Below, piece by piece: positions 1 to 50,210 of a DNA stretch of 50,210 nucleotides. Source of the stretch: Nitrospira sp. (GTDB lineage Bacteria > Nitrospirota > Nitrospiria > Nitrospirales > Nitrospiraceae). The stretch covers positions 1-50,210 of the forward strand of contig VGXC01000024.1 of assembly GCA_016873495.1 (NCBI GenBank). Reading direction: 5' to 3'. The notes under the pieces were generated by a model that was not told the DNA's origin, ran no database searches, and worked only from the letters and a program-made list of their open reading frames with translations. The first letter of the stretch is position 1. Each line of letters starts with the position of its first letter. The translations under genes were made by a program, and so were the position numbers.

Positions 1-150
1 AAGACCAAACTGCGGCGGTACTACGGCATCCGACGGAGTCATTTTGTCCTCTACCTGAAGGAGATGGAATTTCGGTTCAACCATCGACGCGAGGATTTGC
101 CGCGTCTGATCGAGCGAATCTTGAAAAGGGCTCGTCCAAAACTAGACTAG
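1..150 (+). CDS. IS1595-family transposase, C-terminal fragment cut by the window edge
   Basis: The window opens inside an open frame that ends with TAG at 148-150. Its 49 visible residues contain LYLKEMEFRFNHR, which matches the C-terminal end of the ISXO2-like DDE domain of IS1595-type transposases. Only this end is visible, so the catalytic residues cannot be checked. The gene converges on a truncated TPR gene on the minus strand, and the stop codons overlap (142-150). The element's right end therefore probably lies about 4 bases past the stop, near 154. Confidence 0.75.
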   Translation, partial: KTKLRRYYGIRRSHFVLYLKEMEFRFNHRREDLPRLIERILKRARPKLD

Positions 151-1107
151 CTCCTTGTGCAAATAGTACCCATGGGGATAGTCGCCCGTCAGCCGGCGAC
201 GGTCCAGATAGGCCTGGTCCACGTCCGATGCCTGGGCGTTGCGTTCGACGGCTTCGCGGTACAGGCCGAGCCGCATAAAGATGTGGGCGGGCATGTGGAC
301 CAGGTGTCCGGCGCCGGGCATCAGGCTCGGCAGTCGCTGCGCGCAGGGGAGGGCGCGCTCCGGCTGGGCGGAGGCCTCGACTGCATGAATATAGTAGTGG
401 CAGGCGCCAGGATGGTCCGGATGTTTGGCGATCACCTGCTCCAGCGTCGGGACGATCTCCGCCAGTCCAGGCTTGGGTGTGCTGTCCGCGGTCCAGTAGT
501 CCCAGGGGCTTGTGTCCATAAGTGCTTCGACGAACAGCACGGCGGCGTCCGCATCGTCCGGGAACTGCCGATGGACCTGGCGCATGGCGTCGGCATAGGC
601 CTGGTCCAGCTTTTTCCGGTTGGTCTTCTTATCGAGGGAGTAGCGTGTGGCGAGGGCGTCGATGTACGCCCGTTCCTGCGGGGAGGCCTGGGCCAGTCTG
701 GCCTTGGCCTTGCGGACAGCCTCCACCGCCCGGCGCTCCTGCTGTTTGTCCATCTCGGCGTTGATATTGGGTCCGAGCGCAAGCGCGATGCCCCAATAGG
801 GCATCGCTGCGAGGGGATCCTGGCGCGCCGCTTCCTGAAAGGAGTTGATCGCCTCTTCGTGGTTGAAGCCGTACACCAGCCGGAGCCCTTGGTCGAAGTA
901 CTTCTGCGCCAGGTCGGAGGGGGTCGAGATCGGATGATGCAGGGTGCCGAGGTTGTTGAAGAGCGGGACGGGGGCTTGAGCCTGCGTGAACGCAGCAGAC
1001 GGACTCAGGAGCAGCGCCGCCAGGACTGACAATATGAAAACCCATGACATGGGGCTGGGTACCATTCCCCCTCTCATCCTTGGGCTGAGGCGTGGGGCTC
1101 GCTCCAA
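142..1107 (-). pseudogene. Secreted TPR-repeat protein, 3' end lost to an IS insertion
   Basis: This frame encodes up to 321 residues. An N-terminal hydrophobic stretch (about residues 20-42, ending SAAFTQA) looks like a signal peptide. Helical repeats follow, with a TPR-like unit near residues 68-100 (YFDQGLRLVYGFNHEEAINSF) and the segment HPGACHYYIHAVE, typical of the large 'tetratricopeptide' proteins of about 500-600 residues found in many environmental bacteria. The frame runs into the transposase end: after YYLH the last residues KELV come from IS sequence. About 200 or more C-terminal residues are therefore missing. The likely start is Met11 or Met15; a GAGGGGG run lies just before Met15. 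The substrate and role are unknown. The product is probably non-functional. Confidence 0.7.
155..162. repeat. Putative 8-bp target site of the IS1595-like insertion (TTGTGCAA)
   Basis: TTGTGCAA lies just outside the probable IS end, which reads GGAGCTAGTC inward on the minus strand. IS1595-family elements make 8-bp target duplications. On the minus strand the eight bases encode Leu-His plus AA, so an undisrupted gene could continue as Leu-His-Asn, as related TPR proteins do. The matching copy would be outside the window, so this is an inference. Confidence 0.4.
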
Positions 1108-1260
1108 CGGCGGCTAGGTCTCATCCGTCCGCCCGCTCCCTCTCTTTTCCTTTGAGCGGCGGGTCGGTCTGCCTTCGACTGCGCGCATCAAGCGAGACCC
1201 GTCTGTTGGTGCGCGCTCTGCGAGCACGGCAGGGAGGCCGAGCCACGACACACCCCCCCC

Positions 1261-3987
<2,727 letters not shown>

Positions 3988-4126
3988 AGATGTAACCCGT
4001 TCAGACTAAAGACGATTTTTCCTAGAGCGTTGATCAGTATACAGGAATCACATCCGGTTTCACCAGCAAAAGCGCCGGGCCTCGTCCTTGGGTGGCGACT
4101 TGTGCGCCGCTGGGGCGCCGAGTCCG

Positions 4127-4155
4127 TTGATTTCACGGGCGGCTCCGCTTATAGT
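4127..4155 (+). promoter_or_regulatory. Sigma-70-type promoter for the TPR gene at 4200
   Basis: TTGATT (4127-4132), a 17-base spacer and TATAGT (4150-4155) fit a housekeeping promoter. Transcription would begin near 4162. That excludes the upstream possible ATG at 4158 and supports translation from 4200. Confidence 0.5.
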
Positions 4156-4199
4156 TCGTGAACGTTGTGTGCGGACGTCGACAGGGTGGTGGAGTGGTC

Positions 4200-5003
4200 A
4201 TGATGGGGGAGACAACTGAGAGGCGTGAACGGGACCTGGTGCCGGCGGCGTTTCTGGGGGGCCTACTCCTGGTCTTCTCCTCATCGGTGGTTGCCGAGAC
4301 CCTCAAACCTGACCAGGCCAGGCAGGCCTACGAACAGGGGGTGAAGCTCTATGGGGAGCGGAACTACCCGGCGGCAGTCGAGGCCTTGACGAAAGCCCTG
4401 CAGTTAAACCCGAATCATCCCGGCGCTCTGTATAACCTGGGGCATATTTACGACGGTCAGGGCAAGGGAAAGGATGCCCGCGTCTTGCTGGAGCGCCTCA
4501 CCAAGATCGACCCGACCCATGCGGATGGCTGGTACCTGCTCGGGCGTCTCGCGGAAAAAGAGAACCGGCTGAAAGACGCCATGGATGGCTATCGGATGGC
4601 GATCGCCGCCAAGCCGGACCTGGTGGATGCGCATTACAACCTCGGTTTCGTCTATCTGAGCAAGGAGCGGCGGGAAGAGGCGGCCAAGCAATTCAAAGAG
4701 GTCCTCCGATTGAATCCGGACTATGCCGAAGCGCATATGAATCTCGGCGTGATCTATACGGCCCAGGGCAAATTGGAGGAGGCGGAGAAGGAATACGAGG
4801 CCGCCATCACCCTGAAACCGATGTTGGCCGAGGCCCATTACAACCTGGGGATCTTCTTCGAACTGCACCGCAAGGACGTGGGGAAGGCGCTGGCCCAGTA
4901 CCGGCGGTATCTGGAGTTGGGCGGCACCGACGAGCGGGTCGAGCGCATCATTCATCAACTGGGGAGGAGTCCGGGCGGGGGCAGTCCGGGCGCCGGCAAA
5001 TGA
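4200..5003 (+). CDS. TPR-repeat protein, exported or membrane-anchored
   Basis: A 267-residue protein. After a charged N-terminus a hydrophobic segment (AAFLGGLLLVFSSSVVAE) suggests a signal peptide or anchor. The rest is about six consecutive tetratricopeptide repeats, with units such as PAAVEALTKALQLNPNHPGA, HYNLGFVYLSKERREEAAKQ and HMNLGVIYTAQGKLEEAEKE. Such arrays are protein-binding scaffolds; the partner is unknown. The start at 4200 is chosen because GGAG at 4191-4194 sits five bases before it and a promoter lies just upstream. The gene is monocistronic and divergent from secA. It ends in a Gly/Pro/Ser-rich tail. Confidence 0.85.
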   Translation: MMGETTERRERDLVPAAFLGGLLLVFSSSVVAETLKPDQARQAYEQGVKLYGERNYPAAVEALTKALQLNPNHPGALYNLGHIYDGQGKGKDARVLLERLTKIDPTHADGWYLLGRLAEKENRLKDAMDGYRMAIAAKPDLVDAHYNLGFVYLSKERREEAAKQFKEVLRLNPDYAEAHMNLGVIYTAQGKLEEAEKEYEAAITLKPMLAEAHYNLGIFFELHRKDVGKALAQYRRYLELGGTDERVERIIHQLGRSPGGGSPGAGK

Positions 5004-5052
5004 CGGCGATAAGACGGTGGAAAAGAAATATGGACGCCCGATCGCTAAACAA

Positions 5053-5081
5053 TTGACGTAAGGCACCGGCTTGAGTATGAT
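5053..5081 (+). promoter_or_regulatory. Sigma-70-type promoter at the head of the metal-handling block
   Basis: TTGACG (5053-5058), a 17-base spacer and TATGAT (5076-5081) closely match the housekeeping consensus. The predicted transcript start, near 5088, leaves a leader of about 23 bases before the ATG at 5111. Confidence 0.6.
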
Positions 5082-5110
5082 TGCGGGCCAGCAATCGGTG
5101 AATCGCTGAG

Positions 5111-5425
5111 ATGACACACAGAAGGCTCTCCACAAGGGTGTTGGCTTGCACGTTGGCCGTCGGCCTGCTGCTGTTGCTCGGCGGCACCACCGGCAGCGCC
5201 TTTGCCCACGAGATTCAGCATGCGGGACGCCACTCGGCCGGCATGCACAGCCAGGGCATTTGCGCTTGGATGTGCGCCGCCGGTAACGCCTTGGACGGCG
5301 TGAATGTGCCCCTGCAGGTTCAGGCGCCACACGTCGAAACGCTCGGTCTCCCTGCCGCGCCCGTTCCCGGCGTGAGCGTCCAGCATACATCCGCATCCCG
5401 CGCTCCTCCTTCTCGCTCCATCTAA
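5111..5425 (+). CDS. Small membrane/secreted protein with HS-x-C-A-W-x-C motif (copy 1 of 3)
   Basis: This is a 104-residue protein of unknown function. It has a signal peptide or N-terminal membrane helix (about residues 9-32). A short His-containing segment (HEIQHAGRHSAGMHSQGICAWMCAAG) and a C-terminal SRAPPS follow. The motif H-S-x(0-2)-[LI]-C-[AV]-W-x-C and the RAPP tail recur in the genes at 8551 and 11926, so the three are paralogues. The general plan (exported, His and Cys residues, RAPP-type C-terminus) recalls DUF2946 proteins often found near TonB systems, but I cannot confirm membership. It is first in a plus-strand series followed by tonB. A metal-binding role is an inference from its residues and neighbours. 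Confidence 0.65.
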   Translation: MTHRRLSTRVLACTLAVGLLLLLGGTTGSAFAHEIQHAGRHSAGMHSQGICAWMCAAGNALDGVNVPLQVQAPHVETLGLPAAPVPGVSVQHTSASRAPPSRSI

Positions 5426-5596
5426 ATCCATAAGCGACTACGGCGTGTTTTCCCTCAGTGAGCGGCCCGCGCCCTCAGCTGAGTGAAGCAGGCATCCCAT
5501 CCGGGTGTCGATCGCCAGGTCGAAGACCGTAAACCGTAAGACCCGTGCCGGCTTACGGAGGTCAAATCAGCCAGTTAGAGATGGAGATGCGAAGCG

Positions 5597-6625
5597 ATGA
5601 ATCAAGTTGCCATCCACCCCCCCGGTGACGCTCAGCACTATGCACGGAGTTGGGGCCTGTCCCTGCTCATTCATGGACTGGCAATCGGACTTGCCGTGAC
5701 CATTCTTGGCGATTTGAAGCTGACCCCCAAACCTGAGCCGTTCAAGTGGACCGTGGCGATGATCGAACCGCCGCCGCGACCGGCCGTCCAGCCGGCCGAC
5801 TCCCAGCCGAAGCCGGCGCAACCGGCCAAGCAGGCTCCGGCGCCAAAACCGGTCGAACGGCAGACGACGATCGTCCAGGCCGTGCTGACGCCGCAACCCA
5901 CACCGACTCCGGTGATCCAGCGACAGGAACCGGTCCAGCCGGTCGTCGAAAGAAAGCCGGAACCGGAACTCAAGCCCGAGATCAAGCCGGAGGTTCCTCC
6001 GCCGATGCCGATGGTGGCCAAGCCGGTGGAGCCGATGGAACCGCTGATCCAACACCCGACCCATAACATCAGCACGCAGTCAGCCGAATCCCATACACCG
6101 CCTGTCGAGCCGGCCACGATGCCTGCGCCGGTTGCTCCGTCGCATCCGGCTCCGCCAGCTCCAATGGTCGCCGGCGTGGCGCCCAGCGCGCCGGTCGAAG
6201 CGGCGCCGCCGGCTTCTGCGCATCAAGCTGTCCAGGAGTCCGCCAAGGAGCAGCCTGCCGAGTCGTCGCCTGCGCCGGTTCAAGAGGCCGCCGTTCACCC
6301 TGCGCCGGCTCACTCCGGTGCAGGCCATGCGGCGAAAGCCGATTATGGTTGGCTGGGGAAAGTCTTGTGGGACCGTGTGGCCAATCTGAAACGCTATCCC
6401 CATCTGGCCCGCGCCCGACATCTGGAGGGGCGGGTGGTGGTCCGGGCGGTGATCCGGGAGGACGGCCACCTGACCAAGGTGGACGTGGCGGAAAGCTCCG
6501 GCCATGAAATTCTGGACATGGACGCCATCGAAATCATCAAGCGGGCCTGCCCGCTGCACCTCAGACAACCGCTGGGCCGGCCGGAAGTCGTGGTGCAGGT
6601 GCCGATCAGTTACAAGCTTCAGTAA
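5597..6625 (+). CDS. tonB: TonB energy-transducing protein
   Basis: TonB spans the periplasm and passes the energy of the inner-membrane proton gradient to outer-membrane receptors. The 342-residue product has an N-terminal membrane anchor (about residues 20-40, LSLLIHGLAIGLAVTIL). A long Pro/Lys/Glu/Ala-rich linker of about 200 residues follows. The C-terminal TonB fold (about residues 255-342) includes YPHLARARHLEGRVVVRAVI and VDVAESSGHEILDMDAIEIIKRA. No exbB or exbD is nearby, so it must borrow an ExbBD pair encoded elsewhere. Its place between a small His/Cys protein and a receptor operon suggests a dedicated TonB. The unusually long linker and the C-terminal domain are both intact. Confidence 0.93.
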   Translation: MNQVAIHPPGDAQHYARSWGLSLLIHGLAIGLAVTILGDLKLTPKPEPFKWTVAMIEPPPRPAVQPADSQPKPAQPAKQAPAPKPVERQTTIVQAVLTPQPTPTPVIQRQEPVQPVVERKPEPELKPEIKPEVPPPMPMVAKPVEPMEPLIQHPTHNISTQSAESHTPPVEPATMPAPVAPSHPAPPAPMVAGVAPSAPVEAAPPASAHQAVQESAKEQPAESSPAPVQEAAVHPAPAHSGAGHAAKADYGWLGKVLWDRVANLKRYPHLARARHLEGRVVVRAVIREDGHLTKVDVAESSGHEILDMDAIEIIKRACPLHLRQPLGRPEVVVQVPISYKLQ

Positions 6626-6653
6626 TCGCTGTGGGAATGATCGAGAGCCGGCG

Positions 6654-7949
6654 ATGAGAACATCGATGATGCGGGGCATATCGGCAGGGCTGGGCCTTCT
6701 GCTGGTGGCTGGCACAAGCTGGTCCATGGCGGAAGAGCCAGGTTCCACACCGGCCGGCATGGTCCTGGGGCCCAAGCAGACGATCGAGCACCAGGCCAAG
6801 AGCCTCACGGCGCCGTCGGTGCAGGTGGATGCGCGTGGCACGATCCATCTGGCCTGGATGCAGGAAGACAAGCAGGAAGGAAAAGAGGTCCGCTCGGTGC
6901 GGTATGCCCGAGGCCAGGCGGGCGGCCCCCTGGGGACGTCGGTCGTCGTCAACCGGCCGGAGGAATCGCCGTACGGGAGGCAGGAAGCCCCGGCCCTCGC
7001 GGTCAACGGCGATGAGGTCTTCATTACTTGGGCGTTGACGCATCCGAAGATCAGCCCAGACAAGCCCTTCAGCAGTGAGTTGCGGTTGAGCCGGTCCGCC
7101 GACGGGGGGCAAACATTTCTGCCCTCGGTGCTGGTCAATGACGACAATCAGGTGATGACCCACAGTTTCGATTCGCTCCACCTCGGGCACGACGGTATCC
7201 TGCACATCGCCTGGATCGACGGCCGGGAAGGCAAGAAGGACCCCGGCACCTTTGTCGCCCGCTCCTCCGATCAGGGACACACAGTCACGAAGAATCTGAA
7301 ACTCGACGACAATACCTGCGTCTGTTGCCGGACTTCCATGGCGACCGGCCCGGACGGGACGCTTTACGTGGCCTGGCGCAAGATCATGGACGGGGGCGTG
7401 AGGGAGACCGTGGTGGCCCGGTCCACCGACGGAGGGCAGACGTTTTCACCGCCGGTCGTTGTGGGGAACGACCGGTGGGTCTACCTCGGCTGCCCGCATC
7501 GGCCCGCGTCGATCGGAGTGGACCGTCAGGGCCGGCTCTACGTCGCTTGGTATACCGAGGGCGAGGACGAGACGCCCGCAGTCTATGTGGCCATGTCGGA
7601 CGACCAGGGCCGGACCTTCGCTCCCAAGCGGGCGTTGAACGTGTCCAAAGGCACCTTCCCCGACCATCCTCAGATGGCGGTGGACGGAGCCGGCCGCATC
7701 GTGGCCGTCTGGGAGGAGCAGTCACCCGTAAGACGGGAAGTGGTGGTGAGCTATTCCCTGGATCGCGGACGGACCTTCAGCCGTCCTCAAAAACTAAACG
7801 ACAAGAAGGGACAAAGCCCGACCGTTTCGATGAACGAACAGGGCTTTGCAGCCCTGGCCTGGATGGAACATGCAATGACCGGGCACAAGATGATCCTGCA
7901 GACGCTGCAATTGCCGGATGGCCGGGTGACACAACAGCGGTCGAACTGA
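6654..7949 (+). CDS. Exported sialidase-like beta-propeller (BNR/Asp-box) protein
   Basis: A 431-residue protein with a signal peptide (about residues 1-24, ending SWSMAEE). At least five Asp-box motifs of the form S-x-D-x-G-x-T-[FV] are present: SADGGQTF, SSDQGHTV, STDGGQTF, SDDQGRTF and SLDRGRTF. They indicate a six-bladed sialidase-type propeller. A true sialidase role is unlikely because its context is metal and redox genes. A tight cysteine cluster, TCVCCRTS (genomic 7316-7339), sits in the middle of the propeller. It could bind metal or be a substrate of the thioredoxin-like protein encoded immediately downstream. The start at 6654 follows GAGAG; upstream in-frame residues belong to the tonB shadow frame. 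Confidence 0.8.
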   Translation: MRTSMMRGISAGLGLLLVAGTSWSMAEEPGSTPAGMVLGPKQTIEHQAKSLTAPSVQVDARGTIHLAWMQEDKQEGKEVRSVRYARGQAGGPLGTSVVVNRPEESPYGRQEAPALAVNGDEVFITWALTHPKISPDKPFSSELRLSRSADGGQTFLPSVLVNDDNQVMTHSFDSLHLGHDGILHIAWIDGREGKKDPGTFVARSSDQGHTVTKNLKLDDNTCVCCRTSMATGPDGTLYVAWRKIMDGGVRETVVARSTDGGQTFSPPVVVGNDRWVYLGCPHRPASIGVDRQGRLYVAWYTEGEDETPAVYVAMSDDQGRTFAPKRALNVSKGTFPDHPQMAVDGAGRIVAVWEEQSPVRREVVVSYSLDRGRTFSRPQKLNDKKGQSPTVSMNEQGFAALAWMEHAMTGHKMILQTLQLPDGRVTQQRSN

Positions 7950-7951
7950 CG

Positions 7952-8554
7952 ATGCAGGGACGAAGCAACCAGAGACCCGCGATCGGATTCCCCGGAAACG
8001 CCGGCGCGGCTCGTTGGATTGGGCTCGCGGCTGGCCTGCTTGTCTGCGCGTTCGGCGCCGCAGGGTTGTCGGCAGGCGAGACGGTGACGGACCCTATGGC
8101 GGCGCTGAAGATCAGCCGGATGGGCGCAGGCAACGACATGCCGGCCTTCGCCCTGGAGACGCTGGACGGTCGCACGGTGGCCTCCGCGGATTTGAAGGGG
8201 AAAGTCGTGCTTCTCAACTTTTGGGCGACCTGGTGCGGGCCCTGCAAGGATGAAATGCCCTCGCTGGAACGGCTCCGGAAGCAATTCGATCCCGCCGACG
8301 TGGTGCTCTTGTCCGTCACCACTGATCACCAGCGCGAGGGCATCCAGGCGTTCATGAAGCACCTGGGGCTGGCCTTGCCGGTGCTGCTCGACGAAGATCA
8401 GGAGGTGTCCGGCTCCTTCATGGTGCGCGGCTTGCCGACGACGTTCCTGGTCGGCAAGGACGGCAAACTGGCCGGGCGGGCGGTCGGACCGAGGGCCTGG
8501 GACAGTCCCGAGGCGGTCGCGCTGCTTCGGGGTCTCAAGGGGGTCGCCCGGTGA
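7952..8554 (+). CDS. TlpA/ResA-type periplasmic thioredoxin
   Basis: A 200-residue exported thiol-disulfide oxidoreductase. An N-terminal membrane segment (about residues 25-45) precedes a TlpA-like thioredoxin fold with FWATWCGPCKDEMPSL. The active-site cysteines are about Cys95 and Cys98, and the cis-Pro lies in RGLPTTFLVG. Such proteins reduce cysteine pairs in cytochrome c maturation or copper-site assembly. The gene starts two bases after the propeller gene ends, and its stop overlaps the GTG of the next gene by four bases (GTGA). Translational coupling is therefore likely, and all three products probably act together. The CVCC cluster of the propeller and the C-x-W-x-C of the small protein are attractive targets, but this is inference. 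Confidence 0.9.
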   Translation: MQGRSNQRPAIGFPGNAGAARWIGLAAGLLVCAFGAAGLSAGETVTDPMAALKISRMGAGNDMPAFALETLDGRTVASADLKGKVVLLNFWATWCGPCKDEMPSLERLRKQFDPADVVLLSVTTDHQREGIQAFMKHLGLALPVLLDEDQEVSGSFMVRGLPTTFLVGKDGKLAGRAVGPRAWDSPEAVALLRGLKGVAR

Positions 8555-8886
8555 TCCGTCTCGTCCAACAGAGCGCCAGGCCGGTCGCGCTCGCGCTGGT
8601 CCTTCTCTATCTGGTCCTCGGGGTCGCCGCCTCGGCTTGCCTCTTCGATCCGTCCGCCTCGACGCCATCGAGCCAGCACCAACACCATCGGCACCATCAG
8701 GGCAGCGGTCCCGTCCATTCCACCCTCTGTGCCTGGGCCTGCCAGGTCAATCCCGCGCAAGGTTTGATTTCCGCCGCGCCTCAGATGGCGTCGCAACTCA
8801 TGGCGACGTTCTTCTTGCTTGCCCTCTCGTCGCTTCCGGTGATCCGCCACGGATCGTCCCTCCGCTCCCGCGCTCCGCCCCGCTGA
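8551..8886 (+). CDS. Small membrane protein with HSTLCAWAC motif (copy 2 of 3)
   Basis: A 111-residue protein starting at GTG 8551, overlapping the tlpA-like stop by four bases. It has an N-terminal hydrophobic helix ending in ASACLF, which is possibly a weak lipobox. A His-rich stretch (QHQHHRHHQ), the motif HSTLCAWACQ, a second hydrophobic helix (MATFFLLALSSLPVI) and a C-terminal SRAPPR follow. The layout is helix, periplasmic His/Cys loop, helix. It is clearly paralogous to the genes at 5111 and 11926 (CLF, HST-C-W-C and RAPPR shared). The residues suggest binding of a soft metal such as copper in the periplasm. The position directly after TlpA and before the receptor implies a role in the same transport step. 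Confidence 0.7.
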   Translation: MIRLVQQSARPVALALVLLYLVLGVAASACLFDPSASTPSSQHQHHRHHQGSGPVHSTLCAWACQVNPAQGLISAAPQMASQLMATFFLLALSSLPVIRHGSSLRSRAPPR

Positions 8887-9016
8887 TCTCCTCGCACAGT
8901 CGCATCGTTTCAGTTGACGCATGACGGAGTCCCGCGTTTGCCGCCTTGTGGCGGGAACGGGCGCGCCGGCTCATGCACGGGGTTCATCTATCTATTCTGT
9001 TCGAAGGAGTATCGTG

Positions 9017-11368
9017 ATGGCGTGGAATCGGATCCGGCAACAATGCGGCGTAGCAACTTGTACCCGGAGCCTGGCGCTGGCCCTGTTCCTGTTGGGCATG
9101 AGCCCCGGGGCGCAGATTTTCGCGCAGGAACCGACCGCACAGAGCGGGTCGGCGGCCGAGCCCTCGGAGCGGGAAAAACACCTGAGAAAAGAGCTTCAGA
9201 AGATTCTGGAGGAGTTGGATCAGCTCCAGCAAGCCAAGCCGGAGGACGACCATCGGACGCCGGAAGGCACCAGCATCATTAAAAGTAAGGTGGAACCGGA
9301 AACACCTGGCGTGGCGCCTGAATTGGAACTGACGGATATGAGCATCATCAGTAATCGCGCTCAAAAGCATCCGGAGGGTATATCGCTCTCAGCAACCCCT
9401 CGGTCCGAATACGACTCCCAACCGACGAGACAGATGCGAGAGTCCTTGGAATCGCTGCCCGGCGTGATCGTCCGGCAAGCGAACGGGCCTCGGGACTTCA
9501 GCATCTCGATTCGCGGCTCAGGGGTCAAGACTACGTTCGCGATCAGGGATATCAAAATGTATGAAGACGGAATCGGCCAAACCCAATCCGACGGCTTGAG
9601 CCGGATGGACTTGCACGATCCCTGGTTTATGGAGAGTGTGGAGGTCACCCGAGGCGCCTCCTCTTCGCTGTACGACAACTATGCCATCGGCGGGATGGTG
9701 CAATTCAAAACCCGACGGGGCCGCGACATCGACGGCGCTGAATCGTTCTTCAGCGCCGGCTCGTACGGCTATCAGAAGTATGCCTTTGCCGCCGGGCAGC
9801 AGACCGCGAACGTCGATATCGCCATGTTCGCCAGCCAGGTGGCCGAGGACGGCTATATCAGCCACAGCGGGTATAACACCCAAACCCTCAACTTCAACGT
9901 TCGCTTCAAAGTCGACGACAAGCAGAACTTCTACTTCAAGGCGCTCTCGAATTGGCTCGACGCGCAGGTGCCGACCCGGTTGACGCTCTCGCAGTTTGCG
10001 AACAATCCCCGGCAGGCCGGCGGCACCGGCTGCACCACCAGTTTTTGCAACAATGCCTTGCTCTTGGCGCAGCGGCGGCTGGACCGACGCACGATCATCG
10101 GCGGCCTCTACGAGCGGCAGATCGACGCCAATACCGTCCTGACGATGGAAGGCGATTACGATGTCAAGGATATCAATCAGACGTTCTCGCAAATTGGCGA
10201 CGCCGTTAACCCAAACTGGAAGCATTACACCGATCTGCGGCACGACGGGCGCCTGGCAGACATGCCGCTCAAAAGCTACCTTGGGTTTTTCGTGAACAAC
10301 ATGGAGCAAGAGTCACAGACCTTTGCCAATTCCATCAACGGCACCGGCACGCGCGGCGTCCTCGTGCAAAATAGCCGCGGCACGATTCGGAATATCGGCG
10401 GACGTTTCCGAGAAGAACTGGAATTTGCGCCGAAATGGATTTGGGCAGCCGGGTTGGGGTATGAGCAATCCATCGTGAGCGTCCAGACGATCGGCTATAC
10501 GTCGGGCGCCGTCAATACCCGGGCGAATGTCAGCCGCACCTATGACAACTGGGCGCCGGAGATGTCCCTCACCTGGAATCCGGCCGAAGGCTATAAACAC
10601 TGGGTGCGGGCGTCCACGGCTTATGGGATACCCGGATTCGGCAACCTGACCACCAACCGCTTCACCGGGCTGGCCGGCACGAACTTCGATCTCAAACCGC
10701 AGAAAAACCTGAACCTCGAAATCGGCACCAACTCGAAACTTACCAAGGATTTCTCGATCCAACTCGTCGGGTATTGGATTTTCTTCAAGAACGAAATCAT
10801 CCAGCAAGTCGTTTCGGACACGGGCGGGACGGCGTCGATCAACGCCGATGGATCGGAATATCGAGGCATCGAGCTCAGCTACGACTGGCGACCCTGGGCC
10901 GGGTGGCGATTCTCGGGCGCCTATACGCACGTGACCGGCACATACACTAATTTCACGGACACGTTTTTGGTCGGTGGCAAGGCGACGAATTTTGTGAGAA
11001 ACGGGAATCAGGTCCCCAACGTGGCGCGGGATGTGCTGAATTTCAAGGAAGCGTATGACGACCCGGCGGGATGGGGAGGCTGGTTCGAGACGAGCTACTG
11101 GAACAGCTATTATCTCAACAACGCCAATACGGTCGGCGCGCCGGCCTACTGGCTGATGAATGCCAACCTGCACAAGAATTTCGAGTTCGGAAGCAACCCC
11201 TATTATGTTCGCTTTGCCAAGTTCTACGTCCAGGTGGACAACATTGTCGACAAGACGTATGTCGCGTCCGGCAACGTGGTGGCGGACAGCACGGCGGATG
11301 CGAACAAGACGTTGTTCTTCGCCGGCTATGGGCGGGCCGTCTACGCCGGTCTGACACTGGGCTTTTGA
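9017..11368 (+). CDS. TonB-dependent outer-membrane receptor, probably for a metal or metal chelate
   Basis: A 783-residue receptor. The signal peptide ends near GAQIFAQ. A short coiled-coil segment rich in Lys/Glu/Leu (about residues 54-78), unusual for receptors, precedes the plug domain. Plug motifs are RESLESLPGVIVRQ, ISIRGSG and VEVTRGASSSLYDNYAIGG. The 22-strand barrel ends in the usual aromatic residue (AGLTLGF). The start at 9017 has AGGAG upstream. It follows the propeller/TlpA/small-protein cluster and is trailed by a truncated copy of its own N-terminal part. No substrate can be read from the sequence; the His/Cys-rich neighbours favour a metal such as copper. Confidence 0.9.
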   Translation: MAWNRIRQQCGVATCTRSLALALFLLGMSPGAQIFAQEPTAQSGSAAEPSEREKHLRKELQKILEELDQLQQAKPEDDHRTPEGTSIIKSKVEPETPGVAPELELTDMSIISNRAQKHPEGISLSATPRSEYDSQPTRQMRESLESLPGVIVRQANGPRDFSISIRGSGVKTTFAIRDIKMYEDGIGQTQSDGLSRMDLHDPWFMESVEVTRGASSSLYDNYAIGGMVQFKTRRGRDIDGAESFFSAGSYGYQKYAFAAGQQTANVDIAMFASQVAEDGYISHSGYNTQTLNFNVRFKVDDKQNFYFKALSNWLDAQVPTRLTLSQFANNPRQAGGTGCTTSFCNNALLLAQRRLDRRTIIGGLYERQIDANTVLTMEGDYDVKDINQTFSQIGDAVNPNWKHYTDLRHDGRLADMPLKSYLGFFVNNMEQESQTFANSINGTGTRGVLVQNSRGTIRNIGGRFREELEFAPKWIWAAGLGYEQSIVSVQTIGYTSGAVNTRANVSRTYDNWAPEMSLTWNPAEGYKHWVRASTAYGIPGFGNLTTNRFTGLAGTNFDLKPQKNLNLEIGTNSKLTKDFSIQLVGYWIFFKNEIIQQVVSDTGGTASINADGSEYRGIELSYDWRPWAGWRFSGAYTHVTGTYTNFTDTFLVGGKATNFVRNGNQVPNVARDVLNFKEAYDDPAGWGGWFETSYWNSYYLNNANTVGAPAYWLMNANLHKNFEFGSNPYYVRFAKFYVQVDNIVDKTYVASGNVVADSTADANKTLFFAGYGRAVYAGLTLGF

Positions 11369-11379
11369 CGGAGGGAACG

Positions 11380-11802
11380 ATGCCCACCATGGCGCGTAGG
11401 GCGTTTGTTCCAACGATCGGTGGCCTGGTTTGCTGCAGCGTCTTGTGCGTGGCCGCCGCCGGCATGGCGCAAGACGCGGTGCCTGCCGACCAGGCCGTCG
11501 CCCGGGCCGAGCGGATCAAGGAACTGCAGGCGCAGGCCGCTCGGATCAGAAGCGAGTTGGCGGCCCTAAAGCAGACGAAGGGCAACAAGACATCGGCGAT
11601 TGCCAAGAAACCGCCGACAGCCAAGAAGCCGCCCGAGGGCGTGACCCGATCTGCGGCGCCTCGCGAGGAATTCACCGAACAGCCCACCCGCCACATGCGG
11701 GAGTCGCTGGAGTCCCTGCCGGGCATGACGGTCCGGCAAGGAGATGGGCCGCGCGATTTCAACATCTCGATCCGCGGCTCCGGGGCCGGCGGAGGGCGGT
11801 AG
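11380..11802 (+). pseudogene. Truncated paralogue of the receptor N-terminus (signal, coiled coil, plug start)
   Basis: A 140-residue frame with its own ribosome binding site (GAGGG at 11371-11375) 12 bases after the receptor. It has a signal peptide, an alpha-helical coiled-coil segment (AERIKELQAQAARIRSELAALK) and the first part of a TonB-receptor plug: RESLESLPGMTVRQ and GPRDFNISIRGSG. It then stops after AGGGR. The plug part is close at DNA and protein level to residues 139-176 of the upstream receptor, but no barrel follows. It is probably a decayed duplicate. The intact start signals and clean reading frame leave open that a short periplasmic 'plug-only' protein is still made. Confidence 0.65.
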
Positions 11803-11925
11803 AAGCAGTTGATGCCAGACCGGCTTGGTGTAGCAGACATGAGCAACCGTCTGTAGACAAGTCATCGGACTTGGGTCTACATGGCGGACTTGAACGATCA
11901 GTCGAAACGTGAAGGAGTTGTTCCG

Positions 11926-12234
11926 GTGAAGCGTGTGCTGTTCCCCATGGCCGTGGTGCTGGCCGGGCTCTACCTGCTGTTGGCCGGAATGGCCTCGGTC
12001 TGCCTGTTCGGCCACGGGGAAACGCACGCCGGCGACCACCATCATCACGGCGGTCAGCCGGTCCATTCGACGCTCTGCGTCTGGGCCTGCCAGGCCAACG
12101 ATGGACCGATCCAGGCGTCCATCCCCCCAGCCCTGCTCCTTGTTCTGCTGAGCCTAGGGCTCAGTCGTTCCCTCGACGCTCCCAACCTGGGTTTTCTCGT
12201 CAGCTCAACTCACGCCCGCGCCCCTCCCCGCTGA
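11926..12234 (+). CDS. Small membrane protein with HSTLCVWAC motif (copy 3 of 3)
   Basis: A 102-residue product translated from GTG 11926, chosen because GAAGGAG (11911-11917) lies eight bases upstream. An ATG at 11881 in the same frame has no such site. The sequence has a membrane helix ending MASVCLFG, a His cluster (GDHHHHGG), the motif HSTLCVWACQ, a second hydrophobic helix (ALLLVLLSLGLS) and a C-terminal ARAPPR. It is the closest relative of the gene at 8551. It lies between the truncated receptor copy and the HMA-like gene. This suggests that the receptor plus small-protein unit was duplicated and that the second receptor then decayed. Confidence 0.7.
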   Translation: MKRVLFPMAVVLAGLYLLLAGMASVCLFGHGETHAGDHHHHGGQPVHSTLCVWACQANDGPIQASIPPALLLVLLSLGLSRSLDAPNLGFLVSSTHARAPPR

Positions 12235-12510
12235 TCCTTTCCCTATCTGATTCGACGTTGTGACAACAAGGTGTGGCTTGCGTTCGCGCCGAGTCCGGCT
12301 TGCCCCTTCTTGGGGTGTCTGAAGCTGCGCTAGAGCGGGATGCACCTGCGCCGACCATTTGGCATCTGTTTGACACGAGAGCTGACAAGGGTCCGGGGTG
12401 GACTGGCCTCCTTACCCGGACCCGTACCGGGGCGCAGGTGGTCCTCCTGGCCTGCTCCCCGGCCCTATGCGATGGCGTGCAATGAACCATCATTGAAAGG
12501 GAGTGGAAGG
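12235..12510. other. Intergenic stretch without a recognised gene
   Basis: These 276 bases separate the third small His/Cys protein from the HMA-like gene. Open frames here lack start signals and resemble nothing known to me. I see no clear promoter or terminator. Confidence 0.4.
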
Positions 12511-12840
12511 ATGACGCGAATGTTCTTGCCTGGAGCGGTGTTGATGCTGGCCATGGTTGGGTCTGCCTCGGCTGAGGAGGCGCCCATACCTGTCGCTCGG
12601 GACAACCAGGAAATGGGGCAAGCGATCGTCCAGATCGGCGGCCGGCAGTGCGAGTACCACCGTAGCGACGTGGAGGGGGCGCTTCGCCGGTTCGACACGG
12701 TGCGGCAGGTCGAGTTCTTGAACAACCATGGAACCGTGCTGGTCCGATTCGAGCGCGGAACCGTACAGCCCGATCAATTAGCGCAAGCGGTCGAGCGGGC
12801 CCTGGCCATGGGCTGGGGCTGCAAGGCCTGGGTGGAATGA
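12511..12840 (+). CDS. Exported HMA-like (MerP/CopZ-fold) protein with CxxH in place of CxxC
   Basis: A 109-residue protein with a signal peptide (about residues 1-20, ending SASAEE). The mature part fits the heavy-metal-associated fold: GGRQCEYHRSDVEGALRRF, then a beta-turn-beta segment VEFLNNHGTVLVRFE and the second helix LAQAVERALAMG. In HMA domains the loop is usually G-M-x-C-x-x-C. Here it reads C-E-Y-H, so one Cys is replaced by His, and a further Cys lies near the C-terminus (GWGCKAW). It could pass Cu(I) or another soft ion in the periplasm. Purine-rich GGGAG/GGAAGG lies just before the ATG. The family assignment rests on pattern reading only. Confidence 0.6.
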   Translation: MTRMFLPGAVLMLAMVGSASAEEAPIPVARDNQEMGQAIVQIGGRQCEYHRSDVEGALRRFDTVRQVEFLNNHGTVLVRFERGTVQPDQLAQAVERALAMGWGCKAWVE

Positions 12841-12932
12841 AGCGGAGGAGTCATTGAGCCATCTGTGAGTGACGGCGCGAAGACGGACCCGGTTCAGGCG
12901 GTATAGCCTACCTCCCTTGGCGGGTCCTGCGG

Positions 12933-12954
12933 GCGGCAGCGGACCGGCTGCCGC
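12933..12954. other. Small hairpin before the excisionase-like gene
   Basis: GCGGCAG (12933-12939) and CTGCCGC (12948-12954) form a perfect 7-bp stem with an 8-base loop. There is no T-run, so it is not a canonical terminator. It sits 36 bases before the ATG at 12991. Confidence 0.3.
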
Positions 12955-12990
12955 TCGCCCCGCCGCCGTCCTGAATGGGAGGGGCGAGCC

Positions 12991-13227
12991 ATGGACAAGC
13001 CGTTGCTGCGGGTCGGGGAGGCGGCCCAGGTTCTGAACGTCAGCCGCTGGACGATCTATCGGTGGATCGAGGAAGGGCGTCTGGAAGCGACCAGGCTCAG
13101 TAAGGGGAGTCTGCGGGTGTTTCGAGAGTCCGTGACGGACCTGGTGGAGAGGAATCGTGTGGAGGAAGGGATGCCGGCCGAAGCCGTCCATGGGGCGCGT
13201 GCAGGTCTAGGCACCGGGCGTCGGTAG
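12991..13227 (+). CDS. Small helix-turn-helix DNA-binding protein (excisionase/MerR-like, HTH_17)
   Basis: A 78-residue protein whose first 50 residues are a winged helix-turn-helix of the excisionase type: LRVGEAAQVLNVSRWTIYRW, then IEEGRLEATRLSKGSLRVF, the 'wing' that reads R/K-G-x-x-R. Proteins of this type bind short DNA sites, either as phage excisionases or as small regulators. No integrase is present, so a regulatory role for the surrounding metal genes is at least as likely. GGGAGGGG is placed eight bases before the ATG. The C-terminal 25 residues are probably disordered. Confidence 0.75.
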   Translation: MDKPLLRVGEAAQVLNVSRWTIYRWIEEGRLEATRLSKGSLRVFRESVTDLVERNRVEEGMPAEAVHGARAGLGTGRR

Positions 13228-13280
13228 CCATGTCGTCGAATTCGGAGGTGGGCTCAGTGGCCGATAAGACGCGAGACAGG

Positions 13281-13349
13281 TCCGGATGTTGTGCACCCTT
13301 CATCCGGATCTTACCGGGGTGGGAGGGGTGCCTCCCTCTTCCACCCCGG
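13281..13349. promoter_or_regulatory. Two tandem perfect hairpins in the leader of the gene at 13437
   Basis: The first stem pairs TCCGGATG (13281-13288) with CATCCGGA (13301-13308). The second pairs CCGGGGTGG (13314-13322) with CCACCCCGG (13341-13349). They lie back to back in the 209-base gap between the excisionase-like gene and the secreted protein gene. There is no T-run, so they may be an RNA structure, operator pair or processing site rather than a terminator. Confidence 0.35.
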
Positions 13350-13436
13350 CCCTTCGGGGGTAGACCGGGACGGCGGCTCTCGGCGTCAGGAGGGAATGGG
13401 CATGCAAGGGAAATAGAAACGCAACAGGAGGGGAGG

Positions 13437-13985
13437 ATGCGCAAGGGAGGAGTCATACTGTGCGGCCTGCTCGGAGTGATGGCGGGATTGGGTTTTGGAC
13501 TCGATGGGCATGCCCATCGAGTCCCATCGGACAGGGAGGATTGTTCGCAGTTCCAGTTCGACATGCCGCGCCAGGTGGCGGAAGCCATGGCGAACCCGGC
13601 GCGCAAGGTGACGACGGGGCAAGATCGGAACGCCAAGAATCTGCTACAGCCCTCTTCGCAGGCGCTGACCGTGGCCTTGCACCGGGCCGGCCGAGTCGAG
13701 GGGGCGGCGACAGCCGATCCGGGCGTCTCGCTTCCCGGCGCGTACTCAGGATTGTTGCCCGTGACGGTTCCGCGAGACGGGCTCTATCGCGTGAGCGCCA
13801 CGGCGCCGCTCTGGCTGAAGGTGTTTACGGGGCAGACTCGTGTCCGTTCGGACCGGTTTGAACTCCAGACCGGGTGCGACCGGACGTTCAAGAGTTTCAC
13901 CTACCGGCTCTCAGCCGGCCGGTTCTACTGGATCGAGTTGTCATCGGATCAATCAAACATCACCGTGGCGATCACACCGGAATGA
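13437..13985 (+). CDS. Exported protein of unknown function
   Basis: A 182-residue product. The start at 13437 is preceded by AGGAGGGGAGG. A signal peptide (about residues 1-27, LCGLLGVMAGLGFGLDGHAH) leads to a mature region beginning HRVPSDREDCSQFQFDMPRQ. The C-terminal half looks beta-rich (DGLYRVSATAPLWLKVFTG, FKSFTYRLSAGRFYWIELSS), as in small jelly-roll or PPC-like domains. Two cysteines (DCSQ and GCDR) could form a disulfide. I do not recognise the family. The SmbP-like gene starts 17 bases downstream with its own strong ribosome binding site, so the two are probably co-transcribed. Confidence 0.7.
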   Translation: MRKGGVILCGLLGVMAGLGFGLDGHAHRVPSDREDCSQFQFDMPRQVAEAMANPARKVTTGQDRNAKNLLQPSSQALTVALHRAGRVEGAATADPGVSLPGAYSGLLPVTVPRDGLYRVSATAPLWLKVFTGQTRVRSDRFELQTGCDRTFKSFTYRLSAGRFYWIELSSDQSNITVAITPE

Positions 13986-14002
13986 AATCGAAGGAGGACA
14001 CC

Positions 14003-14305
14003 ATGCGAAGAACCGTTATTGCGTTGTTCACTGTAGCTTGTTTCTGCGTTGGCGCGATGCTGGCGGCCGATCCGTCTCGTGCCGGGGGCCCCGACGATCA
14101 TGCGAAGGAAAGCGTAAAACATGCCAAGGAAGGGATCGGCCATGCGAAAGAGGCCGTGAAACATCTGGAGGAGTCGCTCAAAACCGGGGGAGATGCCCAC
14201 GCCAAAGAGGCGCTCCAGCACGCCAAGGATGCGCTCAAGCATGCGGAGGAGTCGCTCGCGCATGCGGAGCACGGCTCGGATCAACACGCACCGGCGAAAA
14301 AATGA
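14003..14305 (+). CDS. SmbP-like periplasmic small metal-binding protein
   Basis: A 100-residue product with a signal peptide (about residues 1-27) followed by imperfect 7-11-residue repeats built on HAKE/KHAE: DHAKES, KHAKEG, GHAKEA, KHLEES, AHAKEA, QHAKDA, KHAEES, AHAEHG. This is the pattern of SmbP from Nitrosomonas europaea, a four-helix-bundle periplasmic protein that binds several metal ions, copper included. Helical spacing puts the histidines on one face. AAGGAGGA (13991-13998) sets the start. Together with the HMA-like and His/Cys proteins upstream it is the best single clue that this block handles copper or a similar metal. Confidence 0.8.
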   Translation: MRRTVIALFTVACFCVGAMLAADPSRAGGPDDHAKESVKHAKEGIGHAKEAVKHLEESLKTGGDAHAKEALQHAKDALKHAEESLAHAEHGSDQHAPAKK

Positions 14306-14449
14306 CGTCGCAACCACGGTCCTGCGGCCACGGCGGGCCTGCTCATGCGATGGATGAGGTGGTGCGTAGCATGGGTAGGTAAGCATTGGCAGGCAAGGTG
14401 AAACGAACCGGATGAGATGCCGAATCGGATCGGCAGTGAAAGGGGGCCT

Positions 14450-14794
14450 ATGCGACGAGCGCTGACGTTGCTGTTGACGGTGGGGATGTTGCTGGGAGCT
14501 GCGCCGCTGTGGGCCGAGGATGCGAGGCTTGAAAGTCTGCTCCGCGCCCACTTTTTCAACAAGGAGTTCGATGGGTTCAACTATTACATGCTGGAGATTG
14601 AAGCCGATCAGTCCGGGGATGGCGGCATCAGGGAAGTGACGGCCGTGGCCAAGGGGGAATTCCTCGGCCAGGTCCAGCGGGTGAAGGCGCTGTTTTTAAT
14701 CGTGGGAGATCGAGTCGAGGGGGGACAAGTCCTCGAGAAGAACGGACTCCCCCCTTGTCTGTCTTCCGCTCCCAAGTCCGGAAAGTCCTTATAG
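14450..14794 (+). CDS. Exported protein of unknown function
   Basis: A 114-residue product. The start at 14450 is preceded by AAAGGGGG. A signal peptide (about residues 1-21, ending PLWAED) is followed by a compact segment, LLRAHFFNKEFDGFNYYMLEIE and VTAVAKGEFLGQVQRVKALFLIVGD, that looks alpha/beta. It has no obvious motif and one Cys near the C-terminus. I do not recognise the family. It lies 145 bases after the SmbP-like gene and 34 before the cupredoxin-like gene, so it may belong to the same transcript. Confidence 0.6.
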   Translation: MRRALTLLLTVGMLLGAAPLWAEDARLESLLRAHFFNKEFDGFNYYMLEIEADQSGDGGIREVTAVAKGEFLGQVQRVKALFLIVGDRVEGGQVLEKNGLPPCLSSAPKSGKSL

Positions 14795-14828
14795 TCATTC
14801 GATATTGGACAACCAGAGGAGGTGGCCG

Positions 14829-15308
14829 ATGCATGGGAGTCTGGCGTTGGGATTGGCTGTGGCAGTGATGTTGATGACGGGCGTATCCGTCGGTGTGGCT
14901 CACCACGCAGGTGGTGTGGAGGTCGGCGACTTGGAGACGGGCGGGGTGGTCGGGCAGCCCTTCAAGGAACTGACGGTGGATGCGGACTTGATCGCGATCG
15001 AGGCGGGGGGAATCAAGATGTGGTACCCCTCCGTGATTATCCTGGACCTGAAAGTGCGGCCCGGTCGGCCGGTCGTGCTCAAGGTCGTGAACAAGTCGTC
15101 GGTGGAGCGCGGCTTTTTGATGACGGCGGATGGGGCGTTCGAGGCGCCCACGGTGTTGAAGGCGCAGGTGGTGCTCAAACCAGGCGAAACCAAGTACATC
15201 GGTGTGCCGACCAGCGACTTGCTCTATGCGACTCAGGGCAGCACGTTGATTTACAGGGACCAACTGAATCCCGGTTCGGCCGGCGGCAAGCTGCTTATGA
15301 TCCGTTAG
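14829..15308 (+). CDS. Exported cupredoxin-fold-like protein without a type 1 copper site
   Basis: A 159-residue protein with a signal peptide (about residues 1-27, GVSVGVAHHAGG). The pattern of strands (SVIILDLKVRPGRPVVLKVVNKSSVERGF, VVLKPGETKYIGVPTSD) is that of cupredoxin-like domains such as those in EfeO or nitrosocyanin-like proteins. The canonical His-Cys-His-Met set is missing: there is no Cys in the mature part. If it has this fold, it is a structural or anion-binding variant, or binds metal through its N-terminal HH. GAGGAGG precedes the ATG at 14829. It ends the plus-strand block, just before a strong terminator. Confidence 0.6.
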   Translation: MHGSLALGLAVAVMLMTGVSVGVAHHAGGVEVGDLETGGVVGQPFKELTVDADLIAIEAGGIKMWYPSVIILDLKVRPGRPVVLKVVNKSSVERGFLMTADGAFEAPTVLKAQVVLKPGETKYIGVPTSDLLYATQGSTLIYRDQLNPGSAGGKLLMIR

Positions 15309-15334
15309 CCGTCTCGTCGCTATTCGGGACAATT

Positions 15335-15373
15335 GCAACGCCTCGTCCGCCGGGTCGGCGGGCGAGGCGTTGC
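15335..15373. terminator. Long hairpin between convergent genes, likely bidirectional terminator
   Basis: GCAACGCCTCG (15335-15345) pairs perfectly with CGAGGCGTTGC (15363-15373), and the loop itself contains a CCGCC/GGCGG stem. It lies between the convergent ends of the plus-strand metal block (15308) and slp (15376). The T-run is weak. Confidence 0.6.
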
Positions 15374-15375
15374 TG

Positions 15376-15912
15376 TTAGCGCCAGTAGTAGTAGCGGTAC
15401 CAGGGGCCGTAAGAGGGGTGCCAGGCCGGGCCGGAGTAAGAGCCGGGTCTGGATGCCTGGTTGTCCCTCATGGGCCAGACCTTCAGGTATTTGATCTCCA
15501 GTGTCGGGTAAGTATAGTCCGTTTCGTCGAGCGGCAGGATGGTGGCGCCGCTGACTTCGCCGACGATCGTGACACGCGTGCCGGGCGGGAGCGTGGCCGG
15601 GTCCAGAAACTCCTTCTGCATCGCCAGGAAGCGCCCTTCGGAGGTGGTGCGGTCCTTGCCGGGCGCTTGGGAATCCTCCAGTGGAATCTGCAAGACCTCG
15701 ATGCGGGTCCCCTCCTTCAGCCGTTTGGCGGAGAGGACTTCACCGCCGACGATGACCAGCCGGCCACGGTAGGAGTCCGGCGAGTCCTTGAGCTGGGCGA
15801 AGGTGAGGGTCCGGTCCACTTGCATTTGGAGCGAGGCGGGGAGAACGGAGGCCGCGCAACCGGCGAGGAGCCCCGATAGAACAAGGAGCGAGAGACGGAA
15901 CGACAACCACAT
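15376..15912 (-). CDS. Slp-family outer-membrane lipoprotein
   Basis: A 178-residue lipoprotein. The lipobox LLAGC puts the acylated Cys at about residue 19. The mature part has the Slp-family pattern: a G-G-E-V strand after YRGRLVIVGG, TRIEVLQIPL, SEGRFLAMQK, GTRVTIVGEVSG and YPTLEIKYLKVW. Slp proteins are envelope-stress or starvation-induced outer-membrane lipoproteins of uncertain biochemical role. The C-terminus is rich in Tyr/Trp/Arg (YGPWYRYYYWR). Its extended -10 element ends six bases before the ATG, suggesting a leaderless message. Confidence 0.85.
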   Translation of the reverse strand: MWLSFRLSLLVLSGLLAGCAASVLPASLQMQVDRTLTFAQLKDSPDSYRGRLVIVGGEVLSAKRLKEGTRIEVLQIPLEDSQAPGKDRTTSEGRFLAMQKEFLDPATLPPGTRVTIVGEVSGATILPLDETDYTYPTLEIKYLKVWPMRDNQASRPGSYSGPAWHPSYGPWYRYYYWR

Positions 15913-15918
15913 GCGGAT

Positions 15919-15927
15919 ATTATAACA
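15919..15927 (-). promoter_or_regulatory. Extended -10 promoter (TGTTATAAT) directly before slp
   Basis: On the minus strand TG-T-TATAAT (15927 down to 15919) is an extended -10 element with no clear -35. It ends six bases before the slp ATG at 15912. Transcription would start at or next to the ATG. Confidence 0.5.
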
Positions 15928-15955
15928 AAGCAGGTGAGAAAGCCGGCGATTGGAT

Positions 15956-15961
15956 TATAAT
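15956..15961 (+). promoter_or_regulatory. Perfect -10 hexamer upstream of dsbA-like gene
   Basis: TATAAT at 15956-15961 lies 43 bases before the ATG at 16004. No good -35 is seen at 16-18 bases upstream, so activator help or another arrangement is possible. Confidence 0.35.
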
Positions 15962-16003
15962 ACGTCTCTCGTGCAGGCACTTATCGGGAAAGGAGTGGTG
16001 GGT

Positions 16004-16645
16004 ATGCGGCGACATGGACTGAGACTGGCGACAACGGCGGCGCTTCTGGGAGTCGTCCTGACCCTCGGCCCCCCGGCTTCTGCCCAGGCCGGCACTGCGG
16101 CGCTGAAGGGTAAATTCGAGGAGATCAAGGAACCGTCCACCCATCAGCCGGGCAAGGTGAAGTTGACGGAATTCGCGGACTTCTACTGCCCGCATTGCCA
16201 CCGGTTCGAGCAGGAAGCCGTGCCGATCCTGGAAAAAGAATTCGGGAAAAGTCTCGAAGTGACGATGGTGGGGTTCCCGGTCATGCCGGGCAAGCTGCCC
16301 ACGGCCTTTGAAATGTACGAACAGGCCAAGACGATGGGCAAGGGCAACGAGATGAAGCGGGTGCTCTTTCGCACGATTCACAAGGACAAGACGCACTTGC
16401 TGGACCGGGTGATCCGCGAATCGCTGATTAGGGAGGTCGGGCTGGATGTCAAGACCTTCGAGGAGGGGCTGGCCAGCGGCAAGCCGCTCAAGGCGGTGGA
16501 CCTGGGCAAGGAATGGGGCATGAAGGTGAACGTGCAGCAGACCCCCACTGTGCTGCTCGACGGCAACATCAAAATCGAGGCGATCGACCCGGACAACCTT
16601 CGGGTCGTCATCCGCAGTATCTTGGACTCGGACAAGAAAAAGTGA
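16004..16645 (+). CDS. DsbA-family thiol:disulfide oxidoreductase
   Basis: A 213-residue exported protein. A signal peptide (about residues 1-29, ending ASAQAG) leads into a thioredoxin fold with a DsbA-type insertion. The active site is FYCPHCHRFE, Cys62-Pro-His-Cys65, the classic DsbA dipeptide of a strong oxidant. The cis-Pro loop is QQTPTVLLDG. It probably introduces disulfides into exported proteins, or acts as a DsbC/G-like partner. AAGGAG at 15990-15995 fixes the start at 16004. Its stop overlaps a possible GTG of the htrA gene, so the two periplasmic quality-control genes are likely co-translated. Confidence 0.9.
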   Translation: MRRHGLRLATTAALLGVVLTLGPPASAQAGTAALKGKFEEIKEPSTHQPGKVKLTEFADFYCPHCHRFEQEAVPILEKEFGKSLEVTMVGFPVMPGKLPTAFEMYEQAKTMGKGNEMKRVLFRTIHKDKTHLLDRVIRESLIREVGLDVKTFEEGLASGKPLKAVDLGKEWGMKVNVQQTPTVLLDGNIKIEAIDPDNLRVVIRSILDSDKKK

Positions 16646-16653
16646 CGCCGCGA

Positions 16654-18075
16654 ATGCGGACAACCGTTTTCCCTGCATCTCTCCTCCTGGCTGGATTGTT
16701 GGCCAGCCTGGTGTTGTGCAGCGCTGATCGCTCCCTGGCGGCGAAACGGGATGTGCCGACTCCGGCTGCGCCGTCCGATTTGCAAGCGCAGATCCGCAGC
16801 GCGGCCTCGAAGGTCAAACCGGCCATCGTGAACATCGCCGCCACCGTGCTGGTGCGGGACCAGGCCCTCAGCGACGAAGGCCTGCCGTTCGGCCTGTTTC
16901 CGGAGGGGCCGCCCAGGCGACAGTACGGCCAGGGCTCGGGCGTGATCGTGTCCGAGGACGGGCACATCATCACGAACAACCATGTGGTGGCGGATGCGAC
17001 CGAGGTGGAGGTGTTGCTGGCGGACCGGCGTCAGTTCAAGGGACGCGTGGTCGCCACCGATCCCAAGACCGACGTGGCGGTCGTCAAGATCGATGCCACC
17101 GCCCTCCCCGCCGTGGCCTGGGGCGATTCCAGCCAGTTGGCGGCGGGCGATTTCGTGCTGGCCATCGGCAATCCCATGGGGCTCAACCAGACCGTGACTT
17201 TCGGCATCGTGAGCGCGGTCGGACGCGCGGACGTGGGCGTGGCCGATTATGAAGATTTCATCCAGGTGGATGCGCCGATCAATCCGGGCAATTCGGGCGG
17301 GGCCTTGATCAACGTCAAAGGCGAGCTGGTGGGGATCAACACGGCCATCGCCAGCGTCACGGGCGGCAGCGTTGGCGTCGGCTTCGCCATCCCGAGCAAC
17401 ATGGCGCGGGCGGCGATGCAGAGCCTGCTGAAGACCGGCCGGGTCGTGCGGGGGTTCCTGGGGGCGACCACGCAGGATGTCCTGCCACAGTTGGGCAAGC
17501 TCTTCGGTCTGCCGGACGTGAAGGGCGCAATCGTGACGGATGTGTTCGCCCGGGGGTCCGCCGAGAAAGCCGGCCTCAAGCGCGGCGACGTGGTGGTGCG
17601 GTTCGACGGCAAGGAGGTGCTGGATTCGGGCCGCCTTCGCAATTGGGTCGCCGTGTCGGCGATCGGCAGCAAGCACAAGCTTGATCTCGTCCGGGAGGGG
17701 AAGTCCCTGCAAGTCGAGCTGGTGATTCAAGAAGCGCCCCGCGAACGGACCAAGCGTATTCCCCCGCAAGCCAAATCGGACGCCGACGGTCATCCGTTCG
17801 GCGGGCTGATGGTGGACGAGATCACGCCGGCTATCGGGCGTCAGTTGGGCTTCGGCTCGATCACGGGGGTCGTCGTGACCACGGTGGACGAGGGGAGCCT
17901 GGCCGAAGGGGCCGGCCTCATGCCGGGCGACCTGATTATGGAGGTCAATCGCCAACCCATCACGGACCTTGCCTCCTTCCAGAAAGCCGTCCAACCGATC
18001 AAGCCCAAGGACGTGACCCTCCTTCTCATCAACCGCCAGAGCACCTACCTGTACGTGCCGCTCGAAGGGGAATAG
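16654..18075 (+). CDS. HtrA/DegQ-type periplasmic serine protease with two PDZ domains
   Basis: A 473-residue periplasmic protease and chaperone that degrades misfolded envelope proteins. The signal peptide ends near SLAAKR. The trypsin-like domain has the complete triad: His110 in NNHVVAD, Asp140 in KTDVAVVKI and Ser214 in PGNSGGALIN. PDZ1 (about residues 270-360, RGFLGATTQDVLPQL) and PDZ2 (about 380-470, GVVVTTVDEGSLAEGAGLMPG) follow. A GTG at 16642 overlapping the dsbA-like stop (GTGA) is the other possible start. Neither has a strong ribosome binding site, so coupling to dsbA is likely. The name degP or degQ cannot be decided from sequence alone. Confidence 0.93.
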   Translation: MRTTVFPASLLLAGLLASLVLCSADRSLAAKRDVPTPAAPSDLQAQIRSAASKVKPAIVNIAATVLVRDQALSDEGLPFGLFPEGPPRRQYGQGSGVIVSEDGHIITNNHVVADATEVEVLLADRRQFKGRVVATDPKTDVAVVKIDATALPAVAWGDSSQLAAGDFVLAIGNPMGLNQTVTFGIVSAVGRADVGVADYEDFIQVDAPINPGNSGGALINVKGELVGINTAIASVTGGSVGVGFAIPSNMARAAMQSLLKTGRVVRGFLGATTQDVLPQLGKLFGLPDVKGAIVTDVFARGSAEKAGLKRGDVVVRFDGKEVLDSGRLRNWVAVSAIGSKHKLDLVREGKSLQVELVIQEAPRERTKRIPPQAKSDADGHPFGGLMVDEITPAIGRQLGFGSITGVVVTTVDEGSLAEGAGLMPGDLIMEVNRQPITDLASFQKAVQPIKPKDVTLLLINRQSTYLYVPLEGE

Positions 18076-18415
18076 GGGGGAGCCTCGGGTGACGAAGGGC
18101 GAGCAGCTTGTCGCGGCATGATGCGACGATGCCGGTTATCTTGTTATTGCCCGATGTGACACGCGCGTCGCCTCTAACCGACCATCGGAACGGCGACGCT
18201 TCGGGCATCTCGCCGCTGTGTGTCCATAGACGCCATGCCGCCGGGTCTTCGCCGCTCATCCCTTCCACCCGAGGCAATGAAGTAAAGATGGAGGAAACTC
18301 ATTGAATTGGTACAGCTTTCAAAGTAGACTTTCTTTCCGTTTAGCTAAAGACCACTGCGACGGTCTGCGCTAGCATGAGCGGCAATATAATTGTTTGGCC
18401 GGCGAGGAGATAGCG
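18076..18415. other. 340-base gap before the AAA-PIN pair; possible promoter at 18302-18330
   Basis: No gene is recognised. The first part (to about 18290) is G+C-rich like the core; the rest turns A+T-rich, matching the next two genes. TTGAAT (18302-18307), a 17-base spacer and TAGACT (18325-18330) make a moderate promoter for the ATPase gene. The composition change marks the probable left edge of an acquired segment. Confidence 0.4.
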
Positions 18416-19717
18416 ATGTTTACACTGTACATGGACAAGTTTAGAGGCTTTCAGGAAACAACTATTCCGCTTGTAGAGGTAAATTTTCTCGTGGGCGAGA
18501 ACAGTACAGGCAAATCATCGCTTCTTGGCTTGGCTAATCTGCTGTCTTCTCCTGATTTCTGGTTCTCTCAGAATTTCAATCTTCCAGAATATGAATTTGG
18601 GGGGTTTGTCGATATTTTGTCAGCAGGATGCAAGAGGACCGAAGAATTTTCTTTTGGAGCTGCCATGTCCTTGAGGCATAGAGAGACCAGAGAAGAAAAG
18701 GATTACACATATTTAGTTTCGTACCGGGAAAAAGACAGCCTGCCCATGCTCTCATTGTTTTCCTGTCTAGATGGTAACAGGCTTATCTCATTCAGGCAGT
18801 TCAGGAACACATATCGGCGTTGCACTGAGACATTGCATGCTGAGCATATTCCAAAGAACAAGGCGGCGAAGTTTGCTTTGCTGCGGAGTCAGTCATTGAG
18901 GGCGGAGGAGGATTTTAGCGCGTTGCCAAAGAGCTTACCTGTGCGTGGTGGTTTGATCCCCATGCTCGCAATGCTAGAGGGTGAATCTGGTGATAAAAAG
19001 CCCGATGAAGGAGTATTTATGTTGCCCGTGCCACCTCTAGGTCATGATGTTGCTTGGCTCGCCCCAATCCGAACCAAACCCAAGCGGACCTATGATGGAT
19101 ATGGGCAACCCTTTAGTCCAGAGGGTGAACACACTCCATATATCATCCGAAAGAAGCTTGAGTCACGAACTGGCGCCCAAGAGTTTCGCGATGCCTTGTC
19201 GAGGTTCGGGGCCGAAAGCGGGCTTTTTTCTGATGTGACGGTCCATGATCTTGGAAGGGATGCTGTGTCACCTTTCGAGCTGATGATCCGTCTTCGGAAA
19301 GATTGTGACTTGCGGATAAATAGCGTCGGGTATGGAGTCTCCCAAGTGTTGCCACTGGTTGTTGAAATGCTAGCAAGAAGAAAAAATTCTTGGTTTGCCA
19401 TGCAGCAACCCGAAGTGCATTTGCATCCTCGGGCTCAAGGCGCTCTAGGTGACGTTATATACAATGTCGCAGAGCGTGACAATAAGCGGTTTCTCATTGA
19501 AACCCATAGTGATTTCACGATCGATCGATTCCGCATGAACTATCGAAATAACCCCCAGCATAAATCGAATGCGCAAGTACTCTTCTTCCAGCGTGATAAC
19601 ACTGGGAACCATGTTTGCCGTATTCCCATCGAGAAGAACGGCGAGTACTCACGTGATCAGCCCCCTGCGTTCAGAGAATTCTTTCTGAAAGAACAAATGA
19701 ATGTCTTGGGGCTGTGA
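18416..19717 (+). CDS. AAA (OLD/SMC-like) ATPase of a probable defence or toxin module
   Basis: A 433-residue cytoplasmic ATPase. Walker A is GENSTGKSS (about residues 27-35), directly after a DKFRGF N-terminus typical of RecF/OLD-like ATPases. An ABC-type signature-like GYGVSQVLPLV lies near residue 305. The Walker B region is WFAMQQPEVHLHP (about 328-340), and its E-x-H-L-H-P is the AAA_15/AAA_21 hallmark. The switch histidine is in ETHSDF (about 362). The next gene, encoding a PIN-like nuclease, overlaps it by four bases (GTGA). ATPase-nuclease pairs of this form occur in phage-defence systems such as Septu- or PARIS-like modules. Base composition is clearly lower in G+C than its neighbours, which points to transfer. 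GAGGAGA precedes the ATG. Confidence 0.8.
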   Translation: MFTLYMDKFRGFQETTIPLVEVNFLVGENSTGKSSLLGLANLLSSPDFWFSQNFNLPEYEFGGFVDILSAGCKRTEEFSFGAAMSLRHRETREEKDYTYLVSYREKDSLPMLSLFSCLDGNRLISFRQFRNTYRRCTETLHAEHIPKNKAAKFALLRSQSLRAEEDFSALPKSLPVRGGLIPMLAMLEGESGDKKPDEGVFMLPVPPLGHDVAWLAPIRTKPKRTYDGYGQPFSPEGEHTPYIIRKKLESRTGAQEFRDALSRFGAESGLFSDVTVHDLGRDAVSPFELMIRLRKDCDLRINSVGYGVSQVLPLVVEMLARRKNSWFAMQQPEVHLHPRAQGALGDVIYNVAERDNKRFLIETHSDFTIDRFRMNYRNNPQHKSNAQVLFFQRDNTGNHVCRIPIEKNGEYSRDQPPAFREFFLKEQMNVLGL

Positions 19718-20193
19718 GCGTGTGTATCGTAATTGACACGGATGTATTGGGGTGCGTCTTCGACCCTGCAAATACAAGGCACAGCAACTATATTCCAGTA
19801 ACAGATTGGATTACCAAGGGTGAGGGGTTTCTTGTGCTAGGAGGGACCGAGTATTTAAGACAACTGCGAGATGCGCCAAGGTACTACAAAGTGATGGTCG
19901 AGCTCAAGAAAATGGGGCGGGTCATGAGGATTCGGGATGTGCTTGTTGATGAACAATGCAAGCAAGTCTGGCTTCTATTGGGAAGCAACACGAGATGTGA
20001 TGATGCTCACCTTATTGCAATTATACGAGCCTCTGGGTGTCGTCTGATTTGCTCTAATGACAAGAGAGCTGATACTTACCTAAAGAACAAAAGATACTAT
20101 CTGCGGCGTCAGAAACCTCCGTCAATTTATAGGAATAGCGACCACCGACACTTACTTTGCCGGCGAAATATTGTAAATATTCGCGGAACATGA
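19714..20193 (+). CDS. PIN-like nuclease coupled to the AAA ATPase
   Basis: A 159-residue protein from GTG 19714, overlapping the ATPase stop. The N-terminus IVIDTDVLGCVFDP carries the first PIN acidic residues (Asp8, Asp10). The segment TRCDDAHLIAIIRASGCRLICSNDKRADTYL supplies the later acidic cluster and the typical final strand. PIN domains cut RNA in toxins and in some defence effectors. The C-terminal 40 residues are rich in Arg/Tyr/His and may bind nucleic acid. No antitoxin-like gene accompanies it, so the ATPase is the likely controller. The full catalytic set is a reading of motifs, not an alignment. Confidence 0.6.
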   Translation: MSVCIVIDTDVLGCVFDPANTRHSNYIPVTDWITKGEGFLVLGGTEYLRQLRDAPRYYKVMVELKKMGRVMRIRDVLVDEQCKQVWLLLGSNTRCDDAHLIAIIRASGCRLICSNDKRADTYLKNKRYYLRRQKPPSIYRNSDHRHLLCRRNIVNIRGT

Positions 20194-20266
20194 GATTCGG
20201 TCCTTCGCCCTTACTTTTATTGAGTCGGGGTGTTAAGAGTTTGCGCTGGGAGTAAGTCTGGTCTAA

Positions 20267-20554
20267 CTATGTTTTGACCGGCTTTCCCTTCCATTCCTGG
20301 GCGATGCGGTCGGCGAGGAAGAGTTTCAGGAGCGTTTGGTAGGGCACGTCCCGTTTGTTGGCCAGGGTTTTGATCTGGTCGAGCAGCGACTTGGGCAGTC
20401 GGAGCGAGATGGTTTCGGTGGACGGCTTCAGATTCGGAAATAGCGTACGGGTCGCTTTGGCATAGTCCACGTACTCGGTCGAATCGTGAGTGGCCCAAAA
20501 GTCGGCTTCTTCCCGCTCACTCTTGAACGTCGGTTTCTTTTTGAGCTTGCTCAT
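20267..20554 (-). CDS. brnA: BrnA/CopG-type antitoxin
   Basis: A 95-residue antitoxin. The C-terminal half has the ribbon-helix-helix pattern TISLRLPKSLLDQIKTLANK, then VPYQTLLKLFLADRIAQEW, which dimerises, binds operator DNA and neutralises the toxin. The N-terminal FKSEREEADFWATHDSTEY is the BrnA-like toxin-contacting stretch. Its start lies 38 bases inside the toxin gene, on the same transcript. The order toxin then antitoxin is the usual brnTA order. The RHH domain is expected to repress the promoter upstream of brnT. Confidence 0.85.
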   Translation of the reverse strand: MSKLKKKPTFKSEREEADFWATHDSTEYVDYAKATRTLFPNLKPSTETISLRLPKSLLDQIKTLANKRDVPYQTLLKLFLADRIAQEWKGKPVKT

Positions 20555-20837
20555 GGTAGCGGTTTCGCTCCTTCCTGCTCATGTCTCTCGCCGAGATGAT
20601 TCGCAGACGGCTTGCTCGCACGGTAAACACCAGAAACAGTAGCCGTCCCGCATCGGTCTGGCCCAGCGCATAGTGTCGCGCCTCTTGCGCGGAGTGGGGC
20701 TCGTCATCGGCAACCACGAGCGGCCGGTTGAAGAAGGCCTGCTCGCATTCCCACGGCGTGACGTGATGCCGTTCCCAGTTCTTCCCGAGGTTGCCCTCGT
20801 CCCAATCGAACCCCTCGAGTTGCGCAAGATCAGCCAT
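20517..20837 (-). CDS. brnT: BrnT-type ribonuclease toxin
   Basis: A 106-residue toxin of the RelE-like BrnT family. It shows FDWDEGNLGKNWERHHVTPWECEQAFF, a short acidic turn, QEARHYALGQTDAGRLLFLVFT, then RLRIISARDMSRKERNRY, which matches BrnT signatures including the catalytic Arg/His set near RIISAR. It cuts mRNA and arrests growth when unopposed. The gene starts at 20837 and overlaps brnA. A perfect inverted repeat overlapping its promoter is the probable autoregulatory operator. Confidence 0.88.
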   Translation of the reverse strand: MADLAQLEGFDWDEGNLGKNWERHHVTPWECEQAFFNRPLVVADDEPHSAQEARHYALGQTDAGRLLFLVFTVRASRLRIISARDMSRKERNRYHEQAQKETDVQE

Positions 20838-20853
20838 GCGAAATCATGGTCAT

Positions 20854-20872
20854 GTATATGGCAACAATATAC
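20854..20872. promoter_or_regulatory. Probable BrnA operator: GTATAT-N7-ATATAC
   Basis: A perfect 6-bp inverted repeat with a 7-base centre covers the brnT -10 element. RHH antitoxins bind short palindromes over their own promoters, so this is the expected autoregulation site. Confidence 0.5.
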
Positions 20873-20892
20873 GTCATGTTCTCGACTGTCAA
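20864..20892 (-). promoter_or_regulatory. brnTA promoter (TTGACA-17-TATTGT)
   Basis: On the minus strand a perfect -35 TTGACA (20892-20887) is followed by a 17-base spacer and TATTGT (20869-20864). The brnT ATG lies 26 bases further on. The -10 overlaps the inverted repeat at 20854-20872. Confidence 0.65.
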
Positions 20893-20948
20893 GTCCGGGA
20901 AGGTGTGCGGAGGTTCATTGACGCAGGCGAGTCGGCGGTGCTATCGTC

Positions 20949-20975
20949 GTGGCACGTTATTACTATTCGTAGCAC
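20949..20975. promoter_or_regulatory. Probable NikR operator: GTGGCAC-N13-GTAGCAC
   Basis: The arrangement GTG..AC, 13 bases, GT..CAC lies 12 bases before the nikR ATG. It resembles the GTGTTAC-(13/14)-GTAACAC site described for a Geobacter NikR. It would place nikR under its own control. An outer GTGCTA (20938-20943) also mirrors the final TAGCAC. Confidence 0.45.
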
Positions 20976-20987
20976 TAAGAGGCTGGC

Positions 20988-21404
20988 ATGAAGAAGCTCG
21001 TGCGGTTTGGGGTGTCGCTGGACCATCATTTGCTGGACGATTTCGACCGGCTGATCGCCCGCAAGAAATACGCGACGCGGTCGGAGGCGTTGCGGGACCT
21101 GATCCGCGACAACCTGGTCGGGCAGGAATGGGACGAAAACAAGGACACGGTCGGTACCATCACGCTCCTCTATGACCATCACGTCCGTTCGCTGACGGAG
21201 AAGCTGACCGACATTCAGCACGACTACGAGAAGCTGATTCTCTCCGCCATGCACGTGCATCTGGATCATGATCACTGTCTGGAGGTGTTGGCGGTGCGGG
21301 GCAAGGGGCGGGAGATCAGAAAGGTCGCGGACCGGCTCATCGCGACCAAGGGGGTCAAGCACGGCAAGCTGACCATGACGACCACGGGGAAGGGGCTCAG
21401 CTAG
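20988..21404 (+). CDS. nikR: Nickel-responsive regulator NikR
   Basis: A 138-residue transcription factor. The N-terminal ribbon-helix-helix ([30 protein letters not shown]) binds DNA. The C-terminal ACT-like domain carries the nickel site in [16 protein letters not shown], with the expected His, His and Cys ligands, plus an upstream His in LLYDHH. Nickel-loaded NikR represses uptake genes. The downstream TonB-dependent receptor, on the same strand, is the obvious target. An operator-like repeat sits directly upstream. The start at 20988 is preceded by AAGAGG. Confidence 0.95.
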
Positions 21405-21575
21405 CAGGATGTTGAAAAAGTCCGCCAGCTTCGTTCTCGCATCGCTCAGAGACTCCACGTACGGCAAGGAGTATGCGTCGTCTCTTCGCCCGCTGCGGCC
21501 GAGCCACGGGAACAGCGCGTGTGTTTGACGCACGCGGGGCGGGGGGTGAGAAGGAGGCCTTTTTGACCATCCTGC
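21404..21575. repeat. Nitrospira-type interspersed element with inverted ends (REP/MITE-like)
   Basis: The left end GCAGGATGTTGAAAAAGTCC (21404-21423) and the right end GGCCTTTTTGACCATCCTGC (21556-21575) are inverted repeats matching at 17 of 20 positions. About 130 bases of non-coding sequence lie between them. From memory, similar 'caggatgttgaaaaagtccgccagcttcg' elements recur in Nitrospira genomes. It begins at the last base of nikR and so fills the gap before the receptor. Short open frames inside are not genes. Confidence 0.6.
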
Positions 21576-21672
21576 GGGGAATTCTCCTGTCGTCTCTGGC
21601 CAGCGAGCCATTGGCATCCGAGCGATTCCACAATAGTTTGTCAACAGCTTGCTAGCCGGCTGAGAGCGTCCC

Positions 21673-23721
21673 GTGGCTGCCGCTTTCCGATTCCGACTTC
21701 AACTCGTGCTCGCGTGTCTCATGACCGGCCTGGCCCATGCCCACGAGCCTGCGGAAGAGGGTACTGTCGTCCTGCCGGATGTGCCGGTGCTGGCCGAGCG
21801 GCTGACGGCCGCGTCCTCCGAACATATCATCCCGGACAAAGACATTCAGCTCCAGCCCCAGGGCCGGCCGGGCAATCTGCTGCGGCTCGCCCCCGGCATC
21901 CTGTCCGTCGAACATTCCGGCGGGGCAGGCAAGGCCGACCAGTATTTCTTGCGGGGGTTCGATGCGGATCACGGGACCGATATCGCCGTGTTCCGGGACG
22001 GGATGCCGGTCAACTTGCGCAGCAACGCCCATGGGCAGGGCTATACGGACCTCAACTTCATCATTCCGGAGACGATCAAGGAGGTGCAGGTCTACAAGGG
22101 GCCCTATCACGTCCAGTATGGGGATTTCGATACGGGGGCGGCGGTCGAGTTCGTCACCCGCGAGACGGTGGAAGAGGGTATCGTGCAGGCGGCCGGGGGG
22201 CAGTTCAACCAGCAACGGTATATGACGATGTTTTCTCCGACCACCGGCAAGGTGCGGACGCTGATCGCCGCAGAGGGATATCATATGGACGGCCCCTTCC
22301 TGAGCGCGAATCGCTACAACCGCTTCAACGGCCTGGCCAAAGCCACGATGAATCCCACGGGCCGGTCGGAGCTCAGCCTGACCGGCACGTACTACCAGGG
22401 CCGGTGGAATGCGTCCGGGCAGGTCCCGCTGCAATCGGTCAATAATGGACAGATCGACCGGTTTGGCTCGCTGGACCCGACCGAAGGGGGGAGGACGGAG
22501 CGGGCGACGGCCGCCCTCCGCTACCATTACGATGCGCCCGGCGGGGGGCGCTTCTTCGCGGACCTCTACGGCCAGTATTACAAGCTGGACCTGTACAGCA
22601 ATTTCACCTTCTTTCTGGACAATCCGATGAGCGGCGACGGGATCGAACAGAACGATCGGCGCGTCATCTATGGCAGCGACGTCGGCTATCGCCAAGCGGG
22701 CGAGGTGGTGGGCATCGCCGGCGCCGCGACGGTGGGCGTCCAGACCCGTGTGGACGATGCGCAGGTCCGCCTGGGCACTCAGCAGCGGCGAATGCGTCTG
22801 GGCACGACCTCCGACAGCGACGTGCTGGAAGCGTCCTATTCACCCTATCTGAAGCTGGAGTTGCAACCGACGCCCTGGATGCGCCTCAACGGCGGCGTGC
22901 GCGGCGACATCTTCACATTTGACGTCCGCAACCGCTGCGCAACCTGCCCGCGGCAGCCCCACGGACGAACCGATGCGGCCATTGCGAGCACGAAGGGCAA
23001 TCTGGTGTTGGGGCCTTGGTTCGGGACCGAGTTCTTCCTGAACTTCGGCACCGGTTTCCACAGCAACGATGCCCGGGCCGTGGTGAGCAGTTCCTCGGTC
23101 CAGTCGCTGCCGCGCGCCACGGCTTACGAAGTCGGGGTACGCACCAAGCAATGGGATCGGGTCGAGCTGTTGGCCTCCCTGTGGGCCCTGGACCTCTCCT
23201 CCGAGTTGGTTTTTGCGGGGGACGCCGGCACGACGGAAATTCGCGGCGCGACGAGACGCTATGGGACGGAGTTGGGCGCCCGGCTGCAATTGCTCGACTG
23301 GCTGAGTCTGCGCGGGGACCTGACCATGACCCATGCCGAATTTCGCGGGACGGGGCAGGCGGTGCCCCTGGCCCCGGAGCTGACCGGCCAGGCAGGCCTG
23401 ACCGCCACGCTGCCCAACGGCTTGACCTCCTCGCTGCAAATGGTCCATATGGGGAGACGTCCGGCGGTCGAAGATCGGTCGGTCTACCTCAAAGGGTTCA
23501 CCTTCTTCGATTGGGTCAACCGTTATCGCGTGCCGGTCAAGATGGAGCGAGGTCGGCTGGAGGCGTTTTTTACGATTCAGAACCTGTTCGACGCGCAATG
23601 GCGGCAGGCCCAGTTTTTCTACGAGTCGCGCGTCAATCCGACCGCGCAGGCCGTCTCCGATGTCCACTTCTCGCCTGGCACGCCGCGCAATATCATGGGG
23701 GGGATCGCGTGGGTATTTTGA
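21673..23721 (+). CDS. TonB-dependent receptor, probably for nickel
   Basis: A 682-residue outer-membrane receptor starting at GTG 21673. The signal peptide ends at LAHAHE. A TonB-box-like VVLPDVPVLAE is followed by the plug: RPGNLLRLAPGILSVEHSGG, YFLRGFDADHGTDIAVFRDG and VQVYKGPYHVQYGDFDTGAA. The barrel follows and ends NIMGGIAWVF. A CATCPRQPHGR loop could be a metal-binding extracellular loop. The nikR gene immediately upstream and the operator-like site suggest nickel as cargo, for urease or hydrogenase. That is inference from context. It shares no close similarity with the receptor at 9017. Its stop overlaps the next gene by one base. Confidence 0.88.
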   Translation: MAAAFRFRLQLVLACLMTGLAHAHEPAEEGTVVLPDVPVLAERLTAASSEHIIPDKDIQLQPQGRPGNLLRLAPGILSVEHSGGAGKADQYFLRGFDADHGTDIAVFRDGMPVNLRSNAHGQGYTDLNFIIPETIKEVQVYKGPYHVQYGDFDTGAAVEFVTRETVEEGIVQAAGGQFNQQRYMTMFSPTTGKVRTLIAAEGYHMDGPFLSANRYNRFNGLAKATMNPTGRSELSLTGTYYQGRWNASGQVPLQSVNNGQIDRFGSLDPTEGGRTERATAALRYHYDAPGGGRFFADLYGQYYKLDLYSNFTFFLDNPMSGDGIEQNDRRVIYGSDVGYRQAGEVVGIAGAATVGVQTRVDDAQVRLGTQQRRMRLGTTSDSDVLEASYSPYLKLELQPTPWMRLNGGVRGDIFTFDVRNRCATCPRQPHGRTDAAIASTKGNLVLGPWFGTEFFLNFGTGFHSNDARAVVSSSSVQSLPRATAYEVGVRTKQWDRVELLASLWALDLSSELVFAGDAGTTEIRGATRRYGTELGARLQLLDWLSLRGDLTMTHAEFRGTGQAVPLAPELTGQAGLTATLPNGLTSSLQMVHMGRRPAVEDRSVYLKGFTFFDWVNRYRVPVKMERGRLEAFFTIQNLFDAQWRQAQFFYESRVNPTAQAVSDVHFSPGTPRNIMGGIAWVF

Positions 23722-24260
23722 TGAAGCGCCGACCCCTCGCGCGATCGTTCTATGAGAAGCCGACGCTGACGGTGGCCAGAAATCTCCTTGGCAAATATCT
23801 GGTTCGGGAAAGAGCCGGCGGCCTCTTCTCCGGCCGGATCGTCGAGGTGGAGGCCTATGTCGGGCCGGAGGATCGGGCGTCCCATGCCTCGCGCGGCAAG
23901 ACCAAACGGACGGAGATCATGTTCGGGCAGGCGGGGCTTACCTATGTCTATCTGATCTATGGGATGTATCACTGCTTCAATATTGTGACCGAGCGGGAGG
24001 GCTATCCGGCGGCGATTCTGGTGCGGGCGGTTGAGCTGGAAAGCGGTGAACTTGTGGATGGCCCCGGGAAGCTCTGTCGGCAGCTCGACATCAGCCGAGC
24101 GCACAACCGGCACGACCTCACGCTGGGCAAGCAGCTCTGGGTGGAAGATCGCGGCGAGCGCCTCGCGCCTCGCATGATCGTGCGCGCGCCCAGGATTGGG
24201 GTCGAATACGCAAAGGAGTGGGCGAAGAAACCCTGGCGATTGAGAATCAAGGGTCTTTAG
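23721..24260 (+). CDS. 3-methyladenine (alkyladenine) DNA glycosylase
   Basis: A 179-residue enzyme of the AAG/MPG family that removes alkylated purines from DNA by flipping the base out. Family motifs are LARNLLGKYLVRE-like at residues 20-32, IVEVEAYVGPEDRASHA with the catalytic Glu, FGQAGLTYVYLIYGMYHCFN with the intercalating Tyr, and DGPGKLCRQLDI. The ATG overlaps the receptor's TGA (TGATG), so it is translated from the same message, though the functional link to nickel uptake is unclear. A strong terminator follows 8 bases after the stop. Length and motifs look complete. Confidence 0.92.
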   Translation: MKRRPLARSFYEKPTLTVARNLLGKYLVRERAGGLFSGRIVEVEAYVGPEDRASHASRGKTKRTEIMFGQAGLTYVYLIYGMYHCFNIVTEREGYPAAILVRAVELESGELVDGPGKLCRQLDISRAHNRHDLTLGKQLWVEDRGERLAPRMIVRAPRIGVEYAKEWAKKPWRLRIKGL

Positions 24261-24268
24261 CGAAAACA

Positions 24269-24300
24269 AAAAGGGGAATGCCTTGCGGCATTCCCCTTTT
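24269..24300. terminator. Strong bidirectional intrinsic terminator
   Basis: AAAAGGGGAATGCC (24269-24282) and GGCATTCCCCTTTT (24287-24300) form a perfect 14-bp stem with a 4-base loop and A/T-runs on both sides. It ends the nikR-receptor-glycosylase unit and the opposing gene at 24322. Confidence 0.9.
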
Positions 24301-24321
24301 GCTGTGTATCGGACGGAACTC

Positions 24322-24684
24322 TTAGTTGATGGTCCGCTCGCCCGAGATTTTCGTCGCGGATTCGACCGGCGGCTGGACCTTGATCTGCGGCCCTTGCACC
24401 TTGGGCAGACGGTTAAACTTCCCGTCGGACCGATTGTCCGCGTCCTTCTCGACGATCCGACCGTTATTCTCGTCCACGAGATGCTGTTCGGTGTGCTTGG
24501 GGGTCACGGCGGCAGCGGCGGAGAGCGCCTTCTCGCCGGTCGCATTGGTTTGGCCCTGGTCGTTGGCGTTGCCGGAGGCCGGGTAGCCGGGATGCTTCGG
24601 CAAGAGGGCCGGATTGGCCATTGCGAGAGATACGGAGAGCGCCACGCCCAACACCGCCATCCCAGTGCTGATGAGAGTCTTCAT
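24322..24684 (-). CDS. Small exported protein of unknown function
   Basis: A 120-residue product. The start at 24684 is chosen because AAAGGAG lies seven bases upstream. A signal peptide (about residues 1-23, ending SLAMAN) is followed by a low-complexity, charged and proline-containing sequence with no clear fold (NPALLPKHPGYPASGNAND, HTEQHLVDENNGRIVEKDAD). It has no cysteines and looks disordered. I do not recognise it. It is transcribed alone on the minus strand and ends in the shared terminator. Confidence 0.65.
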   Translation of the reverse strand: MKTLISTGMAVLGVALSVSLAMANPALLPKHPGYPASGNANDQGQTNATGEKALSAAAAVTPKHTEQHLVDENNGRIVEKDADNRSDGKFNRLPKVQGPQIKVQPPVESATKISGERTIN

Positions 24685-24913
24685 AGCAGTCACTCCTTTG
24701 AAGTAAGTGTGAATGACGATCAATATAAGCGAATCAGTTCAGGCTGTAAGTCGGGGCGTATCTTAGCCAGCTCTGCGGACCCTGTCAATAGGGGAATCAG
24801 GATGGGTGATAGTCCGGGGAGTCTGAACGTCTATAAAGTCACAACGTCATGGCAAGGCGATGCATCAGATTGTAAACTTTAGAATTTTCAGACTTTTCAA
24901 CTTTTAGGCTGAG

Positions 24914-26746
24914 TTAGCGCCCGCGCGGCGGGCGGCGTCCACGGCCTCCGCGGCGGCGGTAAGCGGCTCCGCGATGGACCGGCGTGGGGAGCTGGATGAT
25001 CACGGTCGTCCCCTGGCCCGGTCCGCTGGCGATCGAGATCTGCCCCTGGTGTTCCTCGACGATCTTTTTGACCGTGGCCAAGCCCAAGCCGGTTCCGGCT
25101 CGTTTCGTCGTGAAGAAGGGCTCGAAGATCTTGCCCATATGTTCGGTGGGGATCGGGACCCCGTCGTTCTTGATTAGGATCTGCACGTCATGCGCGCGTC
25201 CGGCCTTCACCGGCGAGACCTGGATGTCGAGCTGGCCGCCGGGCGACATAGCCTCCAGCGAGTTTTTGAAGATACTAAGAAAGACCTGCTGGAACTTGCC
25301 GTCGTCGCAGCGGACCTGACTCAGGTTGGCGGCATAGTCCTTGGTGACCCGGATCCGGTTCATATCCAGCTCGGTGGCCACCACAGTCAGCGTATTCTCG
25401 ATAATGTCCGGCACCCGGCAAAGCCGGCGGTTCAGGTCCAGCGGCTTGGCAAAGTCGAGGATCTCGTTGAGAATCGCCTCGACCCGGATGAGGTCGCGCA
25501 TGGCGTTCTCCACGCGGGTCTGCGGGTCGAAATCCAGAATGCCTTCCCCCGTCACTTCTTCGAGTTGCGCCCGGATGGAAGCCAGCGGCTCGCGGATTTC
25601 CGTTGCCAGGAATGCGCTGAACTCGCCCAGGGCAGCCTGCCGCTCCTGCTTCCTGATCAAGGGCTCGGGCGCAGCCAAGGCGGCCGGCTCTGCCGCCGGT
25701 TCCATGGTTTCGCCAGACTCGGTCTCGGTTGCTTGGGCGACCGGCGGCTCTTGGAGCAGCTCGACTAGTTTGACGATCACCGGTTCCAGCACCCTGGCGT
25801 CCGAGAGCCCATATTGCAACGGGGTCTTGGAGCCCAGGGTGAGCGTGCCTCCGACTTGGCCCCGCACGAAAAAAGGCACGACCAGAGCGGAGCGGAATCG
25901 TTCTTTGTAGAGGTGTTTGTGGTCCAGGAATCGTCCCTGCGTGGAGGCCAGGTCGTTGTCCAGGCGGGTCTTTCGGTGGCGGACCGCCCAGCCGGATGCC
26001 GACGTGTCCAGGCCCAGGCGATGGCCTGGCTTGAGATCCTTTTTTTGCTCCCCTCGGACGTCGCCCGCGAGGCCCAGCACTTCCAGAATACCGGCGATCG
26101 GATCGTAGTAGGTGACCCAGGCCCGGTCGAACGGAGTGGCGGCAGCGGCCTCGTTCAGCAGGGCGGTGATCCGTTCTTGTATGGCCGGGGTGGCGTAGGA
26201 GGATGGTGGGGCCAGGACTTCGGCGGCCATGGGGATGGCCGCCTGCGCCGGAGCCGGCTCTTGGGCGACCATCGGAGGGCTGAGCAGCACCGTGCCGTCG
26301 AAGAGGCCGGCTCGCTCCAGCGACCCGGTAATGCTCTCGCCCGCGCCCTCGAGCAGGGTCCGTTCCTTCTTGGTGAAGGCGGCGCCTTCCTTCCTGCCGA
26401 CGACGAGCACGCCATACAGCTTCTGTCTGTGCCGGAGCGGCAGGGCCAGCAGGGCTTTGGCTGCCGGGGTGATCATGCGGAGCCGGACGGCCCGCAGGGC
26501 TTCGCCCTCGCTCACCGGAGCCGGGGCGGCGAGCAGGCTCTGCTCCACGCCCGATAAGGTTCTGACGATGGACTGGACCTCTCGGGGCGCGAAGCCGCGC
26601 GCTCCCTGGGCGACCAGCGGACCGTTAACTCGTTCGCAAATGGCGACCAGCGCCGCATCCATGCCAAGGTCGTTGAGCGCCTCGGTCAGGGTGCGTTGGA
26701 GCGTGGTCTGCTTGCTGGCGCGCGGTTGTTCGGCTGCCTGACCCAT
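24914..26746 (-). CDS. GAF-domain sensor with a degenerate histidine-kinase core
   Basis: A 610-residue cytoplasmic protein. The N-terminal part (about 20-150) and a second region (about 190-335, with TPFDRAWVTYYDPIAG and YKERFRSALVVPFFVRGQVGG) resemble GAF domains. A DHp-like helix pair (about 370-440) and a HATPase_c domain (about 470-590) follow. The ATPase domain keeps the N box (FKNSLEAM), F box (FEPFFTTK) and G2 box (GTGLGLATVKKIVE). In the H box, where kinases read H-E-x-R-N-P-L, this protein reads T-E-I-R-E-P-L, so the phosphorylated His is missing. The G1 box reads NDGVPI. The C-terminus is Arg/Gly-rich. No response regulator is adjacent. Confidence 0.82.
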   Translation of the reverse strand: MGQAAEQPRASKQTTLQRTLTEALNDLGMDAALVAICERVNGPLVAQGARGFAPREVQSIVRTLSGVEQSLLAAPAPVSEGEALRAVRLRMITPAAKALLALPLRHRQKLYGVLVVGRKEGAAFTKKERTLLEGAGESITGSLERAGLFDGTVLLSPPMVAQEPAPAQAAIPMAAEVLAPPSSYATPAIQERITALLNEAAAATPFDRAWVTYYDPIAGILEVLGLAGDVRGEQKKDLKPGHRLGLDTSASGWAVRHRKTRLDNDLASTQGRFLDHKHLYKERFRSALVVPFFVRGQVGGTLTLGSKTPLQYGLSDARVLEPVIVKLVELLQEPPVAQATETESGETMEPAAEPAALAAPEPLIRKQERQAALGEFSAFLATEIREPLASIRAQLEEVTGEGILDFDPQTRVENAMRDLIRVEAILNEILDFAKPLDLNRRLCRVPDIIENTLTVVATELDMNRIRVTKDYAANLSQVRCDDGKFQQVFLSIFKNSLEAMSPGGQLDIQVSPVKAGRAHDVQILIKNDGVPIPTEHMGKIFEPFFTTKRAGTGLGLATVKKIVEEHQGQISIASGPGQGTTVIIQLPTPVHRGAAYRRRGGRGRRPPRGR

Positions 26747-26835
26747 GGGTGTTCCTCTTTCTCTAGCGGGCGCGAATCGTGACTACTCAATATGATAAGG
26801 GCGGCATTTTAGCATGCCGCCGGGCCAATTCAAGT

Positions 26836-27228
26836 TCAATTGATGATGCGGGGGGGCTTGCGGTGAATGACCATCTCGACCTGTCCCTGCTCGGACACCC
26901 AGAGGGTCAGGATCGTGCTGGTCACGCTGATGATCAGCGCGCCCCAGACGGAGGGCCAAAACCCTTCGACGACGAAGCCTTTGACGAGCCAGGCCACGAC
27001 GTGCAGCAGGAGCGCATTGACGACGACCATGAACAGGCCCAGGGACAGGATGATGAAGGGCAAGGTGAATAGATAGAGAACGGGGCGGACGATGGCATTG
27101 AGAAACGCCAGCAGGATCACGGCGGCCACCCCGGCCGAGACCGTCTCGACCGTGATGCCCGGCACGATCTGGCTGGCCAGGAACACGGCGATGCCGGTCA
27201 CCGTGAACCGGATGAGCAGTCCGCGCAT
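26836..27228 (-). CDS. Phage-holin-4/YvlD-like small integral membrane protein
   Basis: A 130-residue protein with four predicted membrane helices: LLIRFTVTGIAVFLASQIVP, VSAGVAAVILLAFLNAIV, LFTLPFIILSLGLFMVVVNALLLHVVAW and VWGALIISVTSTILTLWV. The sequence IVRPVLYLFTLPFIILSLGLF is diagnostic for the family often called 'phage holin family 4' or YvlD, widespread in chromosomes and not evidence of a phage. Its function is unknown. Its ATG overlaps the TGA of the gene upstream (27228), so the two are co-translated. Confidence 0.85.
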   Translation of the reverse strand: MRGLLIRFTVTGIAVFLASQIVPGITVETVSAGVAAVILLAFLNAIVRPVLYLFTLPFIILSLGLFMVVVNALLLHVVAWLVKGFVVEGFWPSVWGALIISVTSTILTLWVSEQGQVEMVIHRKPPRIIN

Positions 27229-27545
27229 CAGTGGGATCCCGGCTTCGGAGGCACGGAGGAGAAGCGCAGTTCGCTGGCCGTCATTCCGGTTGCGTCCTTG
27301 GTCACTTCAGCCACGACGCGATGCCCGACCTTGAGGGCGTCGCGGCTGCTGGTCTCCTTGGTGGTGCGGTAGCTGGTCTTGGCCGTCGTCTTGATCGTCA
27401 CGGTCTTGGAGTCGGGGGTCTGAACGACGACATGATCGGCCGCGATGTCCGTCACGGTCCCCATCACGTGGGCGTTGCCTTCATGGGCCCAGGCGCCAGG
27501 GGAGACTAGGGCCAGGAAGAAAAGAATGCCGAACAAGCGTCGCAT
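27228..27545 (-). CDS. Exported DUF5666-like beta-barrel protein
   Basis: A 105-residue product. The start at 27545 has GAAGGAG eight bases upstream. A signal peptide (about residues 1-20, ending GAWAHE) precedes a small beta-rich domain: VMGTVTDIAADHVVVQTPDSK, VTIKTTAKTSYR, LKVGHRVVAEVTKD. This is the DUF5666/OB-like pattern. The role is unknown; related genes accompany metal-efflux and cytochrome genes. It is 24 bases from the cytochrome gene and one base overlapped with the membrane protein gene, so cytochrome, this protein and the membrane protein form one minus-strand unit. Confidence 0.7.
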   Translation of the reverse strand: MRRLFGILFFLALVSPGAWAHEGNAHVMGTVTDIAADHVVVQTPDSKTVTIKTTAKTSYRTTKETSSRDALKVGHRVVAEVTKDATGMTASELRFSSVPPKPGSH

Positions 27546-27569
27546 TATGGTCTCCTTCGCAATCACCGG

Positions 27570-28106
27570 TTAATGATGATGGGCCGGCGCGGGAGGCGCC
27601 ACATCTTCGCCGCCGAGAAACCGCTTGAATGCGGCCTCTTCCTCCCGTTCCCGCTCGGTTTTCGGATTATAGCGCTTCATCTCCTCCAGTTCATCCGCCG
27701 TGATCGTTGGAAGATGGCGGATGAAGTGCACAAGCTTCCAACTGTCCTGGTCCTCTTCCGGCTTGCCTTTGCCCCAGGCCGGCATGCCGGTGAAGCGGAC
27801 GCCGTTATGGATGACGAAAAACAGCTCGCCGTCCGATAGAGACTGGGTGTCGGCCAGACGCAGATCAGGAGCCTTAGGATAGACGTTCTTGCCGATCGCC
27901 GTCTTGCCGCTCCCGTCATTGGCGTGGCAGGTGGCGCAATGGTCGGCGAAGTGCTGCATCGCTTCTTGCAGGATGGCGGGGGAGGCGGGAATCGGATTGG
28001 TTGCGCTTCGCTGCGACAGGGGAATGGCCAGGTGCCGGGCCTGCCGCGCCATCATGATTTCCAGCGCGCCCGGTTCCTCCTTGGCGCTGAATCCGGTGCT
28101 GAACAT
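27570..28106 (-). CDS. Membrane-anchored class I c-type cytochrome
   Basis: A monoheme cytochrome c. From the ATG at 28106 it has 178 residues, with CATCH (about 57-61) as the haem site and a Met in FTGMPAWGKG as the likely sixth ligand. It ends in a charged helix and APAHHH. Reading the same frame upstream gives SKIWLGLLTLAVVAAIGAVGWV, a clear membrane anchor. It is reachable only from a CTG at 28193, which has AGGAG ten bases upstream. The ATG has no ribosome binding site and would give a cytoplasmic protein that could not receive haem, so the longer form is more likely real. It may shuttle electrons in the periplasm. Confidence 0.85.
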   Translation of the reverse strand: MFSTGFSAKEEPGALEIMMARQARHLAIPLSQRSATNPIPASPAILQEAMQHFADHCATCHANDGSGKTAIGKNVYPKAPDLRLADTQSLSDGELFFVIHNGVRFTGMPAWGKGKPEEDQDSWKLVHFIRHLPTITADELEEMKRYNPKTEREREEEAAFKRFLGGEDVAPPAPAHHH

Positions 28107-28193
28107 CCGATAGCCGACCCAGCCGACCGCGCCGATGGCCGCGACGACCGCGAGGGTCAGGAGGCCGAGCCAGATTTTGCTGTGTGTAGTCAG

Positions 28194-28429
28194 GACGCAC
28201 CTGCTCCTGCGACAAAAGACGCATCCAGTATACAGGCTTCACCGGTCCCTCGCCAAGGCTTGCGACAAGAGGGGTGAAACCTGTCCTGCCCAGGCCCGCG
28301 ATCAGTCGAACCAGTTCCGTCCTGAACCGTTCCAGTTGACTTCCCTGTGGAGTTTCGTTACTGGTGCTGCCTGGCCGATCGGTGACTGCTGCGACCGTCT
28401 GTGCCGCCCGCACGGGGGGAGGAACGGCG
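28194..28429. other. Divergent gap with a near-perfect 12-bp inverted repeat
   Basis: Between the cytochrome and the unknown gene lie ACAGGCTTCACC (28232-28243) and GGTGAAACCTGT (28273-28284), an inverted repeat matching at 11 of 12 positions with a 29-base centre. It may be an operator or an RNA structure for the cytochrome unit. I see no other gene. Confidence 0.35.
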
Positions 28430-29605
28430 ATGTCCCGTTTCGATCGAGCACTGGAGATGCTGCAAACCTCGTTGAAGGTCATGTTTCACTCCGTCGGTCT
28501 TACGGGGCTCGAAGAGATCGAGCCGATTGTTCAAACCATCATCGGCAGCGAGTGCACGCCGGCTTTGTGGGCCCAACTGGGATTGCTCTGCTCCGGATAT
28601 TCCACGGTCAAGCTTCGCGGCGGCACGTTGGCGGACTCGGCTGTCTGGGAGGTCGCCAAGTTTTTTTCGCGGACCCGCCCCCGGCCGGTCCAAGTGTGGC
28701 CGCCCCTGTTCGATCACCGCCGGGTGCACATCGGGACGTTACTCCAACTGTGGCGTCGTGTGGCCAGCGATACGGAGGAAGGTCTGAATGGTCGTGGAAT
28801 CCGGACGATCTTGGATGTTGGGCCCTGGGGCGGCTTCAATTTCGTCGTGGGTTCCGATGGGTACACGCGGATGCCCTTCGCCAGGCTCACCTTGGCTGTC
28901 GGCAGCCTATCTGCCGTGCCGTTACACGAGCAGGGCGGCCCGTTCTTCGAAGAGTTTATGCCCCGCTATATCCGGCTCCTGGCGTCCGAGGGGCTGCCCC
29001 TTCCCGACGAGTGGCAGTATCGGAACCCAAGGCGTGATGGCGCAGGGCGTCTGGTCGAACTCTCCCGCGTGTATTATTTCCCGAACCATACCTACGATCG
29101 CCGCACGTTCGTGAAGGTCCGATTTTCCAAAGAATTCGAAACCTATGAAGAGGTGCTCGTGCGGGATTTGCTGGAAGGGCTGGCCAGGCTCTTCCACACC
29201 ACGGATTGGGACGCCTATAAGGCGGAGACTCCGGACGTGGATGTGCGGTTCGACATCCAGGACTTCATCTCCCTCAACCACGTGCTGGAGGGTCTGTATA
29301 CCCGCCCCGAGAGCGAAGAGGCGCTGTTGCAGGAGATCAAGGAGGGGTTTCGCGGCGCCATTCGCCAACGGCGGGTGCTCTACGATTTCCTGGATCGAAT
29401 CGTTGCTTCCAAGTGGGTTGAGAATCTCTCCTGGGCGATCGCGCAAACGGTGTTGGGCATCAAGCGGTACGAGCGGCCGTTCAGTCTCAGCCGAGAGATC
29501 ATCACGACCCCGCTTCCGGCCCGGCTCATGATCCCCGTGTATCGGCATCTGACGGCCTACCACGATATGATCGCTGCGCGGCGCCCGTCCGGTTTGTCCG
29601 CCTAG
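28430..29605 (+). CDS. Protein of unknown function, 391 residues
   Basis: I do not recognise this protein. It starts at 28430 after GGGGGAGG and has no signal peptide or membrane segment. It looks mixed alpha/beta: SRFDRALEMLQTSLKVMFHS at the N-terminus, a Gly/Trp segment ILDVGPWGGFNFVVGSDGY and aromatic-rich VYYFPNHTYDRRTFVKVRF. The long C-terminal half is helical and acidic (EALLQEIKEGFRGAIRQRRV). It stands alone on the plus strand. Its stop overlaps the opposing methyltransferase stop by four bases. A cytoplasmic enzyme or scaffold is possible, but nothing in it decides. Confidence 0.7.
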   Translation: MSRFDRALEMLQTSLKVMFHSVGLTGLEEIEPIVQTIIGSECTPALWAQLGLLCSGYSTVKLRGGTLADSAVWEVAKFFSRTRPRPVQVWPPLFDHRRVHIGTLLQLWRRVASDTEEGLNGRGIRTILDVGPWGGFNFVVGSDGYTRMPFARLTLAVGSLSAVPLHEQGGPFFEEFMPRYIRLLASEGLPLPDEWQYRNPRRDGAGRLVELSRVYYFPNHTYDRRTFVKVRFSKEFETYEEVLVRDLLEGLARLFHTTDWDAYKAETPDVDVRFDIQDFISLNHVLEGLYTRPESEEALLQEIKEGFRGAIRQRRVLYDFLDRIVASKWVENLSWAIAQTVLGIKRYERPFSLSREIITTPLPARLMIPVYRHLTAYHDMIAARRPSGLSA

Positions 29606-30627
29606 CGCCTGTTGAGCCCTTTCCAGACCGGCTCAGTTGAGGTCGTTGCGCGGATCTTGGTGGCCTCCAGGAGCCCGACCCCGGCGGTGATGCGTCGTCG
29701 GTGGAAACGGCCGAACCCTAGCTCCCGCAACCATCCCTCGACCTCTGCCCACCCGTAGGATCGTCCGCTCGCGGTGAACTTGTACATAACCAATGAAAAC
29801 ACGGCGGCTTCTGTCGGCCCGGTCAGGGTCTTATCGAGGAAGAATTCCACGATAAACAGTTTGCCGGTCGGGCGCAGCGCGTCATGGATGCGTCCCAACA
29901 GGACCCGGTTCTCCCGCTCGTTGAAATCGTGCAGGATGTTGGCCGCAAGGGCCGCGTCGTACCCGCCTCCGAAGTCGGCGGAGAAGACGTCTCCGTGTCG
30001 CAGGATCAGGCGGCGCTGGAGGTTGTGGCGGCGGATCAAGGCCTTTGCGGTTGCCACGTGCTGGTCGACGATCGTGCCGGTCAGTCCGGGATATCGCCGC
30101 GCCAGCTCGACGGCATAGGACCCAGGCCCTCCGGCGACGTCCAGAAACCGCGCGGCCCCTCGCCGAAGGCGCATGGCCGCAACCGTCGGCGGTGCAAGGA
30201 TGTGGCTGCGCTCGTACATGGCCAGGGCGAACCGGCGGCGGAACGAGGGCGTGGCCGTCAGTGCCGCCCAGCCCCGCCTCCCGCTCCTGATCGTGGCCGT
30301 CATGTCCGTCCAATCCGACCAATGGTGGTTCAGGAGCCAGAGCAGATTGGTAATGGCCGTGGGACTTTTCCCATCCAGATAGTGCCGGCCCAGGTCGGTA
30401 TTGCCGTACCGGCGGCGTCGGAGCAGGAGCAGGCCCATGCCGATCAAGGCGTTGAGGAGCAGGCGCAGGCCTTCTCGGTCGGCCTTGCATCGAACGGCCA
30501 GGTCCTCAATCGTTCGCCACTGTGTTCCGATGGCGGTGAAGAGCCCTAATTCGTTGGCAACCAGTAACGCCTTGGATTCGGCATAGCTGTTGGCCAATTC
30601 CATCAACTCGGCGTAGGTCTTCAGCAT
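29602..30627 (-). CDS. SAM-dependent O-methyltransferase (CrtF/hydroxyneurosporene-type family)
   Basis: A 341-residue class I methyltransferase with the two-part plan of plant-type O-methyltransferases. The N-terminal winged-helix dimerisation domain (about 1-95, AESKALLVANELGLFTAIG) is followed by a Rossmann domain with motif I LDVAGGPGSYAVELARRYPG (about 165-184), HGDVFSADF and AANILHDFNERENRVLL. The same fold includes CrtF, which methylates carotenoid 1-hydroxyl groups. It is the last gene of an operon whose first gene is a CruF-like carotenoid hydratase, so methylation of that hydroxyl is a reasonable guess. Other acceptors cannot be excluded. Confidence 0.85.
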   Translation of the reverse strand: MLKTYAELMELANSYAESKALLVANELGLFTAIGTQWRTIEDLAVRCKADREGLRLLLNALIGMGLLLLRRRRYGNTDLGRHYLDGKSPTAITNLLWLLNHHWSDWTDMTATIRSGRRGWAALTATPSFRRRFALAMYERSHILAPPTVAAMRLRRGAARFLDVAGGPGSYAVELARRYPGLTGTIVDQHVATAKALIRRHNLQRRLILRHGDVFSADFGGGYDAALAANILHDFNERENRVLLGRIHDALRPTGKLFIVEFFLDKTLTGPTEAAVFSLVMYKFTASGRSYGWAEVEGWLRELGFGRFHRRRITAGVGLLEATKIRATTSTEPVWKGLNRR

Positions 30628-30636
30628 GGCGTCAGG

Positions 30637-31488
30637 TCAACGTACGTCCATGTCCAGCAGCATGCCGTGCGCAAAGTGAGGGGTTCGCGTCACCGGGTCG
30701 GAAAGAAAGCAGATCAAGCCATATCGGCCCGGCTGGAGATCGACCGAAAAGAACCCTTCCTGCCCCGGGGCAAGGCCGGTCACTCCGCCGATATGGCGGC
30801 CGGCTTGATTGTCCGGGTTGCCGGGGACGAACGCGTCGAGGAAGTCTTGGGTCGTCGCTCCCGACGCAAGCTGAACGAAGACGATCTCGTGCGCCTGGCG
30901 GCCGCTGTTATGCATTCGAACCGTCTGCGGTCCGACGCGCAGCGGGTGGTCGCTCGAAAAGGAAAAATCCCGCGCCGTGATCGTGACGTCCGCCAAGGGC
31001 GGCTGGGGCGCCTGTTTCACGGAAGCGCTCACCCGCAACGAGCGCACCATGCCGTGTAGGACATGAGGACGCCCGCGGACATCGGGGATCCCACAGATCA
31101 CGACATAGTCTCCCGCTTCCAGAAGGATGGTGGCCCAGGCCTCGCCCCCTGGCGGTACGCTGTTCACGCCGCCGGCCCGTTGAATCCATGACGGGAGCTG
31201 CGACCAGTCGGCGGCGATGGCCGAGCGGAAATCCTCGGCGGTCTTGTTCGTGGGTAACTTTAAGAACAGGGCCTGATGGATGTCCCGCCCATGATTGGCC
31301 AGCCGAATGGAACGCCATCCCTGGTCGATCCGGTCCGGACCCGTGAAGGAGAACTCCTCCGCCGTGAACGTGACGTCGGCTGCCATGGCGACACAGCTCC
31401 AGTCTGGCAACACGATGAGGCTCCAAGCCCAGACCAAGGCCGCCCTGCTGAGCTTGCTCCGGCTCCTCACAGGGATTCGAACGATCAT
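30637..31488 (-). CDS. Exported protein with two cupredoxin domains
   Basis: A 283-residue protein with an N-terminal signal region (about 12-36, ending AMAADVT) and two homologous cupredoxin domains (about 37-155 and 165-283). Each keeps a possible type 1 copper ligand set: His in RDIHQALFL and RQAHEIVFV, then C-G-I-P-D...P-H-V-L-H-G-M and C-F-L-S-D...P-H-F-A-H-G-M. Such domains carry electrons or bind copper in the periplasm. Its ATG overlaps the CruF-like gene's TGA by four bases (ATGA), and the methyltransferase follows nine bases later. Why a copper protein sits in a carotenoid-type operon is unclear. Confidence 0.8.
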   Translation of the reverse strand: MIVRIPVRSRSKLSRAALVWAWSLIVLPDWSCVAMAADVTFTAEEFSFTGPDRIDQGWRSIRLANHGRDIHQALFLKLPTNKTAEDFRSAIAADWSQLPSWIQRAGGVNSVPPGGEAWATILLEAGDYVVICGIPDVRGRPHVLHGMVRSLRVSASVKQAPQPPLADVTITARDFSFSSDHPLRVGPQTVRMHNSGRQAHEIVFVQLASGATTQDFLDAFVPGNPDNQAGRHIGGVTGLAPGQEGFFSVDLQPGRYGLICFLSDPVTRTPHFAHGMLLDMDVR

Positions 31489-32360
31489 GGGTTGCTTGGC
31501 ACGCCGGAACTCTGGGGCGAGACGTGACTCGGAGGAGACAGACGGCCCAGAAGGCGCAAGATCAGCAGTGCCGTGAGGGGAAGGAAGATCAACAGGCCGG
31601 TCATGCCCAGTTGGGCTTCGCCGATCCAGAACGTGACACCCAGGTTGAAGGCCAGGACTCCATAGTAGAGGCCGACGCCCAGGAGCACGTTGCCGGTCAT
31701 GACCGTGTGGTCTCCGTCCCGGTGTCCGCGCGCCGGCGACAGCTGGCGATCGAGAAAGAAATAGGCCGACAGGGCGAGCAGTCCGACCACGGCCCAGCCG
31801 ACGAAGTTGGCGACCGGGACCCCGTAGTACACGCCGGGCTCGGGATAGTAATAGATCTTCCCCAGGAACCAGCGTTCGCCGCGCAGGGCGACCGGATCGA
31901 TGATGATGTCGATAAAGGTGAAGAAGAGCACGGTGAGCTTGAGCACCGGCCAGGAAGTGCGAATACGGCTGCTGAACAGGAGGGCCGGCCAGGTGTGCCG
32001 TCGGAACATGTTGACCGGTTCGACTTCGTGGTTGCCGCGGGCGGGCAGTAAATAGAACAGAGCCAGGCAGTAGCTGGCATAGAGGAGAAAGGAAAACGAG
32101 AGGGAGTCGAAGAACGGCACGCCGACGATGAACAATTCTTGGTCGATCGTCGAGTTGGTGTAGAAATACCAGCCGAAGGGGATGCCTGTCCTGATGGAGG
32201 AGGCTTCGCAGACGAAGGCCGTGAACCAGGTGACGACCCAAAAGAGCACCGTGCGCCGCCAGCCCAGCAAACGGACGGAGCAGAACAGAAAGGCGGCCAT
32301 GAACACGAAGACATAGGGGCGGAGCAGGAGCGTGCCTAGCAGCAGACCTGGAAGGCCCAT
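31485..32360 (-). CDS. CruF-like carotenoid biosynthesis membrane protein (1'-hydratase family)
   Basis: A 291-residue integral membrane protein with about seven to eight helices. It begins with MGLPGLLLGTLLLRPYVFVF and contains VCEASSIRTGIPFGWYFYT, FFDSLSFSFLLYASYCLAL and FTFIDIIIDPVALRGERWFL, which match the DUF422/CruF family. CruF adds water to the psi-end of gamma-carotene-like carotenoids, giving a 1'-hydroxyl. A promoter (TTGACA-17-TAAAGG) lies upstream and AGGAG precedes the ATG. It leads the operon with the cupredoxin and O-methyltransferase genes. No phytoene synthase or desaturase is in the window. Confidence 0.82.
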   Translation of the reverse strand: MGLPGLLLGTLLLRPYVFVFMAAFLFCSVRLLGWRRTVLFWVVTWFTAFVCEASSIRTGIPFGWYFYTNSTIDQELFIVGVPFFDSLSFSFLLYASYCLALFYLLPARGNHEVEPVNMFRRHTWPALLFSSRIRTSWPVLKLTVLFFTFIDIIIDPVALRGERWFLGKIYYYPEPGVYYGVPVANFVGWAVVGLLALSAYFFLDRQLSPARGHRDGDHTVMTGNVLLGVGLYYGVLAFNLGVTFWIGEAQLGMTGLLIFLPLTALLILRLLGRLSPPSHVSPQSSGVPSNP

Positions 32361-32447
32361 GAGATCTCCTGACAGTTCAGAGCGTTGCGCCAGCCATGGG
32401 TCTGCCGGTGTAGGGCCGGGGAAACGGATGGCGCAGATCCGGACGAG

Positions 32448-32476
32448 CCTTTAATGAACGGGGGGCGCCCTGTCAA
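32448..32476 (-). promoter_or_regulatory. Promoter of the cruF-like operon (TTGACA-17-TAAAGG)
   Basis: On the minus strand a perfect -35 TTGACA (32476-32471) overlaps the end of the PII-like gene. A 17-base spacer leads to TAAAGG (32453-32448). The leader to the ATG at 32360 is about 80 bases. Confidence 0.5.
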
Positions 32477-32814
32477 GAGCCGCCTGCCGGTTTGCCGAAA
32501 TACTCCTGGCGGCTCACGGCGACATCGCTGACGAACATCACCCCGGAGTAGCGCTCGAACAGGGGACGCAGTCCGGCCAGGATCGGCTCCACCTTCTCGG
32601 CGGGTACCACCGCCATGATCATCACTTGGCTTTCCTGTTCGCTGAACATGAAATGGGCCTCATGTACGCCGTGGTGGCCCTTCCCCGAGATGTTGCCGAT
32701 GATCGTGTAGCCGCTGGCTTGGATCTTGTCCAGCAGCTCGGTCACGAACGGCCGGTGCTCGCCGGCCACGATCACACGCACTTCCTTCATGGAATGCAGC
32801 GTCAATTCGCCCAT
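32473..32814 (-). CDS. PII-like signalling protein of the inorganic-carbon operon
   Basis: A 113-residue protein with the ferredoxin-like PII fold. It shows VRVIVAGEHRPFVTELLDKI, the glycine-rich GNISGKGHHGVHEAHF (T-loop region, with H-G-V-H as in PII-like relatives), VMIMAVVPAEKVEPILAGLR and a C-terminal SDVAVSRQEYF. The T-loop is short and lacks the uridylylated Tyr of GlnB, as in carbon-related PII homologues. The start at 32814 is set by AAGGAG eight bases upstream. It is 29 bases after dabA on the same strand. PII-like genes accompany DabA/DUF2309 genes in other autotrophs, so control of bicarbonate uptake by a nucleotide or bicarbonate signal is likely. Confidence 0.8.
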   Translation of the reverse strand: MGELTLHSMKEVRVIVAGEHRPFVTELLDKIQASGYTIIGNISGKGHHGVHEAHFMFSEQESQVMIMAVVPAEKVEPILAGLRPLFERYSGVMFVSDVAVSRQEYFGKPAGGS

Positions 32815-32843
32815 ACGGTTCGCTCCTTCCCCGGCCTCCGCCC

Positions 32844-35800
32844 TCATGATACCAGAATCGCGGCGACTTGGCTCCACGCGCCGGACGGCAGATACCGATA
32901 GAATACGCCTTCCTCCGGCTCCAGCGCCACCAGGTGGACCCATTCGTGATGATAATAATGCTGCAGGACCTCGTGCCGCGCGATCAGGGCCTCGATGCGC
33001 GCGCGCGGCGCCTCGATCACCGTCAATAAACGCATGGGTTCATGGTACGGCCGTTCGCCGTTCATCATCGTCTGCCAGGCCAATCCGAGCCGCAGATCGC
33101 TCCACGGCCCGGCCATGATGCCGATGCGCCCCACCACGTTATGGTAAATCTTGCTGCCGCCGCCGTAGACCTCGTTGTCCGAGGCCGAAAAATAATGCTC
33201 CATGTTGATCCATTGTGCCACGACCTGCGGGGCGGTCATCAAGACCTCCAGCAATCGGTTCGTCGGGTCCTCCCGATAATCGTAAGAGTGTAAAAAGACC
33301 CGCCCCTCGAGGTTGAGCGTTCGCGTGAGCGTCCGCCGGCCGATGACGAAGGCCGCGTTCCCCGACAGGCCCCACTCGGGCCGCACCTGGCTCCAGTCCG
33401 CGCTACGCTCGTGCACCGCCGCCGCCGCCCGTTCCGCCGTCAGGCAGGCCGGCAGGTCGGGGAGGCGGCCGCAGCGCTCCAGGCTGGTCCGGAGGCCGGC
33501 TTCCCGCAAATCCGCCTGCAGCCGCGCCACGTCGCCGGCGTGGGTGGCCGGCACGTCGTCCAGATCGAACAGCGTCGTCTCGTCCGTCGTGGTGTCCACC
33601 AGGCCGGCCAGAAAGTGCGTATCGGCGGGGACCGCCAGGCCGTATTTTGCCACCCGCTCCCGGACCTTCGGATTGTTCGCCATGCGGGCGAGCACGCGGG
33701 CATTGGGGCTGCCTTCGTTGCCGCCGCAGGCGCCGCAGTCCAGCGCCGCCTCGAAGGGATTGTTCTCCGACGTGCTGCCGTGGGCGCAGAAGAGGACCAG
33801 CCGCGCGAAATTGTTCGTCAGCCCCATCATGCGCAGCGCCGTGTCCACCGTCAGCGCCTGCTCGTCGAGTGTGAAGCCCGTCCGCGTGATGCGTTCCTTC
33901 TGCGCCGCCGTCCAGCGCCGGTCAATGCGGTGCTGCTTGCGCAGGATGTCCAGAAACGCGGCGAGGCGCTCGTCCGACAGGCCCAGCCGCCGGGCCGTCT
34001 CGCTCACGGCCGGTGCCGGCGCGCCGTTGCCGTCCAGCGCCTGCCGGCGCAGCGCCTCGACGAATTCCGGCGTCACGCGCGAGCCGTGCAGTCCGAGATG
34101 CTCGTGCAGGGCTTTCTGGATGACGGCGCCCTGCTCGTCCGCCAGCATCGCCTCCGTTTCGGCCGGGGCCAGCTTGTCCACCGTAATGCAGGTCTTGAGG
34201 GAGGGTACGATGAGCCGGCGCAGCCAGGCAGCGCCGCGGTGGTAAAGCGCCGGCAGCACGGTCTTGCCGATGATGGGCAGGCTGTAAAACCACCCCAGCG
34301 ACTCCACCATGACGTAGGGCGTGACCACGTTTTCCTTGAGATCGTGCAACAACGTGTGCCCGGCATGGAGCAGCTTGGCCCGCGACGCATGCTTGGAGAC
34401 GACCTGGTCGAGGAAGCTGCGCGGAATCTCGCGCACTTCGTTTTTGGCGCGCATGATCACCGGGAACTGCTCCGTGTCATGCTCCTTGCCCCAGGCCCGG
34501 TAGCGGATGAACACCGCGAAGAATCCGGCGAAGCCGTAAGTCTCGTGCGCGCCGACCGCCTCCAGATGGCGGCGGAACGGCTCCGACCGAACGTCGATGC
34601 AAAAAACCGACTGCGCCTGCGGGCGGGATCGCGCCACCTCTTGTCGGGCAGCCGGTTTCGACGAGGCTCCCGCACCGGCAAGCTGCCCCAGCAGGTGTTC
34701 CTGATAGCCGGCCTCGAAGGCCTTGAGCCAGACCGGGCCGTGGGCCGATTCCGGGAAGGTGTCCATCCATTGCGCGAGCACGGCGAGGTCCTTCGGCGCC
34801 GCCTCCATCACGACGGACTCGTTGAGATCCAGGCTCCGCGCCAGGGCCAGCAACCGCCGCGCCGCCGTCCGTTGCACGGCCCGGTCGTGGCGCGCGCCGA
34901 ATTCCGTCTGGTAATGATCGGCCAGCCATTGCCACTCGTTCCGCCCGCTCCGCGCGAGCCGGTCCACCTGCTCGGCATAGGTCGCCGGCAACCGGCCGGC
35001 CACCCGCTCCCGTCTCAGATAATAGGCCTGCGGCTGCTCCTGCATGTAGGCCATCACCGCCGGATACGTCCCGGCGATCCCCAGCGTCCTGCGGCAGGCC
35101 TGCTCGACCAGCTCCCGCACGTACCACAGGCGGACGGCGAGAAATTTCACCAACCCGACCGGGTTGGCCTTCTGCCATTCGTATTCCCGCTGATCGCCCC
35201 GCCACTTGATGAAGCCGGCCCAGCCGGGCAGGGCCGCCAGTTGGAGCGACAGATAGTCCTGTCGGAACTCGTGGGGAATCGCGAGGGCCGCCAGGCTGTC
35301 GAGCACCGCGTCTTCCGGATGCTCCGGCAGGCTGGCGATTTTCTCCCGGCTGTCTTCGATGCCGCTGAGCGACCATTCGTGCGCGGCGAGCGCTTTCCAC
35401 GCCCCATAGAAATCCTTCTCGCGGCCGGGCATGGGCCACGTGGCATGACCCTCGTCCAGAAACGCCTCGCACCATTTGATAAGCTCGCCGTTCACCTGTT
35501 CCACGATCTCGGTGTCCAGCGTCCGGTCGCACCATTTGGAGAGCGTCACGGAATGTCCCAACGAGGCCTGGTCCTCCCGCACGGCCGCGGCCATGCGCTC
35601 GTGCAGGGTCGGGCACGTCACGACGGAGGCCAGATAGCCGGCCAGATGCTCGATCAGCGGCTGGTCCGGTCCCTGTGCCAGCAGCGCATCGAACGGCTCC
35701 TCGACCGGTTCGCAGAGCCCATGCGTCAGACAGGCGCGCAGGACCTCGCCGTGCGACACGCGGCGTGAGCCCAGCATCACTTGCGCGTCGCGCACCAGCG

Positions 35801-36077
35801 GGGCCAGGGCCGCATCGAGATGTCGGGACGCGATCCGCCCCTCCCCGACATAGGTCCGGTAGGTCCGGCCCGGCAGATAGCCCTGTCCCCCCAGCAGGCG
35901 CCGGCCACGCTCCACCGTTTCGTCGAACCGGAGGTATTCGAGGCTGTGTAGCGGATTGTGATGCACGAAGGTCCGCATCGGCCAGTACTGGGCGATGACC
36001 TCGCTCGAGAGGCGGATCAAGCCGCGCAACTCCATCCGCTGCGTGTCGGTATAGGACGTGGCCTTCATCGGATCCAT
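32844..36077 (-). CDS. dabA: DabA inorganic-carbon transporter catalytic subunit (DUF2309)
   Basis: A 1077-residue soluble, membrane-associated subunit with a beta-carbonic-anhydrase-like zinc site. The conserved pieces are VFCIDVRSEPFRRHLEA (about residue 490, Cys and Asp) and FCAHGSTSENNPFEAALDCGACGG (about 762, His and Cys), which together give the Cys-Asp-His-Cys set known for DabA. With its membrane partner it turns entering CO2 into bicarbonate in one direction, powered by a cation gradient. The start at 36077 (MDPMKATS) has GGGAGG six bases upstream and overlaps the NuoM-like stop by 13 bases. The length is at the long end for the family. It feeds carbon fixation in an autotroph. Confidence 0.95.
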   Translation of the reverse strand: MDPMKATSYTDTQRMELRGLIRLSSEVIAQYWPMRTFVHHNPLHSLEYLRFDETVERGRRLLGGQGYLPGRTYRTYVGEGRIASRHLDAALAPLVRDAQVMLGSRRVSHGEVLRACLTHGLCEPVEEPFDALLAQGPDQPLIEHLAGYLASVVTCPTLHERMAAAVREDQASLGHSVTLSKWCDRTLDTEIVEQVNGELIKWCEAFLDEGHATWPMPGREKDFYGAWKALAAHEWSLSGIEDSREKIASLPEHPEDAVLDSLAALAIPHEFRQDYLSLQLAALPGWAGFIKWRGDQREYEWQKANPVGLVKFLAVRLWYVRELVEQACRRTLGIAGTYPAVMAYMQEQPQAYYLRRERVAGRLPATYAEQVDRLARSGRNEWQWLADHYQTEFGARHDRAVQRTAARRLLALARSLDLNESVVMEAAPKDLAVLAQWMDTFPESAHGPVWLKAFEAGYQEHLLGQLAGAGASSKPAARQEVARSRPQAQSVFCIDVRSEPFRRHLEAVGAHETYGFAGFFAVFIRYRAWGKEHDTEQFPVIMRAKNEVREIPRSFLDQVVSKHASRAKLLHAGHTLLHDLKENVVTPYVMVESLGWFYSLPIIGKTVLPALYHRGAAWLRRLIVPSLKTCITVDKLAPAETEAMLADEQGAVIQKALHEHLGLHGSRVTPEFVEALRRQALDGNGAPAPAVSETARRLGLSDERLAAFLDILRKQHRIDRRWTAAQKERITRTGFTLDEQALTVDTALRMMGLTNNFARLVLFCAHGSTSENNPFEAALDCGACGGNEGSPNARVLARMANNPKVRERVAKYGLAVPADTHFLAGLVDTTTDETTLFDLDDVPATHAGDVARLQADLREAGLRTSLERCGRLPDLPACLTAERAAAAVHERSADWSQVRPEWGLSGNAAFVIGRRTLTRTLNLEGRVFLHSYDYREDPTNRLLEVLMTAPQVVAQWINMEHYFSASDNEVYGGGSKIYHNVVGRIGIMAGPWSDLRLGLAWQTMMNGERPYHEPMRLLTVIEAPRARIEALIARHEVLQHYYHHEWVHLVALEPEEGVFYRYLPSGAWSQVAAILVS

Positions 36078-37357
36078 GCGTCGCCTCCCGCCACCTGGGC
36101 CGGCGACGCCGGCGCGCCGGGCTGAAAGACGCGGGCCGGCGCCAGGCCCAGGGCGAACAGGATGAGCATCAGCGCCAGCAGCGCGGCGAACTCGGTCCGG
36201 CCGAGATCCTCGTACCGCAAATCCGGCCGGTGCCGGCCAAAGAGCAGCCGCTGCAGCAGACCAAGGTAATACCAGGAGGCTGTGAGCCAAACGAGCACGA
36301 TGACCGCCAGCGCGCCGGACAGCGGCAGCCCCGGCGTCAGCAACAACCCCATGAATCCAGCGAAGACGCCGAAGGGCGGCAGCCCCAGGGCTGCCAGCGC
36401 GAGCAGCGCGAAGAGCACGGCAAAGCGGGGCATAGGCTGGGCCAGTCCCCGGATTGCGCGCAGATCCATGTCGCCATAGCGGGCCCTGATCGCATACCAG
36501 GCCTGCAGCAATCCATTGGTGGCGAGACCGACGGCCGCCAGATACAGCACCGCCTGCGGCGGCGCGGTCCGCATCGTCGCGACATACCACCACAGCATGG
36601 AAAAGAACGACAGGTTGGCATAGGCCAGCAGCGCGCGGACGCGGGGTTGGGCCAGCGCTTTCAACGCGCCATAGACCGCGCCCACAAGCCCCAGCCACGG
36701 CAGCGCGTCACGCGCCGAGTCCGGCAGATGCGGGAACACCGCCAGCAGACCGTGAAACCCGAGTACGGGCAGCAGGCAGGCCAGAAAGGCGGGCAGATTC
36801 CCCGGCAGCCCCGCCAGCGCCGCGACGTACCCAGCGTGCACGGGAGCCAGCGGCAGCAGCATCGCGTAGACAGCCAGCACGGCCACAGCGGACACCGGCG
36901 GCGCCGCCACCAGTCCCAGGACGAGGCAGACCACCCCGCATGCGTAGATCCCGATGCCCTGCCACAGGTGGGAAACGGACAACGCGCGATAGCGGTAGAG
37001 CAGCGCCACCAGCACGATCAGGAGCAGCGCCGAGAGAATGAGCCCCATGCCGTCCTGGGCGGTCAGCATGCTCAGGCCTAGGCCCAGGAGCAACAGCGTC
37101 AGAATCCAGGCGGCGCGGTTGTCTTCGTGCGCGGGCTGTCCCAGCAGCGAGAGGCACGCGGCGATCGGCAGCAGCATCGGCAGAGACACGCCCGCCGCGG
37201 CGCCGGACGACGCCACGAGCAGCGCTAGGCTTGCGAGGGACACACCCACCGCCAAGACTTTCAATGCCGCCGGCTTGGACCAGACCGCGAACCCCGCCAC
37301 GGCTCCCGCCACGGAAACCGCCGCCGGCAGCCAGAGCGACAGCCCCTCCGCCATCAC
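36065..37357 (-). CDS. NuoM/MrpD-like antiporter subunit of the carbon-uptake operon
   Basis: A 430-residue membrane protein with about 13-14 helices of the proton-antiporter family (NuoM/NuoN/MrpD). Examples are LALLVASSGAAAGVSLPMLLP, GLILSALLLIVLVALLYRY and RFAVLFALLALAALGLPPFGVFAGF, the last being the typical G-x-P-P-x-x-x-F-x-x-K/G region. It is shorter than NuoM (about 500). It lies between the NuoL-like gene (ATGA overlap at 37354) and dabA (13-base overlap), so it is certainly part of this operon. DAB systems are usually described with one antiporter-like subunit; here there are two. Confidence 0.85.
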   Translation of the reverse strand: MMAEGLSLWLPAAVSVAGAVAGFAVWSKPAALKVLAVGVSLASLALLVASSGAAAGVSLPMLLPIAACLSLLGQPAHEDNRAAWILTLLLLGLGLSMLTAQDGMGLILSALLLIVLVALLYRYRALSVSHLWQGIGIYACGVVCLVLGLVAAPPVSAVAVLAVYAMLLPLAPVHAGYVAALAGLPGNLPAFLACLLPVLGFHGLLAVFPHLPDSARDALPWLGLVGAVYGALKALAQPRVRALLAYANLSFFSMLWWYVATMRTAPPQAVLYLAAVGLATNGLLQAWYAIRARYGDMDLRAIRGLAQPMPRFAVLFALLALAALGLPPFGVFAGFMGLLLTPGLPLSGALAVIVLVWLTASWYYLGLLQRLLFGRHRPDLRYEDLGRTEFAALLALMLILFALGLAPARVFQPGAPASPAQVAGGDAWIR

Positions 37358-39060
37358 CGCGACCCTCCAAACGAATGCTTGTCCAAACCGTGGGCCACCC
37401 GCATGATCCCCCGGCCGAGCCGGTCGTGCAGCGCGTCAATATACAGCCGGTTCATGAGCAGCACATAGAGGCGGACCCGCAGCGCCTGCACCCAGGCCGG
37501 CAGCGGCATCGCCCGCCCGTGGGCCTGCGCATAGAGGTAGACCCAGCTCAGGACGGTCAGCAGCGTCGTCCCGACCACCAGGCCGTCGAACAACGGGCCG
37601 GGCAGCGCCGCTGCCTGGAAGTAGCGGGTGACCGTGGCCGGGTCAGGATACAGGAAATGCGTGAAGGCCTCCGCGGCGAACAGATAGGTGAAGACCACGA
37701 AGAGCAGCGTGGACAACATTGCGACCGATACCTTCCACGAGGCGACGGCGCGCAAACGCGTCAGCGTCAGGATGGCCTGCGAGGAGGTCACCCAGATGAA
37801 GAACAGGAAAATGACCGTCCCTTGCGTATCCCAGAGGGGAATGCGCAACACGCCGTGGGTCAACAACAAAATGACCAGCGGGATGAGGAGCGACGTCAGC
37901 ATGCCCGTGAGCCAGGTCAGGCGGGACAGTTCGGGCGCTTCCGTATCATGCGTGTTGTGGGGGAAGGTCGGCTCCTGACGCACTTTGTGAATCACGTTCC
38001 CGCAATTTAGAAAGACGGTGCCCTTAAAGATGCCGTGCGCGATGAGGTGGAACACCGCCAGTGCGAAGGCCCCCAAGCCACATTCCATGATCATATAGCC
38101 CATCTGGCCAATGGTCGAAAAGCCGAGCGTCTTCTTGATGTCGTTCTGCACCAGCATCATCGACGCGCCCAGCACGGCCGTGAGCATCCCGACGGCGAAC
38201 ACGACGTGCAGCGTCGTCGGGCTCAATCCATAGAGCGGCGCCAGCCGGTTCAGCAAAAACCCGCCCGCGTTGATGATCCCGGCGTGCAGCATGGCGTGAA
38301 CCGGCGTGGGTGCGTAGAGGGACCCCGGAAGCCAGATATGCATGGGTAACTGGGCCGACTTTCCCATCGCCCCGATGAAAATCAGCAGCGTGACGGCCGT
38401 GGCGCCGCTGATCTCCAGTCCCGGCAGAGGCGACAGGACGACCGGCACGGCCGCCGCCCGCTCGAACAGCTCCTGGAATTCCACCGTGCCATAGAGGGCA
38501 TGGGCCATCACGATACCCATGAGAAAGGCCATGTCTGCCGCGCGCAGGAGGGTGAAGGTCTTGAAGGCGCCGTTGAGCGTGGCTTGGTGCGTGCGATTGT
38601 GCGAAAGCAGGTACAGGAGCCAGGACAGCACCTGCCAGAACACGAACAGCATGAGCAGATTCGCGCTGGACACCATGCAGAGGAGCACGAAGGTCGTAAA
38701 GGCGATGAGCCCGAGGTACCAATGGTAACCACGATCCTGGTGCATGTGGCCTGTGGAATAGAGATAGATGAGCGTACCGACCAGCGAAATCAGCGTCATC
38801 ATCACCGCGCTGAGCCGGTCGAAATAGAAACCCACCGGCAGCGCCAGTCCGCCGGCCCCCGGCTCGTAGAACCGCACACTGACCGGGCCCTGCGTGGATA
38901 CCGCCAGCAACGTCAATACCGTCCCCGCACAGGCCGCGACAATCGGCAGCGCGCCGATCCAGGCCTGCCGTTCGCGCAGGCGAGATCCGGCCACCCAGAT
39001 GAACAGGGCAGCCGCCAGCGGGAACAGCGGAACAAGAATCATGAACGACATGCCCGACAT
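37354..39060 (-). CDS. dabB: DabB-type NuoL/MrpA-like membrane subunit
   Basis: A 568-residue membrane protein of the proton-conducting antiporter family, with about 14-16 helices. It has the core sequence FIGAMGKSAQLPMHIWLPGSLYAPTPVHAMLHAG (split here: GKSAQLPMHIWLP and PTPVHAMLHAGIINAGG), as in NuoL and DabB. The conserved Lys, Glu/Asp and His of the proton path are present. The start at 39060 is preceded by GGAG six bases upstream. It is the first gene of a four-gene operon ending with the PII-like gene. Its leader contains a terminator-like hairpin ending only about 20 bases before the start. Confidence 0.9.
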   Translation of the reverse strand: MSGMSFMILVPLFPLAAALFIWVAGSRLRERQAWIGALPIVAACAGTVLTLLAVSTQGPVSVRFYEPGAGGLALPVGFYFDRLSAVMMTLISLVGTLIYLYSTGHMHQDRGYHWYLGLIAFTTFVLLCMVSSANLLMLFVFWQVLSWLLYLLSHNRTHQATLNGAFKTFTLLRAADMAFLMGIVMAHALYGTVEFQELFERAAAVPVVLSPLPGLEISGATAVTLLIFIGAMGKSAQLPMHIWLPGSLYAPTPVHAMLHAGIINAGGFLLNRLAPLYGLSPTTLHVVFAVGMLTAVLGASMMLVQNDIKKTLGFSTIGQMGYMIMECGLGAFALAVFHLIAHGIFKGTVFLNCGNVIHKVRQEPTFPHNTHDTEAPELSRLTWLTGMLTSLLIPLVILLLTHGVLRIPLWDTQGTVIFLFFIWVTSSQAILTLTRLRAVASWKVSVAMLSTLLFVVFTYLFAAEAFTHFLYPDPATVTRYFQAAALPGPLFDGLVVGTTLLTVLSWVYLYAQAHGRAMPLPAWVQALRVRLYVLLMNRLYIDALHDRLGRGIMRVAHGLDKHSFGGSR

Positions 39061-39079
39061 GAGCTTCTCCGCACGCAAC

Positions 39080-39128
39080 AAAAAAGCCAGCCGACGCCCT
39101 GGCAGAATCCAGGGGCGTCCGCTGGCTT
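39080..39128 (-). terminator. Leader terminator/attenuator before dabB
   Basis: On the minus strand a 19/20-base stem (39128-39109 with 39102-39084; AAGCCAGC...GCTGGCTT and CGCCCCTGG...CCAGGGCG) has a 6-base loop and is followed at once by six T residues (39085-39080). No minus-strand gene lies upstream, so it can only act on the dab transcript itself, about 20 bases before the dabB start. Confidence 0.65.
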
Positions 39129-39356
39129 GTACTGCGGCCGACCTCCTACAAAAAAAGAAGGAAGCCGGCTACCCTACTGCCGTAATCGTTGAACTCTATC
39201 GAGCATGGGTCCGCTTATCTGGCGTGACAGGACGGCGGCCCCACCGTTTGCAATTCTTCGAGCCGGTGTCATACCATAGCGAGTCGGAATGCACAACCTG
39301 CCATTAGGCTCAACAGCGGTGGGTCTTTTGGGTCAAGCCATGGGACATGAGGGCCA
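39129..39356. other. Divergent leader/promoter region of dab operon and DUF2294 gene
   Basis: This is the rest of a 296-base gap. On the minus strand a T-rich segment (39150-39165) and a TAGGAGGT (39148-39141) not followed by a normal start codon lie in the leader. A weak promoter TTGTGC-17-TATGAC is seen near 39296-39268. I recognise no known riboswitch. Confidence 0.3.
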
Positions 39357-39728
39357 GTGAAAATCGGACAGACGAAAGGCGAAGCGGAGAGCGCCATTCG
39401 CAACGCCATTATCAAATTCGAGCAAGAATTCATGGGCCGGGGGCCGGAGGACGTGCGGGCCTTCATCATCAAAGACATCGTACTGGTTCGCCTGAAAGGG
39501 GTTCTGACGCCGGCCGAACGGCAGCTCGCCAAGACGGCCGAAGGCATCGAGATGGTGCGGCGGCTGCGGCAGAATCTGATTGCGCAAGGGCGGGAGAAGC
39601 TCAGTCAGCAGGTAGATGACATCGCCGGCGCCAAAACGATCGGCCTGTTTACCGACATCGACACCCAGATCGGCGAACGGATGATCGTCTTTACCCTGGA
39701 CCGCGATATCGAATCTACGTTCTCATAG
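39357..39728 (+). CDS. DUF2294 family protein
   Basis: A 123-residue cytoplasmic protein. The segments KFEQEFMGRGPEDVRAFIIKD, IVLVRLKGVLTPAERQLAKT and GLFTDIDTQIGERMIVFTLD match DUF2294 (E-F-x-G-R-G-P-E, L-K-G-x-L-T-x-A-E and H/F-T-D-I). The family's role is unknown; members are small and occur next to carbon or one-carbon metabolism genes. It starts at GTG 39357 with GAGGG just upstream. It is divergent from the dab operon and may share its regulatory region, so a link to inorganic-carbon status is possible. Confidence 0.8.
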   Translation: MKIGQTKGEAESAIRNAIIKFEQEFMGRGPEDVRAFIIKDIVLVRLKGVLTPAERQLAKTAEGIEMVRRLRQNLIAQGREKLSQQVDDIAGAKTIGLFTDIDTQIGERMIVFTLDRDIESTFS

Positions 39729-39743
39729 CCCCGTCGCATTTGC

Positions 39744-40730
39744 CTACGCGTAGCCCTGGTCACGGAACCAGCGCACGGCCTTTTCCAGCGCCACTTCCAC
39801 AGGAATCTGCGGTTGGCCCAATTCCCTCGCCGCCTTGCTGCAATCGTAATGCATCTTGTACTTGGCCATCTTGACCCCCTCCAAGGGAATGCGGGGGGCT
39901 TGGTGCGTGATGTGGTCGGTCAGCCACTGGTTGGCGTAGGCCAGCGGCAGAATGGCCATCCGGGGCAGTTTGATCCTCGGCGCCGGGACCCCGCTCAGGC
40001 GGCTGAGAATCTCGAAGATCTCCTTCAACATCAGGTTCTGGTTGCCCAGGATGTAGCGTTCGCCCAGGCGCCCCCGCTCCATGGCGTGGATATGGCCCGC
40101 CGCCACGTCCTCCACGTCGATTAGGTTCATGCCGGTTTCGATGTAAGCCGGCATGCGGCCTTTCATGAAATCCACGATCATCTGGCCGGTGGGAGTCGGC
40201 TTGATGTCCCGCTCGCCGACGGGGGCCGAGGGGTTGACGATGACCACCGGCAGGCCTTCGCGCGCCAGCTTCAGCACTTCCTGCTCGGCCAGGTACTTGG
40301 ACCGTTTATAGTCTCCGGCCATCTGGGCCAGCGACACCGGCGTCTCTTCCGTGCCGAGGCCGCCGCCCTCAGGCAGCCCGATCGCGCCGATGGTGCTCGT
40401 ATAGACGATGCGCGCCGTGCCGGCGGAGCGGGCCGCTTCCATGAGGGTGCGGGTGCCGGTCACATTGATGTCGTAAAAGACGCGAGGATCTTGAGCCCAG
40501 AGAGCATAGTGGGCGGCGACGTGGTAGAGCTGCTGGCAGCCGGTCAGGGCGCGGCGAAGCGAGGCCGGGTCGCGCAAATCCCCCGGGGCCCGTTCGACGT
40601 TCAAACCGTCCAGGTTGCGAAGGTCGCTCTCGGGCCGGACCAGCACCCGCACCTCCGTGCCGGATGCCGCGACCGAACGGGCGACGGCTGCGCCCACGAA
40701 TCCTGTCGCGCCGGTGACGAGAGCTTTCAT
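39744..40730 (-). CDS. hpnA: HpnA, hopanoid-associated sugar epimerase
   Basis: A 328-residue NAD(P)-dependent short-chain epimerase/dehydratase. The Rossmann motif GATGFVGAA sits at about residues 6-14. The catalytic Y-x-x-x-K is in GDYKRSKYLAE, with a preceding Ser/Thr in YTSTIGAIG. INVTGTRTLMEAA, PSAPVGERDIKPTPTGQMIV and GRYIL-like GERYILGNQNLML match HpnA of hopanoid clusters, which is thought to act on the polyol head group. The start is ATG 40730. It is co-oriented with, and 89 bases from, the FPP synthase gene, a precursor supplier for hopanoids. No squalene cyclase is in the window. Confidence 0.9.
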   Translation of the reverse strand: MKALVTGATGFVGAAVARSVAASGTEVRVLVRPESDLRNLDGLNVERAPGDLRDPASLRRALTGCQQLYHVAAHYALWAQDPRVFYDINVTGTRTLMEAARSAGTARIVYTSTIGAIGLPEGGGLGTEETPVSLAQMAGDYKRSKYLAEQEVLKLAREGLPVVIVNPSAPVGERDIKPTPTGQMIVDFMKGRMPAYIETGMNLIDVEDVAAGHIHAMERGRLGERYILGNQNLMLKEIFEILSRLSGVPAPRIKLPRMAILPLAYANQWLTDHITHQAPRIPLEGVKMAKYKMHYDCSKAARELGQPQIPVEVALEKAVRWFRDQGYA

Positions 40731-40752
40731 AGGCAAGAGCGTATGGCGAATG

Positions 40753-40809
40753 GCTGATGGCGTATAGCAGGGAGCCGGACTATCAGACTCTTAGCCATAA
40801 GCTATCAGC
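40753..40809. repeat. Imperfect inverted repeat between ispA and hpnA
   Basis: GCTGATGGCGTATAGC (40753-40768) and GCCATAAGCTATCAGC (40794-40809) are inverted repeats matching at 13 of 16 positions. This would be a hairpin in the ispA-hpnA transcript. It resembles the short 'atggctgatagc' intergenic repeats common in these genomes; no T-run. Confidence 0.4.
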
Positions 40810-40819
40810 AATAAGCTCT

Positions 40820-41710
40820 TCAGTTGCGCCGCGCCGTGATGTAGCGGGCGATCTCGCGGAGCGGGGCGGCGCTCGGTCCGAATCCGTCGAGATGCGCGAT
40901 CGCGCGGTCCCGTACCTGGTCCGCCAGGGCCTTGGCTCCGTCCACCCCATAGAATGTCGGGTAGGTCTTCTTGCCCCGCTGGGCGTCGGTGTTGGCGTTC
41001 TTGCCGAGTTCTTCGCGCGTGCCGGTCACGTTCAGCACGTCGTCCGCGATCTGAAAGGCCAGCCCGATGTCCTCGGCATAGCCGGTCAGCCGGCCCAGTT
41101 GTTCGTCGGTGGCGTCGGCAACGATGGCGCCCATCCGAACCGCAGCGCGAATGAGCATGCCGGTCTTGTGTTTGTGGATGTTCTGCAGCGTGACGAGGTC
41201 GATGTCCCTATTCTCGGCCTGGATGTCCAATACCTGCCCTCCGACCATGCCGAGGTTGCCGGAGCCGACGGCCAGTTCGTAGATGAGCTGGACCTGGCGG
41301 GCCGGGGCCAGGCCGTCCAACAAGTCGCGCCGGCTGCACAGTTCGAAGGCGAGGGTCAGCAGCGCGTCCCCGGCGAGGATCGCCATGGCCTCGCCGTAGA
41401 CCTTGTGGTTGGTCAGCTTGCCGCGCCGGTAGTCGTCGTTGTCCATGGCGGGCAGGTCGTCGTGGATCAGGGAGTAGGTATGGATCAATTCGAGCGAGGA
41501 GGCGATGGGGAGGGTGGCCGGCACCAAGGGCCCGATGGCCTCCGCCGCCGCGATCGCCAGAATCGGCCTGACCCGCTTGCCGCCCGCAAAGAGGCTGTAC
41601 CGGATACTCTCGTGCAGGGTCGTCGGAGGGGTCTTGGCGTCGGGAATGACCTCCTCGAGAAAACGGTCCACCGCCTCGCGCTTCTGCTCCAAGTATTCGC
41701 GAATGTTCAT
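40820..41710 (-). CDS. ispA: Polyprenyl (farnesyl/geranylgeranyl) diphosphate synthase
   Basis: A 296-residue trans-prenyltransferase that condenses isopentenyl diphosphate with allylic primers, supplying hopanoids, carotenoids and quinones. The first Asp-rich motif is DDLPAMD (residues 84-90), followed by NDDYRRGKLTNHKVYGE. The second reads DDVLN (about 225), where most FPP synthases have D-D-x-x-D. GGKRVRP at 43-49 binds the diphosphate. Product length cannot be read with certainty. It is a cytoplasmic enzyme, upstream of hpnA on the same strand. Confidence 0.92.
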   Translation of the reverse strand: MNIREYLEQKREAVDRFLEEVIPDAKTPPTTLHESIRYSLFAGGKRVRPILAIAAAEAIGPLVPATLPIASSLELIHTYSLIHDDLPAMDNDDYRRGKLTNHKVYGEAMAILAGDALLTLAFELCSRRDLLDGLAPARQVQLIYELAVGSGNLGMVGGQVLDIQAENRDIDLVTLQNIHKHKTGMLIRAAVRMGAIVADATDEQLGRLTGYAEDIGLAFQIADDVLNVTGTREELGKNANTDAQRGKKTYPTFYGVDGAKALADQVRDRAIAHLDGFGPSAAPLREIARYITARRN

Positions 41711-41886
41711 GAAGGGGAAGGGCTCCGGGCTGATGACTGAAAATTCACGGCTAGGCTTTTACGAGGCGAGAGAGTAACAAATGGTTTCGCGGGGTGTCAA
41801 ACGATTGGAGAAGGCGAGGGACGCGAGGCTTGAGGCAAAAAGGGAGAAGCTTTGAGCCGGATATTCCTGACCGTGCCCATTGCCGC

Positions 41887-41915
41887 TTGCCTCTCGCCTC
41901 ACGCGTCGGTATACT
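41887..41915 (+). promoter_or_regulatory. Promoter TTGCCT-17-TATACT, apparently leaderless
   Basis: TTGCCT (41887-41892), 17 bases and TATACT (41910-41915). The predicted transcript start falls on or next to the A of the ATG at 41922, and no ribosome binding site is present. A leaderless message is likely. Confidence 0.5.
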
Positions 41916-41921
41916 GCCGCC

Positions 41922-42215
41922 ATGAGCATTCGCAAAGCTGGCGGCACGTGGGAGCCGATGTTGCTGGGGATCGAACCCCGGAAGTGCTCGGTCTGTCGCA
42001 AAGGCCTCTATCGGGACATGACCCTCTTCCGCGGCGGCTGGTCGCGCTGCACGGTCTGCGACCAGTTCGTGCATTACAGTTGTCTGGCCAGCGGAAAAGT
42101 CTCCTTCCTCAAACAGCGCCCACGCATTTGCAAAGCCTGCCGCGAAGCCCAGGCTCCCGCCTCGGAGACGGCGCCCTCCGTGGGAGGCCCTTCCACTCAA
42201 GCGGTTGGGACATGA
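41922..42215 (+). CDS. Small zinc-finger (treble-clef-like) protein
   Basis: A 97-residue protein with four zinc-ligand pairs in order: CSVC, CTVC, H-Y-S-C and CKAC, spaced like a cross-brace FYVE/PHD/C1-type finger (C-x2-C ~ C-x2-C-x4-H-x2-C ~ C-x2-C). This fold is common in eukaryotes but unusual in bacteria. It starts MSIRKAGG and has no membrane segment. Its role is unknown; protein- or lipid-binding is possible. The next gene's ATG overlaps its TGA by four bases (ATGA), so it is coupled to a small membrane protein. Confidence 0.7.
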   Translation: MSIRKAGGTWEPMLLGIEPRKCSVCRKGLYRDMTLFRGGWSRCTVCDQFVHYSCLASGKVSFLKQRPRICKACREAQAPASETAPSVGGPSTQAVGT

Positions 42216-42577
42216 GCCAGCCGGCCGACGACCGTTCCGCCGACTCGTTGCCGAACAGCCTGCAAGCCATCCCCTGGCAGACGTGGTTTGCCGAAGGGGT
42301 CCGGTTCGTGATTGCGCCGCTGATTCTCTTCCTGAGCGGGTTTTTCACCGCCGATTTTCTCCTGAGCGGGGTCTACACCTGGCCGCGCACGAGCCGGGCG
42401 CTGGCCCTGACGCTGACCGTCGCGATCCTGTCGTACGAGTTCGTTTATAAAGAGCAGAAGACCAAGCAGACGGACCAGAAGGCGGTGCCTCCGCTGAAGA
42501 CGGTTCTCTATTCTTGTCTCCTGCCTTATGGGATCGGGGCTCTTGCGTTGATCGCCCTTGTCCGGCTTGCCTCCTGA
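42212..42577 (+). CDS. Small membrane protein of unknown function
   Basis: A 121-residue protein with a hydrophilic N-terminus of about 25 residues, then two or three membrane helices: FVIAPLILFLSGFFTADFLLSG, ALALTLTVAILSYEFVY and TVLYSCLLPYGIGALALIALV. A Lys/Gln-rich cytoplasmic loop (KEQKTKQTDQK) separates the last two. I do not recognise the family. Translation is coupled to the zinc-finger gene through an ATGA overlap, so the finger protein may act at the membrane with it. Confidence 0.65.
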   Translation: MSQPADDRSADSLPNSLQAIPWQTWFAEGVRFVIAPLILFLSGFFTADFLLSGVYTWPRTSRALALTLTVAILSYEFVYKEQKTKQTDQKAVPPLKTVLYSCLLPYGIGALALIALVRLAS

Positions 42578-42664
42578 GCCATTCGATGCGCCGAGTGATC
42601 GGTGCGGGGTTGTCTATCAGAACCCGGAACCAACGGCATCAGGCAAGGAGCCACGGGACATAGG

Positions 42665-43030
42665 ATGGCTCTTTTCTACACCAGCGGCGCCTTTCTCCAA
42701 CAGTGCTTTGCCACCCATCGGCTATGCCTGTGCGTCAAGAAAGTCGGCCTTCCGGACAAGATCCTCCTCGGCTGCACCTCCTGCAACTTGCTCCATCGGC
42801 TCACGCTTCGGTCGCTCACAGCCCGTTGTGCCCAAGTCGAGGGCCGGCCCGGCGAGGAGTCGGTCGAGCGGGATGCGTCCGTCAGCTTTGGCGGCTGTTT
42901 CGCCTCGCATCCGGCGGCCCTGGCGATGAGCGAGATGGACGTGGTGCAAGATCGTGTCGGTCTGCGGTGCGCGGACTGCCGCCTGGCCTACGACATGGAC
43001 GTGGCCCTCTTTGAAACTCACCAACGCTGA
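42665..43030 (+). CDS. Small cysteine-rich protein of unknown function
   Basis: A 121-residue protein starting at 42665 (MALFYTSG). Two zinc-ribbon-like pairs, CTSCNLLH and CADCRLAY, are separated by about 55 residues, with further Cys/His (CLCV, CFASHP) that could complete one site. There is no signal peptide or membrane helix. I do not recognise it. It is the second of four neighbouring Cys-rich genes on this strand. Confidence 0.6.
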   Translation: MALFYTSGAFLQQCFATHRLCLCVKKVGLPDKILLGCTSCNLLHRLTLRSLTARCAQVEGRPGEESVERDASVSFGGCFASHPAALAMSEMDVVQDRVGLRCADCRLAYDMDVALFETHQR

Positions 43031-43067
43031 TTCTGTAACGTAGAATGCTGAATGATGAAGGGAGATC

Positions 43068-43742
43068 GTGCAATTGCGGGTTCTTCCTTTCGGCATTTAT
43101 CGAGCTACCTGCATCGTTCCCATGGATGAGCCGGCCCTCTTCACGCCCGATGAACTCCGCCTCGTGGCGGATCGCCAGTTTTTTCCGGCCAAGGCCCGCG
43201 TCATGGCGAAGGTGCGAGCGACATTGGAGGCCATCCAGATCGGGCTCACGGCCGACCTGGCCGGAGTCGAGTTGGTGACGCCGCCGAGGTTCGATCCCGC
43301 CAAGTTCCAGTTGGTGAAGGGCGAGCACCTGGAAGAGTTTCCCTACCAGTACCTGGACTTTCCCAAGCACTTTGCCGGAGGCGAGACGTTCACATTTCGG
43401 TCGTTATTCTGGTGGGGCCATGCCTTCGTCTTCGCGTTGATTCTCGAAGGCCCGCACCTCCTGCAATACAAGCGCAATCTCATCAACCGGTATCATGAGG
43501 TCGCCGGTAAGGACTTGCGCCTCAGTCTTGCCCCGACGCCCTGGCAATGGAAGAGCGGCGAAGGCTATACCTTGCCGCTGACCCACGATCGCAAATCCGA
43601 GGTGGCCGCCGTTCTCTCCGGCCGGCGCTTCTTCAAGCTGGCGCGCTATGTCCCTGTGGACGATCCGGCAGTCCGTGATGGGTTGGTGCCGGCGATCGGC
43701 CGGGAGACCTGGCGCAGCCTGCTTCCGGTCGTCACTCCCTAA
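43068..43742 (+). CDS. Protein of unknown function, 224 residues
   Basis: I do not recognise this family. It starts at GTG 43068, which has GGGAG five bases upstream; an ATG at 43122 has none. The sequence is soluble and mixed alpha/beta, with FTPDELRLVADRQFFPAKAR, a Phe/Trp-rich middle (YQYLDFPKHFAGGETFTFRSLFWWGH split as YQYLDFPKHFAGGE and FRSLFWWGHAF), and WRSLLPVV near the end. No metal motif is present. It looks like a small cytoplasmic enzyme or ligand-binding protein. Confidence 0.65.
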   Translation: MQLRVLPFGIYRATCIVPMDEPALFTPDELRLVADRQFFPAKARVMAKVRATLEAIQIGLTADLAGVELVTPPRFDPAKFQLVKGEHLEEFPYQYLDFPKHFAGGETFTFRSLFWWGHAFVFALILEGPHLLQYKRNLINRYHEVAGKDLRLSLAPTPWQWKSGEGYTLPLTHDRKSEVAAVLSGRRFFKLARYVPVDDPAVRDGLVPAIGRETWRSLLPVVTP

Positions 43743-43801
43743 CCAAGTCGGCGCCATGTCCTCTGGTGGACTGAGCCTCGGCCATCGGCTACACTCACGA
43801 C

Positions 43802-44200
43802 ATGCCATTCAAGATCGGCGCGGGCTTGTGGCTGCTGTTGGCCCTGGCTGTCGGACTCTTGGCGACAAGGGAATTCGGCCGCTCCGGCTTCCGCTGGTTT
43901 CTGCTGGCGCTCATCTTCACGCCGTTGGTCGGCTTGCTGTTGTTTCTCTTGCCGCCGCGCCGACGTCCTTGTCCGTTTTGCGCGGAGCCGATCCAGCCGA
44001 CCGCGGTCCTCTGCCGCTTCTGCGGGCGAGCGGTGCCTGTTGCCGAGTCGGCCGGGCTGCCGAAGAGCACCAGGAGGGTTCTGCTTCTGATCGTGGTGGC
44101 GGTGATGCTGGCCTCGCTTTCCCAATGTCACGAGCGGTTCCAGTGGTGGCGGGGCGACGGGCAGATCGAAGTGCAGGGGCCGGGTTTCGGCCTGGTATAA
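43802..44200 (+). CDS. Membrane protein with a double zinc ribbon
   Basis: A 132-residue protein with two N-terminal membrane helices (LWLLLALAVGLLATREF and WFLLALIFTPLVGLLLFLLP). A cytoplasmic zinc ribbon, CPFCAEPIQPTAVLCRFCGR (C-x2-C-x11-C-x2-C), follows, and then a third helix (VLLLIVVAVMLASL). This 'zinc-ribbon plus helices' plan is frequent in bacterial membrane proteins of unknown role. It ends QGPGFGLV, 13 bases before a possible start of the next gene. Confidence 0.7.
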   Translation: MPFKIGAGLWLLLALAVGLLATREFGRSGFRWFLLALIFTPLVGLLLFLLPPRRRPCPFCAEPIQPTAVLCRFCGRAVPVAESAGLPKSTRRVLLLIVVAVMLASLSQCHERFQWWRGDGQIEVQGPGFGLV

Positions 44201-44243
44201 AAGGAGTGCAAATATGGGGCATCTAGCTTGGAGGGGAGCGCTG

Positions 44244-44921
44244 ATGCGGTACCGTACGTGGGGATTGAGTCTGTGGTTGTTGGGGGCGATGGGGCTGGTG
44301 AACATGGCCGGCTGCGCCGGCAAGGGGGAAACGGTCTGGCTAGAATTGCAGCCGGGAACGCGGGCTGAAGGGGCGGCCCAGAAAGACAGTCCGGAGCTGG
44401 TGTTGGTCGAAGCTTTCGAAGACTTGCGACCGCAGAAGGGCAAGACCGGCTTGCGGACCCACCTCGGGGGCGGGGTGACCTATTTCGACGTGCCCGGCGG
44501 TCTGCCCGGCGCGTCGGTGGCCCGCCTGGTCGGGGAGTATCTGGCGAAGACCGGCCGGCAGGTCACTATCAATGTCGTGAGCAGCGCGCCCGACCAGCCG
44601 GATCGGAGCGGCGCCCCGGTGGGAACGCAGGGAGGGACGGACGTAATCGTCACCGGGCAGGTGGAAGAGTTATCCGTCCATGCCAAGAGCCGATTCGGTT
44701 CCACCGAGATGTCCGCCAAGTTTCACGTCGTGATTCTGGCGAAAAACAAGGCCGACGGGAGTACGGTTCGGCGCGTTCTGGAAGGATCCCGGTCTCGGAT
44801 CGTGTTTTGGTTCGAGCCGGAGGACATGCAGGAGCTGGTCAACGCCATGCTGACGGACAGTTTAAACCGGCTGCTGGAGAATATCTCTGTGGAGGGGAAG
44901 TCGTGGCGACTTAAATCCTGA
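44244..44921 (+). CDS. YajG-like exported lipoprotein
   Basis: A 225-residue lipoprotein with lipobox LVNMAGC (acylated Cys at about residue 24). The mature part has the alpha/beta alternation of YajG-type proteins: LVLVEAFEDLRPQKGKTGLR, ASVARLVGEYLAKTGRQVTI, TDVIVTGQVEELSVHAKS and FWFEPEDMQELVNAMLTDSL. The function is unknown, but such proteins sit in the outer membrane inner leaflet. Start 44244 follows GAGGGGAG; an ATG at 44214 with AAGGAG seven bases upstream is equally possible and would add ten residues. Confidence 0.75.
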   Translation: MRYRTWGLSLWLLGAMGLVNMAGCAGKGETVWLELQPGTRAEGAAQKDSPELVLVEAFEDLRPQKGKTGLRTHLGGGVTYFDVPGGLPGASVARLVGEYLAKTGRQVTINVVSSAPDQPDRSGAPVGTQGGTDVIVTGQVEELSVHAKSRFGSTEMSAKFHVVILAKNKADGSTVRRVLEGSRSRIVFWFEPEDMQELVNAMLTDSLNRLLENISVEGKSWRLKS

Positions 44922-45083
44922 CGAAGCGTGAAGCGTGAAGCGTGTAGAAAGAGGGCCTCGCCACCAACAACGAGATACGAACGACGAGATACGAGATACG
45001 TTTTTGAGCGGCGAGATACGCTTCACGAGATACGAGGAACATGCGCCTTTCGATCGTGACCACTGCGCTGAACATCCGAGGAG
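44922..45083. repeat. Intergenic patch of short repeated words
   Basis: GAAGCGT occurs three times in tandem at 44923-44944 (with CGTGAAGCGT variants). ACGAGATACGA-type words recur at least four times between 44969 and 45035. This patch, which fills the gap, looks like replication-slippage or palindrome-rich filler rather than a regulator; no promoter is evident. Confidence 0.55.
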
Positions 45084-45089
45084 ATGCCG

Positions 45090-46151
45090 ATGCGTGAGCG
45101 GCGGTGGGAGTCGCCCGCCAAGATGACCTTCGGTGAAGTGTTGGCGCTGGGCGAACGGCTGGCTTCATTCGGGCTGGCGCCGGCTTCGCCGAACAAGGAC
45201 GTGATCTGTTACGTCGAGGAATGGACCGTCGCCGCGCCGGACGAGTTGGATCAACTGGACCCCTGGGCGACGGAAGACGTGACGCTGGTGCATATCCGCG
45301 AGGACTGGCAGGGAGATTTTTTTCTGTTGGCCGGCGCCTACCATACGGTCTACCAGCGGTACCAGGAACTCGGGACCTACTGCTCGGTCAGCCATCCGTT
45401 CCGGTTCGCCGGTCCCTTGCGCCTGCACCATCCGCGGGCCATGTTCTGGCTGGGGTTTCGCCATGCCCATGCCTTTATCCGCGTGCGGGTGCATACGACG
45501 GACGTGGTCCCGCCGGGCGAGACGAGAGCGGATGCCCGGCGGGATCTGTGGCTGGATGAGCGGCGACGGATATTCGAGGATGCGATCGCCTTGCTGGACC
45601 TGCCGGTGGATGTGGCGGTCGAGCAACAGTCGGTGGCCCTCCGCTCGCGCAACCAGACGGTGCCGTTCCTCTGTTCCTGGCCGGACGCCTTCGGCCCCGG
45701 CCAGTTCGAGTACAACACGTCCGACGCCTTCGAGTTTTTGGTCCCGGCCAGCCGGCTGGCCGCGACCTGGAACGGGGCGGCGGCGACGGTCCGTGCCTAC
45801 CTGACGGGATTTTCGGAAGAGGCGCTCCGCGAATTTCAAACCGTTGAGGGCGGCGCGCGGTACGCCTACCGGTGCTCGGCCCATTGCCACTTGGACGAAC
45901 TGCCGGAGATTCTGCAGGCGATTGCGCCGGAGGGGCGTTTGTATGCCACCCTCTGCGAATTTCAGACGCAAACCTTGCAGCCGGGCGGAGAGGATGCGTC
46001 GGCCATTATCGGGGTCGTCGGAATGGAGGGTGGGTTCCAGATCGAGGTCCGCCTGAACCGGGCGCCTCTGCCGGAAGAGGCCATGGGCGGGTGGCTGGAA
46101 TCGCTGACGGGGCTGCCGATGACCTACGCGCCGCTGCCGCCATTCCCCTGA
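45090..46151 (+). CDS. Protein of unknown function, 353 residues
   Basis: I do not recognise this protein. Start ATG 45090 lies seven bases after GAGGAG; an ATG at 45084 is too close to it. The sequence is soluble with alternating strands and helices: PNKDVICYVEEWTVAAPDELD, EDVTLVHIREDWQGDFFLLAG, HHPRAMFWLGFRHAHAFI and RAYLTGFSEEALREFQTVEG. There is no signal peptide, repeat or metal motif. It lies 12 bases before the DUF2914 gene and is probably co-transcribed with it. Confidence 0.7.
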   Translation: MRERRWESPAKMTFGEVLALGERLASFGLAPASPNKDVICYVEEWTVAAPDELDQLDPWATEDVTLVHIREDWQGDFFLLAGAYHTVYQRYQELGTYCSVSHPFRFAGPLRLHHPRAMFWLGFRHAHAFIRVRVHTTDVVPPGETRADARRDLWLDERRRIFEDAIALLDLPVDVAVEQQSVALRSRNQTVPFLCSWPDAFGPGQFEYNTSDAFEFLVPASRLAATWNGAAATVRAYLTGFSEEALREFQTVEGGARYAYRCSAHCHLDELPEILQAIAPEGRLYATLCEFQTQTLQPGGEDASAIIGVVGMEGGFQIEVRLNRAPLPEEAMGGWLESLTGLPMTYAPLPPFP

Positions 46152-46163
46152 TCGGCTTTCACC

Positions 46164-47261
46164 ATGGTGATTGCTCGGATTCGCTCCCTCATTAGCCACC
46201 CTTTCATGCCGGCGGTGTTTTTCTTTTCCGGCGTCACCTTCGACAGCTTCACCTTGACTCAGATCGACAGTCTCCTGGACGATCTGATCCTGCTCGGCTA
46301 CCTGGCCCTGGTCGGCCTATTGATCGTCCTCACGTTCCGAGCGGAGCGGATCGAGGCTCGGCAGGTTGAAGCAGGCGCAGGGGGCGTCGGGCTTGCGGGT
46401 CGGCTCCGTCCCTACTATCCCATGGCGATCCATTTCTTTCTGGGAAGCCTGTTCAGCGCGCAATCCATCTTCTATCTCAAGAGCGCCTCCTGGAGCACGA
46501 CGGGCTTGTTTCTGGTCGTACTGGTCGCGCTGCTCCTGGCCAATGAATTTCTGCTCGAGCGGGTCTACAGCCTACGTCTGCTCGCCTGCCTCTATGCGCT
46601 GGTTTGTTTCAGCTTCATCACGTTCTTTCTGCCCGTCGTGACGGGCCTGATGAATACGGCCGTCTTTCTGATCGGGGCCGGGCTGAGCGCAGGCATCGCC
46701 GTAGGATTGGTCCATCTGGTCCATCGAGGGACCGAAGGCTGGTCGCGCCGGGATGTCTGGTGGCATGGAGCGCCGGCCGTGCTGTTGGTCAGCGTCCTTG
46801 TGGGGTTCTATTTCCTCAATTGGATTCCGCCCGTGCCCCTCTCCATGAAACGGGGCGGCGTCTACCATCAAGTGGCCAGGGAGGACGGGGGCTATCGGCT
46901 GACGTTCGAGCAGGGGGCCTGGTACCAGGTGTGGAAGCGCTCCGACGATCTCTTCCATGGCGAAGGGCCCGCCTACTGCTTCACGGCCGTCTATGCGCCC
47001 GTGCGTCTGCACGGCACGATCTACCATCGCTGGCAGCACCGACAATCCAACGGCGACTTTGCCCAAACTGACCGGATCGGCATGACGATTTCGGGAGGGC
47101 GGGAGGGAGGCTTCCGGGGCTATACCGTCAAGCAGCGGCTTGCGCCGGGCGACTGGCGCGTGGACGTGGAAACGGCGGACGGCCGCATCATCGGCCGCAT
47201 CGGATTCCGGGTCGAGCCGCAGGAGGGGGCGCGGCCGGCATTGGAGAGCGTTACGGATTGA
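46164..47261 (+). CDS. DUF2914 membrane protein
   Basis: A 365-residue protein. The first 230 residues form about seven membrane helices, for example PAVFFFSGVTFDSFTLTQID, ILLGYLALVGLLIVLTF and FLVVLVALLLANEFLLERV. The C-terminal 130 residues form a periplasmic domain with YHRWQHRQSNGDFAQTDRI, GFRGYTVKQRLAPGDWRVDV and ETADGRIIGRIGFRVE, matching DUF2914. The family is unassigned. It is the second gene of a pair with the unknown 353-residue gene. Confidence 0.85.
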   Translation: MVIARIRSLISHPFMPAVFFFSGVTFDSFTLTQIDSLLDDLILLGYLALVGLLIVLTFRAERIEARQVEAGAGGVGLAGRLRPYYPMAIHFFLGSLFSAQSIFYLKSASWSTTGLFLVVLVALLLANEFLLERVYSLRLLACLYALVCFSFITFFLPVVTGLMNTAVFLIGAGLSAGIAVGLVHLVHRGTEGWSRRDVWWHGAPAVLLVSVLVGFYFLNWIPPVPLSMKRGGVYHQVAREDGGYRLTFEQGAWYQVWKRSDDLFHGEGPAYCFTAVYAPVRLHGTIYHRWQHRQSNGDFAQTDRIGMTISGGREGGFRGYTVKQRLAPGDWRVDVETADGRIIGRIGFRVEPQEGARPALESVTD

Positions 47262-47360
47262 TGCGGTTCTATACGATGAATCGAACGGGCCGGCTGCTGG
47301 ACATTTTACGCGACGGGCGATAGGCTGGCCGCAAGTATTGACATCTGAAGAGCCATCACG

Positions 47361-47576
47361 ATGTCACATCACCGGCGAAACCTAGTCCTCCTCCTGTCGG
47401 TCCCAGCCGGCCTCCTTGCCTGGCTTGCCGCCTCACCGGCCAATGCGGAACTACGGACGATCACCGCGACCGGCGAATACCGAATGGGCGACAACGACAC
47501 CCGCACCGACGGCAAGCGTCTCGCGCTGGAGCAAGCCGGGATATATCTGGAACGCGGAAACTTCCGATTGTCATAA
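47361..47576 (+). pseudogene. Truncated exported protein (5' fragment)
   Basis: A 71-residue frame with a signal peptide (about residues 9-29, ending PANAEL) and the conserved start of a larger exported family: LRTITATGEYRMGDNDTRTD, KRLALEQAGIYLE. In that family (as I recall it) the protein runs on for well over 100 more residues. Here it stops at GNFRLS. The remainder is absent from 47577 on, where lower-G+C unrelated genes begin. The fragment therefore probably marks a deletion or insertion junction. Confidence 0.55.
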
Positions 47577-47617
47577 CGGTATCGGATTGCCTTCCCTAAC
47601 TTTCTGAGGCGGCTCGC

Positions 47618-48067
47618 ATGATTCCCTACCTCGTCATTGGGATTGCAGCGCTCATAGGATTGGTGGGGTGGGGACTACCTGGTGCGCTTCTTGGTGGCTT
47701 TCTCGCATGGGCTGCCAATATGCTCATTGGTGCGGTCGCTTGGTTAGTTGACAGAGGTGCCATTCCGAGGAAGATCCGCGAGCAAACGGCGACAGAGTTT
47801 CTTGATATTTATCGGGTCATGGCTGCCGAGGTTTACCCTGGGCTGTCGCGTACGGCCATGCAAAAGGCCATAGAGTCTGAGATCGAGCGAATCGCCCGGA
47901 CAGCTATGGAAGAAGCGGCTGCCTGGCAGACAGGTTTGGAGCACGATCTGCTGAAGACAGCGGCCGACAAGCTCGTTCAACAGGAAGCCGTGCCTCTACG
48001 TCGTGAATTGATAAACAGCCTTGCAATGTACCTTGAAAGACGCTGGTATCAGGGAGGGCAAGCCTGA
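47618..48067 (+). CDS. Small membrane protein of unknown function with helical tail
   Basis: A 149-residue protein. Two N-terminal hydrophobic segments (YLVIGIAALIGLVGWGLPGAL and GGFLAWAANMLIGAVAWLV) form a hairpin anchor. The remaining 100 residues are helical and charged, with ATEFLDIYRVMAAEVYPGLS, AIESEIERIARTAMEEAAAW and LINSLAMYLERRWYQ, likely a coiled coil. I do not recognise it. It opens the lower-G+C segment. Confidence 0.6.
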   Translation: MIPYLVIGIAALIGLVGWGLPGALLGGFLAWAANMLIGAVAWLVDRGAIPRKIREQTATEFLDIYRVMAAEVYPGLSRTAMQKAIESEIERIARTAMEEAAAWQTGLEHDLLKTAADKLVQQEAVPLRRELINSLAMYLERRWYQGGQA

Positions 48068-48141
48068 AGAACATCACAGGAGAAGCCCCCACTTGGGTGA
48101 TTACAGGTTTTCCGCACTGGTGTTCTTCGAAAGGGTTACCG

Positions 48142-48315
48142 ATGGCGAAGATATGGCGAGACAAGAGCGGTGGTGTGTGGGAAATCAAAATCCTGAGAGG
48201 ACAAACTTTGTATCGCAGACAGGGCGAAGGTGACGACAAGTGGCGAAATGGTACTCCGCCCGGATGGACGGATAAGGCTAAAATACCGCTGGATGAGCGA
48301 TCTGAACCCCCATGA
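48142..48315 (+). CDS. Small basic protein of unknown function
   Basis: A 57-residue product starting at 48142 (MAKIWRDKSGGVWEIKILRG). It is rich in Lys/Arg/Trp and likely a single beta-sheet unit. The ribosome binding site is weak (AAAGG). The start is uncertain: the frame is also open to 48097. No relative is recognised. Confidence 0.4.
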   Translation: MAKIWRDKSGGVWEIKILRGQTLYRRQGEGDDKWRNGTPPGWTDKAKIPLDERSEPP

Positions 48316-48388
48316 GGTACCTCAGCCTACTTTCGTACTCTACCCTGTACGCCCTTGCCCAACATATTAGGTGCTCGTAGAGAAAGAC

Positions 48389-49090
48389 ATGGCGTTGAGA
48401 TTTGCATGTAAAACGTGTGGTGAGGATATCTTTGTTAGATTTTTGAAAATCGGCGAGGCTGCGGAATGCAGAAACTGTGGTGCGAGTAATCCAGTTCCCG
48501 AGTCAGCAGAGAACGTTGATGACGAAGCTGCTGCAGCGTATCAATCGCGACCAAGGCGACTATCATACGATACGTCGAGGGAAAGTAGAGCGAGTAACCC
48601 ATTTAAAGTATTGAATACGCTACTGACCGTTGCCTTTCTCATCTATGGACTCGGTTGGTTTTTCTATGCAATCTATTTGTTGATGGCTGGCTCGTTGCTT
48701 GGAGCTATGGTCGTTGGAGCTATAGTTGCTTATATGGGGTGCGGTTTGGCTTGGTTTGCCTATAACAGAAAAATGCCCATGACGGGACAGATTGTAGCTC
48801 CGGCTGCCGGAATTATTCTGTTTTGGCCGTTCGGACTTTTCTTTCGCCTACGAAGGTTCTGGGATTCATCAAGATTCACTGTCTATGATGCAGACGTACC
48901 AGGTGAGACTTTAAAGACGTTTTCATCATGGAACGAAGCACTGGCCTTCGCTAAGAAAAGGGCTGCGGTCTGGGGCCGTACAATGTCGATATTCGATCAT
49001 GCCAGATACAGAAAAACGATCCTCGGAACCTACATGCACAGGATCTATTTCGTGGAACCTTCTGGCGAATTAAGGAGCCCTCCCTTTTGA
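48389..49090 (+). CDS. Membrane protein with N-terminal zinc ribbon
   Basis: A 233-residue protein starting at ATG 48389 after AGAGAAAG. The N-terminal zinc ribbon CKTCGEDIFVRFLKIGEAAE...CRNC (C-x2-C and C-x2-C) is followed by a linker and two or three membrane helices (LLTVAFLIYGLGWFFYAIYL, LGAMVVGAIVAYMGCGLAWF, IVAPAAGIILFWPFGLFF). A C-terminal soluble part of about 60 residues ends it. I do not recognise the family. Base composition is lower in G+C than the core. Confidence 0.6.
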   Translation: MALRFACKTCGEDIFVRFLKIGEAAECRNCGASNPVPESAENVDDEAAAAYQSRPRRLSYDTSRESRASNPFKVLNTLLTVAFLIYGLGWFFYAIYLLMAGSLLGAMVVGAIVAYMGCGLAWFAYNRKMPMTGQIVAPAAGIILFWPFGLFFRLRRFWDSSRFTVYDADVPGETLKTFSSWNEALAFAKKRAAVWGRTMSIFDHARYRKTILGTYMHRIYFVEPSGELRSPPF

Positions 49091-49420
49091 GCGCTGCGCT
49101 ATATGGGGCCTGACCCCTTAAATGCGGCCCGGACGTTAGTCATTCGGAGGGAAGCGTAATATGCCGAAGAGCAAGCTTGGGGTCACATAGGCAAGCCCCT
49201 TTGGAAATAACTGGGTGCTACTATTTCCATTCTGAACTGCAGGTCATTCGATTCGACACTGGATTCATTAGAAGCCCTCGTCGGTCTGCCTCGGGAGACC
49301 ATTCTTGAAACGATCAGGGGCTTTGACTGTAACCAATTCTCACAAGAGCACCCCAATGACTATAGGAAGCCAAAAGAGATCCTGCCGGAGCTTCTCTCTC
49401 AGCGCGGCGCGACCATTCAG
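49091..49420. other. 330-base gap, partly coding-like without a start
   Basis: The first 120 bases hold a GGGGCCTGACCCC near-palindrome (49105-49117) and nothing else clear. From about 49210 a frame continuous with the gene at 49421 is open and reads like protein (TLDSLEALVGLPRETILETI, FSQEHPNDYRKPKEILPELL), but has no ATG, GTG or TTG. The gene downstream is therefore probably 5'-truncated. Confidence 0.4.
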
Positions 49421-50011
49421 GTGCCCGAGCAAATACATTGGTTCCACGGCACTCGAGTGCTGCAACCAGATTGCCTGCGGGAAGGGCTATATCCACTTGA
49501 TCAACAGATCGACAGGATTTGGGATGATTTGTTTGGACTTACCCGGTGTTGTGTCAGTGGAGATCAATGGAGTGTGTTTCGACGCGAGGTCGAAGCGACG
49601 AATGACAGGGTGAGGCACCGGCTGAAGTTCAAAGGAGATCAGGGACCTCACGCCGTTCTTATCCGTGATGTGTTGATCGAACCAAACAGATTCGGGAGCG
49701 TAGATTATTTGGGTTGCCCGGAGATCATCGAGGACATTTGCAGCGCGTTTTTCACAAAGTTCGGGAAGAATCTTCTGGGGCTGTTTCGTGATTCCAGCTA
49801 CCCGTGCATAGTCACGTTTTCTGACGATCAGCCACGGGCCGATGCCATCGGAGCCGCCACAACCTATGTTTGGTGCATTGCGCGTAACGAGGACTGTCTC
49901 CTGTGCAACACCTGCTATGAAGCCAACGGTCGAGCGATAGCCGATGCGGCGATTATCGACGTCGAAGTTGTGGCTGAATCCAAGCAGATAAAATGTACCG
50001 GAGCAGATTAA
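49421..50011 (+). CDS. Protein of unknown function, probably 5'-truncated
   Basis: From GTG 49421 the product has 196 residues, starting PEQIHWFHGTRVLQPDCLREGL. The F-H-G-T-R followed by a short turn is like the first motif of some ADP-ribosyltransferase-fold proteins, but the other motifs are not clear, so I do not call it. Cysteines cluster late (CLLCNTC). The same frame is open and protein-like for about 70 codons upstream without a start codon, so the real N-terminus may have been lost. Confidence 0.5.
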   Translation: MPEQIHWFHGTRVLQPDCLREGLYPLDQQIDRIWDDLFGLTRCCVSGDQWSVFRREVEATNDRVRHRLKFKGDQGPHAVLIRDVLIEPNRFGSVDYLGCPEIIEDICSAFFTKFGKNLLGLFRDSSYPCIVTFSDDQPRADAIGAATTYVWCIARNEDCLLCNTCYEANGRAIADAAIIDVEVVAESKQIKCTGAD

Positions 50012-50078
50012 AGGTACCGGGAGTCTTTTTCAGGTGTAACCTCAGGGTCGGCGTTAGGCGCTAGAGGAGGGGTAGTCT

Positions 50079-50210
50079 ATGGCATCCGATATGATTGTGG
50101 CAGGACAGCGGCTCCCGCCGGCTAATAGCGTCTGTCGGGAGTGCCTAGAGAACAAGCTTCCCAGGATAGAGAACCCACGGTCGATCATCATTTATTGTGA
50201 GCACAACCAG
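50079..50210 (+). CDS. N-terminal part of an unknown zinc-ribbon-like protein, cut by the window edge
   Basis: ATG 50079 lies six bases after GAGGAGGGG (50064-50072). The 44 visible residues (MASDMIVAGQRLPP, CRECLENKLPRI, IIIYCEHN) show a C-x2-C pair and a later C-x-H. The rest lies beyond the window. Confidence 0.5.
   Translation, partial: MASDMIVAGQRLPPANSVCRECLENKLPRIENPRSIIIYCEHNQ

Follow-up and report, generated by a model that had tools for sequence, protein, structure and literature searches.

What is a transcription terminator doing directly in front of a transport operon? The window that we analyzed (the whole 50,210-nt stretch of Nitrospira sp. contig VGXC01000024.1) encodes DabA and DabB together (PF10070 and Proton_antipo_M), meeting the criterion for a DAB (MpsAB) operon, with the order dabB, second NuoM-like protein, dabA. 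A first-pass annotation had noted a hairpin with a six-T run about 20 bases before dabB, with no upstream minus-strand gene for it to end, and had read this as the layout of an attenuator or riboswitch. We infer, from sequence alone, that this hairpin (39128-39084) forms the 3′ end of a conserved, ~180-nt leader RNA. The RNA likely acts in cis to control inorganic-carbon uptake by conditional termination, with the hairpin as its expression platform; the support is computed, and switching in vivo is inferred, without transcript or reporter data. The parts of the locus, in source-contig coordinates with the minus strand reading towards dabB, are as follows:

39268 to 39296, minus strand: putative promoter, read from the sequence, with TTGTGC (39296-39291), 17 nt, and an extended -10 element TGG-TATGAC (39273-39268)
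39205 to 39245, minus strand: 5′ hairpin (P0), outer stem of the GGUGG/CCCAU type, supported by covariation more weakly than the core
39124 to 39181, minus strand: antiterminator (aptamer-like) hairpin, supported by covariation and GGC-GCC complementarity, consisting of GGC (39181-39179), GUA (39177-39175), the GG/AG internal loop, P2, UAC (39131-39129), AA, and GCC (39126-39124)
39080 to 39128, minus strand: intrinsic terminator, stem 39128-39084 and T6 39085-39080, supported by sequence, folding and covariation
39067 to 39070, minus strand: Shine-Dalgarno sequence GGAG of dabB, read from the sequence, 6 nt before the ATG
37354 to 39060, minus strand: dabB (NuoL/Mrp-like subunit, Proton_antipo_M by Pfam), ATG at 39060-39058
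36065 to 37357, minus strand: second Proton_antipo_M (NuoM-like) protein of the operon, by Pfam
32844 to 36080, minus strand: dabA (Pfam PF10070, 879 bits), start approximate
39357 to 39728, plus strand: mpsC (Pfam PF10057, DUF2294), divergent neighbour and candidate regulator

Folded alone, the terminator stem reaches -35.4 kcal/mol (z = -6.0), and none of 200 shuffled sequences is as stable. Since the plus strand lacks a T-run past the stem, the hairpin is a minus-strand terminator. Both structural observations of the annotation held: T6 ends 19 nt before the dabB ATG, and the nearest upstream minus-strand gene, an epimerase (39744-40736), ends ~615 nt away, beyond the opposite-strand mpsC. 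As these 19 nt also hold the Shine-Dalgarno sequence, transcription is unlikely to start from a promoter downstream of the hairpin. A generic scan of the region found no excess of terminator-like sites (3 versus 4.8 expected); the significance of the hairpin rests on stem strength and conservation. We found no copy of the hairpin elsewhere in the same genome, so it is not a repeated element. The 199-nt leader as a whole folds with z = -3.56, and its transcription is predicted to start near 39261. The promoter hexamers here are weak against consensus and an automatic scan chose another site in this sequence, so the promoter call rests on homology: at the matching place most relatives carry TTGACG-15-TATTAT or TTGACT-17/18-GATAAG, 60-90 nt before the core.

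Among the four genomes of the same genus, positions 39080-39275 are kept in all four with 85-95% identity to their consensus, and the sequence just past the hairpin diverges. A covariance model built from 28 leaders (R1) matches 119 of 147 Nitrospiraceae genomes, covering 19 of 22 genera and nearly always as a single copy, leaving ~28 genomes without a match. At dabB loci of named genomes, the match is present in 76 of 79 cases, always sense and upstream, including those of N. moscoviensis and Ca. N. defluvii. The remaining three are a locus whose contig begins at dabB (L087), L089, and a Nitrosomonas locus (L111). A class-level search showed that two further families of the order carry the RNA, with 1-4 copies per genome. 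We then searched 396 genomes of the phylum with a refined model (R2, 66 sequences), which matched 115 genomes of the order and, elsewhere in the phylum, just two (G278 and G423, ~30 bits); on reading, these two proved to be terminator-only and were rejected. In the Nitrosomonas class, two of 274 genomes match at 30 bits or less. These two matches have not been read, and with that proviso we treat the RNA as likely confined to the order. A 37.6-bit match before a phosphatidyltransferase-like gene (L171, position 1900) lacks GUAGGG...CAGUAC and was not counted.

The terminator of relatives lies a median of ~24 nt from the start codon; these distances come from automatic start-codon assignment, which is wrong in some cases (giving values above 600), an error to which the median is robust. 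At loci with ~2 kb between the RNA and the dabB match downstream, a second, tandem copy of dabB comes directly after the RNA. Such a duplication occurs in roughly two dozen Nitrospira loci (for example, L090 1004-2797 and L053 1013-2707).

The core shared by these leaders reads GGC-N(0-2)-GUA-GG-GY(P2)RC-AG-UAC-RA-GCC, followed by a terminator beginning AAGCCA...UGGCUUUU, and its upstream hairpin has the motif GGC-N-GUAGGGY…RCAGUAC-RA-GCC. Across 65 distinct sequences, 94.7% of cells in the whole core are paired, versus 88.3% after shuffling and 21-45% when partners are slid. Doubly changed cells number 120 versus 38.6 in shuffled alignments and fall in 15 of 22 pairs, and none of 500 shuffles reaches any of these measures. 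The upstream hairpin alone is 92.9% paired, with double changes in nine pairs, and again none of 500 shuffles matches its percentage paired and covariation score. The alignment used (A3) was fitted to an earlier model and thus leans towards structure, although its anchor motifs are nearly invariant; weak degenerate copies before DabA or MnhE in L166, L169, L172 and L174 were left out. Within GUAGGG...CAGUAC, G17 and A64 are invariant in 66 sequences. In one clade (L050, L055, L060, L061 and L094), the internal-loop G-G mismatch (A3 columns 16 and 65; GUAGGG / CAGUAC) is replaced by A-A or C-A, suggestive of a conserved non-canonical contact. Support for P0 is weaker: in 29 Nitrospiraceae sequences 71.8% of cells are paired, versus 65.3% shuffled and 32-49% slid, in an uncertain alignment whose register was set by hand. 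RNAalifold returned no structure from a MAFFT alignment of the 5′ domain, and some members of family f2, which belongs to the same order, have a short P0 or none.

The upstream hairpin and the terminator cannot form together, as GCC 39126-39124 is common to both. In 63 of 65 sequences GUA is preceded, at a distance of 0-2 nt, by a triplet complementary to this GCC, versus 3, 2 and 1 of 65 at three control offsets further upstream. When the RNA is cut before the 3′ arm of the terminator, the mean probability that GCC pairs upstream is 0.96; in the full RNA it falls to 0.001, with the terminator at 0.995. The GGC/GCC pair scarcely varies and so cannot be tested by covariation; this pairing rests on position and complementarity. 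The strong preference of the full-length equilibrium fold for the terminator implies that control must be kinetic or dependent on a ligand or protein. The riboswitch criterion of an exclusive terminator/antiterminator platform is thus met, by computation only. The annotation had suggested looking for an alternative antiterminator fold and for covariation in relatives: both are found, the former using the 5′-arm GCC of the terminator and the latter in both hairpins. Its attenuator or riboswitch layout is supported computationally; conditional termination in cells and the signal are inferred and remain undemonstrated.

We next consider the genes behind the RNA. Where a Nitrospiraceae RNA shares a contig with a listed DabA, it lies upstream of DabA on the same strand in 87 of 88 cases, at ~0.1, 3.1 or 5 kb (with one or two intervening dabB genes); the sole exception is a second RNA copy before a SulP gene. 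No leader was matched to 63 of the 150 listed DabA copies, which are paralogues or belong to other operons. Two or three DabA proteins are encoded in some genomes, with just one behind the RNA (for example, G015 contig C1, positions 235291 and 249070). In family f2, separate RNA copies precede SulP (PF00916), DabA (PF10070) and an MnhE-led Mrp unit (PF01899, MnhB, MbhD), giving up to three RNA-led units per genome (three each in L161 and L164). In another genome (G102), a SulP gene occupies the dab position, after the RNA and divergent mpsC. In G053 (L188 548-2902), a distant SulP-family gene and a Usp (universal stress protein) gene replace the dab operon under the same leader, likewise behind a divergent mpsC, and a 72-residue DabA remnant persists downstream. 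The replacement of dab by SulP under the same RNA points to cis control of inorganic-carbon uptake, not to a free small RNA. Two further riboswitch criteria are thereby met: a structured leader 5′ of the regulated genes, and several units of the same function (dabB, dabA, SulP and MnhE units) under one RNA. The known carbon toolkit comprises SulP, SbtA and DAB-type systems (PMC10880623), and SulP proteins of N. marina have been described as BicA-like bicarbonate transporters (PMC8115632). Inorganic-carbon uptake is the likely common theme of the RNA-led units, though SulP substrates in these genomes are unmeasured. In one locus (L103 1129-2028), a gene for a LysR/CbbR-like regulator adjoins mpsC and may add a further level of carbon control.

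Searches of the window and 14 related loci against Rfam gave no match at gathering score, and a permissive search gave only sub-threshold hits. Among these, the proteobacterial small RNA sX6 (RF02225) matches the leader weakly, at 16.7 bits, but its gathering score is 40 and the match needs very large gaps. The closest mechanistic parallel may be drawn with ON riboswitches of the fluoride, adenine pbuE and lysine types, in which the 3′ strand of an upstream fold likewise overlaps the 5′ arm of a terminator before transport genes; unlike those, the present leader has no Rfam match, its ligand is unidentified, and its core is a single hairpin with two small internal loops. The S. aureus mpsABC operon encodes a homologous transporter, contains a weak terminator and is expressed in a CO2-dependent manner (PMC6689103), but its terminator lies between mpsB and mpsC, and no RNA leader is described as the mechanism.

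Computation shows that the two folds are exclusive, that they covary, that they head inorganic-carbon transport units, and that these units form a shared regulon. How the switch would operate is inferred. In our model, transcription would start ~70-80 nt upstream of the core, and the antiterminator hairpin would form first on the nascent RNA, with the GGC 5′ of GUA pairing with the GCC of AAGCC. If a signal holds this hairpin, the terminator could not close and RNA polymerase would read into dabB; if not, the longer terminator stem would capture AAGCCA and transcription would stop 19 nt before dabB. Because holding the upstream hairpin frees read-through, the signal should turn the genes ON. 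Switching in cells, this ON direction and a signal of low inorganic carbon are all inferred. That the genes are ON at carbon scarcity is presumed by analogy with S. aureus mpsA, whose expression is lower at 5% CO2 (PMC6689103). The sensor may be a small ligand at the internal loops or an RNA-binding protein; in the absence of binding data, we lean slightly towards a ligand. A bolder reading, for which we hold out little expectation, is a riboswitch that senses bicarbonate/CO2, or a metabolite directly reporting carbon shortage in these rTCA-cycle autotrophs; if true, it would be the first RNA found to sense the supply of inorganic carbon.

The strongest rival keeps the same leader and has a protein bind its two internal loops, as in antitermination of the BglG/SacY type, with MpsC the obvious candidate; we consider it a serious alternative that falls a little short of the ligand model. 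In its favor, the leader meets the RAT criterion of an internal-loop antiterminator hairpin overlapping the terminator 5′ arm, and with its two internal loops it resembles the BglG/SacY/LicT RAT in architecture. Moreover, in most related loci mpsC points away from the RNA, and it is strongly conserved (62-91% identity to the window copy); deletion of S. aureus mpsC gave no transport phenotype (PMC6689103), leaving other roles open. Against it, the CAT_RBD domain (BglG-type, PF03123) is found in none of 21 genomes of relatives, this one included, versus 4 of 14 control genomes, and the regulon concerns carbon uptake, not sugar import. A structural model of MpsC (pLDDT 92) has no significant fold match, the protein has no PDB relative by sequence, and it is present outside the order, for example in S. 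aureus, whereas the RNA appears confined to the order.

We regard two further alternatives as very improbable. The first is a free small RNA that acts in trans, is transcribed from its own promoter to its own terminator, and is merely placed before dabB; it would fit the conserved promoter-like site, discrete length and strong terminator. However, the gap of 19 nt here (median ~24 nt in relatives) between terminator and ATG makes dabB dependent on read-through, and the RNA travels with different carbon-transport units and stays when the gene is swapped, neither of which a trans-acting RNA needs. The second is a constitutive partial terminator merely lowering operon expression, which would fit a very stable hairpin whose full-length fold shows almost no antiterminator, but for which both the conserved upstream hairpin (GUAGGG...CAGUAC) and the GCC-complementary triplet would be superfluous. 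Finally, translation-coupled attenuation by a leader peptide is all but ruled out, for although AGGAGG at 39148-39143 resembles a ribosome site within the leader, a Shine-Dalgarno-preceded ORF of at least 5 codons closing before the terminator occurs in only 4 of 32 leaders, unconserved and never in the window. Neither antitermination by a BglG-type protein nor leader-peptide attenuation is supported.

Our preferred reading remains a cis-acting leader with a conditional terminator. As relatives keep the RNA before several unrelated inorganic-carbon transporters, it is probably an undescribed switch deciding CO2/bicarbonate uptake; no description of this leader was found in the literature searched. 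Nitrospira-type bacteria do much of Earth's nitrite oxidation, and comammox, while fixing CO2, and the same literature search found no account of how they tune inorganic-carbon uptake. An order-wide leader before three kinds of carbon-transport unit would offer a ready regulon and a definable sensor, and it marks those SulP and Mrp genes whose substrate is unknown as probably belonging to the carbon-uptake machinery.
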